A stretch of 64,000 nt of DNA, from NCBI GenBank assembly GCA_026014665.1, contig JAOZHX010000012.1, positions 52,956 to 116,955 on the forward strand, given 5' to 3'. Positions 1-64,000 of the stretch are shown here, in pieces. The stretch comes from Candidatus Bathyarchaeota archaeon. Lineage in GTDB: Archaea; Thermoproteota; Bathyarchaeia; Bathyarchaeales; Bathycorpusculaceae. Below the pieces are notes generated by a model. The model was not told the DNA's origin and did no database searches. It worked only from the letters and a program-made list of their open reading frames with translations. The first letter of the stretch is position 1. Every line of letters starts with the position of its first letter. The translations under genes and the position numbers were made by a program.

Positions 1-92
1 AGTTGGGCGTCCACTGCTATGTCGGAAAATTCGGTGGTTAAAACATCAAAGATGCGTTGGAATACTTCTTCGAGGCTTGGCTTTTTACTCAT
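1..92 (-). CDS. Partial hypothetical protein, N-terminus only (cut by window edge)
   Basis: Only the first 30 codons are visible, starting at the ATG whose complement is at 90-92 (MSKKPSLEEVF...). The start lies inside the stop region of the gene upstream on the same strand (8-base overlap), so the two are translationally coupled and probably form a pair. The visible part is acidic and likely helical. The tight overlap and small size of the partner resemble an archaeal two-gene toxin-antitoxin module, but that is inference; nothing in 30 residues identifies a family. Confidence 0.6.
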   Translation of the reverse strand, partial: MSKKPSLEEVFQRIFDVLTTEFSDIAVDAQ

Positions 93-381
93 GCCTTAGC
101 GCCGTTAGCTCTTTTCTGATGCTTTTGATGCGCTCTTCTAGGTTTTCGAGAAGTATCACGTCTTCCCAAGCGGGGTGCTCCTCGACGTTGCCGTTTTGGA
201 TCTTTTTTTCCAGTTCTGCGGCGGTTTTAACGTTGTATTTTGTTTTTATTTCGTTGATTTCTGCGGAGCAGGTTCTGAGTTGGGTTTGGAGCAGTCCTTC
301 TAAGCCTTTTCTGACGAGTTCCTTTTGTGGCACACCTAGTATTTTTGAGACTCGTTCGAGGATTGCTGTGTTGTCGGACAT
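85..381 (-). CDS. Small charged helical protein, unknown function
   Basis: 98 residues, highly charged and predicted mostly helical (MSDNTAILERVSKILGVPQ...). Residues 1-30 read like a small helix-turn-helix or ribbon-type segment ('SKILGVPQKELVRKGLEGLL') and the rest like a coiled coil rich in Glu/Lys. It overlaps the following gene by 8 bases, so co-translation with that gene is likely. I do not recognise the family. A DNA-binding antitoxin-like role is possible given the size and pairing, but this is speculation. Confidence 0.6.
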   Translation of the reverse strand: MSDNTAILERVSKILGVPQKELVRKGLEGLLQTQLRTCSAEINEIKTKYNVKTAAELEKKIQNGNVEEHPAWEDVILLENLEERIKSIRKELTALRHE

Positions 382-551
382 ATTGACTCCCTTACTCTAT
401 CGTTGTTGGTTGCCCTTAAAGCCTTTGTTAATAGCTCGGTTCCAAAGGATGAGAAAATGGCGTATCGCCTTATGGGCTAAATGTGGTTGTTTGGGTTTGT
501 TTGCATAAACTATTTTAGTTCTTTGAGGTGATTTATTTTTGAGGCTTAGAG

Positions 552-800
552 TTGACTGAGAGTATTACTTTTTCAGTTGTTGTGTGGAAGGAAGGGAAAC
601 TGCAGATTGCTTGGTCTCCTGAGCTCGATATTGCTAGTCAGGGGAAGACTGTGGAAGATGCAATAAGCAACCTGAAGGAAGCAATCGAGCTTTATCTTGA
701 GGATGAGGATGCCAAAATCCCAGCCGACCGATTATCAGCTTTTCTTACTACATTGAGTGTTGAAACGCATGCCAAAGCAGAAGCCTGTGTCGGGCCTTAA
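552..800 (+). CDS. hicB: HicB-family antitoxin
   Basis: 82 residues from a TTG start. The partial RNase H-like HicB fold is visible: strand pairs 'FSVVVWKEGKLQIAWSPELDIASQGKTVEDA' are the typical 'xxxxEgg.y.a.cPELdi.sqG.t.eEA..nl.eAi.ly' pattern of HicB, followed by the 'LKEAIELYLED' helix. HicB proteins neutralise the HicA mRNA interferase and often autoregulate. The gene overlaps the hicA reading frame at 769, the usual tandem arrangement (order hicB-hicA). The toxin partner appears broken, which would leave this antitoxin orphaned unless the breaks are sequence errors. Confidence 0.85.
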   Translation: MTESITFSVVVWKEGKLQIAWSPELDIASQGKTVEDAISNLKEAIELYLEDEDAKIPADRLSAFLTTLSVETHAKAEACVGP

Positions 801-1000
801 GATTATCAAGGCTTTAGGTAAGGCTGGTTTAAGGTTGTTGGTAGAAAGGGAAGCCATGTTAGGCTGAAGAAGAAGACGGCTCAGAGCGTTAACATCATTA
901 TTGTTCCTGTTCATCCTGAGATTAAGAGGGGAACCTTAAATCTATACTGCGGCAAGCGGGGTTAACCGCAGAAGACCTTGAAAGACTCCTAAAAGAGTAA
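769..1000 (+). pseudogene. hicA: HicA-family mRNA interferase toxin, two frameshifts
   Basis: The ATG at 769 opens 'MPKQKPVSGLKIIKALGKAG', the canonical HicA start. The frame then breaks near 830; one base must be added after GGTTT to continue as 'KVVGRKGSHVRLKKK', which holds the catalytic His of the 'GSHxxl' motif. It breaks again in an AAA run near 940, where one added A restores 'LKSILRQAGLTAEDLERLLKE' and the stop at 998-1000. The reconstructed protein has about 78 residues, the normal HicA length with a double-stranded-RNA-binding-like fold. Both lesions sit in short homopolymers, so they may be assembly errors rather than true decay. It overlaps hicB by 32 bases. Confidence 0.8.
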
Positions 1001-1216
1001 CTTGCAACCGTACGTGGAGATAAAAACAAACTCAACATGCTCCCACACCAACACCGCAAATGCTTCAACACGCAGCCATGCAGAACATGTGAGAAAAAGC
1101 CATACACCACACCGAAACAGGCAAAGAAAAACAATACAGCCACAAAAAGCAGACGCGCCCATTTGCCGTCTTGTGGCAACCACAAACCCGCTACATCCAC
1201 ATAAAGAGAGAAAGCG
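1001..1216 (+). repeat. Dispersed repeat family, copy A (divergent)
   Basis: Copy A of a three-member family (others at 18673-18932 plus strand and 44600-44874 minus strand). It begins CTTGCAACCG directly after the hicA stop and ends near CACATAAAG at about 1206-1216. Shared blocks include ACATGCTCCCACA, CATGTG, TTGCCGTCTTGTGGCAACCAC and CCACATAAA. Over its last 86 bases it aligns without gaps to copy C. Relative to copies B and C it has lost about one base near 1091-1100, breaking the otherwise conserved reading frame. No plus-strand gene follows directly; acdB converges on it. Confidence 0.75.
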
Positions 1217-1918
1217 CTATTCTAGTATGATTCTTGCGTCGACTACTTTTGCGCCCTTCTCATAAACCATTATGGGGTTGAGGTCAAGTTCTTTAATTTC
1301 GGGATAATCCATCACCAACCGCGACACATTGCAAAGGATGCCCACGAGCGCGTCGATGTCAGCGGGCGGCGTGTTGCGGTAACCCCGAAGAAGCGGATAA
1401 GCCTTAACCTGCGTAATCATCTCTTTGGCATCCTCAACCGTAAGCGGAGCCACACGAAAACTGACGTCTTTAAGCAACTCCACAAAAATCCCGCCCAACC
1501 CAAACATCACAGTCTGCCCAAACTGCGGATCCTTCACCGCACCAACAATAACCTCAGTGGATTGCGGCGCCATCTCCTGCACCAAAACACCCACAATCTT
1601 CGCGTCTGCCCTAAACTTTTTAGCGTTCTCAACAACCTTAACATACCCACTGGCAACCTCAGCAGGCGTCTTAAGGTTAACCAAAACCCCACCCACATCC
1701 GACTTATGAACAATATCAGGAGAAACAACCTTTAAAACAACAGGATAACCAATTCGACCAGCCAAATCCACAGCCTCAGCCACCCCACCAGCAACACCAA
1801 ACCTAGTAACCGACACCCCATAATCCACACACACAGCCTTAGCCTCACTCTCCAACAACACCACCCTACCCTCACCCCGAACCCCCCTAAAAACATCAGC
1901 AACACTACCCAAACACAC
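1217..1918 (-). CDS. acdB: Acetate-CoA ligase (ADP-forming), beta subunit
   Basis: 233 residues forming one ATP-grasp domain of ADP-forming acyl-CoA synthetase, which makes ATP from acetyl-CoA (or other acyl-CoA), ADP and phosphate in archaeal fermentation. Landmarks are 'LLESEAKAVCVDYGVSV' at the N-terminus, 'GYPVVLKVVSPDIVHKSDVGGV' (the nucleotide-binding and phospho-His-accepting region), 'GLGGIFVELLKDVSFRVAPL' and C-terminal 'ELDLNPIMVYEKG'. The length fits the separate beta subunit; the alpha subunit is not adjacent. The GTG at 1918 follows an in-frame TGA directly, so it is the first possible start. A TATA-like CTTTATAG lies upstream (complement of about 1965-1972). The first 60 codons are nearly devoid of C on the coding strand. 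Confidence 0.92.
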   Translation of the reverse strand: MCLGSVADVFRGVRGEGRVVLLESEAKAVCVDYGVSVTRFGVAGGVAEAVDLAGRIGYPVVLKVVSPDIVHKSDVGGVLVNLKTPAEVASGYVKVVENAKKFRADAKIVGVLVQEMAPQSTEVIVGAVKDPQFGQTVMFGLGGIFVELLKDVSFRVAPLTVEDAKEMITQVKAYPLLRGYRNTPPADIDALVGILCNVSRLVMDYPEIKELDLNPIMVYEKGAKVVDARIILE

Positions 1919-2047
1919 TCACCACACACCACAACATAAACAACCAAACCCATAACCTCCAGAACTATAAAGCTTCCGCAACCAACCAAAACACAACACC
2001 CACACAAACAACCAAACCACCAAAATGTTGACACGTCGAACATATTA

Positions 2048-2057
2048 ACAATATTGT
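2048..2057. promoter_or_regulatory. Perfect 10-bp palindrome upstream of pilus operon
   Basis: ACAATATTGT is a perfect inverted repeat about 14 bases upstream of the TATA-like element at 2071. Its position is suitable for an operator that would block or help TBP/TFB loading. Function is inference; AT-rich palindromes of this size arise by chance. Confidence 0.3.
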
Positions 2058-2070
2058 GTAGTGCGACGCA

Positions 2071-2080
2071 ATATTTAATA
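2071..2080 (+). promoter_or_regulatory. TATA-box-like element of the pilus operon
   Basis: ATATTTAATA lies about 38 bases before the ATG at 2115, so transcription would begin roughly 10-15 bases upstream of the start codon. No other obvious promoter precedes the seven closely packed genes that follow. Confidence 0.5.
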
Positions 2081-2114
2081 GCTAAGCATCACAAAGGCAA
2101 TTACGCGGACCCAA

Positions 2115-3860
2115 ATGAGCAAACTCAACATAAAGAAAAGGCTCCAAGAGACATTCAACAGGGTGTCTGCCAAACTGCACCATACGGGAACAAACATCAA
2201 GGGATACATAGCAAGCCTAAGTCTAAGAAGAAAAAAGCTTGAAAAAACCATTTCTAGTGGCAGAAGAATACGGTTTCCAAAACTGACCTTAAGTTTGAAA
2301 AAGAAGTTGCCTGAGCCGGAGGTGCCCGTTCAGACCAAAACGTTGCCTAAAGGAGTCAAGATTGTAGAAAAATATCCTTTGTATGAGCCTTTTTCGCAGG
2401 TTGTGATTGTTCAGGATCCAAAAACAGGCGAGCACAAATACATTCTCGACGAATTACAGCTTGACCCGATGGAACGCAGCATATACAACCGGGTTCTAGA
2501 AATTTTGCTCGCTGAAATAGAATCGCCAAAAGAAGAAATCAAAGATCCGAGGAAATTTTTTGCACAAGAAGCAAAGAAAATCGTTGATAAATATCGTATT
2601 AGTTTGGGGTGGCTTCCAGATGTTTCTTGGTACAAAATCCTCTATCACGCTGAACGGGATTTGGTGGGTTTTGGCAAGATTGATCCGTTGATGCGTGATC
2701 CCAACATAGAGGACATCTCCTGCGATGGAGTCAACAAACCAGTCTATATTTGGCACCGCAACTTCGAAAGCATAGAAACCAATCTGCAATTTGAAAGCGA
2801 TGAAGACCTCGATAACCTCGTGGTTAAACTGGTTCATATGGCGGGGAAACACGTCAGCAGTGCTTTCCCCATAGTTGACGCTTCTCTTCCAGGCAAACAC
2901 CGTCTCGCGGTAGCTTATCGCAGAGAAATTACTCCGTTTGGCACCGCGTTTACGATCCGTAAGTTTCGAGAGGATCCATATTCCATCGTTGATCTAATTA
3001 ACATCGGTACTTTTACCGAGGAAATGGCGGCTTACCTATGGATATGCCTTGAAAACCGTGCCTCAGTCATGGTGTTAGGTGGTACTGCAGCGGGAAAAAC
3101 TACTGCTCTAAACGCACTTGGCTGCCTCGTTAAGCCCGGTAGTAAAATCATGACCATTGAAGAGACCGCTGAACTTAACCTGTCGCATGAAAACTGGGTT
3201 TCCCTTATTGCTCGGCAAAGCTATGGTTTGGGCGGCAGCAGTGTCGGTGAAGTAGCGCTCTTTGATTTGGTGAAGACCTGTATGAGACATCGACCTGACT
3301 TGATGATTGTGGGAGAAGTCAGAGGTCAGGAAGCATACGTTCTGTTCCAAGCGTTGGCAACTGGGCACGGTGGCATGTGTACCATGCATGCAGAGAATGT
3401 GCAATCCGCCGTTAGGCGTCTCACCCAGAAACCCATGGATATTTCTCCTGCCTACATTCCGCTGATGAATATTGTTATGTCTGTGCAACGGGTGCATTTA
3501 GTGAAGAATGGTGAGAAGAAAGCTTATCGCCGCGTGCTTTCAGTAAACGAGATCGTTGATGCAGATAAATACCTTAACCCATTCAAATGGGATCCAGTGA
3601 AGGATGAGCAAGTTGTTGATTTAGATTCTAGCTTCTTGTTAGCCAATATTGCAGAGCGACTTGGTAAAACAAAATCTCAGCTCATAGAAGAATTGCATAG
3701 GCGAAGCGAGGTCTTGCGTTGGATGCGAGAGCAAAAAATCCGAAGCTACAAAGATGTAGCCACTATAATTGCAGAATACTACGCTCGACCTAAAGAATTT
3801 TATCAGAAGGTTCTCGCAAGTGAGGAGGTAAAACCAGTTGCCGCTTCTCGACAAATTTGA
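2115..3860 (+). CDS. Type II/IV secretion ATPase for pilus assembly (GspE/TadA/VirB11-like)
   Basis: 581 residues. A basic N-terminal region (1-60) precedes the secretion-ATPase core. Walker A is GGTAAGKT at about 322-329, the acidic 'MTIEETAEL' (Asp/Glu box) follows, then Walker B-like 'LMIVGEVRGQEA' and the His box 'TGHGGMCTMHAE'. This class of hexameric ATPase powers assembly of archaeal type IV pili and archaella from the cytoplasm. It is the first gene of the operon and overlaps the membrane platform gene by 23 bases. The ATG at 2115 sits just behind the TATA element; an upstream alternative start is not needed. The family call is secure, but which pilus type (adhesive, Tad-like) is not decided by sequence. 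Confidence 0.93.
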   Translation: MSKLNIKKRLQETFNRVSAKLHHTGTNIKGYIASLSLRRKKLEKTISSGRRIRFPKLTLSLKKKLPEPEVPVQTKTLPKGVKIVEKYPLYEPFSQVVIVQDPKTGEHKYILDELQLDPMERSIYNRVLEILLAEIESPKEEIKDPRKFFAQEAKKIVDKYRISLGWLPDVSWYKILYHAERDLVGFGKIDPLMRDPNIEDISCDGVNKPVYIWHRNFESIETNLQFESDEDLDNLVVKLVHMAGKHVSSAFPIVDASLPGKHRLAVAYRREITPFGTAFTIRKFREDPYSIVDLINIGTFTEEMAAYLWICLENRASVMVLGGTAAGKTTALNALGCLVKPGSKIMTIEETAELNLSHENWVSLIARQSYGLGGSSVGEVALFDLVKTCMRHRPDLMIVGEVRGQEAYVLFQALATGHGGMCTMHAENVQSAVRRLTQKPMDISPAYIPLMNIVMSVQRVHLVKNGEKKAYRRVLSVNEIVDADKYLNPFKWDPVKDEQVVDLDSSFLLANIAERLGKTKSQLIEELHRRSEVLRWMREQKIRSYKDVATIIAEYYARPKEFYQKVLASEEVKPVAASRQI

Positions 3861-5562
3861 GGCTTGGTCCTTTCGCCTCTTCGGGCGATGGGCGCCATAC
3901 TTCCTCAAAAAAGTCTTTACCTCAACTAAGAGTGCCCTCGAAAAGGGTCGCATAAAGATTTATCCTGAAACTTATGTTTCTCTAATGTTCTTTGTTGCCC
4001 TGCTCACTACGCCTATCTCCATTATAGCAGGTTTTATAGCTATAACTTTTGGGATTCTGCTGCTGCTGCTCTTGGTTCCATTGCCGCTTTTTGTGATGGT
4101 TGGGTTTTTGGTTGTTCCGATGAACAATGCTAGTGATAGGGCCACAGGTTTAGAGAGGGAGATACCTTTTGCAGCTGCATACATTAGTGTCATGGCTTCT
4201 GGCGGCATAGCACCGTATATGAGTTTTAAACGCTTAACTGAAGTTGACCTCATGCCTTCGATGCGTAAAGAAGCAAGGGACATAATGAAGGATGTGGAAG
4301 TGTTCGGGGTTGACCCGCTATCGGCGCTTGAAATTGCAGCGAAAAAAAACCCGCTTGATATTTTTAAGGACTTTTTAAGCGGCTATGCTTCGACAGTTAT
4401 TATCGGCGGTGATATTGGCCACTATCTTGAGCGCAAAGCAGAAGACATCTTTAAAACCCGTGCGCTCCGCGTCAAAGCTGCTGCAGAAAGACTTGGCATG
4501 CTCTTGGAAACCTTCATCATAGTCATGGTTATGATGTCTTTGTGCTTCTACATCTTATTTGCCGTAAATAATATTCAAACTGGCACATCCGGAGCAAGTT
4601 CAGACATCTCCGCTTACTCAGGTATTCTCTTATACACCTACATTTTTACGCCTATGCTATCGATGCTTTTCATCTATTTAGCGCACAGCATGCAACCCAA
4701 AACACCACTGGTAGACATGCGTCCCTACAAAGTCTTCGGTGTTTCAAGTGTTGTCGCCATCGTTGTATTCTTATTGCTGACTAATTTTATGGGCGCAACT
4801 CAGCTACCGCTATTCACTACATTGCAAGCGTGGGGTGTTGATTTGTCTGTAGCAATAGCTGTAGCACTTTTTATCTCGGTTGCGCCTGCAGGAATCGTAC
4901 ATATACGTTTGACAAAGACACGTAATAGCATGGAACAGGGTGTTACAAGTTTTTTACGTGACCTGACGGAAGTGAGAAAAACAGGGCTGTCGCCTGAAAA
5001 ATGCATCGAAAGCCTCTCCAAACGAGATTACGGGGCGTTTACAAAGGAGTTGCGCAAGATTAGCTCGCAAATTTCCTGGGGTATCCCTGTCAAGAAAGTC
5101 ATGATAGATTTCTTGCATCGCACCAAAAGCTGGATGGTCCAAATCGTCATGTTCCTACTTGTTGAAACTATTGATGTCGGCGGAGGTACCATCGCTATGG
5201 TTGAGTCTTTAGCTCGCTTCAATAACTTGACGCAGGAAGTAGAGAAAGAAAAGAAAATGTCTGTTCGTCCTTACGTCATGATGCCATACTTGGCTTCCAT
5301 TTTGCTGGTTGCCACGACCATTATGATGATGGGTTTAACCACAGGGTTGGGTGTACCTGGAGCAGAAAACTCGGCGTCAGATAATGGATTGATGCAAACG
5401 GTGTTTATGACTGCCGTTATCTTCAACAGTTACCTCATAGGCATCGTTGCTGGAAAGATAAGCGAAGAATCCATCGGCGCAGGTTTCAAGCACTCTGCTA
5501 TTCTAGTGTTGATTTCTATAATTGCAGCTAAACTGATTCCGCAATTCGTAAAATTGACTTAG
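3838..5562 (+). CDS. Type II secretion F-family membrane platform protein (tandem GspF domains)
   Basis: 574 residues with at least eight hydrophobic segments: about 40-85, 220-245, 265-285, 300-325, 340-360, 485-505, 525-545 and 555-572. Two cytoplasmic GspF-type helical domains lie between them, at about 95-210 ('EREIPFAAAYISVMASGGIAP') and about 370-470 ('FLRDLTEVRKTGLSPEKCIESL'). This is the FlaJ/TadC-like platform on which the ATPase acts. The TTG start at 3838 is supported by a strong ribosome-binding site GAGGAGGT at 3822-3829 and lies within the end of the ATPase gene. The next gene follows with no gap. Confidence 0.9.
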   Translation: MPLLDKFEAWSFRLFGRWAPYFLKKVFTSTKSALEKGRIKIYPETYVSLMFFVALLTTPISIIAGFIAITFGILLLLLLVPLPLFVMVGFLVVPMNNASDRATGLEREIPFAAAYISVMASGGIAPYMSFKRLTEVDLMPSMRKEARDIMKDVEVFGVDPLSALEIAAKKNPLDIFKDFLSGYASTVIIGGDIGHYLERKAEDIFKTRALRVKAAAERLGMLLETFIIVMVMMSLCFYILFAVNNIQTGTSGASSDISAYSGILLYTYIFTPMLSMLFIYLAHSMQPKTPLVDMRPYKVFGVSSVVAIVVFLLLTNFMGATQLPLFTTLQAWGVDLSVAIAVALFISVAPAGIVHIRLTKTRNSMEQGVTSFLRDLTEVRKTGLSPEKCIESLSKRDYGAFTKELRKISSQISWGIPVKKVMIDFLHRTKSWMVQIVMFLLVETIDVGGGTIAMVESLARFNNLTQEVEKEKKMSVRPYVMMPYLASILLVATTIMMMGLTTGLGVPGAENSASDNGLMQTVFMTAVIFNSYLIGIVAGKISEESIGAGFKHSAILVLISIIAAKLIPQFVKLT

Positions 5563-6438
5563 GTGGCAAAAAAGATGAGATTCATTAACGCCAATTTCCG
5601 AAAGAACGAGAAAGCCGTCAGCCCTGCTTTTTCCACCGTCATATTGACTGCAGCAGTTATCTGCATGATTTTGGTGGCTATGACTTATGCAAATAACATT
5701 TTAAACTTGCGGATGGCTGAGAATGAGTTTAGCACTAACAAGCAGTTCATGTTTACCACTGGGCAGCAAATTGATGATATTGCATGGACAATAGGCCGAA
5801 CCCAAACAGTTAGCTACTCATGCAAGTTTGGAAACGTAAAGTTTCAAGAGATGGCTCTCAATTATACGTTTAGGGTTCACACATCCTCAGGATGGGAAAA
5901 CCTCAGCTTAAGTGGCACAACAGGGATAATCCTTTACAATATGCCCTCATCCTCCTACTCTTTTGGGAACAATTTCTTTATGCGTTTGCCAAACAATACT
6001 ACAGATAACTCATTTTTGCAGAGTGGTTCTTCAGCGCCTGTCGCTCAAATTTTCTGTAATGAAAAAGTGCCGATGAATGATGGATGCTATTCGAGAGTTA
6101 TTCTTGCTCCTACAATGCGAATTCTTACTTCAACGCAGGATCAGACTAGTTACTGCAAATTTTATGTGCCAGCGCTTGAAAACGGCACTAGTCTCTATCG
6201 GTCTCAATCAATAACTCTTAGAGGCAATGGTATTTCAAGAGTAACAAGATCTGGGGTTGATCAGGTTGTTCTTACGGTTAGCTATCCAAAGGCGTCTTCC
6301 CTAGGGTTTGATTCCTCCTTTTTTAATTTTAAAAGCAGCACAATAACTCTCAACAGCACATCAACCCCAAGAATAACCGCTAACTCAGTTATCGAATTCT
6401 ACATTGGTAAAATTGTAGTTACAATTGGGCAGGTGTAA
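5563..6438 (+). CDS. Archaeal pilin-like protein
   Basis: 291 residues from a GTG start that directly follows the preceding stop. A basic leader of about 18 residues precedes 'KAVSPAFSTVILTAAVICMILVAM', the charged-then-hydrophobic pattern of archaeal type IV pilins of the 'KAVSPVI' kind, which prepilin peptidase would cleave near the K/A-V-S junction. The rest is a Ser/Thr/Asn-rich beta domain with several N-glycosylation sequons (NYT, NLS, NNT, NTT, NGT, NST). It is a candidate major or minor pilin of this operon. The subunit rank cannot be told from sequence. Confidence 0.75.
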   Translation: MAKKMRFINANFRKNEKAVSPAFSTVILTAAVICMILVAMTYANNILNLRMAENEFSTNKQFMFTTGQQIDDIAWTIGRTQTVSYSCKFGNVKFQEMALNYTFRVHTSSGWENLSLSGTTGIILYNMPSSSYSFGNNFFMRLPNNTTDNSFLQSGSSAPVAQIFCNEKVPMNDGCYSRVILAPTMRILTSTQDQTSYCKFYVPALENGTSLYRSQSITLRGNGISRVTRSGVDQVVLTVSYPKASSLGFDSSFFNFKSSTITLNSTSTPRITANSVIEFYIGKIVVTIGQV

Positions 6439-6456
6439 CGCAGTGGAGGGCAATAT

Positions 6457-6933
6457 TTGGCGCAAGTAACCATCGAATACATGATAATGATCCCTGTCCT
6501 CATTATGCAGATTTTCCTTTTTCCGTTAACTGCATCAATAATTATGGACGCTTGGACAGATTCGCGCATGACGCTTGAACTGCAAGACACCGCTGGGTAC
6601 CTCAGCAGTTCCATTCAGCAACTTTACCACACAATCAACCACGCATCAATAGCCAGCGGTTCAGTCAGAATCATCCTAGATATTCCTCCGCTTATAGATG
6701 GCTACGCTTACACGGTAACGCTACGCCATGTCCAGCATTCTGACTCGGCAGCAAAAATCATGAACATCACCCTGAAATACATCATGACAGACGCCGAATT
6801 CTCCACATTGGTTACACTGGGTGAGAATGTTGATTGGCAGGAAAATATGGCTTTTAACAGTACATCTAATTCGTTGGTTATGGTTGCAACTAAGACCGCT
6901 AATAACATTTGGTTATCTTTAGGAGGCAGCTAA
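6457..6933 (+). CDS. Small pilin-like protein with class III signal
   Basis: 158 residues from a TTG start. 'MAQVTIEYMIMIPVLIMQIF' is very like the archaeal class III pilin start 'GQVSIEYLLLI', where cleavage occurs before the hydrophobic helix and the conserved Glu at +5 aids assembly. The hydrophobic helix spans about 5-25. The remainder is a small beta-rich domain with sequons NIT and NST. An AGTGGAGG ribosome-binding site lies at 6441-6448. The gene overlaps no neighbour and is followed within 3 bases by the next pilus gene. Confidence 0.75.
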   Translation: MAQVTIEYMIMIPVLIMQIFLFPLTASIIMDAWTDSRMTLELQDTAGYLSSSIQQLYHTINHASIASGSVRIILDIPPLIDGYAYTVTLRHVQHSDSAAKIMNITLKYIMTDAEFSTLVTLGENVDWQENMAFNSTSNSLVMVATKTANNIWLSLGGS

Positions 6934-6935
6934 GG

Positions 6936-8153
6936 ATGGCTAATGCTACTTTGGATCACATGGTTTCTCTGACAGTCTTCATAGCTGCACTTCTAATATT
7001 CATCGGGCTTTTTAGCTCAAGCATTCAAACTGGGCTGGCTTATCAACGGCATACTGCCCTATCAACTAAAACCAGCGACCTCCTTGATACTTTATTGTTA
7101 AATCCTGGTTTGCCTGAAAATTGGGGGCAAACTGATGGCAAGCCGGTTAGTTTTGGGTTACAGGACCCAGAGTTTACTCAGTACAAAGTCAGTTCATATT
7201 CTCCGATGCGTTTAACATCGACTACTGAATCTTCAGTTTATTTTTCTGCAACCAATGCTTATTATAGTAATTTAACCGCAGGGTTCGGTGGTTACCTGCT
7301 TACTTCAAACGCTAATAACATCAATTATTCAACCGCCTCTAAATTGCTAGGGATAAACGGCACGTATGGCTTTCAGCTTACCCTTTCCCCGACCATAACG
7401 ATATCTATTCAAAAAACATCCACAGGAACACCGCTGAAACTATTAGTTAATGCCGCTGGAACTGGTTACCCGTTTGCCAATGCAGCCCTATCTTGCAGTT
7501 TAATTTTGGTTAATCGGGATGCAAGCGACTATCCTTCTTATTCCATTTTCAATCGAAAAGAAACTGCTGACGAGGCTGGTTTTAAAGAGCTAACTTTCAA
7601 TGGTATCAACGGAGAAACAGAGGCTTACGCCTTAATCGTTTACACTTATCTTAATGGGCTTAAAGGTGTAGGCTACTATGTTCATACGCCGCAAACATAC
7701 AAAAGCATAGTTCCCATAGTCGACGGGTTCGCTGATCGTCGCATATTGCTGGCACACAGCGATGCAGTTGGTGAAAATTTTCATCTCCCGACTTCTCAGA
7801 TCAGTTATAATGCGTCCTTTGTTATTCTAACCGAAGAATATACTCTTCGGGTGGTTAATTTAGAGCAGCCTCAAGCAACTGGTACTTTAAACAGCGGGCA
7901 ATCATACACTTCTATAATTGTTCCAAGCAATGAGGGAATTTTGATTGTGCCTTATAAGGACACTGCTGGAGAATACGGCTTAGTTCTGATGCCTTGGGGT
8001 TTGGGCTCCTTGGGTTTTACATTAATATTTGGCGGAAACCCAGCGGGGCAAGAGTGGGTTACTACAGATATTCGGCAAGTCACCATCGGCAACATTGCTT
8101 ACCAAGCCAAACTGAACTTATGGAGACTGCAACCCAATGGAGGGATTGGCTAG
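6936..8153 (+). CDS. Membrane-anchored pilus/surface protein, pseudopilin-like
   Basis: 405 residues from the ATG at 6936, preferred over an in-frame upstream codon at 6909 because AGGAGGCA at 6921-6928 is correctly spaced for it. The N-terminus 'MANATLDHMVSLTVFIAALLIFIGLF' is a short leader and one membrane helix, as in pseudopilins. The exported part (about 30-405) is beta-rich and carries many sequons (NLT, NYS, NGT, NAS). It ends two bases before the next start, so it is part of the operon. No enzymatic motif was seen. Confidence 0.7.
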   Translation: MANATLDHMVSLTVFIAALLIFIGLFSSSIQTGLAYQRHTALSTKTSDLLDTLLLNPGLPENWGQTDGKPVSFGLQDPEFTQYKVSSYSPMRLTSTTESSVYFSATNAYYSNLTAGFGGYLLTSNANNINYSTASKLLGINGTYGFQLTLSPTITISIQKTSTGTPLKLLVNAAGTGYPFANAALSCSLILVNRDASDYPSYSIFNRKETADEAGFKELTFNGINGETEAYALIVYTYLNGLKGVGYYVHTPQTYKSIVPIVDGFADRRILLAHSDAVGENFHLPTSQISYNASFVILTEEYTLRVVNLEQPQATGTLNSGQSYTSIIVPSNEGILIVPYKDTAGEYGLVLMPWGLGSLGFTLIFGGNPAGQEWVTTDIRQVTIGNIAYQAKLNLWRLQPNGGIG

Positions 8154-9455
8154 ATGATTCGCACCATCGAAGTTATTTTGGTAATCATGATTATTTCAGG
8201 TGCATTCATAGCCTCTTCTTATTTCACAGTTTTACCGCCATCAAGGCAGGTTTCACCTATCAACCTTAGGCGCTTATCTTTCACTACTTTGCAGATGCTT
8301 GATTCAGATTATGATTTAAGCCGTGCTGCCTTTGAAACAGATAATGCCACCATTTGGGGCGGGTTACAGGTTGCGCTTTCTGCTTCTTTGCCGCCAAATA
8401 TCGTTTACAACTTAACTGTTTATGATATAAATGACGCGGAAGAGCAATTATACGATTACGTAGCTTCTTTCTCTAATACTGAAATTTTAGGTGCATCAAC
8501 GGACATTTCCACTTACACTGTGGCTTCTTCGAATGTTACGTTTAATGTTACTCCTCAAAAAATTGGCGAGAACACAAACGGTGGAACCCTCTACATCCTC
8601 AATTGCAGCGATGCAAACGGCTGGTGGATTACGGGTTATACAGCCTTCAGCTTAGCCCAGGATCTTTACGATTTGTTGTCACCTTACTTTGTTAACACCA
8701 TAATGGTTCAGAATACTTCTCAATTAAGCCAGATTCTTAACGGGAATGCCTTGCAGGGTGAAAATCTGCGAAACGCCGTTATCATTAACACCTGCGGTGA
8801 AGCCGTGCCCATACCCACGGCTTACTGTCAGGCACCGTATAATCAGAATAACTATGCTTATTACAGCTGGTATCTAGGGCAACGGGTGAACATTTATAAT
8901 TGGACTTGGGCAAGCATAGTTGGCTACCCCTTCTATTATGTAAGCAACACTGCCGCTTTCTCAGGTCAACAAAATAACTGGGGCATCTACGGCATGCAAC
9001 AAACTGGCGGAACCGGCTCGATAGCTTTTCTTAGAGGTTTAGATAACCAAGATTACAGCACAAGCGGAACCGCTGTCACTGACAGCGCGACTAGGCAGGC
9101 TGATCTTTCCCAAGCCGTTTTGGATGCATGCAACTATTATGGAATTTACCCTTCGCCATCTCAAACTTCTACTCGTGCCCTTACCAACGGCATACTGGCA
9201 ACTTATCATCTTACGGTAGGATTACATGTGCTTAACCCAATATCAGGTTACAATCCTGGAACTCTTTACACGCATGGTACAACAAACATAACAGGGTCAT
9301 TTTTAGCGTTGGGATTAACCCGAACGCCTGATGTTCGAGTTACTGCAATTAGTCTTCTTTCATATTACCAACCCAGACTCTACGCTTCGCAATACACCGC
9401 AAAAGGGACTTCCCGCCTCGTGGTTTTGCAGCTTGGGCTAGTAGGAGGTAACTGA
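8154..9455 (+). CDS. Membrane-anchored surface protein of the pilus operon
   Basis: 433 residues. 'MIRTIEVILVIMIISGAFIASSYF' gives an N-terminal anchor with a Glu at position 6 inside the helix, again pilin-like. The exported part has sequons (NAT, NLT, NVT, NCS, NTS, NWT, NIT) and an aromatic-rich stretch around 220-290 (many Tyr, Trp, Asn, Gln). Cysteines are few. It starts directly after the preceding stop. I recognise no named domain; the context makes it a minor pilin or tip-associated protein. Confidence 0.65.
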   Translation: MIRTIEVILVIMIISGAFIASSYFTVLPPSRQVSPINLRRLSFTTLQMLDSDYDLSRAAFETDNATIWGGLQVALSASLPPNIVYNLTVYDINDAEEQLYDYVASFSNTEILGASTDISTYTVASSNVTFNVTPQKIGENTNGGTLYILNCSDANGWWITGYTAFSLAQDLYDLLSPYFVNTIMVQNTSQLSQILNGNALQGENLRNAVIINTCGEAVPIPTAYCQAPYNQNNYAYYSWYLGQRVNIYNWTWASIVGYPFYYVSNTAAFSGQQNNWGIYGMQQTGGTGSIAFLRGLDNQDYSTSGTAVTDSATRQADLSQAVLDACNYYGIYPSPSQTSTRALTNGILATYHLTVGLHVLNPISGYNPGTLYTHGTTNITGSFLALGLTRTPDVRVTAISLLSYYQPRLYASQYTAKGTSRLVVLQLGLVGGN

Positions 9456-12400
9456 TTGAACAATAAAGGCCAATTTTCAATAATCGCTGCCCTGTTGGTG
9501 GCGGTCGTTTTGGTAGCCTCAGTCATGACGACTTACTCTGCAATTCGGTATAACCCGTCTCATGGGCAACCTCAAATATTGAGCGCCATCGACGAAACAA
9601 ATTTGGGGCTCAAAGAAATGTTGGGTTTCACAGTCGGCTACTATGGGTCAATCCTAAAGGTCACAGGTAACCTCTCGTATGCCCAGCAGTTAGCAACAAC
9701 TTACCTTAAAAGTGGCTTGACCAATTTAGGGCAGATCAGGCCTGAATGGGGAACGACGTTTAATTTGAATAATTTGACTTTGAGTGCTGATTGGTTTTCC
9801 AATGAAAGCTTCAGTCAAGGCTTCATAAGCATCAACTATAATTTGACAGGTTTAGGAATTTCAGGAATATCATATGCAACGTCTACGCGGTTGGATGTGA
9901 AAATATCTAACGCTAGCACACCTAATCAAGCGCAACTAACCATCCTCAGAGATGGTGGGGAACCCTTGATTAATCTCGGGAGAAATAACTTGAAATTCTA
10001 CTGCTACAATTTTGATCTTTCAAATTGGGTTTTAACTCAGCCTACGGGCTTAGCGTCATACGCTAATGGAACATACATTGTTGATCTTCCCTTGACTTTG
10101 ATTTCTAGCTCTTACGTTATTCAAGTAGAAGATACACGTGGGCTTATGGTGTTGGCTTCTTCTTTTAGCCAGATTTCCACAACGTTAACTTGGAATTCCT
10201 CTACGTTTACTGATGACCTTTATTTCGTAGAAAACTCAAATCCTGTAATTGGAACACAAAGCAGTTTTGCTGCCCAACAGCAAGGACCAGATGGCACCTA
10301 TGACACCTTAACTGAACAATCAACAGGAACCGTTATAGTTGACAATTATCCTAAGAGTTTTACGCCGCTTGGACTTACAACAAATGTTTCCGGTTCTGTG
10401 GCTGATTTGCAAACTGATAACGGTGCTTATCTCCATCTTCGAAGCCACGGAGTTTACAATTCAATTAATTTTGATAGCCAAAACAGTTCGGTTTTGGCTT
10501 CAGCCGCTAATTCAATATCTTGGACGCATACGACTGGAGCTGGAAATGATAGGATACTGCTAGTTGCAATTGATGTGTTTTCAAGCTCCGGTCAAACAAC
10601 TACTGTTTCAGGTGTTACGTATGGTGGAACAGCTTTAACTCTAATAGGCACCGACTTATACAACACTAACCCACGTGTGCGAAGCTACGTTTACTATTTA
10701 CTTAACCCGTCTACAGGAACCAAAACGATTACTGCAACGTTTGCCTCATCCACCACGGCGGCTGGAGGCTCAATAACTTATTCAAATGTTAATCAAACAA
10801 CTCCTTACACTGCAGCGAGCACTAATTCCAATTCAAGCAACAATGCATCTGTAAGCCTCACGGCTTCAGGAACGTATTCAAAGGTTCTTTTTGGGCATGT
10901 GGGCACATACAGAACAAGCTCATATTCGGTTACTGATGGGCAAACAAATCGTTGGTCTCAGACTGGGCAGCAGTACAAGAGTTTCGGCAGTGAAAAAATT
11001 GTAACATCAGGGGCAGTTTCCATGTCTTGGACTGCATCAAGCACAGCTAGCTGGGTTGCCATAGCTGTTCTTTTGCAACCAACAATGGTTCCGAATACCT
11101 ACCTATGCGAAGCAGAATTTATGGGTACATCTAACACCGAAACGTGGAATAACATAATTTGGACACTTGATGCTGGCGCTTCTGTGAATGGCGTAGACGT
11201 AACCTATCAATTGTTCAATTATAGAACAGGTGAATACGTAAACGTCGGTAATGGTTATTTAACAGATACACTAGGAACCAGCGATACAACAAAAACCCAG
11301 ACAATAACTAGTGGCTTGACCGATTACCGTGATGAGTGGGGCAACTGGAAAATAAAAGTTAACGCTACCAACACCATACCATTTGATGTTAAATTGGATT
11401 TAATCAACTACAGCATTAACCAAATCAACTACGCCTTAAATGTAGAAGAACGGTGGTCAAACATCAACACAACCAACCCGCGACAAGTCTTATGCATTAA
11501 AACAGGAAACACAGCAAGTTCAGAATCTTTAGTATTACAGATCCTATACGGCGGTTTTTGGCGTAATTTAACCACCTTGGTTCCAAACTACTTTAACAAC
11601 GTCTCTTTAGGCCAATACATAGATTCTTCAACCCTAACAATTCGATTTGTCGGAGGCAACGATGCGGCAGATTCCACTCAGGACAGCTGGAGAATTGACT
11701 CCGTTTACATAAAAGACGAACCAGATATAAATTATCTAGTTAACTTGCAGCAATCGACTTTCACTTTGGAGATATTGCAGAATGGCACAATGCGTTGGCT
11801 TGGACAGAACATACAGTTGAGCGGTCAAACGTTGCCTATTCCGCCGGTTCCAGTTAAATCCATACATGTTAACCAAACCATAGGTGGAATCAGCCAAGAA
11901 GTGCCATTCCAAATTGAAGATTGGGCTTCTAATTATCAAATTCCACTCGGGCTAACAAGCAACGCGACGGTTTTTGGCAACAGACAAATGATTGTTTTTC
12001 TCTTAAATAGTAGAGTGACCGACTTTACTATTTGGTGGGATGGAAGCGACAATGCTATCCAGACGCCGCTAGCATACACCAACCGATACTTCACCGGAGA
12101 CAACACTGACACATCAACGTTAACCAACGGCAATATTACGCTGCAATTTGGAAGTTTCAACGTTAAATCCACTGTGGCTGGAACCAACACTTCGAGCACC
12201 GCAACTTTCATGCGGATAAATCAGGAAGCAAGCACTTATGGTGCCGGTTTAGCATACGTGATTCATCACGGCATAATTCGCGATATCGTTCAGCAGGAAG
12301 CCGAGTGGGGAACGGGCGGGACAGGCATTGGTGGTGCCGATGGCTGCCCCAACATTTACGCAAACATAATTATCACGTTGCCAGCAAATGCAACATACTA

Positions 12401-12926
12401 CACTTATCAACTTAGGCTTATGTTTATCAATTCTACTCAGCAGAGAACAATCACAGATATCTGTCCAATACAACTCGCGACCTCTTTATTCTCCGTGCAA
12501 GCACAGACCGAAAATGGGACTGCTGCTGGTTCTCCCCTCATTCAAAATGGCACGGGAGTATTTGCAAATTATTCAGCTGGAAGCTGGACACCGCATCATT
12601 GGACCCAATTCATCGCTGAAGGCAACAAGGGCACGGGCATAATGTTTACAGACTTAGACAATCGATATCTTTTCACTTTCGATGCGTTAGCTGGCAGCTC
12701 AACTGGTGCTTTAAACGTTAATGCCACAAGCCGCGTGAGTCAATTGTTGCCTGTCACTTTAGCAACTGTTCGGTTTACGTATGCTTATGACATAACTTGG
12801 CGAGGAGCAGTGGCAACGTTTGACAACACTACGCCGATTTGTAATCTGTATCAGGGTGCGACACCAATGGGGCTTTGGATTTTGGTAGAGTATCCGCCCA
12901 CATTGACCGTAACTGCTAAAAGTTAA
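9456..12926 (+). CDS. Giant pilin-like adhesin
   Basis: 1156 residues from a TTG start abutting the previous gene. The leader 'MNNKGQFSIIAALLVAVVLV' is a class III-type prepilin signal (Gly-Gln then a hydrophobic helix), unusual for so large a protein. Residues about 350-545 ('ISWTHTTGAGNDRILLVA', 'VSGVTYGGTALTLIGTD', 'YYLLNPSTGTKTITATF') match a domain seen repeatedly in secreted bacterial and archaeal proteins. The flanking regions are beta-rich with very many N-glycosylation sequons. It is the last gene of the run and may be the pilus tip adhesin. The family-level call rests on the leader and context. Confidence 0.7.
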   Translation: MNNKGQFSIIAALLVAVVLVASVMTTYSAIRYNPSHGQPQILSAIDETNLGLKEMLGFTVGYYGSILKVTGNLSYAQQLATTYLKSGLTNLGQIRPEWGTTFNLNNLTLSADWFSNESFSQGFISINYNLTGLGISGISYATSTRLDVKISNASTPNQAQLTILRDGGEPLINLGRNNLKFYCYNFDLSNWVLTQPTGLASYANGTYIVDLPLTLISSSYVIQVEDTRGLMVLASSFSQISTTLTWNSSTFTDDLYFVENSNPVIGTQSSFAAQQQGPDGTYDTLTEQSTGTVIVDNYPKSFTPLGLTTNVSGSVADLQTDNGAYLHLRSHGVYNSINFDSQNSSVLASAANSISWTHTTGAGNDRILLVAIDVFSSSGQTTTVSGVTYGGTALTLIGTDLYNTNPRVRSYVYYLLNPSTGTKTITATFASSTTAAGGSITYSNVNQTTPYTAASTNSNSSNNASVSLTASGTYSKVLFGHVGTYRTSSYSVTDGQTNRWSQTGQQYKSFGSEKIVTSGAVSMSWTASSTASWVAIAVLLQPTMVPNTYLCEAEFMGTSNTETWNNIIWTLDAGASVNGVDVTYQLFNYRTGEYVNVGNGYLTDTLGTSDTTKTQTITSGLTDYRDEWGNWKIKVNATNTIPFDVKLDLINYSINQINYALNVEERWSNINTTNPRQVLCIKTGNTASSESLVLQILYGGFWRNLTTLVPNYFNNVSLGQYIDSSTLTIRFVGGNDAADSTQDSWRIDSVYIKDEPDINYLVNLQQSTFTLEILQNGTMRWLGQNIQLSGQTLPIPPVPVKSIHVNQTIGGISQEVPFQIEDWASNYQIPLGLTSNATVFGNRQMIVFLLNSRVTDFTIWWDGSDNAIQTPLAYTNRYFTGDNTDTSTLTNGNITLQFGSFNVKSTVAGTNTSSTATFMRINQEASTYGAGLAYVIHHGIIRDIVQQEAEWGTGGTGIGGADGCPNIYANIIITLPANATYYTYQLRLMFINSTQQRTITDICPIQLATSLFSVQAQTENGTAAGSPLIQNGTGVFANYSAGSWTPHHWTQFIAEGNKGTGIMFTDLDNRYLFTFDALAGSSTGALNVNATSRVSQLLPVTLATVRFTYAYDITWRGAVATFDNTTPICNLYQGATPMGLWILVEYPPTLTVTAKS

Positions 12927-13023
12927 CCCTCTTGTAAAGAAAGCATTTGTATGATACTGAAATTACCGACAAAATCTTATTAGCCAACAAGGTACTCCAT
13001 ACCCACAAAAGGAGCGAAAAGCT

Positions 13024-13833
13024 ATACAAACTCTGCAGCCAATCTTAATCTTTGCAAATATAGCGGTCTCTTTAGGCGTCCTGACTTATGCATCGTGGCG
13101 AGATTACAAAACCCGCGAAGTCAGCAACCGCGTCTGGGTAGTCTACGCACCCATAGCACTTGCCATAACACTTATTCAGCTGCTTTTCTTTGAGCCCTCG
13201 CAGCTTCCCCTCTACGGTTTAAGCTTTGTCGTCACCGTCGGCTTAGCGTTTCTGCTCTTTTACGCAGGTGGCTTCGGCGGTGCAGACTCGAAGGCTTTGA
13301 TGTGTATTGCGTTGGCTTTGCCCTTCGCGCCATTGGCACTCTTTACCCCTATCTTGACGGGTGGGGTGTCGCCGATTTCTCAGTTGATTTTTCCCATAAC
13401 AATCTTTAGCAACTCCGTTTTGTTTGCAGCGGCAAGCGGCTTCTACATGATAATCCGGAACGTTGTTTGGCATAAGAAGAACGGCGCCAAGATGTTTGTG
13501 GGGACGCTTGCAGATGAATCCTTTGGGAAAAAACTGCTTGTGCTCATCACAGGGTACAAGATGTCTATTGCCAAGTTGCAGCAAAAATGGCATGTTTTCC
13601 CCATGGAAGACATAGAAGCAGACGGCAAACGGAAACTAGTGGTTATCCCCCGTGATGAGGGCCGAGAAAAAATTGTTGACAGGCTATCCAATGCAGTGCA
13701 AGCGGGAACCATAGATAGGTATGTTTGGGCGACTCCTGGGTTGCCCATGTTGATTTTTGTAACTTTGGGTTTGATTGTAGCGTTGTTTTTCGGTGATATC
13801 GTGTGGATGCTCGTCCAATTGATTTTAGCTTAA
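13024..13833 (+). CDS. pibD: Archaeal prepilin peptidase (A24 family, FlaK/PibD-like)
   Basis: About 269 residues. It has the two catalytic Asp motifs of the membrane aspartyl peptidase family: 'SWRDYKTREVSNRVW' after the first helix, and 'GGFGGADSKAL' (GxGxxD variant). Six hydrophobic segments are visible, including a C-terminal one at about 240-265, with a cytoplasmic domain of about 100 residues between the last two. It would cleave the pilin leaders encoded just upstream. The first ATG in frame (13297) lies inside the catalytic domain and cannot be the start. Between the in-frame stop at 12958 and 13297 there is no ATG, GTG or TTG. The best candidate is ATA at 13024, 9 bases after AAGGAG (13009-13014). 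Confidence 0.85.
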   Translation: MQTLQPILIFANIAVSLGVLTYASWRDYKTREVSNRVWVVYAPIALAITLIQLLFFEPSQLPLYGLSFVVTVGLAFLLFYAGGFGGADSKALMCIALALPFAPLALFTPILTGGVSPISQLIFPITIFSNSVLFAAASGFYMIIRNVVWHKKNGAKMFVGTLADESFGKKLLVLITGYKMSIAKLQQKWHVFPMEDIEADGKRKLVVIPRDEGREKIVDRLSNAVQAGTIDRYVWATPGLPMLIFVTLGLIVALFFGDIVWMLVQLILA

Positions 13834-13852
13834 ACCATTTAGGAATCAGCGG

Positions 13853-14074
13853 TTAAATTTTTGTTTTCCTATTATAAGAAACGGAAGCGGTTAAAGTTAG
13901 TAGGGTGCCGAATCCGACGAATGCAAGAGCGATTCCACGGTATGGATAAGCTAAACTAGCACTCAAAAGGGTGCTATCGCCGCCGGTAGCGCCATGGTAA
14001 GAATAGAAGAATACGCTTATGACAAACAGCATGATTGCTGCTGAGAGCAATAACACTTCTGTTTTGAATTTCAA
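13853..14074 (-). CDS. Small two-TM membrane protein, unknown
   Basis: 73 residues with hydrophobic segments at about 7-25 and 45-65 and a basic C-terminus (YNRKTKI). It converges on the prepilin peptidase gene. The ATG at 14074 gives a compact frame typical of archaeal small membrane proteins. No known family is recognised. It may be unrelated to the pilus genes since it is on the other strand. Confidence 0.5.
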   Translation of the reverse strand: MKFKTEVLLLSAAIMLFVISVFFYSYHGATGGDSTLLSASLAYPYRGIALAFVGFGTLLTLTASVSYNRKTKI

Positions 14075-14165
14075 GCCTTAACTCCTTCTCCTATACCGCT
14101 CGCTATCACTGTTAATCAAAAGGTTATTTTAGCTTTTTGGAAACTAAATCCATAGGAGCCACCGT

Positions 14166-15254
14166 ATGTCTTTGGAGTCATGGAAAAAACAGCTTGAAGA
14201 ATTTCTTAAACAACAAAAATTTAAGGATTGCAATGTTGTCGTCATGCCCGACTTCTTCCTTGATCGCCTCATAAACTTGGACTTAGATACTGAAGATTTC
14301 TTTAGGTTAGTGGCTGATGTGGCAAAGCGCAAGGGCGGCAGTCTTGATGGCATCTCTCAAGCGGACATAAAAGGCGGAAATGCAATCAACGTTGCTTCGG
14401 CGCTTGCCAGCTTGGGTGTAAAAGTTGCTCCTATCGTTTGTACAAGTGAATATGGGTTGCAGCAAATCAAGTACCATTTTAGAAACAAGCCCATCGATAT
14501 TAGCCGTATAAAAGCCTGCGGTAAAGCTTCTATAACAACTGCCCTTGAATTCAAAACGCCCAATGGAAAAACTAACGTTATGCTTCGGGACTTAGGTGCA
14601 TTGGCGGATTTTGGACCAGATAGCTTGGATGAGAATGATTACGAGGCAATCGAAGAAGCAGATTACACGTGCCTTTTTAATTGGGCTGGAACCCTGCATT
14701 GGGGAACAGCGCTGGCAGAGGCGGTTTTTGAGAGGGCGAAACTTGGACATGGAAAAGCTTACTATGACACTGCAGACCCCAACCCAAATGCGCAAGCGAT
14801 GGCTGCTCTAGTGGAGAGGGTTCTTAAAACATCCAAAGTGGATATTTTGAGTGTTAACGAAAACGAAGCCGTAACCTATGCAAGCCTGCTCGACCCCAGC
14901 CTAAAAGAGAAATTAAATTTGCTTGATTTTACCGAGTTAGCGATGGAGGCAGCAAGATTTTTGGTTAAACATTTTCCTGCACGCATCGACTTGCATACAA
15001 CAACGTTCTCTGCCACGCTTAGCGGTACTCGGGAGGTTGTGGTTCCAACGTTTAAGGTTAAGGTTAACCGTGCAACCGGTGCAGGCGACGCTTGGAATGC
15101 AGGCAACATCTTAGCCGACCACAACGAGCTCTGTGATGAGTGCCGCTTAATGCTGGCGAATGCTGTGTCTGCATGTTACCTCTCAAGCGCCGACGGAATG
15201 CATCCGACTAAGGAAAAACTTTTAGGCTTCATTAAGGCTAATCCGCTGGTTTGA
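14166..15254 (+). CDS. PfkB-family carbohydrate kinase
   Basis: 362 residues with the ribokinase fold. Visible are the early 'GGNAINVASALASLG' substrate-binding motif (PfkB signature 1), 'DILSVNENEAV' (NxxE Mg/phosphate motif) and 'RATGAGDAWNAGNI' (GAGD catalytic base and anion hole, signature 2). It phosphorylates a sugar or nucleoside using a nucleotide donor; the substrate is not readable. The ATG has an AGGAG at 14155-14159. Its stop overlaps the possible upstream start of glmM, and the following two genes make UDP-GlcNAc. A role in feeding hexosamine phosphate to GlmM is plausible but inferred. Confidence 0.88.
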   Translation: MSLESWKKQLEEFLKQQKFKDCNVVVMPDFFLDRLINLDLDTEDFFRLVADVAKRKGGSLDGISQADIKGGNAINVASALASLGVKVAPIVCTSEYGLQQIKYHFRNKPIDISRIKACGKASITTALEFKTPNGKTNVMLRDLGALADFGPDSLDENDYEAIEEADYTCLFNWAGTLHWGTALAEAVFERAKLGHGKAYYDTADPNPNAQAMAALVERVLKTSKVDILSVNENEAVTYASLLDPSLKEKLNLLDFTELAMEAARFLVKHFPARIDLHTTTFSATLSGTREVVVPTFKVKVNRATGAGDAWNAGNILADHNELCDECRLMLANAVSACYLSSADGMHPTKEKLLGFIKANPLV

Positions 15255-15310
15255 GGCGAATTCCTTTTAAGCCAACCAAGCTCAACATGCAGGTAACGGA
15301 TGCAGACTCT

Positions 15311-16675
15311 ATGGCAAAATTGTTCGGCAGTTCAGGCGTTCGCGGCTTAGCTAACATTGACTTAACTCCCCTGCTTGCTAATAAAGTTGCTTTAGCCGTG
15401 GCAACCTACGCCGAAGCCAAAAAGGCTGTGGTTGCACGTGACACGCGGCTTTCTGGTCAGATGCTTGAGAACGCTTTGGTTTCAGGTTTAGTTGCTTGTG
15501 GTTCGGATGTGTTGCTTGCTGGCATGGTTCCAACGCCAGTTTTGGCTTATGCCGTCAAAGCATTCGGCGCTGATGTAGGTTTCATGCTTACAGCATCGCA
15601 CAATCCTCCACAGTACAATGGCATCAAAGTGTTCAGTAACACTTCGTTATCTTTCACTGATGCTGAACAGGATACGGTGGAAGAGCTAGTTGCACAAGAA
15701 AAGTTCGCCTTGGCGAATTGGCGCAGGGTCGGCAAAACCACGACCATCGATGCAAGCCAGCTCTACCTGGGTATGGTGCAAAAAGCAGTGTTGCTTCAAA
15801 AGCCATGGCAGGTTGTCGTGGATCCTGGTTGCGGCGCTGCTTTTGAGCTTGCTCCAAGAATGCTTAAAATGTTAGGATGCAAAGTCACCGCCTTAAACGC
15901 TCAAGCTGACGGATACTTTCCAGCTAGAAAATCTGAACCGACAGCTGAATCACTGCAGGACTTGGCTAAAATTGTTAAAGTTCTCGGCGCAGACATCGGA
16001 ATAGCCTTTGACGGCGACGCAGATAGGGTGGCTTTTGTGGATGAGGACGGTGGTTTTGTGAACTTTGACCGTTCACTGGCGGCGTACGGTGCTTTGGCTT
16101 TGAAGCGCAGTGGCGGTGGCGTTATAGTTACAAACGTTGAGGCGTCGATGTGTGTTGAAACGATGGCTGAGAAATTTGGCGGCAAGGTTGTTCGCACTAA
16201 AGTCGGTGACATCTACATATCGGAGGCAATCAAACGTGAAGGCGCCGTCTTCGGAGGTGAACCTTGTGGCGCTTGGGTGCATCCACAACACCATTTCTGC
16301 CCTGATGGCCCTCTTTCTGCCGCATTGTTCTTGTCAGCTCTAGAAGAGGAAGGCAAAAGCGTCTCCGAGTTTATCAGCGAAGTTCCAGAATACATTACTT
16401 TGCGCGAAAACATACCTTGCAAGAATGAATTCAAGTACCGTGTTGTAAAAGAATTGGAGGCCACCCTTAAGACGGCGTTTCCAAGGTTCACCGGTTTTAG
16501 TACTGTGGATGGCGTACGTTTGGCGCTGAAAGAGGGGTGGTTACTGGTCCGTGCTTCAGGCACCGAACCGCTTATCCGTTTAACTGTGGAGGGCGAATCC
16601 GAGGTGGCGGCAAAAGATATAACCGCAAAGGCAACAGCACTATTACACAAACAAGTAGAGGTACACCAAAAATGA
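15311..16675 (+). CDS. glmM: Phosphoglucosamine mutase / phosphohexomutase
   Basis: 454 residues starting 'MAKLFGSSGVRG', the normal family N-terminus. In-frame starts at 15251 (TTG) and 15287 (ATG) would only add a non-family leader. The catalytic phosphoserine is S96 in 'TASHNPP', the metal loop is 'DGDADR' from about 234, and the C-terminal phosphate-binding loop is 'RASGTEPLIR'. The enzyme interconverts glucosamine-6-P and glucosamine-1-P (some archaeal members also use glucose or mannose phosphates). It overlaps glmU by ATGA (16672-16675), so the two are coupled, which supports the glucosamine assignment. Confidence 0.9.
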   Translation: MAKLFGSSGVRGLANIDLTPLLANKVALAVATYAEAKKAVVARDTRLSGQMLENALVSGLVACGSDVLLAGMVPTPVLAYAVKAFGADVGFMLTASHNPPQYNGIKVFSNTSLSFTDAEQDTVEELVAQEKFALANWRRVGKTTTIDASQLYLGMVQKAVLLQKPWQVVVDPGCGAAFELAPRMLKMLGCKVTALNAQADGYFPARKSEPTAESLQDLAKIVKVLGADIGIAFDGDADRVAFVDEDGGFVNFDRSLAAYGALALKRSGGGVIVTNVEASMCVETMAEKFGGKVVRTKVGDIYISEAIKREGAVFGGEPCGAWVHPQHHFCPDGPLSAALFLSALEEEGKSVSEFISEVPEYITLRENIPCKNEFKYRVVKELEATLKTAFPRFTGFSTVDGVRLALKEGWLLVRASGTEPLIRLTVEGESEVAAKDITAKATALLHKQVEVHQK

Positions 16676-17949
16676 AAGTAGTGCTCTTAGCGGCTGGTGC
16701 AGGCGAGCGGCTTATGCCATTAACGGCAACACGCCCCAAACACCTCATAAAAGTGGGCGGCAAACCGATTCTGCAGTTCTGCCTCGAAGCGGTAAAGGAG
16801 GCAGGCATAGAAGAAGCGATTGTTATAACACATTATATGGGTGAGGCTATCCGAAGCTATTTTGGGAACGGCGCAAAATTGGGTTTACGCCTCAGTTACG
16901 TGGAGCAAAAAGCGATTTTGGGCACAGGCAACGCTGCCAGCATAGCAGAACCCTATGTTGATGGCGATTTCGTTTTAGTTTATGGTGACTTGCTGTTTGG
17001 TCAAGATGCCGTAAAAAGTGTGCTGTCGCAATTTAAAAACGGCGAAACCGCAGCAGTCATGGGTGTTGTTCCAGTTGATAAGCCAGAAAACTACGGCATA
17101 ATCCAGTTAGATAAGGATAACAAAGTTAAACGCATAGTCGAGAAACCGACTGCAGAAAAAGCGCCCTCAAATTTAGCCAACGCCGGCGTCTACGCTTTCT
17201 CCAAAGAAATCTTCGAAAAAATCAAGAAGACCAAAGCCTCGATTCGGGGAGAGTGGGAACTCATCGACGCGATAAATATGCTTGCCTCCGAAGGCAAAAC
17301 TGTCAGGGCAACACAGATCAGTAGGGATGACTGGTTTGATGTAGGCAGACCATGGGATTTGCTGGATGCTAACGTTTGGGCTCTCAAACGCATGGAACAC
17401 CATGTCTTGGGCAAGGTTGAGGAGGGCGCTCACATAATCGGTCCAGTGTCAGTTGCGGAGTCAGCACGGATTCGTTCAGGCGCCTACATCGAAGGCCCCG
17501 CCTTTATTGATGAAGAAACGGATGTTGGACCAAACTGCTATATCCGCGCAGGTTCAAGCTTGGGCAAGAAGGTACGAGTCGGTAACGCTGTAGAAATTAA
17601 AAACAGTATCCTCATGGATGGCACGCATGTTGGACACCTTTCGTACATTGGCGACAGTGTTTTGGGCGAGAAATGCAATCTGGGCGCTGGGACTATAACT
17701 GCGAATCTACGCTTTGATGATGAACCAATTAAGATGATGATTAAAGATAAACTAGTGGATACGGGCAGGCGCAAACTCGGCGTAATCTTGGGTGATAACG
17801 TCAAGACAGGAATTAAATCCTCATTTATGCCCGGCATCAAGGTTGGTGCTAACAGTTGGGTGGGACCAAACTTTATGGTTGAGAGGGATTTGCCAGCTAA
17901 CAGCATAGCCTTGTTAAAGCAGAACAGCGAAGTGCAACAACGTAAATAG
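16672..17949 (+). CDS. glmU: Bifunctional UDP-GlcNAc pyrophosphorylase / GlcN-1-P acetyltransferase (archaeal GlmU)
   Basis: 425 residues. The ATG at 16672 is set by the 4-base overlap with glmM and by the signature 'LAAGAGERLMPLTATRPKHL' directly after it. Residues 1-230 form the nucleotidyltransferase domain ('VYGDLLFG', 'ENYGIIQLD', 'EKP'); about 250-410 form a left-handed beta-helix with hexapeptide repeats ('IGPVSVAESARIRSGAYIEG', 'GNAVEIKNSILMDG', 'LGAGTITANLR'). It makes UDP-GlcNAc from GlcN-1-P, acetyl-CoA and UTP in the cytoplasm. A sugar-phosphate nucleotidyltransferase with another substrate is the alternative, but the glmM coupling favours GlmU. Confidence 0.88.
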   Translation: MKVVLLAAGAGERLMPLTATRPKHLIKVGGKPILQFCLEAVKEAGIEEAIVITHYMGEAIRSYFGNGAKLGLRLSYVEQKAILGTGNAASIAEPYVDGDFVLVYGDLLFGQDAVKSVLSQFKNGETAAVMGVVPVDKPENYGIIQLDKDNKVKRIVEKPTAEKAPSNLANAGVYAFSKEIFEKIKKTKASIRGEWELIDAINMLASEGKTVRATQISRDDWFDVGRPWDLLDANVWALKRMEHHVLGKVEEGAHIIGPVSVAESARIRSGAYIEGPAFIDEETDVGPNCYIRAGSSLGKKVRVGNAVEIKNSILMDGTHVGHLSYIGDSVLGEKCNLGAGTITANLRFDDEPIKMMIKDKLVDTGRRKLGVILGDNVKTGIKSSFMPGIKVGANSWVGPNFMVERDLPANSIALLKQNSEVQQRK

Positions 17950-17957
17950 CCTATCGC

Positions 17958-18599
17958 TCACTTGTTTTGCAGGATGGCGACAGAATTCATTATTTTCGGT
18001 ATTTCACTCACAGCGATTTCTAAACCAGAGGCACCTTCGATAACTGTCCCACAAACTGAGTACATCTTGTCTTGGGATTTTCTTATCTTTATTACCTGCC
18101 ACATGACGTATTCAGGAAACTTGACGTGATAGGCTAAAACAGCGTTGTCAGCTTCTATCTTTTTGCCGAGAAAATCTTCAAAAAAGTCAGCCCCAGCAGA
18201 TTTATAGGTGCTCGATAAGCCCTCCAAAACTACTTTTACGTATTGGCTCATCTCAATGCCACCGTTTAAGTCGATTGTTATGTTTACGTTTGGAACTATC
18301 TCGTTATTTCCGGTTGGATTTAGGCTGCGGGAAACCTTTATGGGGCTTGCCAATTTGAATGATAACATAGCAGGCATGTAGACATAGGGTCCAATGTTAC
18401 CTATCTCAGAGATAGCCCACCTCTGAGTAGGCCAAGAAATCTTAAAAGAATGGATGGGGTTGATGTACGTTGCCCAGCGTTCACTTGGATTCTGCTGCTC
18501 TATATCTTTTCTGGAATCATTAAAGACGCTTTTGAGGTCTTTGTAGACTTGAATAGCTGTAGGGATCGCCTTTATTATTTCAGTTAAAGGAAAGCTCAT
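17958..18599 (-). CDS. Hypothetical protein with PsbP/Mog1-like domain
   Basis: 213 residues without signal peptide or membrane helix. The segment around 45-65 ('YINPIHSFKISWPTQRWAI') resembles the opening of PsbP/DcrB/Mog1-like domains ('y.n..ygFsi.yP..W'). The pattern of alternating strands continues to the C-terminus ('YSVCGTVIEGASGLEIAVSEIPKIMNSVAIL'), compatible with an alpha-beta sandwich. The first 40 residues are helical. It converges on glmU with an 8-base gap and has a TATA-like CTTAAATAAA upstream (complement of about 18633-18643). Function unknown. Confidence 0.7.
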   Translation of the reverse strand: MSFPLTEIIKAIPTAIQVYKDLKSVFNDSRKDIEQQNPSERWATYINPIHSFKISWPTQRWAISEIGNIGPYVYMPAMLSFKLASPIKVSRSLNPTGNNEIVPNVNITIDLNGGIEMSQYVKVVLEGLSSTYKSAGADFFEDFLGKKIEADNAVLAYHVKFPEYVMWQVIKIRKSQDKMYSVCGTVIEGASGLEIAVSEIPKIMNSVAILQNK

Positions 18600-18672
18600 A
18601 ATTACGGTTAAGTGATTTAACGCTTAAAAGTTTTTATTTAAGCTAAATCGTTTCACACCGATGATTGACGTA

Positions 18673-18932
18673 CTTGCAGCTTGATTGTTCTTGTGGAGAA
18701 AAAACCAGCCGACACATGCCTCCACATCCACACCGCGGCGCCTTCAACATGAACCCATACTGCTCATGTGGTGTAATTATCTTGTGCCACACCATAACAG
18801 GCGCTGGAATGAACCGCAATCCCAAAGAACAATCATCCTCTTTTGCCGTCTTGCGGCAACCACAAAACCGCCACACCCACATAAAACCTATAGCTCAAGT
18901 GCCCATTGAGGTAAGTAAAAAATACGCGATTG
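18673..18932 (+). repeat. Dispersed repeat family, copy B
   Basis: Copy B begins CTTGCAGC and runs past CCACACCCACATAAAA to about 18932, in a 600-base gap that otherwise has no gene. A perfect 7-bp stem pairs TGTGGAG (18692-18698) with CTCCACA (18720-18726); in copy C the last pair is A-T instead of G-C. A second stem of eight pairs joins 18767-18774 with 18789-18796. A hairpin TTGCCG/CGGCAA lies at about 18844-18860. A frame through it, MPPHPHRG to RHTHIK (57 codons), aligns with copy C without a gap. An open frame also exists on the other strand. The element points towards the Sm-like gene at 19203. Confidence 0.8.
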
Positions 18933-19202
18933 GTTTTTTAGAGAAAAGAACAAAAAACATAACCACCACCCAAACCTCCAACCTACCCATCCCAAACAAT
19001 AATCTTTTTCAAAGGCTAAGGGGTTCCGATTTTCTTGAACAGTTGGTACGTGCTAGCCTAAAAGGGCAAATAACGGTAGAAAACCGAAAAGCCCTTTCCC
19101 AATGGAACGGGCAACCACTTAGCGTTGTTTTTGTTTTCTATTTAAATCAAAGATAAATACTGGGAGTGCAATTTCATAAAACACTTAAGGAGAGAACCAA
19201 AG

Positions 19203-19625
19203 TTGTCTGTAGCACAGAGAAAATACTTCACTGAAGTGGCAGCGTTAGCCGATAAGATTGTCGCTGTCACAACAACTAACGGCAAAACATTCAACGGCAC
19301 ACTCATAGGCATAAACCCTGACAATTTAAGCCTCACGTTAGCGGACGTTAAAGATGAGTCTGGAAAGCTCCTCAACCGCCTAGTTCTCAACGGTTCAGTC
19401 GTCATGTCCATATCCAGTTCAGAAAAACCCTTCGACCTAAAGGCCCTCTCACAGAGACTAGAAAAAGTTTTCCCAACCATGGTTAAACTCTATGAAGACA
19501 AGGGCTTCATCTGGGTCATGGACAAAGTAAAGCTAACCGAAAAAGGCGTGGTGGAAGGTTCCGGACCAGCAGCGGAACGAGTACAGAAAGTCTATGATGC
19601 ATTCATGAGCGAAGCCAAGGCTTAA
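19203..19625 (+). CDS. Sm-like (LSm/SmAP) RNA-binding protein with C-terminal extension
   Basis: 140 residues from a TTG start preceded by AAGGAGAG at 19187-19194. Residues 10-75 show the Sm fold: 'VAVTTTNGKTFNGTLIGINPDNLSLTL' (Sm1, with the 'D-x-x-N-L-x-L' turn) and 'RLVLNGSVVMSIS' (Sm2). The remaining 65 residues form a mixed domain ('LEKVFPTMVKLYEDKGFIWVMDKVKLTEKGVVEGSGP') as in the long archaeal SmAP3-type proteins. It forms rings binding U-rich RNA. A distance of about 270 bases separates it from repeat copy B, which has the same orientation. Confidence 0.9.
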   Translation: MSVAQRKYFTEVAALADKIVAVTTTNGKTFNGTLIGINPDNLSLTLADVKDESGKLLNRLVLNGSVVMSISSSEKPFDLKALSQRLEKVFPTMVKLYEDKGFIWVMDKVKLTEKGVVEGSGPAAERVQKVYDAFMSEAKA

Positions 19626-20374
19626 ATGAACCAGCGCAGTTGCTGCTCCTCTTTCTTCTTTTCTTCTGTTATGCTCCGTATGATTCCAAAGGACTCCAAC
19701 ATCCGCTTGATTTCTTCACCACTAGCTTCCAAACCAGACAAATCAACACTCAAATTCAAAAACTTAGCCAACGTCAAAAGAGCGTAACGCGCAGCATTCA
19801 CATCAGGATTCATCCCAGGTGTGTCCACCAACAAAGAAAAGCCTTTGATATCCCGAATCCGTGCCAACCCAACCGACAACCCTGCAATCCCAAATACGTG
19901 GCCAACCATAACTTTGGTTCCTAAATCAAGCGCCTGCTGCATCGTCTCCAAATCCGTAGCAGTACTATAAAGCCCTGGTACTCCAGTCACCTCGTCTTTC
20001 TTGAAGCCACCCACGGAAATCACGAATCGGCAACCGAACTGCTGTGCAATATCGAGCACTTTACCGACTAACTCGTATTGCCCAACGGTCGTGAGCGCCT
20101 GAGTGTTCCCATACCAAACAATTATGTCACGTTCACCTTTCCCTCTCTTGGCATAGTAGAGTTCGTTGATGGGGGAATTGGCGCTGCCGTCCGCCTTTGT
20201 CACGGCGAAATCTTGAAAAGATGAAGAAAAAATTTGGGCGAACCGCTTTGCCTTCAATTCCTTAATCAGATGCAACGCCGCGATGTTGGCGACGAATCCA
20301 ATGCCCGGTAAGCCTTCGATGAGTATTGGGTCGTTGAGTTCTGGTTTTTCAATTATATCTATCGAGCAGACCAT
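19622..20374 (-). CDS. PAC2-family proteasome assembly chaperone homologue
   Basis: 250 residues with the PAC2 signature 'DPILIEGLPGIGFVANIAALHLI' near the start, 'GKVLDIAQQFGCRFVISVGGF' mid-protein, 'GVPGLYSTATD' and 'LLVDTPGMNPDVNAARYALLTLAKFLNLSVDLSGL' near the end. Archaeal members are soluble and related to eukaryotic proteasome assembly chaperones; their exact role is unsettled. It converges on the Sm-like gene with a 4-base overlap and is divergent from tgtA. Start ATG at 20374 is directly before the conserved N-terminal strand. Confidence 0.9.
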   Translation of the reverse strand: MVCSIDIIEKPELNDPILIEGLPGIGFVANIAALHLIKELKAKRFAQIFSSSFQDFAVTKADGSANSPINELYYAKRGKGERDIIVWYGNTQALTTVGQYELVGKVLDIAQQFGCRFVISVGGFKKDEVTGVPGLYSTATDLETMQQALDLGTKVMVGHVFGIAGLSVGLARIRDIKGFSLLVDTPGMNPDVNAARYALLTLAKFLNLSVDLSGLEASGEEIKRMLESFGIIRSITEEKKKEEQQLRWFI

Positions 20375-20545
20375 GAGATGTTCGCTTCTTTGAGTATTTA
20401 GAGAAACATTGCGATATAAGGATGCCTAATCAAAACACAAACAGTCACCTACGACCCAACTTTTATAATTCTCAACCGTCCACAAAAAAATAACGCCTGA
20501 TTTCTATATGAGCAATCACTCAGAAAAGAAAACGTTTAGCCAACC

Positions 20546-20555
20546 TTTTTTATAA
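20546..20555 (+). promoter_or_regulatory. TATA box of tgtA
   Basis: TTTTTATAAG lies 32 bases before the TTG start at 20587, so the transcript should begin close to or a few bases upstream of the start codon (leaderless or nearly so). This supports the TTG choice. Confidence 0.55.
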
Positions 20556-20586
20556 GCGAGCACCCAGTCATCTTTAGGCTTCCAAA

Positions 20587-22218
20587 TTGAGTTTCGAAAC
20601 AAAAGAAAAAGACCTCCTCGGCAGAATCGGCAAACTAAAAACTAAAACTGCAACAGTGGAGACTCCGCTGCTTTTCCCAGTCATCAATCCCAGCATCCAA
20701 CCTATCCCACCAAAACGGCTCAAAGAAGCGTTCGGTTGCCAAGCAATAATAACCAACGCTTACATCCTCAAAAAACGCTTCAAAAACCTACCCGTTGAAA
20801 AGGGCTTGCATAACTTCTTGGATTTTGACGGCGCGATTATGACAGATTCAGGTGCCTATCAGATACTGGTTTATGGCGAAGTTGAGGTCTCCCAAAAAGA
20901 AATTGTCGCTTACCAAGAAGGCATAGGCAGCGACATCGCAACCATCCTTGACATCCCCACAGGTTGGAAAGTGACTAAGCAACAAGCCGAAATCACTGTC
21001 GAAGAAACTCTGCGGCGAGCCAAAGCCTTCTTCAAAGAGAAAAATCGCGATGACATCCTCTGGGTTGGACCCGTGCAAGGTGGAAAACACCTGGATTTGG
21101 TGGCTTCCTCTGCAGCTGAAATGGGGAAACTTCCCTTCCAAATCCACGCACTTGGAAGCCCAACCGAAGTTATGGAAAACTACCGTTATGACGTCTTAGC
21201 CGAAATGATATTGACTGCTAAAAAAGGCATACCAATCGAGCGTCCCCTGCACCTGTTTGGCGCTGGTCACCCCTCCATGTTTGCTTTGGCCGTGGCGCTG
21301 GGTTGTGACCTCTTCGATTCAGCTGCATATGCTTTGTACGCTCGAGAAAACCGCTATATGACTGAGAACGGCACTTGGCGGCTTGAAGAACTGGACTATT
21401 TTCCCTGCAGTTGCCCCCGATGTTCCTCGGAGACGCCAAGGACTTTAGAGCTGAAAAAACCCAAAGAAAGGGAAGTTTTCTTGGCAGAACACAACCTGCA
21501 TGTTTGCCTAGCAGAGCTTAGGCGCATCAAACAGGCCATCCGTGACGGCAGACTTTGGGAACACACAGAAATGCGTCTGCACGCCCACCCTGCTCTGCTT
21601 TCAGCCCTAAAGAGGCTGCGTAACCACGAAGATTTCATAGAAAAATTTAGTCCTACAACCAAGAGCAGCGGTTTCTTCTACTTTGATTCGGTGGGACTTG
21701 CACGTCCAGAAATCACTAATTACCGCAAACGCTTAAGCGAACGGTACAATCCGCCTCAATCTGCCAAGGTGCTTTTGCTTGTTCCCCAAACGAGAAACAA
21801 ACCGTTCCATAAAGCACCAGAATTCAAAAAGATAAGACAACTATTGAGCAATCTAGGTGAAGGCTTCTCATCTCAAGTTCATGTTTGCGTTTATGCCGCT
21901 CCATTTGGCATTGTACCCATTGAACTAGATGAGGTTTACCCGCTTTCCCAGCATGACACCGCCTTACCTCTTGACTGCGAAACAATCGATTACGTAGCTG
22001 AACAAGTTTCGCAATACATTCAACGCAACAATTACCAAAGTATTATACTGCTAAATGACCCCAACCTATGGAACAACACCATCAAAAATACTTGCAAACA
22101 AGCCTGCAAAAATAAACAATTAACGTTTGATTACATAAATGCCCATGGGGATGGACGCAAACAGATTTTAACTCGTTTAGAGAACATTCTGCGGAAACAG
22201 TTGAGCGAAAAACCTTGA
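20587..22218 (+). CDS. tgtA: Archaeal tRNA-guanine(15) transglycosylase
   Basis: 543 residues. The catalytic TIM barrel occupies about 1-340: 'FGCQAIITNAYIL', 'MTDSGAYQILVYGEV' with catalytic Asp in 'TDSGAYQ', 'DIPTGW', 'VQGGKHLD' and 'LFGAGHPSMFALAVALGCDLFDSAAY'. The zinc site is 'CSCPRC' followed by a distal His in 'AEHNLH'. The enzyme inserts preQ0 at tRNA position 15 for archaeosine synthesis. After about residue 385 comes a DUF5591-type domain ('AKVLLLVPQTRNKPF...'). I see no PUA domain at the C-terminus, which many archaeal TgtA have. It is coupled to the PHP gene by a 4-base overlap. Confidence 0.92.
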   Translation: MSFETKEKDLLGRIGKLKTKTATVETPLLFPVINPSIQPIPPKRLKEAFGCQAIITNAYILKKRFKNLPVEKGLHNFLDFDGAIMTDSGAYQILVYGEVEVSQKEIVAYQEGIGSDIATILDIPTGWKVTKQQAEITVEETLRRAKAFFKEKNRDDILWVGPVQGGKHLDLVASSAAEMGKLPFQIHALGSPTEVMENYRYDVLAEMILTAKKGIPIERPLHLFGAGHPSMFALAVALGCDLFDSAAYALYARENRYMTENGTWRLEELDYFPCSCPRCSSETPRTLELKKPKEREVFLAEHNLHVCLAELRRIKQAIRDGRLWEHTEMRLHAHPALLSALKRLRNHEDFIEKFSPTTKSSGFFYFDSVGLARPEITNYRKRLSERYNPPQSAKVLLLVPQTRNKPFHKAPEFKKIRQLLSNLGEGFSSQVHVCVYAAPFGIVPIELDEVYPLSQHDTALPLDCETIDYVAEQVSQYIQRNNYQSIILLNDPNLWNNTIKNTCKQACKNKQLTFDYINAHGDGRKQILTRLENILRKQLSEKP

Positions 22219-22808
22219 TTCAAGCTGACCTACACATTCATACTATTTATTCGGCTGATTCACTCATTCAACCAAAAACGCTTATTGACATGCTTTCCGC
22301 CCACAGCTACATCAAAGTTGCAGCCATCACTGACCATGACAGCGTCCGAGGATGTCGAGCCACCGTCGAGTTAGCGAAGGCATACCCCGACATCCTAATC
22401 ATTCCAGGCGTTGAAATCAGCACCACGCAGGGCGACATGATAGTTTTAGGAACCTACGAGTTGCCGCCTAAGCCTTGGACGCCACAAGCAGTTGCGGATT
22501 TTGCCAAAACCATCGGCGGCGTCTCCATAGTTGCTCATCCATACAGGCTCTACGGCATGCACGACTACGCCAGAAACGTTAAAGTCGACGCCATCGAAGT
22601 CCTCAACGGCGGTTCCACCAAAGAAGCTAACCAAGAGGCGAAAATGCTGGCAAAAAGCATGGGTTTGCCAGGCACAGCAGGCAGCGATGCGCACCAAGTT
22701 TCCGAGTTGTTAAGCGTTTTCACTCAAATTGACGCTGACCTTAATGTTGATTCAGTTTTGAGCGCAATTCGCAGGGGCGCCGTTTCTGCGAAGGCTACAC
22801 TGCTTTAG
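22215..22808 (+). CDS. PHP-domain phosphoesterase
   Basis: 197 residues from a TTG that overlaps the tgtA stop (TTGA). All PHP metal motifs are present: 'DLHIHTIYSADS', 'AITDHDSVRG', 'IPGVEIST', 'VAHPYRLYG' and 'GSDAH'. Such stand-alone PHP proteins hydrolyse phosphoesters, for example nucleoside or oligonucleotide phosphates, with a trinuclear metal centre. It is soluble and compact, consisting only of the PHP domain. Coupling to tgtA suggests a link to tRNA or nucleotide metabolism, but the substrate is unknown. Confidence 0.88.
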   Translation: MIQADLHIHTIYSADSLIQPKTLIDMLSAHSYIKVAAITDHDSVRGCRATVELAKAYPDILIIPGVEISTTQGDMIVLGTYELPPKPWTPQAVADFAKTIGGVSIVAHPYRLYGMHDYARNVKVDAIEVLNGGSTKEANQEAKMLAKSMGLPGTAGSDAHQVSELLSVFTQIDADLNVDSVLSAIRRGAVSAKATLL

Positions 22809-22908
22809 GATATTTTTGTTTTGAACAATTAAGCGTCTGTTCCCCAACATTTTTAAAACAGCATCGGTTCATTTAAAATGTTAGAGTTTACACTAAGGAA
22901 TGGTTTGA

Positions 22909-24165
22909 TTGCAGCTTGGATTTTTAGGTGGAGCAAGGGAAGTTGGAAGAATCGGCATAACTGTAAAGTCCGCCAAAACACAGGTTATCCTCGACTACGG
23001 CGTCATGCTGGATAACGAACCGGGTTTTCCCATGCATGTCCCGCCCAAAGAAGTCGACGCCCTCATCTTAACCCACAGTCATCTTGACCACTCAGGCGCC
23101 ATCCCCATATTTTACATAAATGATAAAAAAGCCCTCTACACCAACAAACTCAACCTCGAACTCACCCAACTCTTAATTCAAGACTTCATTCATCTATCCA
23201 GTTACTATCTGCCTTTTGAATACCTAGAGTTAAAGACCATGATGCGGAGCAATCACCACCTCGATTTTGGAGTAGAAGAAACTTTAGGTGACATGAAATT
23301 TAAACTCCTAAACGCCGGACATACGCCTGGCAGCGCTTCTGTGCTCATCGAGGCAGATGGTAAACGCATCCTCTATACGGGCGACTTCAACCTTGAAGAG
23401 AGCAAACTCCTCAACGGAGCAACCATGGACTATGGCGATTTAGACGCTGTCATCATAGAAAGCACCTACGCCGACTCCGACCACACCGAGAGGCAAACAC
23501 TTGAAAAGCAGTTCCTCGACGCTTGCACCGAAGTGGTTGAGATGGGTGGAACCGTTCTGGTTCCAGCTTTCGGCGTCGGACGTTCCCAAGAGATGGCATG
23601 TATCTTGGCTGCAAATCATTTTGAATACCCCGTGGTTTTAGATGGGATGGCACGTGAAGCAAGCCGCATAATAATGAACTATAAAGAATTCCTCAAGGAC
23701 CCCAAATTATTCATGAATGCGATGCATTCCGTCGATTGGGTAGAGGGCTGGCGTGATCGACGCAAAGCGCTCAAAACCCCAAGCGTAATAATTTCCACAG
23801 CAGGGATGCTTAAGGGCGGACCTGCAGCGTTTTATGTTTCCAAGTTGGGCAAAAAAGCTGTTAACGCTGTTTTTCTGGTTAGTTACCAGATTCCAGGGAC
23901 TCCAGGGCGTGAGTTGATGGAAAAGGGCGTTTGCACCATCGATGGAAAAATTCGTAAAATAAAAGCTAAATACCGACACTTTGATTTCTCCTCGCACTGT
24001 GGCGCAAGCAAACTAAAAGAAGCCCTAATTAAACTCGGAGGTAAACCCAAGGTTTTCGTGGTTCATGGTGCCGAGGGCAACTGTGAACTCTTCGCAAACT
24101 GGGCAAGGACTGAATTAGGCTTGGATGCTGTGGCGCCTCGAACTGGAGAAACTTATCAGGTATAG
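22909..24165 (+). CDS. Beta-CASP metallo-beta-lactamase ribonuclease, aCPSF2-like
   Basis: 418 residues from a TTG start. The metallo-beta-lactamase core shows 'THSHLDHSGAIP' (motif 2), 'NAGHTPGSAS' (motif 3), 'YTGDFNLEES' (motif 4). The beta-CASP part has 'VLVPAFGVGRSQEM' and 'STAGMLKGGPAAFY', and the last His motif is 'VVHGAEGNCELFA'. No KH domains precede it, so it is the short aCPSF2 type rather than aCPSF1. These enzymes cut or trim RNA 5'->3' or endonucleolytically. A TATA-like TTTTTAAAAC at 22850-22859 precedes it. The archaemetzincin gene follows after 12 bases. Confidence 0.92.
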   Translation: MQLGFLGGAREVGRIGITVKSAKTQVILDYGVMLDNEPGFPMHVPPKEVDALILTHSHLDHSGAIPIFYINDKKALYTNKLNLELTQLLIQDFIHLSSYYLPFEYLELKTMMRSNHHLDFGVEETLGDMKFKLLNAGHTPGSASVLIEADGKRILYTGDFNLEESKLLNGATMDYGDLDAVIIESTYADSDHTERQTLEKQFLDACTEVVEMGGTVLVPAFGVGRSQEMACILAANHFEYPVVLDGMAREASRIIMNYKEFLKDPKLFMNAMHSVDWVEGWRDRRKALKTPSVIISTAGMLKGGPAAFYVSKLGKKAVNAVFLVSYQIPGTPGRELMEKGVCTIDGKIRKIKAKYRHFDFSSHCGASKLKEALIKLGGKPKVFVVHGAEGNCELFANWARTELGLDAVAPRTGETYQV

Positions 24166-24177
24166 GCTGCTAGGTTT

Positions 24178-24729
24178 ATGAAGGTAGGTGTTTTGGCAGT
24201 TGGGCAAGTTGCACCCGAAGTTTTGAATGCGTTAGCACAAGGGTTGGAGCGGATTTTTCCTGACACGAACGCTTTTGTTATCAAACAAGTCCTACCTTTG
24301 CCCAAAAATGCCTACGATAAAACACGCAAGCAATACAGTTCCAGTTTACTCCTCAACGTGGTCAAGGCTTTTACAAGTAAAAGGCAGGATGTCCACAGGG
24401 TTTTAGGCGTTGTTGATGTTGACATTTTTGTAGCTGGATTAAACTATGTTTTCGGCGAAGCGTACACGCCTGGGTCGGCAGGGTTGATTTCGCTTTGGCG
24501 TCTAAGGCAAGAGTTCTATGGTGCAAAATCGGATCAAGCTCTTTTTGGGCTGCGGACACTCAAGGAGGCGGTGCATGAGTTGGGGCATACACTTGGCTTG
24601 CAGCATTGCCGCCGGTCGGTTTGCGTTATGTATTTTTCTAACTGTATTTTCGATACGGATAAAAAGCAAAGCTTCTTTTGCGACCAATGCTATTTGCAAG
24701 CATCAATAGCTATAAGCAATGTAGGTTAG
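24178..24729 (+). CDS. amzA: Archaemetzincin metallopeptidase
   Basis: 183 residues. The zinc-binding and catalytic motif is HELGHTLGLQH at residues 133-143, followed by Cys in 'CRRSVCVMYFSNC' and a second 'CDQC' pair; this four-Cys structural zinc site and the Met-turn ('CVMYFS') are the archaemetzincin hallmark. It is a soluble peptidase of unknown substrate. It lies 12 bases after the aCPSF gene and 4 before the presenilin-like gene, suggesting one operon. Confidence 0.92.
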   Translation: MKVGVLAVGQVAPEVLNALAQGLERIFPDTNAFVIKQVLPLPKNAYDKTRKQYSSSLLLNVVKAFTSKRQDVHRVLGVVDVDIFVAGLNYVFGEAYTPGSAGLISLWRLRQEFYGAKSDQALFGLRTLKEAVHELGHTLGLQHCRRSVCVMYFSNCIFDTDKKQSFFCDQCYLQASIAISNVG

Positions 24730-24733
24730 AGCC

Positions 24734-25603
24734 GTGACTGAGCCAACGAAACAACAACCGACCCAGGTGCCCGCTAAATCAGAGCAGGACCGCTTCAAGT
24801 TCGAAATCGTATACCTGATGCCTATTTTGGCAAGTTTGCTCTTCGGGTTAGGCTGTGCTTATCTTTTGGCGCCGCAGCAAGCATCAAGCATTCCTGTTAC
24901 GCCGATTCCTGAGGAGACGCCTGGAGCGCCTTTTGGCAACGCATTGTACTTCGTGGTTTTAATTGCCATAAGCGCCACCGTATTCTATTTTCTCCTAAAG
25001 AAACGCAGTAAACGCATTATCAAGGCGTTAATTGTAGTAGCTATGTCCACTGCCGCTTTGTTGCTTTCGCTGGTTTATTTGTCCGCCGTTTTGCCGTATT
25101 TTGAGGGCGTTGATTATGTATGGATTGGATTATCTGTAGCTATAACGGTGCTCTTTGATCTTGCCGTTTTTCGTTTTCCAAGAGCACGTAATATCGCCGT
25201 TATTTGCTTAGGTGGCGCCTTGGGAGTCTTCTTTGGCAAGTTTATACCCTTGTGGAGCGCGGTCTTAATTTTGGCGTTTTTAGCTGTGTATGATGTTGTT
25301 GCGGTGTATAAGGGACCTGTGGGTAAGATTGCTGAGTCTGGGCTTGAACAGTTACATGGATTAAGCTATTCCTTTAAGGATATTCAAATGGGGTTGGGTG
25401 ACTTAGTGTTTTATTCGATGCTAGTAGGAGCGGTGTTCTTCAATTTCAATAATCTATTTCCGACCATTCTATCTATAGTGGGAATAATGGCTGGGTCTAT
25501 CTTGACCTTTTATATGCTGGAAAAGAAAGGCATCTTCCCAGGATTACCATTCCCCATTTTGCTTGGGCTAACTTTGGGGTTAATTGCAGGTTTCTTGCTG
25601 TAA
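24734..25603 (+). CDS. Presenilin/signal peptide peptidase-like intramembrane aspartyl protease
   Basis: 289 residues from a GTG start, with about nine hydrophobic segments. The catalytic Asp pair is D187 in 'AVYDVVAVY' and D223 in 'MGLGDLVFYS' (the YD and GxGD motifs); a PAL-like 'LPFPILLG' follows near the C-terminus. Archaeal PSH enzymes cut transmembrane helices or leftover signal peptides. The first 30 residues are hydrophilic and cytosolic. It is apparently co-transcribed with archaemetzincin, which would put two proteases side by side. Confidence 0.88.
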   Translation: MTEPTKQQPTQVPAKSEQDRFKFEIVYLMPILASLLFGLGCAYLLAPQQASSIPVTPIPEETPGAPFGNALYFVVLIAISATVFYFLLKKRSKRIIKALIVVAMSTAALLLSLVYLSAVLPYFEGVDYVWIGLSVAITVLFDLAVFRFPRARNIAVICLGGALGVFFGKFIPLWSAVLILAFLAVYDVVAVYKGPVGKIAESGLEQLHGLSYSFKDIQMGLGDLVFYSMLVGAVFFNFNNLFPTILSIVGIMAGSILTFYMLEKKGIFPGLPFPILLGLTLGLIAGFLL

Positions 25604-25623
25604 GTTAACTTGCTTTGGTTAGT

Positions 25624-26538
25624 TTATTTAAAAGAGCCGATTAAGTAACTCGCTATGATTGATAAGGCATAAATCAGCATGCTCACATGGAAAAGTGGTA
25701 ATGCCTTGATTGCTGCTTCAGCGCTCCTCTTTTGAAGAATCAGCAGACTGCTGCCCGAGATCAAAACGAAGCTCACTGCAAAACCTGCAAGCATCCAGAT
25801 GCTTCCAAGAGCATAGAGGAACACCGCCGCAACCACAAAATGAAGTATGCTAAACCCCAATATCCAGTAGGCGGTTGTATTCATGCTGTAGAGGATGGGT
25901 ATGGTGTTCATGCCTTTGGCTTTATCGTTGGCAACATCAACCAAGTCGTTTACGCCTAAATGAGCCAGCGCCAAGGGATAGAAGAACAAAAACAGCAGCA
26001 CAGCAATGAAATCAGGCTTGCCGACAACGAGGTAGCCTGCGACAAGAAATAAAGCGAAATCTATGCGTCCAATAACTTGCGCCACTGGAATCTTTTCTTT
26101 TCGTTTCTTGAGTTGATAGAAGGCTTCTAGGCAGTAGCAGACCAGCATCATAGCGAACACGTAGACTGCATGGGAAACTGGAAGAGTAAAGATTACTATG
26201 GTTGTCAGGGTAACAAGTGCAGCGAAAAAGATTGTTGCTTTTTGCCTTGAAATTAAACCTGATGGGATTGGTCGTTTTCCGAAAGGTCGCCAATACTTGG
26301 TTAGCCTATTATCGGAGGCTAACTCTTTCTTGTCGACTTGCGCATCCACGATGTCGTTTAAGATGAGCCCGGCTTCAAAACCGAAGAAACCAATCAGAAC
26401 CGCCTGCAACACCGTAATAGTGGAGAAGCCACCGTAGGTTTGATAGACAAGGAAGAGTCCTGCGCAGAAAAGAGTTGGCCACACGAAGAAGAAGTGTAAG
26501 CGTGTAAGGTCAAAGTATGCTTTAAGCCGCTGGTTCAC
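25624..26538 (-). CDS. UbiA-family prenyltransferase (first of a divergent pair)
   Basis: About 304 residues, 8-9 membrane helices. The first prenyl-diphosphate motif is 'LNDIVDAQVDK' (NDxxDxxxD) and the second is 'GVNDLVDVANDKAKGM' (DxxxD). This integral membrane family joins a polyprenyl chain to an aromatic or other acceptor (quinone, ether lipid or decaprenyl-phosphoribose type). The GTG at 26538 is chosen because AAAGGGA precedes it and the TATA element at 26571-26585 lies about 40 bases upstream; a longer open frame to 26607 would start before the promoter. The substrate is not readable. Confidence 0.85.
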   Translation of the reverse strand: MNQRLKAYFDLTRLHFFFVWPTLFCAGLFLVYQTYGGFSTITVLQAVLIGFFGFEAGLILNDIVDAQVDKKELASDNRLTKYWRPFGKRPIPSGLISRQKATIFFAALVTLTTIVIFTLPVSHAVYVFAMMLVCYCLEAFYQLKKRKEKIPVAQVIGRIDFALFLVAGYLVVGKPDFIAVLLFLFFYPLALAHLGVNDLVDVANDKAKGMNTIPILYSMNTTAYWILGFSILHFVVAAVFLYALGSIWMLAGFAVSFVLISGSSLLILQKRSAEAAIKALPLFHVSMLIYALSIIASYLIGSFK

Positions 26539-26570
26539 CAATATCCCTTTAGTTTTTGCTCTATTTCCAT

Positions 26571-26585
26571 GGTTTAAATAAATAA
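26571..26585. promoter_or_regulatory. Shared divergent TATA region of two UbiA genes
   Basis: GGTTTAAATAAATAA reads as a TATA-like box on both strands. It is about 40 bases from the GTG of the leftward UbiA and about 45 from the ATG of the rightward UbiA. One TBP site could thus serve both genes. This is inferred from position and composition. Confidence 0.45.
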
Positions 26586-26621
26586 GTGTTCCCATCAATA
26601 AGTACAAAGAGTAACTCCCAG

Positions 26622-27536
26622 ATGAAAACTGTACAGAAAATTTCGCTCATTCTGAGAATTGTACGCTCGCATATTGTAGCAGGCGGGGTTCTAGCATTCT
26701 CACTCGGGGTCCTCTTGGCGCTCGTTAACGGTGGAACCTTTGATCCGTTAAGGGCGGCTTTGTTCTATACGATAGTGCTTCTGGGCGATATGTCAGCACA
26801 TTACAGCAACGATTACTTCGATGTTAAAGTCGACCAGTACGCAGGGAAGAAGCAGCTTTTTTCAGGAAGCAACGTCCTCGTAAACAACCCAGCGCTTCGT
26901 CCATTAGCCAAGAATCTTTCCATAACCTTCCTGTCGTTTTCGATTGGACTATCAGTGCTTGCTGTCGTCCTAGGTGTTGCCCCAATGGAACTTTTGGCGA
27001 TAGCGTTGGCAGGTAATTTTCTGGGCTGGTTCTATTCTGCGCCTCCCCTGCGCTTGATATCTCGTGGAATCGGAGAAGTCTCCATTGCTTTTGCTGCGGG
27101 TTTTGCTGTCCCAGCGTTAGGCTACCTTTCGGTTGCAGGCAGCTTTGACTGGTGGTTTGCCCTCTTTGTCCTGCCGTTTGTTCTCTACGGGTTCATGCTT
27201 AGCTTATGCCTTGAAGCCCCAGACATCGAAGTTGACCGAGAAGGAGACAAAAGAACCATCAGCGCTAGGGCTGGGGAACGATTCGTCTTTGGTTTAATCC
27301 TAATCGTTGCTTTGGCATCTTTTCTGATTTTTGTTCTTTATGCTGGTTTGAGTTTGGGCTTGGTTGATTTTACAGCGGTAGCAGTCTTTGCGGCAGTGCC
27401 CTTGGCAACTGGAATTCTTGGGTTCATCTGGTGTATAAAGATGAAGAATGTTGGGAGCGTTCCTGGTGTCCTTTCGCTTTTTGTCTTTAACGTTGCCATG
27501 GTTGTTTACCTTGCAACTCTCCTTTTAGCGAAATAG
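26622..27536 (+). CDS. UbiA-family prenyltransferase, MenA-like (second of a divergent pair)
   Basis: 304 residues from the ATG at 26622; an upstream in-frame start at 26586 lies within the promoter region. Motif 1 is 'HYSNDYFDVKVDQYAG' (NDxxDxxxD) and motif 2 is 'LEAPDIEVDREGDKRT' (DxxxDxxxGKRT). Motif 2 with 'KRT' is characteristic of MenA-type naphthoate polyprenyltransferases, so a menaquinone-related role is a reasonable inference. Nine hydrophobic segments are visible. It and its divergent neighbour differ clearly in sequence, so they are not a recent duplication. Confidence 0.85.
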   Translation: MKTVQKISLILRIVRSHIVAGGVLAFSLGVLLALVNGGTFDPLRAALFYTIVLLGDMSAHYSNDYFDVKVDQYAGKKQLFSGSNVLVNNPALRPLAKNLSITFLSFSIGLSVLAVVLGVAPMELLAIALAGNFLGWFYSAPPLRLISRGIGEVSIAFAAGFAVPALGYLSVAGSFDWWFALFVLPFVLYGFMLSLCLEAPDIEVDREGDKRTISARAGERFVFGLILIVALASFLIFVLYAGLSLGLVDFTAVAVFAAVPLATGILGFIWCIKMKNVGSVPGVLSLFVFNVAMVVYLATLLLAK

Positions 27537-27864
27537 AATTAGCATCAGTATTTTTTGCCAAAATTAAAAAAAATAACTTAAATACTGTTAGTAATGCGGG
27601 GTTGAAAAAAGAACGTTATGTTGTTTGATACGCTTTTTTAGCGTTCAATCTGTTGTTCTCCTTTGCTAAATATCCACATCTTTTCCGCGAAAGTGTTCAA
27701 TCTTACCACTGCGCTTTTCACAAGAGTGACTGCGAAAAAAGAGGACAAAAGCACATGTAGGCGTTGAATACTCCGGTGAGCGCTCAACAAGAACCGTGAT
27801 AAGCCCCAAACCAGAAGACGATTGCTCGACATGCACTCACAATAGAGAGGCAAAAAAGCAAAGG
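27537..27864. other. Intergenic stretch with TATA-like element and small hairpin
   Basis: No gene is supported. ACTTAAATAC at 27576-27585 looks like a plus-strand TATA box. A perfect hairpin ACGCT-TTTTT-AGCGT lies at about 27630-27644. A short open frame follows it but has no convincing start. The tRNA-Pro gene lies at the right end on the other strand. A small RNA starting near 27606 is possible but cannot be delimited. Confidence 0.3.
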
Positions 27865-27942
27865 TGGTGGGGCTGCCCGGATTTGAACCGGGGTCTATAG
27901 CGCCCGAGGCTACAAGCCTAGACCAAACTAGCCGACAGCCCC
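27865..27942 (-). tRNA. tRNA-Pro(CGG)
   Basis: On the minus strand a full cloverleaf can be drawn. Acceptor GGGGCTG pairs with CAGCCCC, followed by discriminator A and an encoded CCA. The D arm is GGCT/GGCT (two wobble pairs) with loop AGTTTGGTCTA. The anticodon stem GTAGC/GCTAT encloses the loop CTCGGGC, giving anticodon CGG (proline). The T arm is CCCGG-TTCAAAT-CCGGG. No intron is visible. Confidence 0.93.
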
Positions 27943-28022
27943 ATAAGTTGTGTGGCATAGCTGTTTGGGTTTGTAGAATAATGTTTCTTTTAGGCTTTAA
28001 ACTTTAACTATTCAAGGTCTTT

Positions 28023-28619
28023 TTATGTAGAAGTTGATTGTACAATTGAGGTAGGGTTTGCTGTTGTTTTTTTAGATGTTAACCGCGGGTGATATAGACG
28101 GGCAATTACACAAAGTATCGCTGCGGCTAGGGCTAGCCAAAACGGCAGCATGAATTCGGCAGTCATTGATGTGCTTACTTCAACGCCTGAGCCGAATGCC
28201 AATTGTTGGGGAAAGTTGAATGTCGTTGAGCCCATCACTGGAAAGTTGACGCCTAAGAAAGATGCAACTGCGTTCATAATTAATAAAACGGCAATGAAAG
28301 AAATTAAGACGTATATGGGTTTTTTGTATGAGAAAGACAAAAGATGTTTTGAGTAGGATTTGGTAGGTAAAAGGGAGTAAATCAACATTAATGCTCCAGC
28401 GACTATGAACAATAGAATTGTGGATATGTTTATAGCAAAGATTATGGGTATCAAAAACTGTTCGCCCAGTAAATCGAAGGTCGTGGCAATTGGCGAAGCG
28501 TTAATTCTCATTAACCCAGCGCCTACGGTCAACTGCCACCACGGCAGGAAAAACGATGCAGCAAGCATGACTAACATGATTATTCCTGCGGCTAGGCCAA
28601 ACCAGTTAATTTCTCTCAT
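28023..28619 (-). CDS. Four-helix membrane protein, unknown
   Basis: 198 residues with hydrophobic segments at about 5-28, 58-85, 103-123 and 155-178. Ser/Thr-rich loops and a hydrophilic Lys/Thr/Ser tail follow. The ATG shares its first base with the stop of the upstream gene on the same strand (position 28619), so the two are coupled. The first extracytoplasmic loop ('FFLPWWQLTVG...') and the second ('STTFNFPQQLAFGSGVEV') recall a class of archaeal membrane proteins with a WxxL loop, but I cannot name a family. It probably acts together with the anchored protein before it. Confidence 0.65.
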   Translation of the reverse strand: MREINWFGLAAGIIMLVMLAASFFLPWWQLTVGAGLMRINASPIATTFDLLGEQFLIPIIFAINISTILLFIVAGALMLIYSLLPTKSYSKHLLSFSYKKPIYVLISFIAVLLIMNAVASFLGVNFPVMGSTTFNFPQQLAFGSGVEVSTSMTAEFMLPFWLALAAAILCVIARLYHPRLTSKKTTANPTSIVQSTST

Positions 28620-29170
28620 TACGCCAGACCTCCAATCGGCAGCGTGATTGGTGCTTCACTGGGTAACTTGTCGAGGTGGACATGTACCCCTGAGATTTGA
28701 ATGTCTATGTTTTGAAGTGTTGCTTCAACTGTGTTTAACTCTGAATAGCTATTTTTTAGGTAGGTAATCGCTTCATCAGTTAAAGCCCCTGAAACAGCGA
28801 CTATTGCACTTTGACCTGGCAAAATGTTTAGCGGATGATCTAGGGTAATGTTGGATAAGAGCATGTTTCGGTCTTGGAGAAAAACCTGAGCTGAAACCGC
28901 TTCAACAGTTATGTTTTCCAGCAAGGGATTGGTAAAGTTAAATGCTAATATGTATGACTTATTTTGAGGGAAGAATTCTGGTTGACGAACAAGGTTTGGT
29001 TCGATTTCTTGGAATTTTTCGGTTATTCTTTCGAAGTCCATTTGAGAATTATTTTGTGTGGGAAGGACTATCCCGATTAAATTGTCACGGTTAAGATAAA
29101 CCATTACCATTAATGGAACAACTAAAATTGCGATGGAGAGGATGGTTAGGGCTAGTTTGACTTTATCCAT
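28619..29170 (-). CDS. Membrane-anchored extracytoplasmic protein, LEA14-like
   Basis: 183 residues. One N-terminal helix (about 5-25) is followed by a charged linker and an extracytoplasmic beta domain. The pattern 'SYILAFNFTNPLLENITVEAVSAQVFL...' then 'LNILPGQSAIVAVSGALT' resembles the LEA14/WHy fold (a non-polar contact strand with 'N-P' then a loop, then 'i.PG.s..v.v.g.l'). Three sequons are visible (NNS, NFT, NIT). It precedes the four-helix membrane protein with a 1-base overlap, suggesting a two-component membrane unit. Confidence 0.65.
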   Translation of the reverse strand: MDKVKLALTILSIAILVVPLMVMVYLNRDNLIGIVLPTQNNSQMDFERITEKFQEIEPNLVRQPEFFPQNKSYILAFNFTNPLLENITVEAVSAQVFLQDRNMLLSNITLDHPLNILPGQSAIVAVSGALTDEAITYLKNSYSELNTVEATLQNIDIQISGVHVHLDKLPSEAPITLPIGGLA

Positions 29171-29243
29171 ACCAATCTGTTTAGCTAAATTGGGGAGGGC
29201 TTGTTTTTAAAATTTGCGTTTTAATTTAAGTTGACAATGCTTG

Positions 29244-29957
29244 TTAGCAGGGTTGTTTTTTGTATGGTGCACTTAAGACCTCTTTAACCCTGTTAGTTAT
29301 CACTGGACCTAACCCATGAACGGCTTTCTCCCAATCATCCACGTTAATTAACGCGTTGAGCGGCGTTTGGTAAGAATCCAAAATAGCGGTAGCTTTCTCT
29401 CGACCGATGCTTGGCAAACTCGCAATAAAGTATACTTGTGCATCAGAAAGGGTGTCGCATTTTTTAAAGGCATGCACCATTACGCTTCGTTTCTCCACAA
29501 CCTGCTCTTGCCTTGCAGCAGTGTAGAGGAAGTCAACAGTTTCTTTTTGGCTTGCGGTATTAACTATGGCGATGCCGTTTTTGGCGAGGTTGAACATGGC
29601 GCCCCATATGGAGGCTGGTTGAATGTTGCTGAATTTGTAGATAATCGGTAGATACCCTTCCAGTACGATGAGGGATTTTGGATAAACATCTTTTAGCCTG
29701 AAAAGTTGCTCAAACAGGTACCGCCTTGTAAGTGTGTAGACGAAGTCGTTGACGGTTTTGCGTTCCACGGCACATTGGTCTGAGAGGATGTAGTCGCCTT
29801 TCTCGAGCAACTCAGTCTTTGTGGTGGCGCCTTTCTCGTTTAATCCTTTAATGATTTTTTGGGCACTGCTGGCTTCCCGACTGTCAACAATAATTGTTGG
29901 CTCTTCGCTTGGTGTTTTTTCTTTTATAAAGGGAGTCAGTGTTTCCATATCAGTCAC
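29244..29957 (-). CDS. XPF/ERCC4-type structure-specific nuclease
   Basis: 237 residues from a GTG start. The ERCC4 nuclease domain (about 20-155) has 'IIVDSREASS', 'GDYILSDQCAVERKTVNDFVYTL' with the catalytic ERKxxxD, and 'LIVLEGYL'. A tandem helix-hairpin-helix domain occupies about 175-235 ('FIASLPSIGREKATAILDSY', 'VHGLGPVITNRVKEVL'). This is the short crenarchaeal form without helicase, which cuts flaps, forks and 3' overhangs as a dimer. I do not see a PIP box at the C-terminus, unlike PCNA-dependent relatives. Confidence 0.9.
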   Translation of the reverse strand: MTDMETLTPFIKEKTPSEEPTIIVDSREASSAQKIIKGLNEKGATTKTELLEKGDYILSDQCAVERKTVNDFVYTLTRRYLFEQLFRLKDVYPKSLIVLEGYLPIIYKFSNIQPASIWGAMFNLAKNGIAIVNTASQKETVDFLYTAARQEQVVEKRSVMVHAFKKCDTLSDAQVYFIASLPSIGREKATAILDSYQTPLNALINVDDWEKAVHGLGPVITNRVKEVLSAPYKKQPC

Positions 29958-30048
29958 GCATGTTCACCTGTGGATTTCGCTATTGTAAAGGCACTTAATG
30001 ACATTTTCTATTCAAGACACAAAATACGATACACCGTTAACTTTTTGA

Positions 30049-30222
30049 CTAGTATACTGGAGGGTTCTGTTTTAAGATGGATGCAACGGTTGCCGCCGTT
30101 CTGCGCTTGCACCTAATAACCACTCCGACTGCAAGAAGAGCAATCAATATGGCTACGACTATGACGATGGCTATCCAAGACGTCGCCGCTGGAGTAAATA
30201 CCTGCATGAAGGGAATCTGCAC
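30049..30222 (-). CDS. Tail-anchored 57-residue membrane peptide (tentative)
   Basis: An open frame reading 'VQIPFMQVFTPAATSW', one strongly hydrophobic helix ('IAIVIVVAILIALLAVGVVI') and a basic tail 'RCKRRTAATVASIL'. The start is uncertain: GTG at 30222 or ATG at 30207. A TATA-like CTTAAATATTTC (complement of about 30302-30313) lies upstream. It could also be the C-terminal remnant of a longer surface protein, since such helices followed by basic residues often end archaeal S-layer-type proteins. Confidence 0.4.
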   Translation of the reverse strand: MQIPFMQVFTPAATSWIAIVIVVAILIALLAVGVVIRCKRRTAATVASILKQNPPVY

Positions 30223-30354
30223 CAAAAAGGCATGTTCACTTTGGCGAACTTTTGGTGAATTGAACCTCGCGCTTTTACTACAAGTGAGTTAGCGTTTGAT
30301 TGAAATATTTAAGAATCAACCGTACCTCATAAGGCTAAGGGCACCATATGCCAT

Positions 30355-30510
30355 TTACTCGTACCTAACTAGAAAAAGCGGTTTTTTCGCCTCACGGCGT
30401 CGGGTTTCCAGGGGTACATCCCTCAAAGATACAACGCGGTCATCAACCTTGCCGCCACTTATGGTTTCTGCAAACCTATCTTTTCTTCCGCGATAGTTCA
30501 ATAGCCACAC
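30355..30510 (-). CDS. 51-residue basic protein, apparently leaderless, unknown
   Basis: The frame begins GTG at 30510 ('MWLLNYRGRKDRF') and ends 'LFLVRYE'. It is rich in Arg, Lys and Asp. A TATA-like ATATATTCC (complement of 30534-30542) is 28 bases upstream of the GTG, so the start codon would coincide with the transcript start. A T6 run at about 30598-30603 behind EF-1 alpha suggests a terminator, so this gene would have its own transcript. An in-frame extension to 30600 begins inside that terminator. Within the sequence are two hairpins (30388-30399 with a GTGA loop; 30463-30476), so a structured RNA is the alternative. Confidence 0.45.
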   Translation of the reverse strand: MWLLNYRGRKDRFAETISGGKVDDRVVSLRDVPLETRRREAKKPLFLVRYE

Positions 30511-30620
30511 CTTATGGAGCCACTTGTAACCATGGAATATATGGAGTTGTGACTGTAGCGTTACTACAACAAAACCAGAATTAAGTACAAAATTTTTCAA
30601 AAAATGGTGAGAAGGGGTGT

Positions 30621-31925
30621 TTATGGTCCCTTTTTGGTGACTTCTTTGACGGCGCCTGCTGCAACAGTGGTGCCCATATCTCGGATTGCGAACCTGCCGA
30701 GTTCGGGGAAGTCAGTGAAGGTCTCGATTGCAATGGGGTGGAGCGGTTCCATGCGTACCCAAGCGGCGTCTCCTGTTTTGAGGAAGCCAGGGTGTTCTTC
30801 GGTGACTTGGCCTGTGCGTGGGTCGATTTTCTTGATGAGTTCGGTGAAGCGGCATGCGATTTGGCCAGTGTGGTAGTGCAGTACAGGGGTGTAGCCTGCT
30901 GCGATGGCGGTTGGGTGGTAGATGACGATTATTTGTCCGATGAATTCTTTTGCGACTGTCGGTGGGTTGTCAGCTGGTCCTGCAACGTCTCCGCGGTGAA
31001 TGTCAGTCTTTGCGATGCCTCGAACGTTCATGCCGATGTTGTCGCCTGGTTCTGCGATTGGGATGCTGGTGTGGTGCATTTCGATGGATTTGACTTCAGC
31101 TGTCTTGTTTGATGGCATGAAAACTAAGGTTTGACCTGGTTTGAGTGTACCTGTTTCGACTCTGCCTACTGGAACGGTGCCGATGCCGGTGATGCTGTAG
31201 ACATCTTGGATGGGGATGCGGAGTGGCTTGTTGGTTGGTTTTGGCGGGATTTCGAGTAAGTCGAAGGCTTCCATCAAGTATGGACCGGTATACCAAGGCA
31301 TCTTGTCGCTTTTGTTCACCAAGTTGTCGCCTGTCCACCCTGAAACTGGAACGAAGCTGATTTTTTCAACCTTGAAGCCGACCATGCGGAGCATTCTTGA
31401 TACTTCGTTCTTTATTTCTTCGTATCGGTCTTTGCTCCAGTTAACGGAGATGTCGTCCATCTTGTTAACTGCAACGATTAATTGGCGAATGCCTAAAGTG
31501 AAGGCTAAGAATGCGTGTTCTCTTGTTTGTCCGCCTGCGCCAATGCCTGCTTCGAACTCGCCTTTTTTGGCTGAAACGAAAAGCACGGCGGCGTCGGCTT
31601 GGCTTGCGCCTGTAATCATGTTTTTGACGAAGTCCCTGTGTCCTGGTGCATCGATGACTGTCATGTTGAATTTTTTAGTTTGGAATTGTAGGAACCGTAG
31701 GTCGATTGTGACTCCTCGTTCTCGTTCTTCTTTTAGGTTGTCGAGAACCCAAGCGTATTTGAAGGTGCCTTTGCCCATTTTTGCTGCTTCTTCTTCGAAT
31801 GCCTTTATGGTTCTTTCGTCGATGGCGCCTGCTTTGTAGAGTAAGTGGCCTGTGGTTGTGGATTTTCCGTGGTCAACGTGCCCCATGATGATGATGTTTA
31901 AGTGGGGTTTTTCGCTTTTGCTCAT
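30621..31925 (-). CDS. tuf: Translation elongation factor EF-1 alpha
   Basis: 434 residues, the usual archaeal length. GTPase motifs are 'GHVDHGKST' (G1), 'GVTIDLRF' (G2), 'DAPGHRDF' (G3), 'NKMD' (G4) and 'VPVSGWTGDN' (G5 region), followed by the two beta-barrel domains ('GTVPVGRVETGTLKPGQTLVF', 'HYHTGQIACRF'). It delivers aminoacyl-tRNA to the ribosome. AGAGGA lies before the ATG. In many archaea rps10 (uS10) follows directly; here no S10 gene is found. Confidence 0.98.
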   Translation of the reverse strand: MSKSEKPHLNIIIMGHVDHGKSTTTGHLLYKAGAIDERTIKAFEEEAAKMGKGTFKYAWVLDNLKEERERGVTIDLRFLQFQTKKFNMTVIDAPGHRDFVKNMITGASQADAAVLFVSAKKGEFEAGIGAGGQTREHAFLAFTLGIRQLIVAVNKMDDISVNWSKDRYEEIKNEVSRMLRMVGFKVEKISFVPVSGWTGDNLVNKSDKMPWYTGPYLMEAFDLLEIPPKPTNKPLRIPIQDVYSITGIGTVPVGRVETGTLKPGQTLVFMPSNKTAEVKSIEMHHTSIPIAEPGDNIGMNVRGIAKTDIHRGDVAGPADNPPTVAKEFIGQIIVIYHPTAIAAGYTPVLHYHTGQIACRFTELIKKIDPRTGQVTEEHPGFLKTGDAAWVRMEPLHPIAIETFTDFPELGRFAIRDMGTTVAAGAVKEVTKKGP

Positions 31926-32109
31926 TTTTATTCCTCTATTAATTTATCCTAATTTTTGTGAATTCGTTAACACATCAGTCCTTCCGATTATTTTAATATT
32001 GCGTTGATGCTTTCGCTTGAAATATGCGGAAGGGATCAAGGACTCCGCTAAAAATAGCGCTATAGATGGGGTAATATAACCGGTTTAACTTAATTGGTGA
32101 TGGCTACTC

Positions 32110-32769
32110 ATGAAGGAAACCCAGGCCAGCATTAGAGGTATATCTGTAGTTACGACTACTTGGAATGAGAAAGAAAACATAAAAGAACTCATTCGATGCG
32201 TCCGTGCAACGCTCAATGGTGTGCCGCATGAAATAATTGTAGTCGATGATAGCTCTACGGATGGAACCCTTGAGTTAGCAAAGCAGCTAGCTGATGTAGC
32301 GGTGGGGAAAAAGCGGGAAGGACAAACCAAAGGTTTATTGCTCGGAGCGAAGCTTGCAAAGTTTCCAGTCATAGTCACGATTGATTCTGACTTGGAGAAT
32401 ACCCCGGAATTCATACCTTTCCTCGTTGAGAAATTAGCGGTTTTTGATATAGTTGTGGCTTCGCGAACATTTTTGCCAAGGTTTTCAGAGCGGTGGGCGG
32501 CTAGAACGTTGGGTAGGCTGGTTGGAGTTAGCGATTTTTATTCTAATTTTAGAGCTTACAAAAGAGACGCAGTTGTAAACATTGATTTGAAGGGCGGCGA
32601 GACGTTTGGTGGAGAACTTTTGGTGCGGGCGAGGAAGGCTGGTTTTAGTATTGGCGAGGTGTCTTATGTTGCTCCGCCGAGGCGTTTCCAGCCGCGTATT
32701 GGGGGTTTGTTTTGGGCTAATTTTAGGATAATTTTTGCTTCGCTTAAGTGCCTGTTTTATTTATTATAG
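32110..32769 (+). CDS. GT2-family glycosyltransferase, dolichyl-phosphate hexose synthase-like
   Basis: 219 residues. The GT-A fold is read in 'ISVVTTTWNEKENIKELI', 'EIIVVDDSSTDGT' (nucleotide-sugar binding), 'VIVTIDSDLENTPEF' (the DxD-like metal motif is 'DSD') and 'GGETFGGELLVRARKAGFSIGEV'. There is no long C-terminal membrane domain, so it resembles the soluble DPM1 type that loads a sugar on a polyprenyl phosphate. The ATG follows GGTGATGG. It is followed by a glycosidase gene and an AglD-like flippase on the opposite strand. Confidence 0.85.
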   Translation: MKETQASIRGISVVTTTWNEKENIKELIRCVRATLNGVPHEIIVVDDSSTDGTLELAKQLADVAVGKKREGQTKGLLLGAKLAKFPVIVTIDSDLENTPEFIPFLVEKLAVFDIVVASRTFLPRFSERWAARTLGRLVGVSDFYSNFRAYKRDAVVNIDLKGGETFGGELLVRARKAGFSIGEVSYVAPPRRFQPRIGGLFWANFRIIFASLKCLFYLL

Positions 32770-32906
32770 CCTGCCGAGGGCTAAATTACCTGGTTTGTTA
32801 AACGCTGGCTAAAGACGTCTGTTTTTTTAATTTTCTCGATATTTTGGGCGCTGTTTATGGTTAAGATTCTTAAGGTTGAATCTTAAATGGCTTAAGATGA
32901 GAGAGT

Positions 32907-35420
32907 ATGTTATCTGAGGTTTCCTTGGAGGGCTATTGGAGGTTTAGAGGTTACAGAGAATGTAATGGCGAGGATATGGGAGCATACGCCAGCGAAACGA
33001 ACGTGGATGATTGGTTGTTGGCAGAGGCGCCGTTGACTGCGCACACAAACTTACTGGCTAACAAGGTTATTCCTGATCCGTTTAGGGGTGTCAATGAACA
33101 GGAAGTGCGGTGGGTTGCGGAGAGTGAGTGGTGGTACCGCAAAGAAGTCTTTCTTTCCGCTGATTTGGTTTGCAAAGATGCTATAGAGCTCGTTTTCGAA
33201 AGTTTAGACACGGTTGCCACCATATGGGTTAACGATGTAAAGGTTGGCGAAGCAAACAACATGTTTACGCCCTGGCGCTTTAACATAAAAAACGTTGCAA
33301 AAGTAGGTAAGAATTTGGTCGTCATCAGGTTTAAGCCGATTGCAAAAGTTGCGGGTGAACTTGAGCGGCAACATAAGCACAAGTATGTTTGCCTTAGCGC
33401 AGACAACTATTCTGCACGACCCTACGTCCGCAAAGCCCAGTATTCTTTTGGTTGGGATTGGGGGCCGACTCTGCCCACTGCTGGGATTTGGCGGGAGGCA
33501 AAAATTGTCGCTTACAATACTGCAAGACTGGGGTATGTTGCAGCGTTACCCATCGAGGTTTCCAAGGATAAAGCCAAGGTGAAATTAACCGCGGTTGTTC
33601 AAGCCTGCAGGAAGGCAGGTTTGAATGTGAAATTTTCGCTGGTTGGTTTTGGGCAAAGGTTTGAGCAAGATGTAGGCGTTGAGGTTTCTGAGGGCAGGAA
33701 CTTTGTCGAATGCATCATAAACGTTAATGAGCCGAAGCTGTGGTGGCCTAAAGGTTATGGTGAGCCCTCACTCTACGATGCAACCGTCAAGCTTTATTCT
33801 GACTCCGAGCTCTTAGACGAGGTTTCGGCGAAAGCTGGAATCCGCAGCGTAGAACTCATTCAGGAACCAGACGAAGAAGGCAAAACATTCATTTTCAGGA
33901 TAAACGGGTTAAACGTGTTCTGTAAGGGTGCTAACTGGATTCCAGCGGACTCTTTTTTGCCCAAAGTCAATTTTGAGCAATATAACAATCTATTGAGCTA
34001 TGCTTCTGAAGCGAATTTTAATATGTTGCGGGTTTGGGGTGGAGGCGTCTATGAAGCGGATGTTTTTTACAATCTATGTGATGCTTTGGGAATTATGGTT
34101 TGGCAAGATTTTATGTATGTTTGCGCGGGGTATCCGGAGGAAGAGTGGTTTTTGCGGGAAGCGGAGCGGGAAGCCATGGAAGCAGTTTTGCGGTTGCGGA
34201 GACATCCCTCGATTGTGGTTTGGTGCGGCAACAACGAAAACCAATGGTTACATAATGTACTTTGGCGTCAACGCGATAAAGTTGAACGTTTATATGGCTC
34301 ACAAATCTATGAATCCTTACTTTTGAAAGTAATTCAAACCCTAGACCCCACGAGGCCTTATCGACCTAGTTCGCCGTTTGGCGGTGCAGATGCAAGCGGC
34401 AGACATGAAGGAGATAGGCATAACTGGGAGGTCTGGAGCCAAGGCATCGATTACCCTGCTTATCTTGAGGATAATGGTCGGTTCATTTCTGAGTTTGGGT
34501 GGCAAGCAGCGCCTAGCATGGAATTGTTAACTGCCTACTTGGAGGATCAGGATTTGAACCCGAATTCGCCTGCGTTTCGCGCGCATGAAAAGCAAACTGG
34601 AGGTCTCGAATTGCTAAAAAATCTTTTGAGCCTGCATTATCCTGTTCCAGAGGATTTAAAGCGCTTTGTCTTGTACAGTCAACTCAATCAGGGGGAAGCG
34701 CTCAAGACAGCCGTGACGCATTGGCGCAGCCGAATGTTCAAGACCAGCGGATGCTTAATTTGGCAACTCAACGATTGCTGGCCCGTAGTAAGCTGGAGCC
34801 TTATCGATTACGGCTTGAATCCTAAGGCAGGGTACTTTTTTGTTAAGCGGTCGTTTCAACCGGTCATTGCACCCTTGATTGTTAAAGACGGCAAGGTGCA
34901 GGTTTATGTAGTTAACGAGACGGCTGAGGCTTTGGATGCCACACTAAAACTCCAAGTTTTAACTTTCAAGGGCAAGGTACTATACAACCAAGAAACCTAC
35001 ATTGCAACTCCTCCGTATACCGCCAGATTAGTGCTCGAAAAGGTCTTAGACTGGTTGGAGCTTAAGGAGAATTGCTTAATTGCCGCAACGCTTGAAAAAG
35101 ACGGCAAAGAACTATTCGAAGATATAAGAACAGTTGTTGAGCCTAAAAATCTAAAACTGCCTGCACCTCAAATCTCGGTTAAAACTTCTATGGTTTCAGA
35201 GACCAGATTTGAAGTGGTTGTTGAAACGGAGGTTTACGCCAAGGCTGTAAAGCTACAACTTAACGGTGTTAGGGGAGCGTTTAACGATAACTTTTTTGAT
35301 TTGCTACCGAGAAGACCGAAAAAAATTGAGTGCACCTTATCGAAGAGGCTAACGCACGAGGAGTTTAAAGAAGCTCTTTTTGTAGAAACTTACCCTTACG
35401 ATGAAAAAACGCCGTCTTAA
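32907..35420 (+). CDS. GH2-family beta-mannosidase
   Basis: 837 residues without signal peptide, so cytoplasmic. An N-terminal jelly-roll (about 1-190: 'WYRKEVFLSADL', 'FSFGWDWGP') is followed by an immunoglobulin-like domain and the TIM barrel. The acid/base is E444 in 'CGNNENQ' and the nucleophile is E529 in 'ISEFGWQAAPS'. 'NMLRVWGGGVYE' and 'WQDFMYVCAGYP' are typical of beta-mannosidases within GH2, making beta-mannosidase the favoured call over beta-galactosidase or glucuronidase. It could degrade imported manno-oligosaccharides or trim glycans. Confidence 0.9.
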   Translation: MLSEVSLEGYWRFRGYRECNGEDMGAYASETNVDDWLLAEAPLTAHTNLLANKVIPDPFRGVNEQEVRWVAESEWWYRKEVFLSADLVCKDAIELVFESLDTVATIWVNDVKVGEANNMFTPWRFNIKNVAKVGKNLVVIRFKPIAKVAGELERQHKHKYVCLSADNYSARPYVRKAQYSFGWDWGPTLPTAGIWREAKIVAYNTARLGYVAALPIEVSKDKAKVKLTAVVQACRKAGLNVKFSLVGFGQRFEQDVGVEVSEGRNFVECIINVNEPKLWWPKGYGEPSLYDATVKLYSDSELLDEVSAKAGIRSVELIQEPDEEGKTFIFRINGLNVFCKGANWIPADSFLPKVNFEQYNNLLSYASEANFNMLRVWGGGVYEADVFYNLCDALGIMVWQDFMYVCAGYPEEEWFLREAEREAMEAVLRLRRHPSIVVWCGNNENQWLHNVLWRQRDKVERLYGSQIYESLLLKVIQTLDPTRPYRPSSPFGGADASGRHEGDRHNWEVWSQGIDYPAYLEDNGRFISEFGWQAAPSMELLTAYLEDQDLNPNSPAFRAHEKQTGGLELLKNLLSLHYPVPEDLKRFVLYSQLNQGEALKTAVTHWRSRMFKTSGCLIWQLNDCWPVVSWSLIDYGLNPKAGYFFVKRSFQPVIAPLIVKDGKVQVYVVNETAEALDATLKLQVLTFKGKVLYNQETYIATPPYTARLVLEKVLDWLELKENCLIAATLEKDGKELFEDIRTVVEPKNLKLPAPQISVKTSMVSETRFEVVVETEVYAKAVKLQLNGVRGAFNDNFFDLLPRRPKKIECTLSKRLTHEEFKEALFVETYPYDEKTPS

Positions 35421-35444
35421 TCGAACGGTATTTTGGGTGCCTGT

Positions 35445-36494
35445 TTAATTTTTTTGAATTATCGGTGGCTTAATCATAGTTGGCGGTGGTAGACTGCCCT
35501 TAATAAGGTGCTTGGCGCCTATCCACTCGATTAAGGGATAGCCAACAAGGACTTGGCACCAAAAGGTTAGCAATCGAGTTATCGTGGTTGCGGCACCTGC
35601 AACAGCGATGGGGACACCATAGAGTGAAAACAGGTTTATCATGGTAACTTCTACTGCGCCCACAGGTACCCCTGCGGTCAGGGTTTCAACGGTGGTGATT
35701 ATGCAATACACGGTGGCTAAATCTATAAGTGAGATAGCGGTAAAGTTAAGCGCATAAAAAACCATCAGGTAAACAACCAAGTAAAGCATCCAGGATATTA
35801 TGGCAAATATTATCGGTTTTATGAGTTGACGGGGTTGGTCTTTGAAAGTCTTGAAAGCATCACTGAATGATGAGAGCCCATGGTGAATTCTTTGTTTTAT
35901 GGATTCCAACCTGCTAGGATTTTTTATGATGCGACGGGTTATCCACATAGCAACGTTAACTATTCGGTCGACAGCTGCTTCCTTGAAAGCTATCAAAAAG
36001 ACAACGCCTATAACGGCAGAGGTGCCCAAGACTACCAAAATCACGGGGGTAACAAGATAAATTGGCAATCGGTGACTAAATAACAATAAGAGAAAAGCAA
36101 CAATCAAGCCACCCGAATAAACAAAAGTGGTAATTATACGTGAACCAATCACGGTTGCCGCAGCAATGCCCGTGTCATGCTTTGTTTCTTTCTGAGCTAG
36201 GGCTATGCGGGCAACTTCGCCGCCGATTGTTGCGCTAGGAAGAATTAATTCAACAAAGTTTCCAATCCAATTGTATAACACTATTTTTCTTAGTCGAATC
36301 TTGACAGATAACGCATCGAGTAGACTATGCCAGATTAACGAGTCAAAGATAACTGCTAAAACAAGAGCGACGACTGCTAACGAAAAAAATAACGAATATT
36401 GGTAAACGTTCAACGCACTTAGAAGATTAAAGAGCCCATCGAACCCCACGAAGACCCATAGGTATAGAATAAACGCTACTAAACCAAGAGCCAT
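35445..36494 (-). CDS. Flippase-like membrane protein (AglD/MprF N-terminal type, TIGR00374)
   Basis: 349 residues with about eight to nine hydrophobic helices. The family motif 'LPSATIGGEVARIALAQKE' and the following 'GIAAATVIGSRIITTFVYSGG' are diagnostic of the lysylphosphatidylglycerol-synthase membrane region family (UPF0104), which in archaea includes AglD-type proteins of N-glycosylation. Near the C-terminus 'ETLTAGVPVGAVEVTMINLFSLYGVP' is also characteristic. It probably moves lipid-linked sugars or phospholipids. It converges on the beta-mannosidase gene. Confidence 0.88.
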   Translation of the reverse strand: MALGLVAFILYLWVFVGFDGLFNLLSALNVYQYSLFFSLAVVALVLAVIFDSLIWHSLLDALSVKIRLRKIVLYNWIGNFVELILPSATIGGEVARIALAQKETKHDTGIAAATVIGSRIITTFVYSGGLIVAFLLLLFSHRLPIYLVTPVILVVLGTSAVIGVVFLIAFKEAAVDRIVNVAMWITRRIIKNPSRLESIKQRIHHGLSSFSDAFKTFKDQPRQLIKPIIFAIISWMLYLVVYLMVFYALNFTAISLIDLATVYCIITTVETLTAGVPVGAVEVTMINLFSLYGVPIAVAGAATTITRLLTFWCQVLVGYPLIEWIGAKHLIKGSLPPPTMIKPPIIQKN

Positions 36495-37364
36495 AAATGC
36501 AAACGATTTGCGTCCACCTAAATGCGTTTAATTCCCACCTTTTTTAGCTTTTAGCATATTTAGCCCAGAAAGGAACAGGTATCACCCCCCACAACTTAAC
36601 CGTTCGTTTCGAGACTTTACGCCAAAAGACAATGCTATACTTTACCAATCCATAATACATAGAATTCTCATTTAACATACATATTAATGAAGCGGCAAGG
36701 AACCAAGATTTGCCCCAAGCAACTTCAGCATCAATCTCTAAGATACATAACCCTAAATGAGATAAACACAAGAACAGCGCCAACGATAACAGGCAACGGC
36801 AAGGCAAGAGCACATAATTGTCGCGTCCACCACGACCATCATAAAAACAACTACGACCATCCAAACCTTTTATGTTACCACCCGTGAGATTAACAAGTTA
36901 CCAAAAAACGAAAAACGCCTCGATTCAGCAAGAAATTTACAAATAATATGTTCTTCCCTCTATTAACGCCAAGATTAACGCTGAATATCCAGAGAACCAC
37001 AAATCACAGCAACCCCTAAAATAAATTTATAGGGGGAGGGAGAGCACTTAAGAGCAACAAATCGTCCCCTCAAACGACTTTCAACCCACCTATATAAAAG
37101 GGGGTATAGAAAAAAATCGCAACTGATTCCAAGATTTTGCATTCGTTGCCTTCCTGACCTGTTCATTACAAAATGCACATCTAACAAAGCAAACAAACAT
37201 AAAAACAAGAGAAGCAATCAGTAAATTGATGCTGCATAAACCATCTACACAACAACGATAATAACGCCCTCAAAGCAACCAACCGACAAAACCACATAAA
37301 TACAAATAATGGTTTTTATAGTCCTACCTTGTGAATAGGTACTTACATCAAATAAAACGGCATA
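36495..37364. other. 870-base intergenic region with promoter-like elements
   Basis: No convincing gene is seen. A 106-codon minus-strand frame at 36544-36864 contains a hydrophobic stretch but has no family features. CCCCTA-(11 bases)-TAGGGG at 37013-37035 is an inverted repeat. A strong TATA-like CTATATAAAAG at 37088-37098 and another, TTTTTATAGT at 37313-37322, lie ahead of the radical SAM gene. The AT-rich stretch with few long frames suggests decayed sequence or a small-RNA locus, but nothing can be named. Confidence 0.4.
37313..37322 (+). promoter_or_regulatory. TATA-like element of radical SAM gene
   Basis: TTTTTATAGT is 43 bases before the GTG start at 37365, leaving a leader of roughly 15-20 bases. 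Confidence 0.4.
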
Positions 37365-38411
37365 GTGACACACAACTTGACTTCAGACCGCAAAAAAGCA
37401 CTATCCATTGCAACACGCTCACTCGCACCACACAAACCCCATCACGCCCAATGGCTAGTTACCAGAAAATGTAACTACCGATGTGCAGGCTGCAACGTCT
37501 GGAAAGAACAAGATGAACGCGAACTCACAGCAGAAGAAATCAAAAAAGGTTTAACAATCCTAAAAAACCTCGGCATAGTCGAAATCGTACTCTCAGGAGG
37601 CAACCCACTCCTAAGAGAAGACATCGGCGACATCATCAACCACGCCTCAAAACTCTTCATCACAACAGTCTACGACAACGGCAGCATGGCAGCCAAAAAA
37701 ATTGATGCCCTTCGCAAAGTCGACTTCGTAGCCATCTCCATCGACAGCCTAAACGAAACAAAAAACGACCAAATAAAAGCTGTCCCAGGCGCATGGAAAA
37801 ACGCCACACAAGCCGTCGAAACACTCCACAAAGAAGGAGTAAATGTCGCAGTTACACCTACAATTTCACAGAAAAATCTTTATGAAATCGTCGACATAAC
37901 CAAACACTACACAAACAAAGGCATCCCCGTTTGGTACTGCCTCTACTCCTATGACACGTCTGTAGATTCAAATCAACTCTTCAGAATCGGCAAAGAAAAC
38001 AACGATTTTGTGATAACCGATAAACAAGCTATGGTCAACCTATGCAATGAACTCATAGAAATGAAGAAGAAAAACAAAAAAATCCTCATGACCACCAAAC
38101 TGCTGGAAACGTTACGCAGCCTCTACGAAGAAAACAAACGAACATGGAAATGCCAAGCACTCAACAACTTTTTAGTCGTTGACCACCTTGGCAGAATCGC
38201 AGGTTGCCACAGCCACAACTTCGCAGGCTCAATTTTCGACCTCCCAGAAAAATGGAACAGCAAAGAATTCAAAGCACTACGAAAAACCTACCATGAATGC
38301 ACCCAATGCAACTACCTCTGCTATGTCTTCTATTCCTTACATGGCAGCCCATGTGGACACCTATCACTAGCAAAAGACCAATGGAAAAACGCCAGGTTCC
38401 TCTTCAAGTAA
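37365..38411 (+). CDS. Radical SAM enzyme with C-terminal SPASM-like cysteines
   Basis: 348 residues from a GTG start. The cluster motif is 'RKCNYRCAGCNVW' (CxxxCxxC) near residue 35-45, followed by 'EIVLSGGNPLLRED' (the GGE-type SAM site, here GGN) and 'VAISIDSLNE'. The C-terminal part has 'CQALNNFLVVDHLGRIAGCHSHN' and 'CTQCNYLCYVFYSLHGSPCG', a set of cysteines likely to bind an auxiliary Fe-S cluster. The fold and layout resemble HpnH/MoaA-like enzymes. The substrate is not clear. It overlaps the end of a small membrane protein gene on the other strand by 8 bases. Confidence 0.85.
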   Translation: MTHNLTSDRKKALSIATRSLAPHKPHHAQWLVTRKCNYRCAGCNVWKEQDERELTAEEIKKGLTILKNLGIVEIVLSGGNPLLREDIGDIINHASKLFITTVYDNGSMAAKKIDALRKVDFVAISIDSLNETKNDQIKAVPGAWKNATQAVETLHKEGVNVAVTPTISQKNLYEIVDITKHYTNKGIPVWYCLYSYDTSVDSNQLFRIGKENNDFVITDKQAMVNLCNELIEMKKKNKKILMTTKLLETLRSLYEENKRTWKCQALNNFLVVDHLGRIAGCHSHNFAGSIFDLPEKWNSKEFKALRKTYHECTQCNYLCYVFYSLHGSPCGHLSLAKDQWKNARFLFK

Positions 38412-38682
38412 TTGGACATTCAAGATTGAAAATAAAGTCGAAGCTGCTTAAAACACTGACCACCAATTGCCCATCAAGCTTAGAGGCTTCTTCCATGCTA
38501 CTTAAGGGCACCATAAGTTCACTCAACAACCTCTGCCCAAAAGTATCCTTTATCCGCCTTGGACCCGCATCCAAGGGTTTTTTCAACTCTATTATCGCAG
38601 GCATAAACATTAAGCCAACAGTCATTATCATAGCTGCAAGCAAAGTTAATAACAGTGTTTCAAACGGTTGAAGCATAAACAT
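38404..38682 (-). CDS. Small membrane protein, unknown
   Basis: About 92 residues (start ATG 38682; 38685 TTG or 38676 ATG are alternatives). One hydrophobic helix occupies about 6-28 ('FETLLLTLLAAMIMTVGLMF'), then 'MPAIIELKKPLDAGPRRI' and a weakly amphipathic C-terminal region. The gene follows the GT2 gene on the same strand with an 18-base gap, suggesting co-transcription and a role with that glycosyltransferase. Family not recognised. Confidence 0.6.
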   Translation of the reverse strand: MFMLQPFETLLLTLLAAMIMTVGLMFMPAIIELKKPLDAGPRRIKDTFGQRLLSELMVPLSSMEEASKLDGQLVVSVLSSFDFIFNLECPIT

Positions 38683-38700
38683 CAAGCAACCAACTATGCC

Positions 38701-39981
38701 CTAGTTTGTGATATAACAGTTTCCGTTTCCAGTATGCGACGTTTTAACCCAAACATATCGGTGACGCCCCAACACTTTAGAAACCAAAACATCGACCAAA
38801 GCTTTAAGGCAAATAGGTATGTTATAGAGGAAAGTAAACACCAAAAGCGGAATCAACCATTGAGTACGTTCACGATCATCGAGGTACAATCCCACACCAA
38901 CCTCAAAGAAAGGCGCAAAATTGCCGACGAAACTGTAAAGCGAAACAGGCACAGAAAACCATAATGCACCGATAAGAGGCGAACCAAGAAAAATCAATGG
39001 TAATCCAATCAGCAGGGAAAGAAAGGCAATAAGTGGCATGAAATAAACGTTAAGCAGCAATAAACCATCCATTTTCTCTTTAAGATTCAGGTGCTTGCTA
39101 GTTAAAACCTTATGGATATGTTTAAAGAAACATTGCATGTGCCCTTTTGCCCAACGGTACCTTTGCTGTCGATAAGCTTTCCAACTGTTCACTGCCTCTT
39201 CATAACACTCAGCATCAACTTTGTAACGGATTTTATAGCCTGCTAGATAAATCCTAAAAGTTAAATCCGTGTCTTCAGCCAAAACGGATTCATCCCAACC
39301 ATGCAACTCTCTTAGTATGCTAGCTCTAAAACCTCCAACCGTGCCGCCAAACTGCGTAATCAAACCTAAACTATCACGCGCTTCCTGATCCACACGATAT
39401 CCACCTATCCTTTCAAGCGCCACCAACCTTGTAACAATATTCTCTGGTTCGTTTAAGACGACGACTCTCCCCTGCACAGCACCAACTTTAGGATCAACAA
39501 AGGCACCGCTGAGTTTCTCAACAATGTCTCTTTGTGGATAATAATCTGCGTCAAAACAAAGCACTATTTCACCGGTTGCCCTTGCAAACCCAAAATTCAT
39601 GGCTGAAGCTTTGCCTTTTCGTCCGTTGCTTTTGTCTCTATGGAGAACCTGGATATAGGGAAAGTTGGTTTTGTAGCTGTCGGCTATTTTACCTGTTTTG
39701 TCAGAGGAGGAATCATCGATGACTATAACCTGCAATTTTTCTTTCGGATAGGTAAAGTTGGTGATTTGTTCAAGCAATCGTCCTATTACCTTTTCTTCGT
39801 TGCAGGCAGGAATAAGTATAGAGACAGTTGGCTTCAAGCCAGATGGTGAAAGATTGGATGATCTGGTGTTTTTGTTGGCTTGCCGTAGCACTGCGACTGT
39901 AAAAATGTAATGCCTAATCATGTAAATAACCATTAATGCGGTCAAAAACAAGAAAAAAGCTTCTAACAGTTCAATAATCAC
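38701..39981 (-). CDS. Processive GT2 glycosyltransferase (cellulose/hyaluronan synthase-like)
   Basis: 426 residues. One N-terminal helix (about 5-30) and three to four C-terminal helices (from about 305) flank a GT-A domain with 'VSILIPACNEEKVIGRLL', 'QVIVIDDSSSDKT', 'VLCFDADYYP' (DxD as 'DAD'), 'LAEDTDLTFRI' (ED base) and 'YRQQRYRWAKG' (QxxRW). The QxxRW motif indicates a processive polysaccharide synthase extruding the chain through its own membrane part. The GTG start overlaps the preceding stop (GTGA). The product may be beta-linked glucan, GlcNAc polymer or similar. Confidence 0.88.
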   Translation of the reverse strand: MIIELLEAFFLFLTALMVIYMIRHYIFTVAVLRQANKNTRSSNLSPSGLKPTVSILIPACNEEKVIGRLLEQITNFTYPKEKLQVIVIDDSSSDKTGKIADSYKTNFPYIQVLHRDKSNGRKGKASAMNFGFARATGEIVLCFDADYYPQRDIVEKLSGAFVDPKVGAVQGRVVVLNEPENIVTRLVALERIGGYRVDQEARDSLGLITQFGGTVGGFRASILRELHGWDESVLAEDTDLTFRIYLAGYKIRYKVDAECYEEAVNSWKAYRQQRYRWAKGHMQCFFKHIHKVLTSKHLNLKEKMDGLLLLNVYFMPLIAFLSLLIGLPLIFLGSPLIGALWFSVPVSLYSFVGNFAPFFEVGVGLYLDDRERTQWLIPLLVFTFLYNIPICLKALVDVLVSKVLGRHRYVWVKTSHTGNGNCYITN

Positions 39982-40355
39982 GCTAAAGCCTCTTTTATCC
40001 TATAGTAACGCAGAAAAGTCAAGCTCAGAGACCAGAAAGAAACAATCCATAAAGCATTAAGAAACGGATAAACCAAAATATAGAACTCATTAAACGTTGC
40101 ACCCAAGCACTTAACCCCAGCATCAGCGAAGGTGTGAAAGATGAAATTCCAAAGAAACCCGATAAGGTTGCCTAAAGCCAGAAGCCCAATTTTCGCAGTT
40201 GCTTTACCGCTCAATTGGAAAGCCAAGCCGATGAAGAGAAGGTTAAAAACTATCAGTACAACGGTGGATTCCAAGTTTACAAAGCGATAAGAAGAAAGAA
40301 TGGATAACACGATTACAACCACAAAAAATCCTTTCAGTAAACTACTGAGTTTCAC
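39978..40355 (-). CDS. Four-helix membrane protein upstream of GT2 synthase
   Basis: 125 residues from the GTG at 40355. This start is chosen over an ATG at 40379 because GAGGAGTG lies 8 bases before it. Hydrophobic segments are at about 10-27, 35-52, 62-80 and 90-115. It has no enzymatic motif. The 4-base overlap with the GT2 synthase implies tight co-expression, as for accessory membrane subunits of polysaccharide synthases. GtrA-like proteins have similar size and topology, but the sequence similarity is not clear enough to claim. Confidence 0.6.
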   Translation of the reverse strand: MKLSSLLKGFFVVVIVLSILSSYRFVNLESTVVLIVFNLLFIGLAFQLSGKATAKIGLLALGNLIGFLWNFIFHTFADAGVKCLGATFNEFYILVYPFLNALWIVSFWSLSLTFLRYYRIKEALA

Positions 40356-40448
40356 TATCCCGCACTCCTCTCTCCGCATCCTTGGTTCGGGATAGTTTGG
40401 CTGGTTTAGGTTTTTAAAGCAATTGTAACTGGATTATAGAAGTAAACT

Positions 40449-41072
40449 CTATTTCAACAAACCAACATTGTTTCCAGACAAAACCATGTTATCTATTACT
40501 TTACATAGCGTTTGGAAAACTTCATTTGCAGTCAAATTATCAGTATCCAAAATCAAATCAAACGGGGCGAAATCTTCATCCAAAATAAAACCGTACAGTT
40601 TTTTATAAATCTCTTTTGTTTGGGATTCCTTCTCCTCCAACACTTTTAACGCTTCTTCAAACGAAATTTTATCGCGATGAGCAACTCTTGCTGCCCTCTT
40701 CTCCACAGATGCAGAAAGCCAAATCTTGAAGCCATCCTTAAGTAACCAAGGCATTGTCCAACTATCTAAGAGTACATTACCTTGCTTGGCATATTCGAGG
40801 AGTTTATCATCTACAGCTCGATCAAATTTTGGATCGTTAACCCGTTTCTGCAAGAACGCCAAGCCTTCGGGGCTTTCCCACCACCCTTCTACTGATGAGT
40901 TGTATCCTTCTGCTTTAGCTAAAGCTTTCAAGGCATCCCCACCTGAATAACATTTGAGCCCGTATCTTTGAGCTATTTTTTTGGAAAGAGTGCTTTTCCC
41001 TGTGCCGGCCATGCCTGAAATGCATATTACAATCTTTTTGCCTGCAGTTAAATCGTTGTTTTGATTTGCCAT
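40449..41072 (-). CDS. cmk: Cytidylate kinase, archaeal type
   Basis: 207 residues. The P-loop 'ISGMAGTGKSTLSKKIA' is at about 19-32; 'GLKCYSGGDALKALA' is the NMP-binding region and 'VLLDSWTMPWLL' and 'WLSASVEKRAARVAHRDKISFEEAL' (lid) follow. It converts CMP/dCMP to the diphosphate. Position just after the DUF106 gene fits the conserved archaeal spc operon tail, where cmk lies near the ribosomal and sec genes. Confidence 0.88.
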   Translation of the reverse strand: MANQNNDLTAGKKIVICISGMAGTGKSTLSKKIAQRYGLKCYSGGDALKALAKAEGYNSSVEGWWESPEGLAFLQKRVNDPKFDRAVDDKLLEYAKQGNVLLDSWTMPWLLKDGFKIWLSASVEKRAARVAHRDKISFEEALKVLEEKESQTKEIYKKLYGFILDEDFAPFDLILDTDNLTANEVFQTLCKVIDNMVLSGNNVGLLK

Positions 41073-41091
41073 CAGATAGCCTTCCTGCGGT

Positions 41092-42018
41092 TTATCTTTG
41101 TTCTATGGGCATGACACCGATTATGCGTTGGGCAAGTAAGCCTAAGAAGAACGAGCAGATCGGATACCAATACAGCACTGGACCGGGACCTAAACCGGGG
41201 ATGTAAACCATGGACGTCCCGCCAAAAGTGGGAGTTAAAACGAAGAACCACACGAAAAGGTAGAGGAAAGATATGCCGAATTGAACCATTTGGGGCTTGA
41301 GCATCTTTGCCTGCATATTATTCATTTGGGATTGTTTTTTCTTCAATTTTTCCATCTGCTTTTTATCATTAGCTCGGGCTGCAGCCATGGTTTCCGCGCG
41401 ATATTCAGCCATTTCTTTTTGCATGATGCGATATTGTTCCCAACCTACAAAGTAGTTAATGAGAACTCTATTTATTCCCGTGTTAAGAAAAGCAATGCCA
41501 GCCGCAATTACGAAAATTATGATGGCGGGCACGATGGAATTGATAATAATTGAATTGCTGACTGTTATCGTGACTTCTGGAGTGTTTAGGGCATCGGTGC
41601 CTGTGTTGTTGTTGGCACCAATTGACCATCTGTAGTTTCCTGCCACTGGTGGGTTTATTGCTTGGAATGTGAACGCCAGGTTCTCTCCTGTTGCCAATCC
41701 TTGAGAAGGTGACTGCAGAAGGATGTAGTTATCTTGTAGGGTTAGGTTCCAGTTTTGTGAGGCGGGTTGCTGAGTTATGGCCAGATTCCTAATATCATGG
41801 TATCCTATTGGGATCGTAATATTTGCGCTAGCCAGATTGGCTTGACCTGTGTTTCTTAGGGTAAAGGTGTAGGCGGTATCTTGGGAAACCCCTGTGTTTT
41901 GGGTTAGTATGGATGCTTCAAATTTCAGGGTTTCTTGCGCTTTTGCTGATCCAGCGATTATGCCTACCGCTGTAAGCGCCATGAGCATTAGTATCAAGAG
42001 TATAATGGGCTTTTTCAA
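41092..42018 (-). CDS. DUF106/EMC3-like insertase with N-terminal extracytoplasmic domain
   Basis: 308 residues from a TTG start. Residues 1-27 are a signal peptide ending 'SAKA', about 28-150 a beta-sandwich domain ('YTFTLRNTGQANLASANITIPIGY', like alpha-galactosidase NEW3/CARDB folds), then a helix at about 155-178. The usual DUF106 body follows: coiled coil about 195-235 ('MQKEMAEYRAETMAAA'), 'KMLKPQMVQFGISFLYLFVWF' and a last helix. DUF106 proteins are archaeal relatives of YidC/EMC3/TMCO1 and act at the translocon. Known DUF106 members usually begin at the first helix, so the exported domain is an extra. It lies between secY and cmk. Confidence 0.85.
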   Translation of the reverse strand: MKKPIILLILMLMALTAVGIIAGSAKAQETLKFEASILTQNTGVSQDTAYTFTLRNTGQANLASANITIPIGYHDIRNLAITQQPASQNWNLTLQDNYILLQSPSQGLATGENLAFTFQAINPPVAGNYRWSIGANNNTGTDALNTPEVTITVSNSIIINSIVPAIIIFVIAAGIAFLNTGINRVLINYFVGWEQYRIMQKEMAEYRAETMAAARANDKKQMEKLKKKQSQMNNMQAKMLKPQMVQFGISFLYLFVWFFVLTPTFGGTSMVYIPGLGPGPVLYWYPICSFFLGLLAQRIIGVMPIEQR

Positions 42019-42224
42019 TTTTCTTCATACATCCTTTAGGAGGCTCCGTTTTGTGTGCAGCTTCAATTGATTTATTTTTTCGTAGCGTATCTTGTTTGCT
42101 CATGTTAATAACTATTACCACATATTCATCTGCTTAACAGAGAAAAAGAACATAGAAAATCGATCAGTAAACAAAAATTGGGTAAATAGAAGGGGTTAAA
42201 GGTGGCGGTTAGCTGACGTTTATG

Positions 42225-43640
42225 CTATTCGCCTAGGATTCTACGGAACGCTGGGAACATTTCTGCAGCCCGCTCACGCATCAACAGTTCATAGTACTGG
42301 TAAATTATGCCTACTGACAGCAAGATGCCTGTGCCTGAGCCGAAAACGCCTAGGAAGTCTGATAGCCCAGCTACTAAACCAACTATGATACCGCCGAGTA
42401 CTGTGACCACTGGGATATAGCGTTTGAGGATGGCTTCGATGGGTCTGCCGCTACGTCGGTAACCTGGGATTTGCATGCCGCTGTCCATTAGTTGCTGTGC
42501 AACTTTTGCTGGACCTAAGCCGCCGACTTCCAGCCAAATTAGAGAGAATACGGCGCAGAAACCTACGATGATTCCTAGATATGCAGCTGCTCTTAGTGGG
42601 TCTGAGGCTACGTTTTGTATGCTGTGGGGTGCGGTTACGAGGTAAGCTAGTCCTCCTACTGAGGTTATGCTGCCTGATGTTGCGTTGTAGCTGTAGTCGC
42701 CTATTATTTGGAATAGCAGGTTTGTGCCAGGTTGAGGTCGCCCGAGTTGGCTCCATAGTAGTTGGCTAAAGAAGTAGACGTTGGCGAATAGTGCAGAGGC
42801 AAAGATTACTGGTAGGTTTGAGACGTAGAGGAGTTTGATTGGGTAGCGACTGCGGAATCCTTTGTATCCTGCATAGCTCATGGGGAGCTCAACGCGGATT
42901 CCTTCTAGATAGATTACGACCATGAAGACGCCGATTGTGGCGATAAAGCCGATCAGTGATGGGTAGACTCCGCCGGCTGCTCCGAAAACCCAGTCGAAGA
43001 GGGTTTGTTGACCGTTCAGTAACTGCGATAGTGAACCCACAAACAAGCCAGTGGGTGGCGAGAACGTGGACCAAAGGATGTTTTGGGCAACTCCTGCCAT
43101 GATGAAGAGGCTGATGCCGCTGCCTAATCCCCAGCCCTTCTGGACTAGTTCATCCATTAACATGACTATGATGCCTGCGCTGATTAGTTGTAGGAAGATA
43201 ACTAGTATGGTGGGTCCGCTGAGGGCACCGTACATGCCGCTTATGATGTATGCGCCAGCTTGGATACCGGTGAGTACGATGCTGAAGACTTTGCTTGCTG
43301 AAGTGAAGAGTCCTCGGTCTTCAGGGTTTGACATGTCGCATTGGATGATTGATGAGCCGACGAGCAGCTGCAGAATTAAGCCTGCCGTGACGATAGGTCC
43401 AATGCCTAGCTCCATGAGAGTGCCACGGTTTGAAGCGAAGATGACTCTTAGTGCGCCGAAGTTATCCGCTTGCCCTGTGGCTACACCGTAGAGTGGGATT
43501 TCGGTCATGACAAGGAAAACAACTAGTACAAGTGCGGTCCAGAAGATTTTTTCGTTGAAGCTGACTTTTCGTTCAGGCTTCTTTATTTCAGGTAGAACTC
43601 GTCCTACAGGTTTGAAGAGGCTGAGGAATCTTCCGGCCAT
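42225..43640 (-). CDS. secY: Protein translocase subunit SecY
   Basis: 471 residues with ten membrane helices. Family landmarks are 'IPLYGVATG' in the plug region, 'LGIGPIVTAGLILQLL', 'GLGSGISLFIMAGVAQNI', 'RVELPMSYAGYKGFRSRYPIKLLYVSNLPVI' in the cytosolic loop and 'MDSGMQIPGYRRSGRPIEAILKRYIP'. It is the channel of the Sec translocon. It follows uL15 with a 9-base gap, the conserved archaeal order. Confidence 0.97.
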   Translation of the reverse strand: MAGRFLSLFKPVGRVLPEIKKPERKVSFNEKIFWTALVLVVFLVMTEIPLYGVATGQADNFGALRVIFASNRGTLMELGIGPIVTAGLILQLLVGSSIIQCDMSNPEDRGLFTSASKVFSIVLTGIQAGAYIISGMYGALSGPTILVIFLQLISAGIIVMLMDELVQKGWGLGSGISLFIMAGVAQNILWSTFSPPTGLFVGSLSQLLNGQQTLFDWVFGAAGGVYPSLIGFIATIGVFMVVIYLEGIRVELPMSYAGYKGFRSRYPIKLLYVSNLPVIFASALFANVYFFSQLLWSQLGRPQPGTNLLFQIIGDYSYNATSGSITSVGGLAYLVTAPHSIQNVASDPLRAAAYLGIIVGFCAVFSLIWLEVGGLGPAKVAQQLMDSGMQIPGYRRSGRPIEAILKRYIPVVTVLGGIIVGLVAGLSDFLGVFGSGTGILLSVGIIYQYYELLMRERAAEMFPAFRRILGE

Positions 43641-43649
43641 TTAGCAGCT

Positions 43650-44060
43650 TTACTCTCCGTTGTTTTGGGAGCTTATGATTTCTCCGCCTGCTTCTTTGAC
43701 TTTTTCGGCGGCTGATTTTGAGTAGGCTTCGACTTCGATGGTGAGGGGTTTGGTGATTTTTCCAGTGCCTAGGAGCTTTGTGTAACCTAACTCTGTGAGG
43801 TTGATTTTTTCGCCTTGGGCGATTTCTTGGACTTTGCTCAGGTTTATAATTTGTTCTTTGCGGTGCAGGCTTTTTGGTGAGGTGAAACCGCTTTTTCCAA
43901 AGTAGCCGGGTTCGGTTGTTACGATTTTGCTCCAGAGGTGTTTGTGGCGTCCGACTTTTCGGTTGCCTTTGCTACCGCTGTCTCGGTGTTGACCGATTCT
44001 ACCGTAACCGACTGTTCTTGTGCCTCTTAATTTTCTGATTTTTCTTAGTTTATGTGGCAT
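43650..44060 (-). CDS. rpl15: 50S ribosomal protein uL15
   Basis: 136 residues. The archaeal/eukaryotic L27a-type start 'MPHKLRKIRKLRGTRTVGYGRIGQHRDSGSKGNRKVG' is split over a Gly/Arg-rich extension; 'GYFGKSGF' and the C-terminal 'AYSKSAAEKVKEAGGEI' are conserved. The ATG overlaps the end of the sHSP gene by 11 bases. It is followed by secY, as in other archaea. Confidence 0.95.
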   Translation of the reverse strand: MPHKLRKIRKLRGTRTVGYGRIGQHRDSGSKGNRKVGRHKHLWSKIVTTEPGYFGKSGFTSPKSLHRKEQIINLSKVQEIAQGEKINLTELGYTKLLGTGKITKPLTIEVEAYSKSAAEKVKEAGGEIISSQNNGE

Positions 44061-44511
44061 TGTAGTCAGCTTCTCTTGCTGTTGTTTCAGCTTTTTTTAG
44101 TCTGATTTCGAGCACGCCATTCTTGTATTTGGTGTGCATTGCGTTTGGAATCACTACCTTCGGCAAATTTAAACTTTTATAGTATCTGCGATCTTTTGTT
44201 TTTGCCGACAGCGTTAATTTCTGGTCTTTCACATTAATCTTGAGGGTTTCCTTATTAAAGCCTGCGATTTCGGCGACGACTGTTATATAGTTGTTTTCTT
44301 GGAAAATGTCGATTAGGGGGTTTGGTTCTTCAAATTTTCGTTTGGCAAAGCTTTTGGATGGGCGAAAACTTTCACCATGTATTGTTTTTGAATGGTAGCT
44401 TTTTTGGGATGTTTTTGTTTTTCTTGGTTTTTCTATGGTGTCAAAATCTAACCATTTACGTTTTTTGTCGCTTCTTCTCCATCGTGCGCTCGTGTGAGTT
44501 TCCCCCTCCAA
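44050..44511 (-). CDS. Small heat shock protein (alpha-crystallin domain)
   Basis: 153 residues. The first 65 residues are basic and low-complexity ('RWRRSDKKRKWLDF', 'KPRKTKTSQKSYHSK'). The alpha-crystallin domain occupies about 66-145: 'PLIDIFQENNYITVVAEIAGF', 'LKINVKDQKLTLSAK' and the diagnostic 'YKNGVLEIRLKKAE'. The TTG start at 44511 is the only start codon before the conserved region, and GGAGG occurs just within it. It overlaps the uL15 gene, so it is apparently the first gene of the ribosomal/translocon operon here, an unusual position. The typical C-terminal IxI motif is not seen. Confidence 0.85.
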   Translation of the reverse strand: MEGETHTSARWRRSDKKRKWLDFDTIEKPRKTKTSQKSYHSKTIHGESFRPSKSFAKRKFEEPNPLIDIFQENNYITVVAEIAGFNKETLKINVKDQKLTLSAKTKDRRYYKSLNLPKVVIPNAMHTKYKNGVLEIRLKKAETTAREADYNAT

Positions 44512-44599
44512 TTAACTAACGCATCTCTCAATCGATATTATAAAACGTATCGCACATAAAGGGTGAGAAAACGCCTGCATACCCTGAAGCAATTTGCTC

Positions 44600-44874
44600 A
44601 TGAAAATGGCGATTTTGCGCTCTTTTTGCCTTTTCATTTCAATGGATGCTTGCCTCATAAGCTTTATGTGGGTGTGGCGGTTCTTGGGCTGCCACAAGAT
44701 AATTTGTATTTGTGGTTGCTTTTTGGGGTTGCGTTGTTTTTCTGGGTCTGTTGTGGTGTGGCATAGGCGTCTTCTACCACATGCGGTACATGGCTCTATG
44801 TTGTCGGCGTCAGGGTGTGGTTGTGGAAGCATGTGTCGTTTGCTTTTTTTCCACAAGAGCCTCTAGCAGCAAGA
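44600..44874 (-). repeat. Dispersed repeat family, copy C
   Basis: Copy C reads on the minus strand from CTTGCTGC (complement of 44867-44874) to the region opposite CGATTTTGCGC. The 7-bp stem pairs TGTGGAA (complement of 44849-44855) with TTCCACA (complement of 44822-44828); relative to copy B one G-C pair has become A-T. A second stem TGTGGT/ACCACA has G-C where copy B has G-T. A frame from MLPQPHPD to RHTHIK has 57 codons, the same as copy B, with CxxCG and a following Cys-His. The copy lies just upstream of and in the same direction as the sHSP gene. It and flanks fill the gap 44512-45055, where no gene is otherwise seen. Confidence 0.8.
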
Positions 44875-45055
44875 GCGCAACTCAAAAAAGCCCAGCGCAC
44901 AAAAAATTCTGTTCTATTATTACTTACAGTGACCTCTCCACTGTTGCGGTATGTCTTTTGAAGTTACAGTTTAAATGTGTAGAAAACGTTTTTTCAGTCC
45001 TTCATGATGGAGAAGGGAAAAATGAATAAACAAAACTGCCTGGGAGATCTAACTG

Positions 45056-45322
45056 ATGGGAAAAACTGTTGAATCTTACCGCATTGCACTTGAAGATGAA
45101 ATTCGGCGCTGGAAAGGTTTTGAAAAGGCTTTGCGGGCTGAAGACAGAGAAGCTTTTAAAGCTTTGATGGATGCATGCCGAAGTTATGCTTCAGCAGGAA
45201 GCAACGCCACGCAGCCAATTCTGTTTGAGCCTATGGTAATTTCAATCCTGCTAGCCCAGCAAAAAAAGATTAATCAGCTAGAGAAAGCTCTGTATGCCGC
45301 TCAACGCGCCTCGACGAATTAG
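45056..45322 (+). CDS. Small helical protein coupled to PolB2 gene
   Basis: 88 residues, predicted almost wholly helical, with 'ALEDEIRRWKGFEKALRAEDREAFKALMDACRSY', 'LFEPMVISILLAQQKKINQLEKALY'. An RBS-like GGGAGAT precedes the ATG. The frame overlaps the start of the polymerase gene by 29 bases. No membrane helix or cysteine motif. I know of no name for it. The overlap and the helical, coiled-coil end suggest a subunit or regulator of the polymerase. Confidence 0.75.
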   Translation: MGKTVESYRIALEDEIRRWKGFEKALRAEDREAFKALMDACRSYASAGSNATQPILFEPMVISILLAQQKKINQLEKALYAAQRASTN

Positions 45323-47591
45323 AGGTTGGCTGCTAGATGTTTATCCCTCAGGCTTTGGCAAAGTTGCAGTGTGGATTATAAGCGAAAGCGGCGAGCGGAT
45401 TAAACTAACCGATACATTTCAACCTTGCATTTATGTATCTGGCAAACAAGAAGACCTCGAATGCTTACTTACTAAACTCTGCAACAATGAAAAAATCGCT
45501 CAGCTAAAGTTCGTTTACAAGTACGCCAGCGCCCTCGATAATGAAAAATCAAGAGTTATAGAGTTAACGCTCAAGGACAGCAGGCAAATCCGCCCCCTAA
45601 CCCAAGAGATCCTAAGAATGGGCGACTACCTCCGCTATGAACTCCACAACTGCGATATTCAACCTGATCGCTACTATCTTTTTAGCCATGACCTGTTTCC
45701 GCTTGCTTTTCTAGAAGTCAAAATAACGAAAACAGGCTTAACCTACACTCTGCTCGATTCGGTTGAAAGCACAAATTATTCTGTTCCAAAATTGCGGATG
45801 CTAAAGCTGGAGGTTGATGTGGTGAAAAAGGCGGTTCTGCCTAGTTTTGAAGATGAAATCAGCAGAATACGCTTGCTTGAAGAGGGCAAAGACGACATCA
45901 GCATCGATTATGGCGACGAAGCCACGAAGCTTCTGCAGCTAGTTTATGCGATAAAAGAGTTAGACCCAGACATCGTCGTAACTAGTGGAGGCGACTCCTA
46001 TCTTTTTCCTTACCTCGTTCACAGGGCTAAAGTAAACAACATTATGGATAAATTCATCTTAAGTAGAGACAGCATGTCCTTTGAGCAAAAGGCATCCTCA
46101 GGCAAAACCTACTTCTCCTATGGGCGTACGTTCTACCGCGCCAGTACGATGCGGCTGCATGGCAGAATACACGTCGACAACAACAACACCTTCATTATAA
46201 ACGAAGCAGGTTTTGATGGTTTCATAGAAATAGCCCGCACCTGTCGCGTCCCCCTGCACACCGCTGCACGGTTTTCCATAGGCTCCAGTATGTCATCCAT
46301 ACAATTCTACCAAGCCATCAAAGATGACATTTTGTTGCCCCGTAACAAAAAAATCCCCGAAGCCTTCAAATCAGCTATCGATCTACTGGTCGGTGACCGC
46401 GGAGGGTTCATCTATGAACCACGCCTTGGGGTTCACGATTCAGTTGGGGAATTGGATTTTTCCTCCATGTACCCTTCGCTCATGGCTAAATACAATATTT
46501 CCGCTGAAACTGTGCTCTGTAAATGTTGCCCGAATTCGCCAGTGCGAATCCCAGAGCTTAACTATCATATTTGCACAAGACGTGTGGGTATGGTTCCTAA
46601 AACCGTTAACCTTGCCCTCAACAAAAGACTATACTACAAACGTCTCCGGGACCAAACCCCTGACGGGTACCTAAAGCAAGTCTATGATAGGCGTCAAACA
46701 GCGCTGAAATGGATATTGGTCACCTGCTTTGGGTATTTGGGTTTTAGCAACTCTAAATTCGGCACAGTAGACGGACATATCGGCGTGTGTGCTTATGCAC
46801 GCGAAATTTTTCTTAAAGCTGCACGCTTAGCTGAAGAAGATGGTTTTGAAGTTATCCACGGCATAGTTGATTCATTGTGGTTAAAGAAAAAAGATGCAAC
46901 TCAAGAAGATTACAATCGCCTCTGCAAAACCATCACCGATAACACTGGCATACCCATTAACTTTGAAGGACACTACAAATGGATAGTCTTCCTCCCCTCC
47001 AAGATGCACCCGCAAGTCAGCGTCCTCAACCGTTACTTCGGCGTCATGGACACCGGCAAACTGAAAGTCCGAGGCTTAGAGGTTCGCCGAAGCGATACCC
47101 CAAAATTCATCTATGACGCACAGATGGAAATGATAAATGTCCTATCTGAAGCCAACAACGCAAAAGAATTCACCCAAAAAATCCCTGAAGCCCTAAAAGT
47201 AATCAAAACCTATCGAGATAGATTAATCAAGGCTGAAATTCCCATTGCAGATCTAGTGGTCACTAAACACCTATCCAAGAACCCTCAACACTACAAGCAA
47301 CAGGTCAGCCAAGTCATAGCCGCTCAACAGCTCATAAAAGAAGGCGCTGACATGCCTGCTGGCACCAACGTTGCATTCGTTTTTCGAGATGCGGAAAACA
47401 AACGCTGCAACCGCCGAGTCACAGCGGAAAGACTGATTGGAAAGAACTTTAATCCTGATACCAAAAAATATCTGCTTTTACTCTACGCTTCCGCGGCTAC
47501 GCTGCTAAGTGTTAAAGGCTACACTCTAAAATCAATTTGTGATGCAATGAACGGTTACTCAACCAACACGCTGCACCGTTATCTGCCGTGA
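45294..47591 (+). CDS. Family B DNA polymerase, PolB2-like, altered catalytic motifs
   Basis: 765 residues. Polymerase motif A is intact, 'DFSSMYPS' with D388. Motif B reads K472-WILVTCFGYLG where the family has KxxxNxxYG: the Asn and Tyr are replaced. Motif C, normally YGDTDS, reads HGIVDS with D526: the first Asp is Ile. The proofreading exonuclease motif I is degenerate ('LKLEVDV' in place of DxE). These features match the PolB2 clade rather than a replicative PolB1/PolB3. The protein may be a lesion-bypass or accessory polymerase or a structural factor. The ATG at 45294 is inside the preceding small gene. Confidence 0.85.
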   Translation: MPLNAPRRIRGWLLDVYPSGFGKVAVWIISESGERIKLTDTFQPCIYVSGKQEDLECLLTKLCNNEKIAQLKFVYKYASALDNEKSRVIELTLKDSRQIRPLTQEILRMGDYLRYELHNCDIQPDRYYLFSHDLFPLAFLEVKITKTGLTYTLLDSVESTNYSVPKLRMLKLEVDVVKKAVLPSFEDEISRIRLLEEGKDDISIDYGDEATKLLQLVYAIKELDPDIVVTSGGDSYLFPYLVHRAKVNNIMDKFILSRDSMSFEQKASSGKTYFSYGRTFYRASTMRLHGRIHVDNNNTFIINEAGFDGFIEIARTCRVPLHTAARFSIGSSMSSIQFYQAIKDDILLPRNKKIPEAFKSAIDLLVGDRGGFIYEPRLGVHDSVGELDFSSMYPSLMAKYNISAETVLCKCCPNSPVRIPELNYHICTRRVGMVPKTVNLALNKRLYYKRLRDQTPDGYLKQVYDRRQTALKWILVTCFGYLGFSNSKFGTVDGHIGVCAYAREIFLKAARLAEEDGFEVIHGIVDSLWLKKKDATQEDYNRLCKTITDNTGIPINFEGHYKWIVFLPSKMHPQVSVLNRYFGVMDTGKLKVRGLEVRRSDTPKFIYDAQMEMINVLSEANNAKEFTQKIPEALKVIKTYRDRLIKAEIPIADLVVTKHLSKNPQHYKQQVSQVIAAQQLIKEGADMPAGTNVAFVFRDAENKRCNRRVTAERLIGKNFNPDTKKYLLLLYASAATLLSVKGYTLKSICDAMNGYSTNTLHRYLP

Positions 47592-48301
47592 AGCGGTTTG
47601 CGCTGAGGAATCAACTGGCGCTTATCATGAACAAGAGCGATCAACGCTTTAAAGATAGCGATGCTAAACAGGACCAGATAGAACAAATGCGCTATAGCTA
47701 AGAACCGAATAAACCACATATCGCTAAGCAGCAAGGACTGGCTAAACGGGTAACCAATGGTTGTGGGCAGCAAAACCGTAGCCACAGGAATAATCAAGAC
47801 GAGGCTAGTTTTGTCGCCTGAAAGGAAAGCCTTCCAATCCTTCGCCCTATACAAAACATAAGTTGCTACGGCGAACAGAATCAACTCTAAAGTTGTGTTG
47901 ATGGGGTTAAAAATACTGATGTAGCGTCCACCCAAGGTTTCATTAAACCCAAACGTGGTTGTAAGCGGCCACAGTAACTGCAAACCGCCCCCTATGAAGA
48001 AATCACCGATTAACGAATGGGAAAGCAAAGCAAAAAAGTAAGCAAGCACCTTGCGCCCATAAATCATGAAAAAAGGCGCAAACACTAGAATCGCAAAAAA
48101 CAATGAATGCGTAAAGCCTCGATGCATCTCCGTGCCAGAGAAGAAGTCAAAGATTATGTCGATGTCGGGCAGAATGGAGAGAACCAAAAGCAAGGGTATG
48201 TTAACCTTAACGTGCAGCAGACGCTCAAAGCCTTTGCCTATCAGGTAAGCGATAGCCATGTGTCCGACAGCGAACGAAGCAGTGTCCTCCTTTAAACCCA
48301 A
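47579..48301 (-). CDS. DUF457 membrane-bound metal-dependent hydrolase (YdjM-like)
   Basis: 240 residues with about five hydrophobic helices. The family motif is 'MHRGFTHSLFFAILVF' with 'PDIDIIFDF' before it and 'LLSHSLIGDFF' after it, giving the His/Asp set. Members are membrane proteins of unclear activity. The start is problematic: TTG at 48301 is the first codon, yet the strong RBS AAAGGAGG (complement of 48285-48293) lies inside the frame. The family normally begins at 'FAVGHMAIAYL', where the preceding codon is TCG (48275-48277). The first ATG after that is at 48259. The gene overlaps polB2 by 13 bases, tail to tail. Confidence 0.8.
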   Translation of the reverse strand: MGLKEDTASFAVGHMAIAYLIGKGFERLLHVKVNIPLLLVLSILPDIDIIFDFFSGTEMHRGFTHSLFFAILVFAPFFMIYGRKVLAYFFALLSHSLIGDFFIGGGLQLLWPLTTTFGFNETLGGRYISIFNPINTTLELILFAVATYVLYRAKDWKAFLSGDKTSLVLIIPVATVLLPTTIGYPFSQSLLLSDMWFIRFLAIAHLFYLVLFSIAIFKALIALVHDKRQLIPQRKPLHGR

Positions 48302-48448
48302 ATGGTTCAGTATATTTCACTATTAAGGATATGGGTGCATAGCTACGGTTAGGTGAACGTTAGCCGCAGCACAGGAAGCCGCAGAATAACTAACGGACAC
48401 GCAAAGAATTAAGCAGTTAATCTAAAATTCTGAAAATCACCCAGCCAG

Positions 48449-48655
48449 TTATGGGATGCCCACCATGCGCATGAGCACTGTGACACAAAAACCCAGCCCG
48501 CAACCGACCGCACAATAGCGCAGCAACTTTTTATCAAGCGTTATTCTTGAAGAATATTCAGGAAAAGAAAAAATCAACTCCGAAGCGACCAACAGGATGA
48601 TTGCAGTTACGGCTAGCCAAAGACTTATGTCGGGGATTGTTAAAGGAAAAATCAT
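48449..48655 (-). CDS. Small two-helix membrane protein
   Basis: 68 residues with hydrophobic segments at about 10-28 ('LWLAVTAIILLVASELIF') and 44-64 ('YCAVGCGLGFCVTVLMRMV'). It follows the 262-residue membrane protein gene with a 9-base gap on the same strand, so it is the distal gene of that operon. No family recognised. Confidence 0.6.
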   Translation of the reverse strand: MIFPLTIPDISLWLAVTAIILLVASELIFSFPEYSSRITLDKKLLRYCAVGCGLGFCVTVLMRMVGIP

Positions 48656-48664
48656 GCTATCACC

Positions 48665-49453
48665 CTAAATAAAGCCAAAGATGACATGGACGCCGCAGTT
48701 ACCAGGAGACAAGACCTGTTCTTTAATGATTACGGTTTTGCCGCTGGTTTTTGCAACTGCACTTGCAACCGCACTGACTACGGGGCAGCCCAGCAAGTTA
48801 ACGCTTTTTAGAGGGGGCGCAGAACGGTAGAGGCTTTCATAGAGGTTTCCAACAGCCCTAAAGCCAACTTCATCGCCCAAAATGGTCATGTCAGCATTCC
48901 GTACCAAATTGAATGTGCCAGTTAAACATGAGGGTACGATTTGAGCTAGCTCTTGGAGGTCTATTTTACTGAAGTCCAACTGCACCTGTTTCTCCATTTG
49001 AGATAAAATTCCTGCACCCGGCGAAGTTATAAAGACGCCGTTAGCTTTGGCTGACAAGAATTTTCCTTCAGCCAGCTCCTCAATGGATGGTTTGCCATCG
49101 AAACTCTCAGAGATAAAGACGACGGGTTCGCGAAGGTTCTGTAGATACTCAGGAAGGAAAACGTCCCGTGGATAAGCAGGTATGAAGTAACCTCGCCCAT
49201 TATACTTTAAGTCATTAATCATACGGTCAATAGTGGAGTAAGAGGATTTAGCTGTCCCATCCAAGAGACTGCTATCGACATGTTTTCTGCTTCGAGCAAG
49301 AGAGAAAACTGCACCCCAAAACGTCAAGCCTAACCCGACGAAAGCGGCGATTTGCATTTCAAACAATATGGCGTAAGCAAGCAGCACAACTCCGACGGAT
49401 AAAAAGACTGCAGCAATCTTGAGTGAATTATTTTTTACACGTGTAGGTTTCAA
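48665..49453 (-). CDS. Two-helix membrane protein with cytoplasmic domain, unknown
   Basis: 262 residues. Hydrophobic helices at about 11-29 and 33-50 are followed by a soluble domain of about 200 residues with 'YNGRGYFIPAYPRDVFLPEYLQ', 'ANGVFITSPGAGILSQME' and 'LNLLGCPVVSAVASAVAKTSGKTV'-like strands near the end. I do not recognise a known family. Orientation and spacing tie it to the flippase and glycan genes on the right, with a gap of 65 bases. A role in surface-glycan export or assembly is only a guess. Confidence 0.65.
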   Translation of the reverse strand: MKPTRVKNNSLKIAAVFLSVGVVLLAYAILFEMQIAAFVGLGLTFWGAVFSLARSRKHVDSSLLDGTAKSSYSTIDRMINDLKYNGRGYFIPAYPRDVFLPEYLQNLREPVVFISESFDGKPSIEELAEGKFLSAKANGVFITSPGAGILSQMEKQVQLDFSKIDLQELAQIVPSCLTGTFNLVRNADMTILGDEVGFRAVGNLYESLYRSAPPLKSVNLLGCPVVSAVASAVAKTSGKTVIIKEQVLSPGNCGVHVIFGFI

Positions 49454-49518
49454 AATCAGACACCTTCTTTATCAAACTAGAAATAGCTTGGTTACCTAAA
49501 CTATAATGCAAAGGTGGC

Positions 49519-51237
49519 TTAAGGATTTTGTGCGATTGCCCCGCGATCAGCCACCACAGCCTTTTTAGCGACATTGTTCTTGCACATCTTCTGCATAAAC
49601 AACAAGGGCACACTTAGTAATTTAGAAATTATACCTAACCCTGAAAACATTGTTCTAAAGTTCTCGATGTCCATCTGGTTAACTGCGCCAAGCAGCGGAG
49701 CAGACGCAAGATACATGAGCAAAAACACGAAGGTGCCAGCGATCAGCATAATCAACCAAGAGGCAAAACTGATAACGCTGATAAACGCATAAGTAACCAA
49801 AGAAGCAACCGCTGAAGCAACAAAAATCTTGGCGGAAACCACAAAATCCGCTTTAGCCTTATAATTCTTCCAAATCCAGTACAGCCCCCAAACCATACCA
49901 GGCGTACTAGAGATTAACATACCAATTAAGCCGCCAACTACGGCTAAAAAAGCTGAAGCTTCTGTATTTGCACCGCCAAGCGAATAGAAATACCGAATCA
50001 TGACGTAGGCAACGGGCAAACCGATAGCTATAGACAACACACTTTGTTTCATAAGCTGAAAAGTTTTCCCCACACCAGTCTGAAACGTTGATAGGCTAAT
50101 GTTTCCAAACAAAACAAACAGGTTCACAGCCACCGCCAGCATCAGAAATAAAGGCGCATACGGAAACTTGGGTGCAGCGTTTGCAACAAAGAGAGATTGC
50201 AAAATGCCCTCTTTGGGAAACAACGTGTTGACTATCGGCCCTGACAACGTTATGAGAAGCATGGTGGCAGGCACTAAAAAAACAGCCGTATATTTAACGG
50301 AAGACGCAAAAACTGTCTTGACTAATTGCGGTTCTTGTTCACAGTTTATTTTTGAAAAAACAGGAAAAAGAGCGGTTGCAATAGGAAGCGAAACAAACGT
50401 CAAGAGTACAGAGAAGTATGAGGCAGCATAATAGTTCCCCATCATCCATTCTCCAGCGAAAACCGCCATGGAGAAAACAATAACCTGCGGCATAACCCCA
50501 ACCACGATGTTTGCCACAGTAAGCGGCAACCCATACCTAAGCATAGGCTTAAGGGTTATTTTTAAATCGCATTTACCGACCTTACACTTACGCAACGGCT
50601 TATAGAACATAAAATAAATAAGTAAACCTGAAACCACTGCGCCTGCAATAAAGGAACTTACGGTTGCATAAACAGCGCCCAACACACCGAAACCAACAAC
50701 GACCAAGAAGGGTCCAAGAGAAGTTTTAACGACAGCCTGCAGGATTTGGGTGAGACTGTTGAGTTTCATACGTTCAAAACCAGTGAAGATGCCTCCTGCA
50801 GCGGCAAGAACCGCACCTGCAAAAATTGAAAGAGACATGATTGATATGTAGACTGATAAATCTGAGGCGTTCGCTGGGCTTAGAATCCAAGCCAACGGCC
50901 AAGCGATGGCAAAACAAACCAGCGATAACAAAGCACCGCTGATGAGTTCAAAAACTATACCTGAGAGCATGACATCATGAATTTCTGATTCTTTCCCTGC
51001 TGCCCTCAGGCTTGCTATCTGCTGGGTAAGGGCGGAATTTACACCCCAATCCCGAAAGAAATTGATAATGGATGAAGGAATCAGCGCCATGCCATAGAGA
51101 CCGACACCTTCAACAGGAAGCAGCGCAGCCAAAACCAAAGTGCCGATGGACATGATGATGGTGGAGCCCGCAACACCGATCAAAAGATGAAAACTGCCTG
51201 TAGCTGAAGATTTACCCATCTCTAAAGCTTTGTCCAT
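49519..51237 (-). CDS. Polysaccharide/lipid-linked sugar flippase (Wzx-like, MATE superfamily)
   Basis: 572 residues with about fourteen helices. The N-terminus 'LLIGVAGSTIIMSIGTLVLAALLPVEGVGLYGMA' and 'FRDWGVNSALTQQIASLRAAGKE' are typical of Wzx-type polysaccharide exporters, and 'PLTVANIVVGVMPQVIVFSMAVFAG' of the middle repeat. It moves undecaprenyl- or dolichol-linked glycans across the membrane. The gene follows Gfo/Idh on the same strand after 30 bases. A long cytoplasmic tail ('KLLSVPLLFMQKMCKNN...') ends the protein. Confidence 0.87.
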   Translation of the reverse strand: MDKALEMGKSSATGSFHLLIGVAGSTIIMSIGTLVLAALLPVEGVGLYGMALIPSSIINFFRDWGVNSALTQQIASLRAAGKESEIHDVMLSGIVFELISGALLSLVCFAIAWPLAWILSPANASDLSVYISIMSLSIFAGAVLAAAGGIFTGFERMKLNSLTQILQAVVKTSLGPFLVVVGFGVLGAVYATVSSFIAGAVVSGLLIYFMFYKPLRKCKVGKCDLKITLKPMLRYGLPLTVANIVVGVMPQVIVFSMAVFAGEWMMGNYYAASYFSVLLTFVSLPIATALFPVFSKINCEQEPQLVKTVFASSVKYTAVFLVPATMLLITLSGPIVNTLFPKEGILQSLFVANAAPKFPYAPLFLMLAVAVNLFVLFGNISLSTFQTGVGKTFQLMKQSVLSIAIGLPVAYVMIRYFYSLGGANTEASAFLAVVGGLIGMLISSTPGMVWGLYWIWKNYKAKADFVVSAKIFVASAVASLVTYAFISVISFASWLIMLIAGTFVFLLMYLASAPLLGAVNQMDIENFRTMFSGLGIISKLLSVPLLFMQKMCKNNVAKKAVVADRGAIAQNP

Positions 51238-51267
51238 CTACACCAATACCACACGGGTTGTTCCTGT

Positions 51268-52251
51268 TTAGAGGTCGATGGGGTTTTTATAAGCTTTGGA
51301 AATCACTTCTAAATCCCTCAACCCATCCAAACCAGTAGAACATGGAACCTTATCGTTGGTTATACAGTTTACGAAATGCTGCAGCTCATCGAAGTGGGGC
51401 TGAATAAACGAAGTGGTGCCTCTAGTCAACAGTTGATATGCAGTAGCAATCGTGCTTGCTGGCATATGCGAAACCGAAACGTTTCTGACGCTTCCTAAAA
51501 CGTCAAGCCGCAGCAAATACTCCTGACTGTACCATCCGACGTTGAGGGCAACGACGGTACCAGAAGAGAACTTTGCTAAGCACATGGCTGAATCTTCAAA
51601 ATCCATATTGAAGCGATGACCCAACTGACTTTTGATTTCAACGACCTCGCCGAAGAGCATCCTTAACAGGTTTATCATGTGGCAGCCTAAATCCATTAGC
51701 ACGCCGCCGCCAGTGAGTTTAGTGTTGAACCACCATTCAGGAACTGGACTGGGCGAATGTCCGTCTGCTCGATGAAAAAAAGGACCGCAACTCACGTAGA
51801 TGGCATGGGCATTTTCTATGTCGCCGATTAAGCCGTTTTCCATGTCAGCTTTAAGTTTAAGGAAGTTCTTGTTAAACCGCAGCGGATAACCAATCATAAG
51901 TTTAACTGAGTTGCGCTCGGCAGCTGAAATGACCTCCTTGGCTTCTGCTACGTTAACGGCTATGGGTTTTTCGAGAAAAATATCCTTTTTATCCTCAGCT
52001 GCCAGTTGTGCGCAAGCCAGATGCAGATGTGTAGGCAAAGAAATCACGACGGCGTCGATAAGAGGATCTTTGAGCAATTCTGTATAATCAAGATAAGTCT
52101 TTTTAATGCCCATTTCTTTTGCTTTCTCAAGGGCTTGTGGTGCGCTATCAGCCACTGCCACGACCTCAGCGTTTGATAATTTGAGTCCATGCTTAAGGTG
52201 CAGTTGCCCGATGTACCCTAAGCCGATGATGCCCAATTTTGCTGTATTCAA
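51268..52251 (-). CDS. Gfo/Idh/MocA-family NAD(P)-dependent oxidoreductase
   Basis: 327 residues from a TTG start preceded by GGAGAAATAAACA. The Rossmann fold starts 'KLGIIGLGYIGQLHLKHGLKL'; 'DIFLEKPIAVNVAEAKEVI' contains the conserved EKP, and 'GGGVLMDLGCHMINLLRMLFGEV' the catalytic His of the family. It oxidises or reduces nucleotide sugars or inositol-like substrates. Position between DUF362 and flippase genes suggests modification of a nucleotide-sugar precursor, for instance a 3-keto step. Confidence 0.88.
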   Translation of the reverse strand: MNTAKLGIIGLGYIGQLHLKHGLKLSNAEVVAVADSAPQALEKAKEMGIKKTYLDYTELLKDPLIDAVVISLPTHLHLACAQLAAEDKKDIFLEKPIAVNVAEAKEVISAAERNSVKLMIGYPLRFNKNFLKLKADMENGLIGDIENAHAIYVSCGPFFHRADGHSPSPVPEWWFNTKLTGGGVLMDLGCHMINLLRMLFGEVVEIKSQLGHRFNMDFEDSAMCLAKFSSGTVVALNVGWYSQEYLLRLDVLGSVRNVSVSHMPASTIATAYQLLTRGTTSFIQPHFDELQHFVNCITNDKVPCSTGLDGLRDLEVISKAYKNPIDL

Positions 52252-52266
52252 TGTTTATTTCTCCGG

Positions 52267-53169
52267 TTATGCTAGCCCAAGGCGTTTGCCAAGACCGACT
52301 TGAACGAGGAGTTTGCGCAATTGTCCTTTACGTTTGGCTTTAAAAGTTGGTTTTGGATACTGCATGCGAAAGTAATCTAGGGATTCGCCCTTTGCGATGT
52401 AGGTGGTTTTGCCAACTCCTTCTTTTTCAGCCAAAGAAAAGTACGGTATCCTATTTGGGTTGAGCCATGCTATTTTGGCGGCGGCTACGTCGAGGGCAAC
52501 TGGGTCTTGGCTTGCCATGACTAAGCCTAGTTTGCGGGGTTGAATGCCTGAGGCGATGTTGTTGTCTATTAGGGAGAGGTCAAATTTCATTATTTTATTC
52601 AAGGCGACGATGATGTTTCCGAGGTCAGAGTGGTACTTGTATTTTTTCTGGTAAGGGTTGCATCCGAAAATGTTCTTGAGGGCGCATGTAAGCTTGATGG
52701 GATCAGCGGTGTACTTGATTTTTGCAATGTTAATTTTTAAATCTGCTTGCTGGATGGTTTTGGGAACCATAAAGTTGTAGGTTTTGCCATTGCAAACTAT
52801 GTCAGTACTTTCGCAGTCATCTTCGGAAACATTTACCAGCCGCACCTTTTTTTCCTTGGCCAGCTTTTCAAAGCCAAGCATTCGGAAGGCATATTTGCAC
52901 CTCATGGCAGACGCATCTGATTCTACTAGAGCTATGTCTAAGTCGCTTGGAATTTGTTCACGGAGGTAATCGATGAGTTCGGCGACGAAGCGGGGCTCCG
53001 TAGTTTGCCCTGTTGTGCAATCCCAATAGTAGCATAAGTTGGGTTTGATGACGACTTTGCGGATAGCAGTGTTAAATGAGTAGTCTATGAGGGCTAAGGC
53101 TTCTGAAACCGCTTGTTTCATCGGATACTGCGTATTGTTTGGAATCTTTACAAGGCTAACTAAGCTCAA
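52267..53169 (-). CDS. DUF362-domain protein
   Basis: 300 residues. 'VVIKPNLCYYWDCTTGQTTEP', 'VALVESDASAMRCKYAFRMLGF' (DIALVESD), 'LKINIAKIKYTADPIKLTCALKNIFGC' and 'IASGIQPRKLGLVMASQDPVALDVAAAKI' form the DUF362 core, which is otherwise often fused to ferredoxin domains; here no 4Fe-4S motif is present. The function is not established. It precedes the Gfo/Idh gene by 15 bases and is probably co-transcribed with it. Confidence 0.82.
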   Translation of the reverse strand: MSLVSLVKIPNNTQYPMKQAVSEALALIDYSFNTAIRKVVIKPNLCYYWDCTTGQTTEPRFVAELIDYLREQIPSDLDIALVESDASAMRCKYAFRMLGFEKLAKEKKVRLVNVSEDDCESTDIVCNGKTYNFMVPKTIQQADLKINIAKIKYTADPIKLTCALKNIFGCNPYQKKYKYHSDLGNIIVALNKIMKFDLSLIDNNIASGIQPRKLGLVMASQDPVALDVAAAKIAWLNPNRIPYFSLAEKEGVGKTTYIAKGESLDYFRMQYPKPTFKAKRKGQLRKLLVQVGLGKRLGLA

Positions 53170-53373
53170 AGGTTCATTCAGTCTCCAAAAAAATGTTAAG
53201 GCAATTTCTTCTTAGGTGGTCGTGACCAACCGCTTCTACATAGTTATGGCTTGAAAAACGGTCAATAGGATCTACCCGCTATAGGTTTTTGCAAAAGGTG
53301 GCAAATATGTTTCAAGAACCATCATGTTAGGTCAGGCATGGTAGAGTCACATGTTTGCATTAAAAAAGAAGGA

Positions 53374-56300
53374 CTATTGAGTGTTTTTTCTGCGTTGAAC
53401 TCTAATCCGAAACACGGTTAAGACTGAAAGCAGCAGAACCGAAGCGACCACAATGAATGCTGCAAGATAGACCTGGAACTTATCCCCGCTATGTTGTGTG
53501 GGCGCCGACGTGTTTTCTGGTTTCAACGTCGGGGTTAGTGGCATTGGGGGAGTTGGTGAGGTGGGCGTTGGGTTTGTGGGTGTTGGTTGGGGGTTTTGTG
53601 TTGGTTCTGGCTGGGTGTTTTGTTGTTGTGTTGTTGTTGAGGTTTCGGTGATTGTAGGATTTGCCGTGGGGGTTGGGGTCGTGGAGGGTTGCGGGTTGGG
53701 GTTTTCAGTGGGAGTTGGGGAGGGGGGTGGGTTAGTAGGTGAGCCTGTTGGTGTTGGGCTTTCAGTGGGGGCGAGTGTGGGAGATGGCGTTGGAGCGGAT
53801 GTCGGTGTGGGCGTCGGGGTGATAATTGGTTCTTGAGTTTCAATTAAAACAGCGATGTCGTGCGTGCTGTGATGATAGGTGAATTGAACAAACCAGTAGT
53901 AATCGTTACCTGTTGAACTGTAGCTAATCTGGTTGCCGTCAACGTAGACTTTCATGGTGGCGAGGCTTGGTACCAGCGTCTTAGATATGGTAAGGTTCAC
54001 ATACCCTGTTGTTCCGGTGGGTCCACTTACAGTAAAGTAGATCGCTTTGCTTGTAGAATTAAAGGCAAGGTCAGAGAGCGATGAATTAGTCGTCACATAG
54101 AACGGTTGATAATTAACCATCAAGAATTGCGCTCCAACTACATCATTAATTTTCGTTAAACCGAATTGGTTGTCTGTGACTGAGGAAACCTTCAACGCAA
54201 CTGTACCAGGTGCACTTGCCAGATAGGAATATTCCCATCTGCTGTTCGCCGACGACCAAGTCATAGCAGAAGCGTTCACCTGCAATACACCATTCGCATT
54301 GTTGAAGGTTGAGCTATCATATTCATAAGCGGCTTTAAACCAAACTGTAGATCGGTCGCCCAATGAAACGGAAGTATTCGTTAAGCCGCCGTCAATGATT
54401 TTTATTCGGTCCCAAATGATGCTAGGTGAAATTGTACTTGTAAATTGTGTGACTCCGCCAACGTTGACAGCGGTAACCACATAACTAGTCCTTGTCACAG
54501 AGGAAGAAGAGACTGCCAAGTTTGCCCAGCCAGTGCCGTTAACGGCGGTTTGTGTACCATTTAGATACAGGCTGCCAGAGGTGATAGCGCTACCGTTATT
54601 CCAGAGGCAGTGGAACCCAACTGTTTGGGCGGTTCCGACATCAGCTCGTGCATCGCTGACAAAAGAGTTATCTATGTTGACAACGGGGGGGATTGAACCT
54701 GTTTCTTCACTGCCCCAACTCGTTTGGTTCGGTTCCGGGTATGAATATTTTGTTACAAAAACATTATCGTAGCGCACGGTTTCAGAGGCTCCAGACCAGC
54801 TGAAGAGGCACAACGAGCCAGAGCTAAACGCATTGTTCGCTGCACTGAGTTCTGTACTGTAAAGCGGCGTTATGGTGCTTCGAAGTTGGTTGCCGAAGAG
54901 TTTGAAAACATAGTTGTACCAAACGTTCGTCGATGGATTGGTTGTTCCCTGACTTGCAAGCACAGTCTCCAAGCCGCCTGACATCATGGAAATTCTTTCT
55001 CGATTGTCTAAAGACCACGTGCTTAAGAAAGTCATGTAGCCGTTATTCTGCTCACTGCCGACGGTTCCCCGCACCATGGGGCCGGCTTCAAAATAGGTAC
55101 CGGAAATCCACTTGACACTAACATGGATGCTGTGGTTTGCAAACGTGAAACCGTTAGCTCTAAGGCGCTGCCCGAAAGCTGTCGTTTGCGCAACAAGCTC
55201 TCCGCTTTGAATTTGCCAAGATCCGCCAACGGTCGTCCATTTACTTAGATCACCGCTGAAGTCATCGAAGAAATCAAAGGTAGCTGCTCCATTGCTGATG
55301 GTGGCTGCATCGCTTTTTCCATAGTAAACGTACATAGTTGAACCTGTGCTTTTGATCTGTGGAACCTTCACCCAAAAGATAGCGCTGCTTCCGGTTGTAC
55401 TCTGTTCAATCCAGAATGGACATTCAACTTCAGTGCTGGTTGTTGGGTTGAGCCAAGTGAATCGGACATCGTTGAAGCTAGGTTGACAATGTCCGTTAAG
55501 ATACACTGTATCACCTGAACTTGTACCGGTACCGTAGTTAACAACAATCCTTGTTTGGTAATCAGTTAAGTCGGCTGCTTGCGGGACTATCGGGCTGTTT
55601 AAATTAACTTCCATTGTTCTCACGTACCAAGAAGCACTGTTCGCTGTAGTGTAGAGGAAAGCTCGTGTTGAGTTTAAAAGGAAAAGCATTGGACATGCTT
55701 CATCATCCGTTAAGATTGGTGAATTAGCCGCTTCGACAAATCCTGATGTGGGAGAAGTTGAGTAGTAAGCAACCACTTGCCACTGAGAATTTGAATAAAT
55801 CTCAGCTAACAACCAATAGTATCCGTTATAATACATCACTGTTGGCGAACCAAACGGCATGTCACGGCTAAGAATGGTGCTGTCGGTTGCAGTCCGTAAA
55901 CCAGTGAGACTGGTGGCGCTTCTGACTTTTATACTCTCAGTTGTGCCAGAGGCATCGTGAGAATAAAGGTACCAGCGAGCATTGTTAGGATTATACCAAA
56001 TAAAGGGATTCTTGTACTCGTTGCCGCCTGTTTTAACGTTCTCAACAAACGTGAAGGTTATGCCGTTTGTGCTTGTCCAACGCTCCAACGTGCCGCTAGC
56101 ACGGTCCTCCAAGAACATATGGAAGGAGCCACTTGAGTAAGTCACGCTGGGCCAACGGTAATTGTTGGCTTGGGCGCCAAGTATGGGGTTGCCTGAGTAA
56201 GGTGTCCAAGTTCCCGCTGTGTCATTGGAATAATACAACCTGATTTGTGAACCTTCAGGGTTGCTGTCATAAGCCAAGTACTTCCAAACGTTGCCGTCTA

Positions 56301-56595
56301 CTTGTTTGTTAACTTGCAGGATAGTGCTGCTGTGAACGGGTTGAAAAGTGTGGCGTTGCGTTGGATTACCGCTGATAGTAGTCCAATAATTTGATAAACC
56401 ATAGAAATTGTAGGTCGTCGAGGTTGCGGCGGTCGAGATAAGGTGTGATTTTCGGTATTGCCAACCGCCGTAATACCAGGTTGCATCAACCGATTCAGCA
56501 GACACGCTTGCAGGTTGAACTGTTAACATCAGACCAACGCTTAGGATTAGAAGCACGATAATGAGTGCGGCTTGAAATTGTTTAGAAAAAAACAT
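53374..56595 (-). CDS. Large surface protein: DUF2341 split by a beta-propeller, Pro/Thr stalk, C-terminal anchor
   Basis: 1073 residues. A signal peptide (1-33, 'VQPASVSAES') is followed by 'WYYGGWQYRKSHLIST', the DUF2341 start. Residues about 75-345 form repeated blades ('IRLYYSNDTAGTW', 'YRWPSVTYSSGSFHMFLED', 'NPFIWYNPNNARWYLYSHD', 'GSPTVMYYNGYYWLLAEIY') like a five-bladed GH43/GH32 propeller. 'DYQTRIVVNYGTGTSSGD' to 'STMYVYYGKSDA' (about 345-440) completes DUF2341, and a lectin-like jelly roll follows to about 620. Beyond are Ig-like repeats, a Pro/Thr/Ser/Asn stalk (about 930-1030) and a final helix with basic tail 'RIRVQRRKNTQ'. It is a cell-surface carbohydrate-binding or -degrading protein. 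Confidence 0.82.
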   Translation of the reverse strand: MFFSKQFQAALIIVLLILSVGLMLTVQPASVSAESVDATWYYGGWQYRKSHLISTAATSTTYNFYGLSNYWTTISGNPTQRHTFQPVHSSTILQVNKQVDGNVWKYLAYDSNPEGSQIRLYYSNDTAGTWTPYSGNPILGAQANNYRWPSVTYSSGSFHMFLEDRASGTLERWTSTNGITFTFVENVKTGGNEYKNPFIWYNPNNARWYLYSHDASGTTESIKVRSATSLTGLRTATDSTILSRDMPFGSPTVMYYNGYYWLLAEIYSNSQWQVVAYYSTSPTSGFVEAANSPILTDDEACPMLFLLNSTRAFLYTTANSASWYVRTMEVNLNSPIVPQAADLTDYQTRIVVNYGTGTSSGDTVYLNGHCQPSFNDVRFTWLNPTTSTEVECPFWIEQSTTGSSAIFWVKVPQIKSTGSTMYVYYGKSDAATISNGAATFDFFDDFSGDLSKWTTVGGSWQIQSGELVAQTTAFGQRLRANGFTFANHSIHVSVKWISGTYFEAGPMVRGTVGSEQNNGYMTFLSTWSLDNRERISMMSGGLETVLASQGTTNPSTNVWYNYVFKLFGNQLRSTITPLYSTELSAANNAFSSGSLCLFSWSGASETVRYDNVFVTKYSYPEPNQTSWGSEETGSIPPVVNIDNSFVSDARADVGTAQTVGFHCLWNNGSAITSGSLYLNGTQTAVNGTGWANLAVSSSSVTRTSYVVTAVNVGGVTQFTSTISPSIIWDRIKIIDGGLTNTSVSLGDRSTVWFKAAYEYDSSTFNNANGVLQVNASAMTWSSANSRWEYSYLASAPGTVALKVSSVTDNQFGLTKINDVVGAQFLMVNYQPFYVTTNSSLSDLAFNSTSKAIYFTVSGPTGTTGYVNLTISKTLVPSLATMKVYVDGNQISYSSTGNDYYWFVQFTYHHSTHDIAVLIETQEPIITPTPTPTSAPTPSPTLAPTESPTPTGSPTNPPPSPTPTENPNPQPSTTPTPTANPTITETSTTTQQQNTQPEPTQNPQPTPTNPTPTSPTPPMPLTPTLKPENTSAPTQHSGDKFQVYLAAFIVVASVLLLSVLTVFRIRVQRRKNTQ

Positions 56596-56688
56596 AAAGA
56601 AGCCTCTCTTAGGACAGAGTGGTTAGCGCTTTATTAACACCCAAGGTTAACAGATATAGAACAATTACATCCTGTTCTATCAGAATCT

Positions 56689-57831
56689 TCAACTTATCGA
56701 GCCGACGGCTTCCATGAGGAACTTTTCGATCACCAAAACCCTGTTTTCCCACGAGTTATTTTTAGCAAACTCCAGTCGTCTTGCCATGACTTTTTCGTTT
56801 CTGAGTGCACTTTCAGCCACTGCGAGCTCAACTTTTCTTATAAAATCCGCATAGTTCTTGCCTACGTATACTATGCCTTCGGCGTTTCTAACAACCTCGG
56901 GTAGCGCTGTGGAAACAACGGGTTTACCTGCTGCCAAATACTCATACATCTTGATAGGGTTGGAGGCGAGGGTTATGTTGTTTATCTTGAAGGGAATCAA
57001 GCATACATCCATGTTTGAAAGGTAAGAAGGCAATACCGAATAAGGTTTTGTTCCCACCATCACAATGTTTGGATACTTCTCAAACTTTGGTTTAGCAGCA
57101 TGCACGGGACCAACGAGCAGAATCGAATACTCAGGATGAGTCTCCGCTAGTTTACACACCAAATCATCGTCCACCCATTCCAAGAATGCACCTATAAACC
57201 CTATGACTGGGTGCTTGAGGTTGGGCAACTCATCAAGCTTCATAACAGTTGTTGATGCAGGGTAGAAGTGGTCAAAATCCATGGCGTTCGGCAGGTAGGA
57301 GTAGGGAACGTTGTGCTTGCTTAATTTATCGCAGAGAACCTTAGAGGTCGCAAAAATACATGTAGAAGACTCTATTAGTTCCGACTCTATTTTCACGTAT
57401 TTGTTATGAGCAAACTCCGGGAAAGATAATATATCATCGACGTAATCAAACGCTATTTTTGCATTCATGGATTTAATCGGTTTAATCAAGGGGAAAAAAT
57501 CAAGCAAATAAAAGACTGCGACATCTAACTTAAAATCAAGCTTCGTTAAGGTAGAAACAAAAAAACGCTGAAAAAGCCAGTTCTTCAACCAACTTAATCT
57601 GCCTCTGAAAGGAGGAAGATAAACCTTTGCAACCCAAACGTTCTCTTCAACTTTTTCTATGAGAACGGAGCGTCCTTTGAGAATGTCACTGACCATTTTT
57701 GTAAGCGTAACATAAGTTGGGTTTTCAAAATAGATAACTTGGTGCCCTCTTTTAGCTAACCCAGAGGCTATATGCTGAGGGCGCTGCCAAAGAAAATCCC
57801 AAGGAACCGAAGCTAAAACAACAATATTCAT
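56689..57831 (-). CDS. GT4-type glycosyltransferase
   Basis: 380 residues, GT-B fold. The N-terminus 'IVVLASVPWDFLWQRPQHIASGLAKRGHQVIYFE' resembles group-1 transferases with 'WxxRPQ'. The C-terminal half shows 'HPVIGFIGAFLEWVD', 'YSILLVGPVHA', 'NIVMVGTKPYSVLPSYLSNMDVCLIPF' and 'SNPIKMYEYLAAGKPVVSTALPEV' (E-x7-E). It adds a sugar from a nucleotide donor to a glycan. The downstream GT2 gene ends 11 bases before it. Confidence 0.88.
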   Translation of the reverse strand: MNIVVLASVPWDFLWQRPQHIASGLAKRGHQVIYFENPTYVTLTKMVSDILKGRSVLIEKVEENVWVAKVYLPPFRGRLSWLKNWLFQRFFVSTLTKLDFKLDVAVFYLLDFFPLIKPIKSMNAKIAFDYVDDILSFPEFAHNKYVKIESELIESSTCIFATSKVLCDKLSKHNVPYSYLPNAMDFDHFYPASTTVMKLDELPNLKHPVIGFIGAFLEWVDDDLVCKLAETHPEYSILLVGPVHAAKPKFEKYPNIVMVGTKPYSVLPSYLSNMDVCLIPFKINNITLASNPIKMYEYLAAGKPVVSTALPEVVRNAEGIVYVGKNYADFIRKVELAVAESALRNEKVMARRLEFAKNNSWENRVLVIEKFLMEAVGSIS

Positions 57832-57842
57832 GGCTTTTCACT

Positions 57843-58919
57843 CTATTTCCTAAATTTTTCAAGATCAGAAAGAATCGGGTATTGTTTTCGAAGTTTGGAG
57901 TATAGAAGCCACTTAGCCCCAAGTATACTTCCAAAAAACATGGCTACAAGCTTGGTGGTTTGAAGCTTAGGGTAACTTTTAAGGTACCTAAGTGTATGCA
58001 CAACCCGAACGACATCTGAGGCCACCTTGCTCTTAACGGAAAACTGCGACTCATAAGGATACAACCGATAAAAAAGAAGTTCCGCTTCTACACCCCACAA
58101 AAGATCGCTACGAGGTAGCAGAAAATCACGGCTCGAGGTCCTTCCATGAACGACATGGTAAACTTTAACGTTGGGACTAAAAACCAACTGATGACCACGT
58201 TTCCAAAGCTGCCAACCTAACACCATCTCCCAAGCGCAACCCAAAATCCACTCTCCAGGCAAATCAATGCTACGCAATACGTCGCCTAAAACCGCCATCG
58301 AAGGACCACGCAGCAACGCTTTGACCATTCCACGTTTTCGCCAGTATGCGTTGTTGCCTCTTTCATAAACTAAACCTGATTTAGCGATGCAATTCTTGTA
58401 TTCTTCAAGGCCTTTGAGGGGATGACCAAACAGAGCAAACTCATAAGGAGACAAAACGCTTGGAACTTCACGCTCCCTAAGTACTTGCATCTCGCCATTC
58501 TGCAGCAAGACTGGAAATGAATCCCCAGTGACAGCAACAAAATTTGAGTTCTGAAAAACCTTGACGGTTTCTTCAAGCCAATTGTCAGCAGGAATAGCAT
58601 CATCATCAAGAAAAGCCACAATCTTGCCTGTTGAGTTTTTTACCCCTAAAAAGTAGGCATCGACAATATGTCCTTTGTTTTGGATAACTAATGTAACTTT
58701 GAAGCCCTTGGCTTGCGCTAGCAACTGTTCAGTGCCATCACCTGACGGCTTCACAACCACAACCACATCAAAATCACGGTAACTTTGCCGACCCAACGCA
58801 TCGAGCAAGTAACTGAGAATGTCGGCTCTTTTGTATGTGGGAATGACAACGGTTACACTGTAATTTTTTGCCACGTTAGGGCTATTTGGCATCAGCATCA
58901 ACTCGCTCTGAAGAAACAT
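57843..58919 (-). CDS. GT2-family glycosyltransferase
   Basis: 358 residues. 'VTVVIPTYKRADILSYLLDALG', 'DFDVVVVVKPSGDGTE', 'IVAFLDDDAIPADNWLE' (DxD as 'DDD') and 'GWQLWKRGHQLVFSPNVKVYHVVHGRTSSRDF' are GT-A features of rhamnosyl-type transferases. A C-terminal helical segment follows, possibly a membrane-associated amphipathic region. The start may be the ATG at 58919 or one a few residues inside. It belongs to the leftward glycan cluster. Confidence 0.85.
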   Translation of the reverse strand: MFLQSELMLMPNSPNVAKNYSVTVVIPTYKRADILSYLLDALGRQSYRDFDVVVVVKPSGDGTEQLLAQAKGFKVTLVIQNKGHIVDAYFLGVKNSTGKIVAFLDDDAIPADNWLEETVKVFQNSNFVAVTGDSFPVLLQNGEMQVLREREVPSVLSPYEFALFGHPLKGLEEYKNCIAKSGLVYERGNNAYWRKRGMVKALLRGPSMAVLGDVLRSIDLPGEWILGCAWEMVLGWQLWKRGHQLVFSPNVKVYHVVHGRTSSRDFLLPRSDLLWGVEAELLFYRLYPYESQFSVKSKVASDVVRVVHTLRYLKSYPKLQTTKLVAMFFGSILGAKWLLYSKLRKQYPILSDLEKFRK

Positions 58920-58982
58920 TTCATGTTCAGCAGCTATCAGATTTAACGAATTTGGAGTTAACCCCTTTCACATAGACTGAGC

Positions 58983-61088
58983 TTAACTCAACGGGGTGCA
59001 TAAGACTTCGCTACCGCCGTTTGAATAGATAACGTTGGTTTGGTTTAGCACGCGGGGTAAGCTGCCGTTGGAAGATAATGGTTCATAGCATATGCTGATG
59101 TAGCTTAGGTACACGTATTGTCCTGGTCGAAGAATAGTAGTGTTGTCTAGTCCTGTTATGTAGCCTCGATAGATTAAGCCATAAGCCGTCAATGAAGTGA
59201 AGAGTCCGTTATCCCCTGCAATATTCCATTGGTACGGAACATTGTTTGAAACCCATTGAGCACCATAAACGCTGTAACTATCGATGTAGCCATCATCCCC
59301 ATACAAACGCATAGGATTCATACGGTAACCACTTAACGAAACGGACCAGCTGTCGGATTTAGCGACTTCATAGACAAAGTTTGTTTGAAAAAGAAAGTAA
59401 GGAATAAGCACAACAACAACCAGAAAGGAAACAACTAATTTCTTGTCGTTTTTAAGCACATATTTTGCAAACGCCCATATGCCAATTATGCAGAAAGGCG
59501 CCAAAAACATGAGCAGTATATGATAGAACCGGGTCATGGATAAGGTGTTTGCTAAGCCTGGAACAATGGTTAAGACAACAAGAAAAGCAACGGCCACCAA
59601 ACTGAAAACCGTGTAGTCTCTTCCAAACTGCACTTTTGTTTTTCTTCTAACTAAAGCGATGACACCCACGATAATGAACAATTCAGTAAGATAAGCAAAC
59701 GCTCTACTGATAGTGTTTAAGAACGACGGTGACTGAGTCAACCCTAACCCAGTTAAGACCGTGGTTCCACGAGAAGCAGGGTCGAAGAAATCACCCAATT
59801 GGGTTGCAACATACCGCGTAAACGTCATGATGCTATCAAAAACAACAGAGCCTGATGTGTAAATGTACCAGCCGAACATAGCGACGAAAAAGAAAATAAT
59901 CATGGTCAGCTGCAGATTAAAGCTCGGTTTCTTCAAATAGAAAACGGATACCGACCAAGCAGTAATTATAAGAAACAAGAAAATTTGAGCGAGCGCGTAA
60001 TGGGAAACGATAAGGCCAAAACTTAAGATTGCGAAGCCGACGAATTTTGATTCCCGCTTCACCTGCTTGTTTAGTAGCAAAATCAGCAGAAGAATGAAGA
60101 ATAATTCAGCTATGCTCTGGCGACCTAGCGAAATCATTTCAGTGAAAAAAGTTGACTGCGCCATGAATAAGAAAGCAGCCAGAAACGCGAATTTTTTGCC
60201 AATGTAGGGTTGCCATAAAACATAGAGAGCAACAGGCACCAAGGCAAGAATGGCAGGAAAAATTATTTTGTAAACCCACGTAGGATCCATTCCGAGCATG
60301 TTTGCATAAACGGTTGGCAGAATAGTTATACTGAGCATAGCGTTGAACCTACCGTATCCTTGATCCGTAGGAAAAGCAAACGTTGCGTTCCAATGGGCAC
60401 TTTGCTGTGTTTCACTAAACACATAGAGTTCAAGGGGAGAATCACCTCCATAAGGAAGAATATGACTGGAAATTAAGGAAGTATGGAATAGGAGCGCTAA
60501 AGCAATCATAAGGATAGCGAATGCATAGAACCCGACAGACCGTTCATAAAAAGCACCGACTGCAAAAACAACGGCAATTGCTGATATCATAATCAGTAGA
60601 ATTGAATTGTTGCCTGTTATGTTAACGAATAAAGCGCCTACAATGCTAAGGACCGGGATTAGGATCAAAAGCAGCAGAGCCGGGCTAAACTTAGGTTGAC
60701 TGAGGCTTGGAAGTTTTCCAACTTTGGGTTGCCGAAGATGCACCGCCGCAGCACCGATAATGATCAGAGTATTGATGAAAAGTGACAGGGGCAAGGTGGA
60801 AAGGGGGAAGCTAAGACCGATGGTTGAACCGAATTCATTAATGATTAGCCCTGCTATCATCAAGAAGGCAATGCTGAAGCCAACGGAAAACAGCATGAAT
60901 TCAAGTGCGCGCAGGTTTTCCAGTTTGATTAGTTTTACAAAGATTACCCCAGGGATAAATGATAAGTAGATAATCCCGACGACCTGCATTGCAACAGGCA
61001 GATTCAAGAATAACGTGATGTACATTATAACTTGCAGGAAAACGACTATCGGAAGAAAGTGCTGGAGCAATTGGTTTTGACTAAACAT
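58983..61088 (-). CDS. Multi-TM GT-C-like membrane protein (DUF2206-type)
   Basis: 701 residues. At least fourteen hydrophobic segments are followed by a C-terminal extracytoplasmic part of about 100 residues ('YEVAKSDSWSVSLSGYRMNPMRLYGDDGYIDSYSV'). The first large loop carries 'YGGDSPLELYVFSETQQSAHWN', where an acidic cluster sits in the position of the GT-C catalytic Asp/Glu. The overall plan resembles DUF2206 and other polyprenyl-phosphate-sugar dependent GT-C proteins. It could transfer sugars to a surface glycan outside the membrane. The specific activity is inferred. Confidence 0.7.
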   Translation of the reverse strand: MFSQNQLLQHFLPIVVFLQVIMYITLFLNLPVAMQVVGIIYLSFIPGVIFVKLIKLENLRALEFMLFSVGFSIAFLMIAGLIINEFGSTIGLSFPLSTLPLSLFINTLIIIGAAAVHLRQPKVGKLPSLSQPKFSPALLLLILIPVLSIVGALFVNITGNNSILLIMISAIAVVFAVGAFYERSVGFYAFAILMIALALLFHTSLISSHILPYGGDSPLELYVFSETQQSAHWNATFAFPTDQGYGRFNAMLSITILPTVYANMLGMDPTWVYKIIFPAILALVPVALYVLWQPYIGKKFAFLAAFLFMAQSTFFTEMISLGRQSIAELFFILLLILLLNKQVKRESKFVGFAILSFGLIVSHYALAQIFLFLIITAWSVSVFYLKKPSFNLQLTMIIFFFVAMFGWYIYTSGSVVFDSIMTFTRYVATQLGDFFDPASRGTTVLTGLGLTQSPSFLNTISRAFAYLTELFIIVGVIALVRRKTKVQFGRDYTVFSLVAVAFLVVLTIVPGLANTLSMTRFYHILLMFLAPFCIIGIWAFAKYVLKNDKKLVVSFLVVVVLIPYFLFQTNFVYEVAKSDSWSVSLSGYRMNPMRLYGDDGYIDSYSVYGAQWVSNNVPYQWNIAGDNGLFTSLTAYGLIYRGYITGLDNTTILRPGQYVYLSYISICYEPLSSNGSLPRVLNQTNVIYSNGGSEVLCTPLS

Positions 61089-61102
61089 ACATTCTTCGCC
61101 AA

Positions 61103-62281
61103 CTATTTCTTAATTACTGACTGATAGATTTCCACCATCTTCGGCGCGACTTCTCTAATGTCGTATTCGTTGGCTGCCTTGGCTCCGTTTAAGGCAACTT
61201 TAGTACGCAAATCTTTGTTTTCGATTAAAGTCATGAGCGCCGAAGCCAAGTCATCAGCATCGTTAGGATTCACGAGCAAACCAGTCTCCCCGTGAGCAAC
61301 AATTTCTTTGAGGACACCAAACTTAGGTGCAACCACAGCAAGCCCAGCAGACCAAGCCTCTAGGGTGGCGATGTACCCGAAGTTCGTGGCGACGAAAACA
61401 TCACTGTTCCAAAGGAAGTCCCTGACGTCAGTTTGTTTGCCAACCATGGAGACTGCATTTTCGAGGTTTAACTGCTTAATTAGTGACCTAATCGAATCAA
61501 AAAGCGTGCCATAACCAACCAAAGTTAATTTTGCATCAGGTAATTTATCGTTGACTTTCTTGAAAGCCTCAACCACAATTTCTGGAGTCTGCACACGCTC
61601 AAGCCGACCAACATATACCACTGTGGTTTGATGATCATTAGATACAACATTTGGTTTCTTAAAACGTGGAACGTCCACGAAATTGGTTACCAAATAGCTT
61701 TTTTCTGCGAAACCAAGCCTTTGCAAAGCGGATAGGATTTCTTTTGAGTATGTTGTGATTGCCGCGACGTCGTTTCTAAGTATATTTTTTATAACTGGAG
61801 ATTCCAGCGGCATTCCGCCATCATATGGGTCGCCCACGAAGCTGCCATGCAAAGTGAGAACCAAGGGCTTATGAAAGCGTCGGCTTAAGTAAATTCCAAG
61901 GTTTATGTATTCTAGGTCTTTCCAAACCCCGTGGATATGGAATACGTCGGCTGACTGCGTATTACTCCATCCAGCAGCTTCCCTGCATAAACCTTTAAAC
62001 TTAATTTTATCAACAAACCGGGGGGTATAACCCAGCGTATACATTAGGGTGCCATTAACGAAGTCAACGGGGTTTGGTCCCAGCCTAAATACTTCGAGGG
62101 TCGAGGACCTCTCAAACTTCTTGATATTCTTGGTTATAAGCAGAAATTTGGTGCGACCTGTTATCAAAGAGAAATCTACGTCGTAATTTTTTGCTAAGTA
62201 ACTGGACAACCAAAGGATGTAGCGTTCTAAGCCTCCGATTTGAAGGGGCCAAAACCTATCCCAAACATGACAAACGTGCAA
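61103..62281 (-). CDS. GT4-type glycosyltransferase
   Basis: 392 residues from a TTG preceded by GGTGGAGG. GT-B fold: 'VWDRFWPLQIGGLERYILWLSSYLA', 'DVFHIHGVWKDLEYINLG', 'LTLHGSFVGDPYDGG', 'TTVVYVGRLERVQTPEIVVEAFKKV', 'AKLTLVGYGTLFDSIRSL' and 'NFGYIATLEAWSAGLAVVAPKFGVLKEI' (E-x7-E as E..G). It belongs to the surface-glycan cluster; the neighbour to the left is the DUF2206-like gene 15 bases away. Confidence 0.9.
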   Translation of the reverse strand: MHVCHVWDRFWPLQIGGLERYILWLSSYLAKNYDVDFSLITGRTKFLLITKNIKKFERSSTLEVFRLGPNPVDFVNGTLMYTLGYTPRFVDKIKFKGLCREAAGWSNTQSADVFHIHGVWKDLEYINLGIYLSRRFHKPLVLTLHGSFVGDPYDGGMPLESPVIKNILRNDVAAITTYSKEILSALQRLGFAEKSYLVTNFVDVPRFKKPNVVSNDHQTTVVYVGRLERVQTPEIVVEAFKKVNDKLPDAKLTLVGYGTLFDSIRSLIKQLNLENAVSMVGKQTDVRDFLWNSDVFVATNFGYIATLEAWSAGLAVVAPKFGVLKEIVAHGETGLLVNPNDADDLASALMTLIENKDLRTKVALNGAKAANEYDIREVAPKMVEIYQSVIKK

Positions 62282-62298
62282 ACAAAAACCTCCACCAA

Positions 62299-63408
62299 TT
62301 AAGCGTAATACTTATTGAATAGTTCCATGAACCGAGAGGAAAAGTTACAAAGCGAAAAGCGCTCAGAGATTTCTTTAACTCGCTCGGCCTCACGATTGGA
62401 CCAGTGACCGATTTCATAATCTATTTTTGCGGCTGCTTGCTGTAGGCTCTCATAACGGTCTTGGAATGGAACAAATTCGCGCATGCCGCCAGAGTCATGA
62501 ACTATCGGTATGCAACCCAAAGCCATAGCTTCTACAATTGAAATCCCAAAATGCTCTCCTACCATCGTATGCAGGTAAACCTTCGCCTTCTTTAATAGCT
62601 CAATCTTTTTCTCAGCCGGTGCGTCAGGATAGATTTTCACGCGGTCGGTTAAGCCTAATTGTTTGATGAGGCTTTGTAGGTTGGTTAGTGTTTGTTTGCT
62701 GCATAAGCGCCCGACTATTGCGTAGTGTATGCTTGGGTTTGTTTTTGCAGCGATCAACGGAATCCGCTCTAGAAGTTTTGTCGGATCTAACCGTGAAGTG
62801 GTAACAACGAGGTCTTGCCGTGAGTTTTTGATTGCTTCTTTACCTAACGTCGATATGGTTGAGGGAAAGGGTGGATAGAGCACCGTCACAGTTTTGCCTG
62901 AGTACTTGCCGATTTCCTCAGCTGTATAGTGACTATTTGCAAGAACCAGCCGTTTATCGTAGTTTATCAGCTTCTTCTCAAGGATTACATGAGGCACCGT
63001 GCCCACTAACGTAATGTGCGGGCTGCCCAAGTAAGGGAAGGTTTTGCTGAACGAGTGCTGATTAAGGTATGGGAAATGGATGTAGCTTATTTGCGTCCAT
63101 GGATAGACACAGTTTGAGAAGGCATCGATGAATAAGTCACATTTTTGTTTGGCAACATACGAATTAACGATAGTTTGATAAAAATCGACGAGTCCTCTGC
63201 GGGTGAAGTGTGTTGGTTGCGTGATTGCTTGGATTTTGGGATGAAGGGTTTCTCCGAAATATGCACTGATTGTTCGTGGATTAACCTTGTCATCGGCGAA
63301 CAGTATGACATCATGTCTATTTTGCGCTAAAGTGTTTGCCATGGCAACCGCCACAAACTCGCCGCCGCCATACACGTTTAGAGTGGGAGAGAACACACCG
63401 ACCTTCAT
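62299..63408 (-). CDS. GT4-type glycosyltransferase
   Basis: About 369 residues from the ATG at 63408 ('MKVGVFSPTLNVYGGGEFVAVAMANTL'). A GTG three codons upstream is the alternative start. GT-B fold with 'ISYIHFPYLNQHSF', 'LVLANSHYTAEEIGKYSG', 'VVTTSRLDPTKLLERIPLIA', 'IHYAIVGRLCSKQTL' and 'EHFGISIVEAMALGCIPIVHDSGGMREFV', the EX7E motif. It is closest to ALG11-like mannosyltransferases in plan. It is the promoter-proximal gene of the leftward cluster. Confidence 0.88.
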   Translation of the reverse strand: MKVGVFSPTLNVYGGGEFVAVAMANTLAQNRHDVILFADDKVNPRTISAYFGETLHPKIQAITQPTHFTRRGLVDFYQTIVNSYVAKQKCDLFIDAFSNCVYPWTQISYIHFPYLNQHSFSKTFPYLGSPHITLVGTVPHVILEKKLINYDKRLVLANSHYTAEEIGKYSGKTVTVLYPPFPSTISTLGKEAIKNSRQDLVVTTSRLDPTKLLERIPLIAAKTNPSIHYAIVGRLCSKQTLTNLQSLIKQLGLTDRVKIYPDAPAEKKIELLKKAKVYLHTMVGEHFGISIVEAMALGCIPIVHDSGGMREFVPFQDRYESLQQAAAKIDYEIGHWSNREAERVKEISERFSLCNFSSRFMELFNKYYA

Positions 63409-63567
63409 TGAGAACACCGAAATTCAGTTTATTCCGCATGTATCCATCATGAATAGATAGAAAAGCGCAAAGTTACTTTAAGCAAGTTAACTTTTCAAGA
63501 CTTGTTAATTCTGCTTTGCATGAAGTAAGCTGGAGTTAACAATCAGCGTTAATGGAATTTTCAAAAA

Positions 63568-63577
63568 ACTATAAAAT
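63568..63577 (+). promoter_or_regulatory. TATA-like element of GH5 gene
   Basis: ACTATAAAAT lies 48 bases before the ATG at 63625, leaving a leader of about 20 bases that holds GGAAGAGAG. Confidence 0.45.
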
Positions 63578-63624
63578 TGATCCATTCTAAATAGGTTTTC
63601 AAAATTTCAGGAAGAGAGAGATAA

Positions 63625-64000
63625 ATGAAAGCAAACAACTTAGCAAACATAGCGCACTTCATAAGCCTCAGAAAACTGTCAAAGCCTCTCGTCATCGGCA
63701 TCACGGCAATCTTTATGATTAGCATGATTGCAGCGCTTTCACCAAACACAGTGCAGGCAGCGACGTCTTCTTCGCCGTTGCATACCGTGGGACGCAGCGT
63801 AGTCGACGCAAACGGAAACACCGTCTACTTGCGCGGCGTAGGATTAGCCGGCGTAGCCCCCAACCTCATACTCTGGGGCAGCGGAAGCGGCGACTCGTGG
63901 GCAGTACAGTGGAACTACAACCCAACCGCAGTCATGGAACAAACCTTCAACGCACTCCAAAACCAGTGGCACGTAAACATGATACGCGTGTTCATCTACC
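63625..64000 (+). CDS. Secreted glycoside hydrolase, GH5-like (partial, cut by window end)
   Basis: The first 125 residues are visible. A basic N-terminus and a hydrophobic signal region ('KPLVIGITAIFMISMIAALSP', cleaved near 'VQA-ATS') lead to 'GRSVVDANGNTVYLRGVGLAG', the classic opening of GH5 cellulase/mannanase domains ('G..i.d..G..v.LrGvn'). 'NMIRVFIY' follows at the window end, in the position of the first catalytic-barrel strand ('vNvVRlp'). Substrate class (glucan or mannan) cannot be read from this part. RBS and TATA-like elements precede it. Confidence 0.85.
   Translation, partial: MKANNLANIAHFISLRKLSKPLVIGITAIFMISMIAALSPNTVQAATSSSPLHTVGRSVVDANGNTVYLRGVGLAGVAPNLILWGSGSGDSWAVQWNYNPTAVMEQTFNALQNQWHVNMIRVFIY

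Follow-up and report, generated by a model that had tools for sequence, protein, structure and literature searches.

The repeat that has three copies in the window, that is, in the whole stretch of 64,000 nucleotides analysed here from a contig of a Candidatus Bathyarchaeota archaeon, is best explained as a module spread by transposons, with a core that is constrained at the nucleic-acid level. More specifically, the window copies belong to a dispersed family, and we propose, tentatively and with somewhat less than even confidence, that its non-coding, transposon-spread core is a docking site for a putative DNA-binding protein. The initial annotation was right that the three copies (A, B and C) are real and related beyond chance: with copy B as the query against the assembly of the window itself (G000; 2.37 Mb in 36 contigs, in which the window copies carry coordinates on contig C4), we obtained 41 matches, among them copies C (E 1.2e-22) and A (E 7.3e-12). 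Its count of only three was far too low. A sequence-only model built from 27 copies (R1) gave 88 matches in G000 at E ≤ 1, from which 82 were extracted, six shorter than 150 bp were dropped and 76 were kept; because only 150 of 906 candidates were scored, the figure of 76, all of them 150 bp or longer, is a lower bound. One of these copies (C4:52448-52620) lies about 335 bp to the left of the start of the window, and some copies are carried at contig ends, for example at both ends of C27.

What all copies have in common is a core of 172-173 bp, running from ACATGC to CACATAAAG, with a high content of A and C (0.69 in a sample of 28 G000 copies) and a mean identity of 65% between copies from different genomes; the spans of 215-275 bp given originally contain, besides this core, flanks that are common to some copies only. 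In copy B, the core occupies 18714..18886 on the forward strand (C4:71669-71841; model R1, E 9.5e-38) and is preceded at 18687..18713, also on the forward strand, by a 5' extension containing TTCTTGTGGAGAAAAAACCAGCC, which is of the same type in most copies fetched from relatives (alignment A2; the 100-copy model R2, built on it, covers C4:71643-71841). The core of copy A, at 1035..1206 on the forward strand (C4:53990-54161; R1, E 9.5e-31), ends about 11 bp from the stop codon of a converging gene for an ATP-grasp protein (1217..1918, reverse strand; PF13549, E 5.3e-85), and that of copy C lies at 44662..44834 on the reverse strand (C4:97617-97789; R1, E 7.6e-34). The ATP-grasp gene served as the probe for site A in the comparisons described below, as did the neighbouring genes for an Lsm-type protein (19203..19625, forward strand; PF14894, E 5.4e-18, and PF01423 at 21.7 bits, below its cut-off of 23.4) for site B and for an Hsp20-like protein (44050..44511, reverse strand; PF00011, E 7.1e-9) for site C.

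Searches with model R2 found the core in 14 of 32 genomes of the genus (E ≤ 1e-5) and in 15 of 201 genomes sampled across the class, which fall into two of 84 genera and a single family (E ≤ 0.001), with copy numbers in carrier genomes from one to at least 76. One exact 35-base degenerate pattern, which decayed or variant copies would escape, matched five contigs among named genomes, all from Candidatus Bathyarchaeota, and none among viral contigs; searches of an open-access library brought up no paper on the repeat. The main analyses used 146 copies, 70 of them from relatives, including 25 of at least 48 in the genome designated G018 and 21 of at least 36 in G006. Among the loci retrieved, one whole contig of 4009 bases (L203, G013:C54) has both ends inside inverted core copies and carries genes that, by eye, look like purS, purL and purQ, so that the assembly seems to be broken at the repeat on either side. 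In two others (L201 from G013 and L202 from G077), a fuller copy is preceded by a truncated one with the same orientation, at a distance of 850 and 750 bp, respectively; the truncated matches stop at positions 134 and 140 of the model. Finally, two G000 copies, C10:80168-80340 and C10:58706-58878 (L060 and L065), share an identical 82-bp left arm and differ at two positions in the core, while their right arms differ, as if gene conversion had copied the left arm together with the core.

Substitutions are distributed unevenly along the core. On a tree of 143 copies (three near-duplicates having been dropped from the 146), the terminal branches hold 2313 substitutions, or 13.4 per column if spread evenly, and 30 of the 172 columns have three or fewer, compared with 0.13 expected from a Poisson distribution; because models built from the family were used to find the copies, strongly decayed copies are under-represented and the apparent constraint is inflated. 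When the columns were ranked on the internal branches alone, 262 terminal substitutions fell in the conserved third, compared with 1228 in the variable third, and the ratio of the two lay between 0.15 and 0.24 in every genome and between 0.11 and 0.23 in every class of 5' arm. This ratio is low in close and in distant pairs alike, and the bias against changes in box columns is already seen at low divergence, in G006, G018, G024 and G000 (9-20 differences). Insertions and deletions are rare, with 55 events against 6003 substitutions from the consensus in 146 copies, or 109 substitutions per indel. Strong constraint on terminal branches thus acts on the CCACA/TGTGG, CAACAT and CATG boxes and on their spacing, although it could predate insertion.

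The conserved elements, in order, are ACATG, CCACAYCCACA, CAACAT, CATG, GTGTGG, CCACAC, AACAG, AAAAAGCA, TTGTGG and CCACACCCACA, and the CCACA/TGTGG boxes among them can be followed along the forward strand in copy B. The first TGTGG box (18692..18696) lies in the 5' extension (alignment A2) and had been read as the 5' arm of a proposed stem 1. It is followed by the double box CCACATCCACA (18722..18732, an exact match; core columns 9-12 and 15-18, with 1-5 terminal substitutions against the 13.4 expected if even), a second TGTGG box (18767..18771; columns 53-56, 1-6 terminal substitutions), a CCACA box (18787..18791; columns 75-77, 0-3), a third TGTGG box, which reads TGCGG in this copy (18852..18856; columns 138-141, 1-4) and, at the 3' end of the core, the double box CCACACCCACA (18871..18881, an exact match; columns 164-167 with 1-4 and columns 158-161 with 7-12). 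No peak above the global null was found for the helical periodicity of the conserved columns (fraction 0.77; 0.03 for 10.5 bp taken alone).

Constraint of this kind might reflect a small protein, the candidate being a peptide of about 57 residues, rich in His and Cys, encoded in the frame that opens at the ATG of ACATGC. That frame had the fewest stop codons in the first 29 copies (20, compared with 25-57 in the others), a synonymous ratio of 1.13 (z 3.2) and slightly more variable third positions (0.96 compared with 0.87-0.89 bits), and the scarcity of indels would also suit a coding element. Against this, the synonymous ratios for 117 nearest pairs ran from 0.82 to 1.25 over all six frames with the maximum in a reverse frame, so that six-frame tests gave no codon-level constraint on the core; of 146 copies, 57 have an open ATG frame, nearly matched by 55 with an open reverse frame; and its stop codons, relative to shuffled columns, gave z values no lower than -1.5, whereas other frames went down to -5. 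Third positions A10, A16 and A43 of the ATG frame are highly conserved (5, 2 and 0 terminal substitutions), and a single protein search with one translation, a weak test for so short a peptide, produced no candidate. The coding reading is already disfavoured on these grounds, and we consider it very improbable.

The initial annotation had proposed instead a structured RNA with a covarying stem. For stem 1, the pairing of TGTGGAG with CTCCACA in copy B, and its A-T variant in copy C, are present in the sequence; the claim that the change is compensatory fails over 100 aligned copies, in which the closing pair is GU in 25, AU in 21, GC in 18 and UA in one, unpaired in 30 and gapped in five. The further hairpin, TTGCCG with CGGCAA, pairs in 62.0% of cells compared with 64.8% after shuffling. 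RNAalifold predicted nine pairs in 27 copies, none of them with compensatory changes, and in 145 copies (one near-duplicate dropped) the best column pair at least four positions apart scored 96.6, with E 0.93 against a null in which substitutions were re-placed along the FastTree tree; the overall maximum of 108 came from columns less than four apart. The three TGTGG/CCACA stems were paired in 84.9% of cells compared with 84.4% in shuffled alignments, a value reached by 44 of 500 shuffles, and had a covariation score of 0.142 compared with 0.131, reached by 14 of 500, a marginal excess of a size that kinship alone, without structure, can give. A covarying RNA was accordingly rejected from RNAalifold on both strands, the tree-null test of 145 copies and the tests of the named stems: in 100-146 copies we found no covariation beyond the tree null, and stems at most marginally better than shuffles, the outcome that the initial annotation had itself named as refuting a structured RNA. 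In Rfam 15, the only match of the window at gathering score was a tRNA, and ten plus five further loci gave a tRNA and otherwise sub-threshold matches (IS009, E 0.16; sR5, E 0.63; RNase MRP, E 0.27).

An RNA with sequence-conserved hairpins, or an unstructured RNA, may nevertheless be made, and several folding results lean that way. The consensus energies of the core lie far below those of column shuffles on both strands (-3.1 compared with 0.0 on the plus strand and -9.8 compared with -0.7 on the minus strand), yet they are small in absolute terms; the energies of individual cores are slightly below those of shuffled sequences (mean z -1.4 for 28 copies and -1.5 for 32, 60 being sampled in total); and arm II, described below, together with the core gave -12.7 compared with -0.4. 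The two arms of the TGTGG/CCACA stem at core columns 52-78 are about equally conserved. On the other hand, the second box of each doubled CCACAYCCACA, which is unpaired in the hairpin model, is conserved like the first or more so.

At least three kinds of 5' arm are found next to the core; the regular expressions used to assign them leave 80 of the 146 copies as 'other'. Arm II, with a TATA-like box, AAAATTGCTTATAGGG-type boxes and GGGCCATGCTAGTGCCC, is common to copies in several species. Seven of its 15 copies have a TATA-like hexamer in the interval from -140 to -120 relative to the core, all of them at -127 to -129, with only four further matches across the other bins, and identity between genomes is 0.75 in a 45-nt block of the arm compared with 0.65-0.67 in core or core-near sequence, although the copies were picked by a motif within that block. 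Such a promoter-like arm in some copies points to an RNA, and the fixed place of the predicted hexamer is the best evidence for an RNA gene. In G000, arm II was assigned to only two copies. No hexamer cluster is seen at the corresponding place in the 37 unclassed or the 35 arm-III copies, yet the G000 cores as a whole, and those of these copies, are constrained.

That the family is mobile, as originally suspected, is borne out in the relatives, which show terminal inverted repeats, an insertion sequence and short elements that share those ends, the short elements having no recognisable core, and presence or absence at orthologous sites. The observation that terminal inverted repeats are missing holds for the window copies and fails for the family. 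Both CAGTAGATCAAAA inverted repeats, at 10 or more of 13 positions, flank 17 of the 46 copies examined in G006 (6 of 21) and G018 (11 of 25), where shuffling gives an expectation of 0.00, and enclose units of 254-278 bp; one of four copies in G043 also lies between such ends. The definition of a miniature inverted-repeat transposable element (MITE), a short non-coding unit between terminal inverted repeats, thus applies to copies in relatives only, and the G018 and G006 units are of MITE type. Among the 74 G000 copies scanned (those at contig ends without flanks having been left out), none has both CAGTAGATCAAAA ends, three have both GCTCTGTCTC-like ends (0.05 expected), none of the three being in the window, and a scan for direct repeats as target-site duplications stayed at the null level; at one of the three, C13:235425, a 12-bp direct repeat adjoins the ends. 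As the inverted-repeat test failed for them, we do not class the window copies as MITEs.

An autonomous partner with the same ends is found in G018, where AGTAGATCAAAA occurs 40 times (reversed control, 0) and two occurrences, 1111 bp from end to end (C22:38858-39968), enclose a 347-residue protein with a DDE_Tnp_1 domain at or above its cut-off. The best match of this transposase is to NF033541 (E 4.3e-51), at 173.8 bits and thus below the curated cut-off of 225, so that the insertion sequence can be called ISH3-like only. The transposase was found in three of the 32 genomes: in G018, in G012, where the homologue is partial, and in G042, where the match is distant. It was not found in G000 or G006. 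The core forms no part of this insertion sequence. Moreover, three short elements in G018 (L177, L178 and L179; 171-175 bp) have exact CAGTAGATCAAAA ends around another interior that gave no match to the core model, one of them (L177) with a core copy (780-965) about 80 bp outside it. Since elements with those ends exist without a recognisable core, such an element seems not to need the core, which looks like a passenger. Some short elements may, however, be derived from core-bearing ones, as part of the core model is matched, at 12.4 bits, by one whose ends are degenerate (L189). The insertion sequence and the three short elements are flanked on both sides by TTAT or TTAA (four of four), while exact 4-bp duplications flank four of the 17 core-bearing units, which is not above chance (permuted mean 2.3; fraction 0.18). 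A separate motif, TAWAWAAGGGGAGGGG, adjoins some insertion sites, for example in the right flanks of L159 and L178; it has 31 matches in G018, 21 in G043 and 12 in G010, with none for the reversed control in the same three genomes, is followed in several flanks by a GTCTATGGCAGAGCAAC-like stretch (by eye), and may be a promoter-leader type of the genus or a second repeat.

To follow individual insertions, 1.5 kb on either side of each window copy's neighbour gene was compared between genomes. At site A, the 3' end of the ATP-grasp gene, four of 30 loci (G000, G012, G024 and G043) have a core, and the four agree in side and orientation, with two weak same-orientation fragments in G015 and a weak opposite-strand match in G010. 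Site B carries a core in G000 only, among 30 loci; in G006, G016, G008 and G003, about 176-360 bp with no core separate the Lsm gene from the homologue of the 16537-17949 gene. Site C likewise carries one in G000 only, among 28 loci, save for a 13.7-bit match in the other orientation in G006. The four cores at site A are 0.63-0.71 identical with 0-1 gap columns, their left arms do not align, and their differences number 53, 107 and 172 in the conserved, middle and variable thirds, respectively. Their likeness (0.677) is no higher than that of random quadruples (0.673), so that shared descent at this site is argued from position alone; if it is one old insertion, its boxes have been kept in place. 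A syntenic pair in G000 (C13:138808 and C13:141884) was also compared with L044 as a possible shared insertion and was rejected, the copies being in different spacers.

The location of copies B and C upstream of genes in the same orientation does not extend to a rule. With genes taken as open reading frames of at least 90 amino acids, 142 of the 146 copies (those at contig ends without flanks having been left out) were split 41/38/33/30 over the four combinations of neighbour-gene orientation, and this absence of bias argues against a gene-linked leader, riboswitch or terminator, which we rejected. An open reading frame of that size overlaps 69 of the 142 cores, which may be explained by the C/A-rich sequence having few stop codons.

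The reading that we favour, a docking site for a putative DNA-binding protein, would run as follows. The ISH3-like transposase would move core-bearing units in trans, the core being dispensable for it, and the G000 copies would have dispersed by this or a related route, their recognisable ends having since been lost. The putative protein would read the boxes as DNA, whichever strand they are on and however they are oriented relative to adjacent genes, and copies that keep the boxes would be retained since such binding benefits the host or the element. Docking on DNA is favoured because the boxes occur on both strands, because boxes without a partner in the hairpin model show the same degree of conservation as those that can pair, because gene orientation is irrelevant and because copies without the promoter-like arm are also constrained. 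Counting against it are the target-site duplications of core-bearing units, which are not above chance, the overlap of 69 of 142 cores with an open reading frame, the promoter-like arm of some copies, the folding energies, and G000, which is without both CAGTAGATCAAAA ends and without the transposase. The main rival, which we regard as a doubtful though serious possibility, is a mobile family of non-coding RNA genes, SINE-like in its logic, with arm II plus core as the full unit. This unit would consist of a TATA-like promoter followed by a hairpin at the 5' end and a CA-rich body of about 300 nt, probably bound by protein, and copies lacking arm II would be derivatives. It would account for the placement of the hexamer, the conserved arm block, the folding energies and the three-stem covariation score, and has against it the lack of covariation above the tree null and of an Rfam family at gathering score in the window and the 15 other loci, together with the conserved unpaired box and the constrained copies without the arm.

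Alternatively, the repeat may be an ordinary selfish MITE family, in which the boxes are needed for transposition only, active lineages keep them and inserted copies decay freely. Inverted repeats, an ISH3-like partner, patchy spread, copy numbers from 1 to at least 76 and insertion polymorphism are all as such a family would have them. We think it unlikely, because elements with the same ends and no recognisable core exist, because the core is joined to at least three different 5' arms and because differences avoid the box columns at low and at high divergence, also among the four site-A copies. The partial match of L189 and the fold energies shift the odds slightly away from docking and towards both the RNA gene and the selfish MITE. 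A stronger form of docking, in which the module is useful to the host, comprises some eight phased CCACA/TGTGG boxes over roughly 190 bp (each doubled box being counted as two, and the box of the 5' extension included), is spread by exchanged transposon ends and is selected copy by copy as a mobile chromosome-organising site, seems to us a little more unlikely still.

Prokaryotic MITEs include SM1-SM4 of Sulfolobus solfataricus, of which SM2 and SM3 are present at 25-44 copies according to a review (PMC10969869), and our repeat is like them in being short, multicopy, without a coding signature and mostly intergenic; its G018 units also share inverted repeats with an insertion sequence. It is unlike them in that the conserved part is the interior, with the known ends not found in G000, in that the core has several alternative 5' arms, and in that the duplications around core-bearing units are not above chance. 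The G018 insertion sequence itself resembles the ISH3 family in its best match and in its TTAT/TTAA flanks, and departs from it in its sub-threshold score and in the core lying outside it. REP/BIME and similar bacterial repeats consist of short boxes, some in inverted pairs, arrayed between genes at dispersed sites, with a suspected role in binding host proteins; our repeat shares the intergenic dispersal, the short boxes and the inverted pairs, and differs in having a 172-bp unit with fixed spacing and about eight CCACA/TGTGG boxes. The pneumococcal BOX and RUP elements, small repeats of unclear role (PMC3049150), are similar in being small and interspersed.

As a rule, transposon-borne repeats decay after insertion, and it is the ends that identify them. 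In this family, the ends are disposable, and it is the interior that holds boxes and spacing across copies, with neither a codon signature nor covariation. If the copies are under selection, the family would be a useful module distributed by transposons in uncultured archaea, and its core would provide a defined bait for its putative protein.
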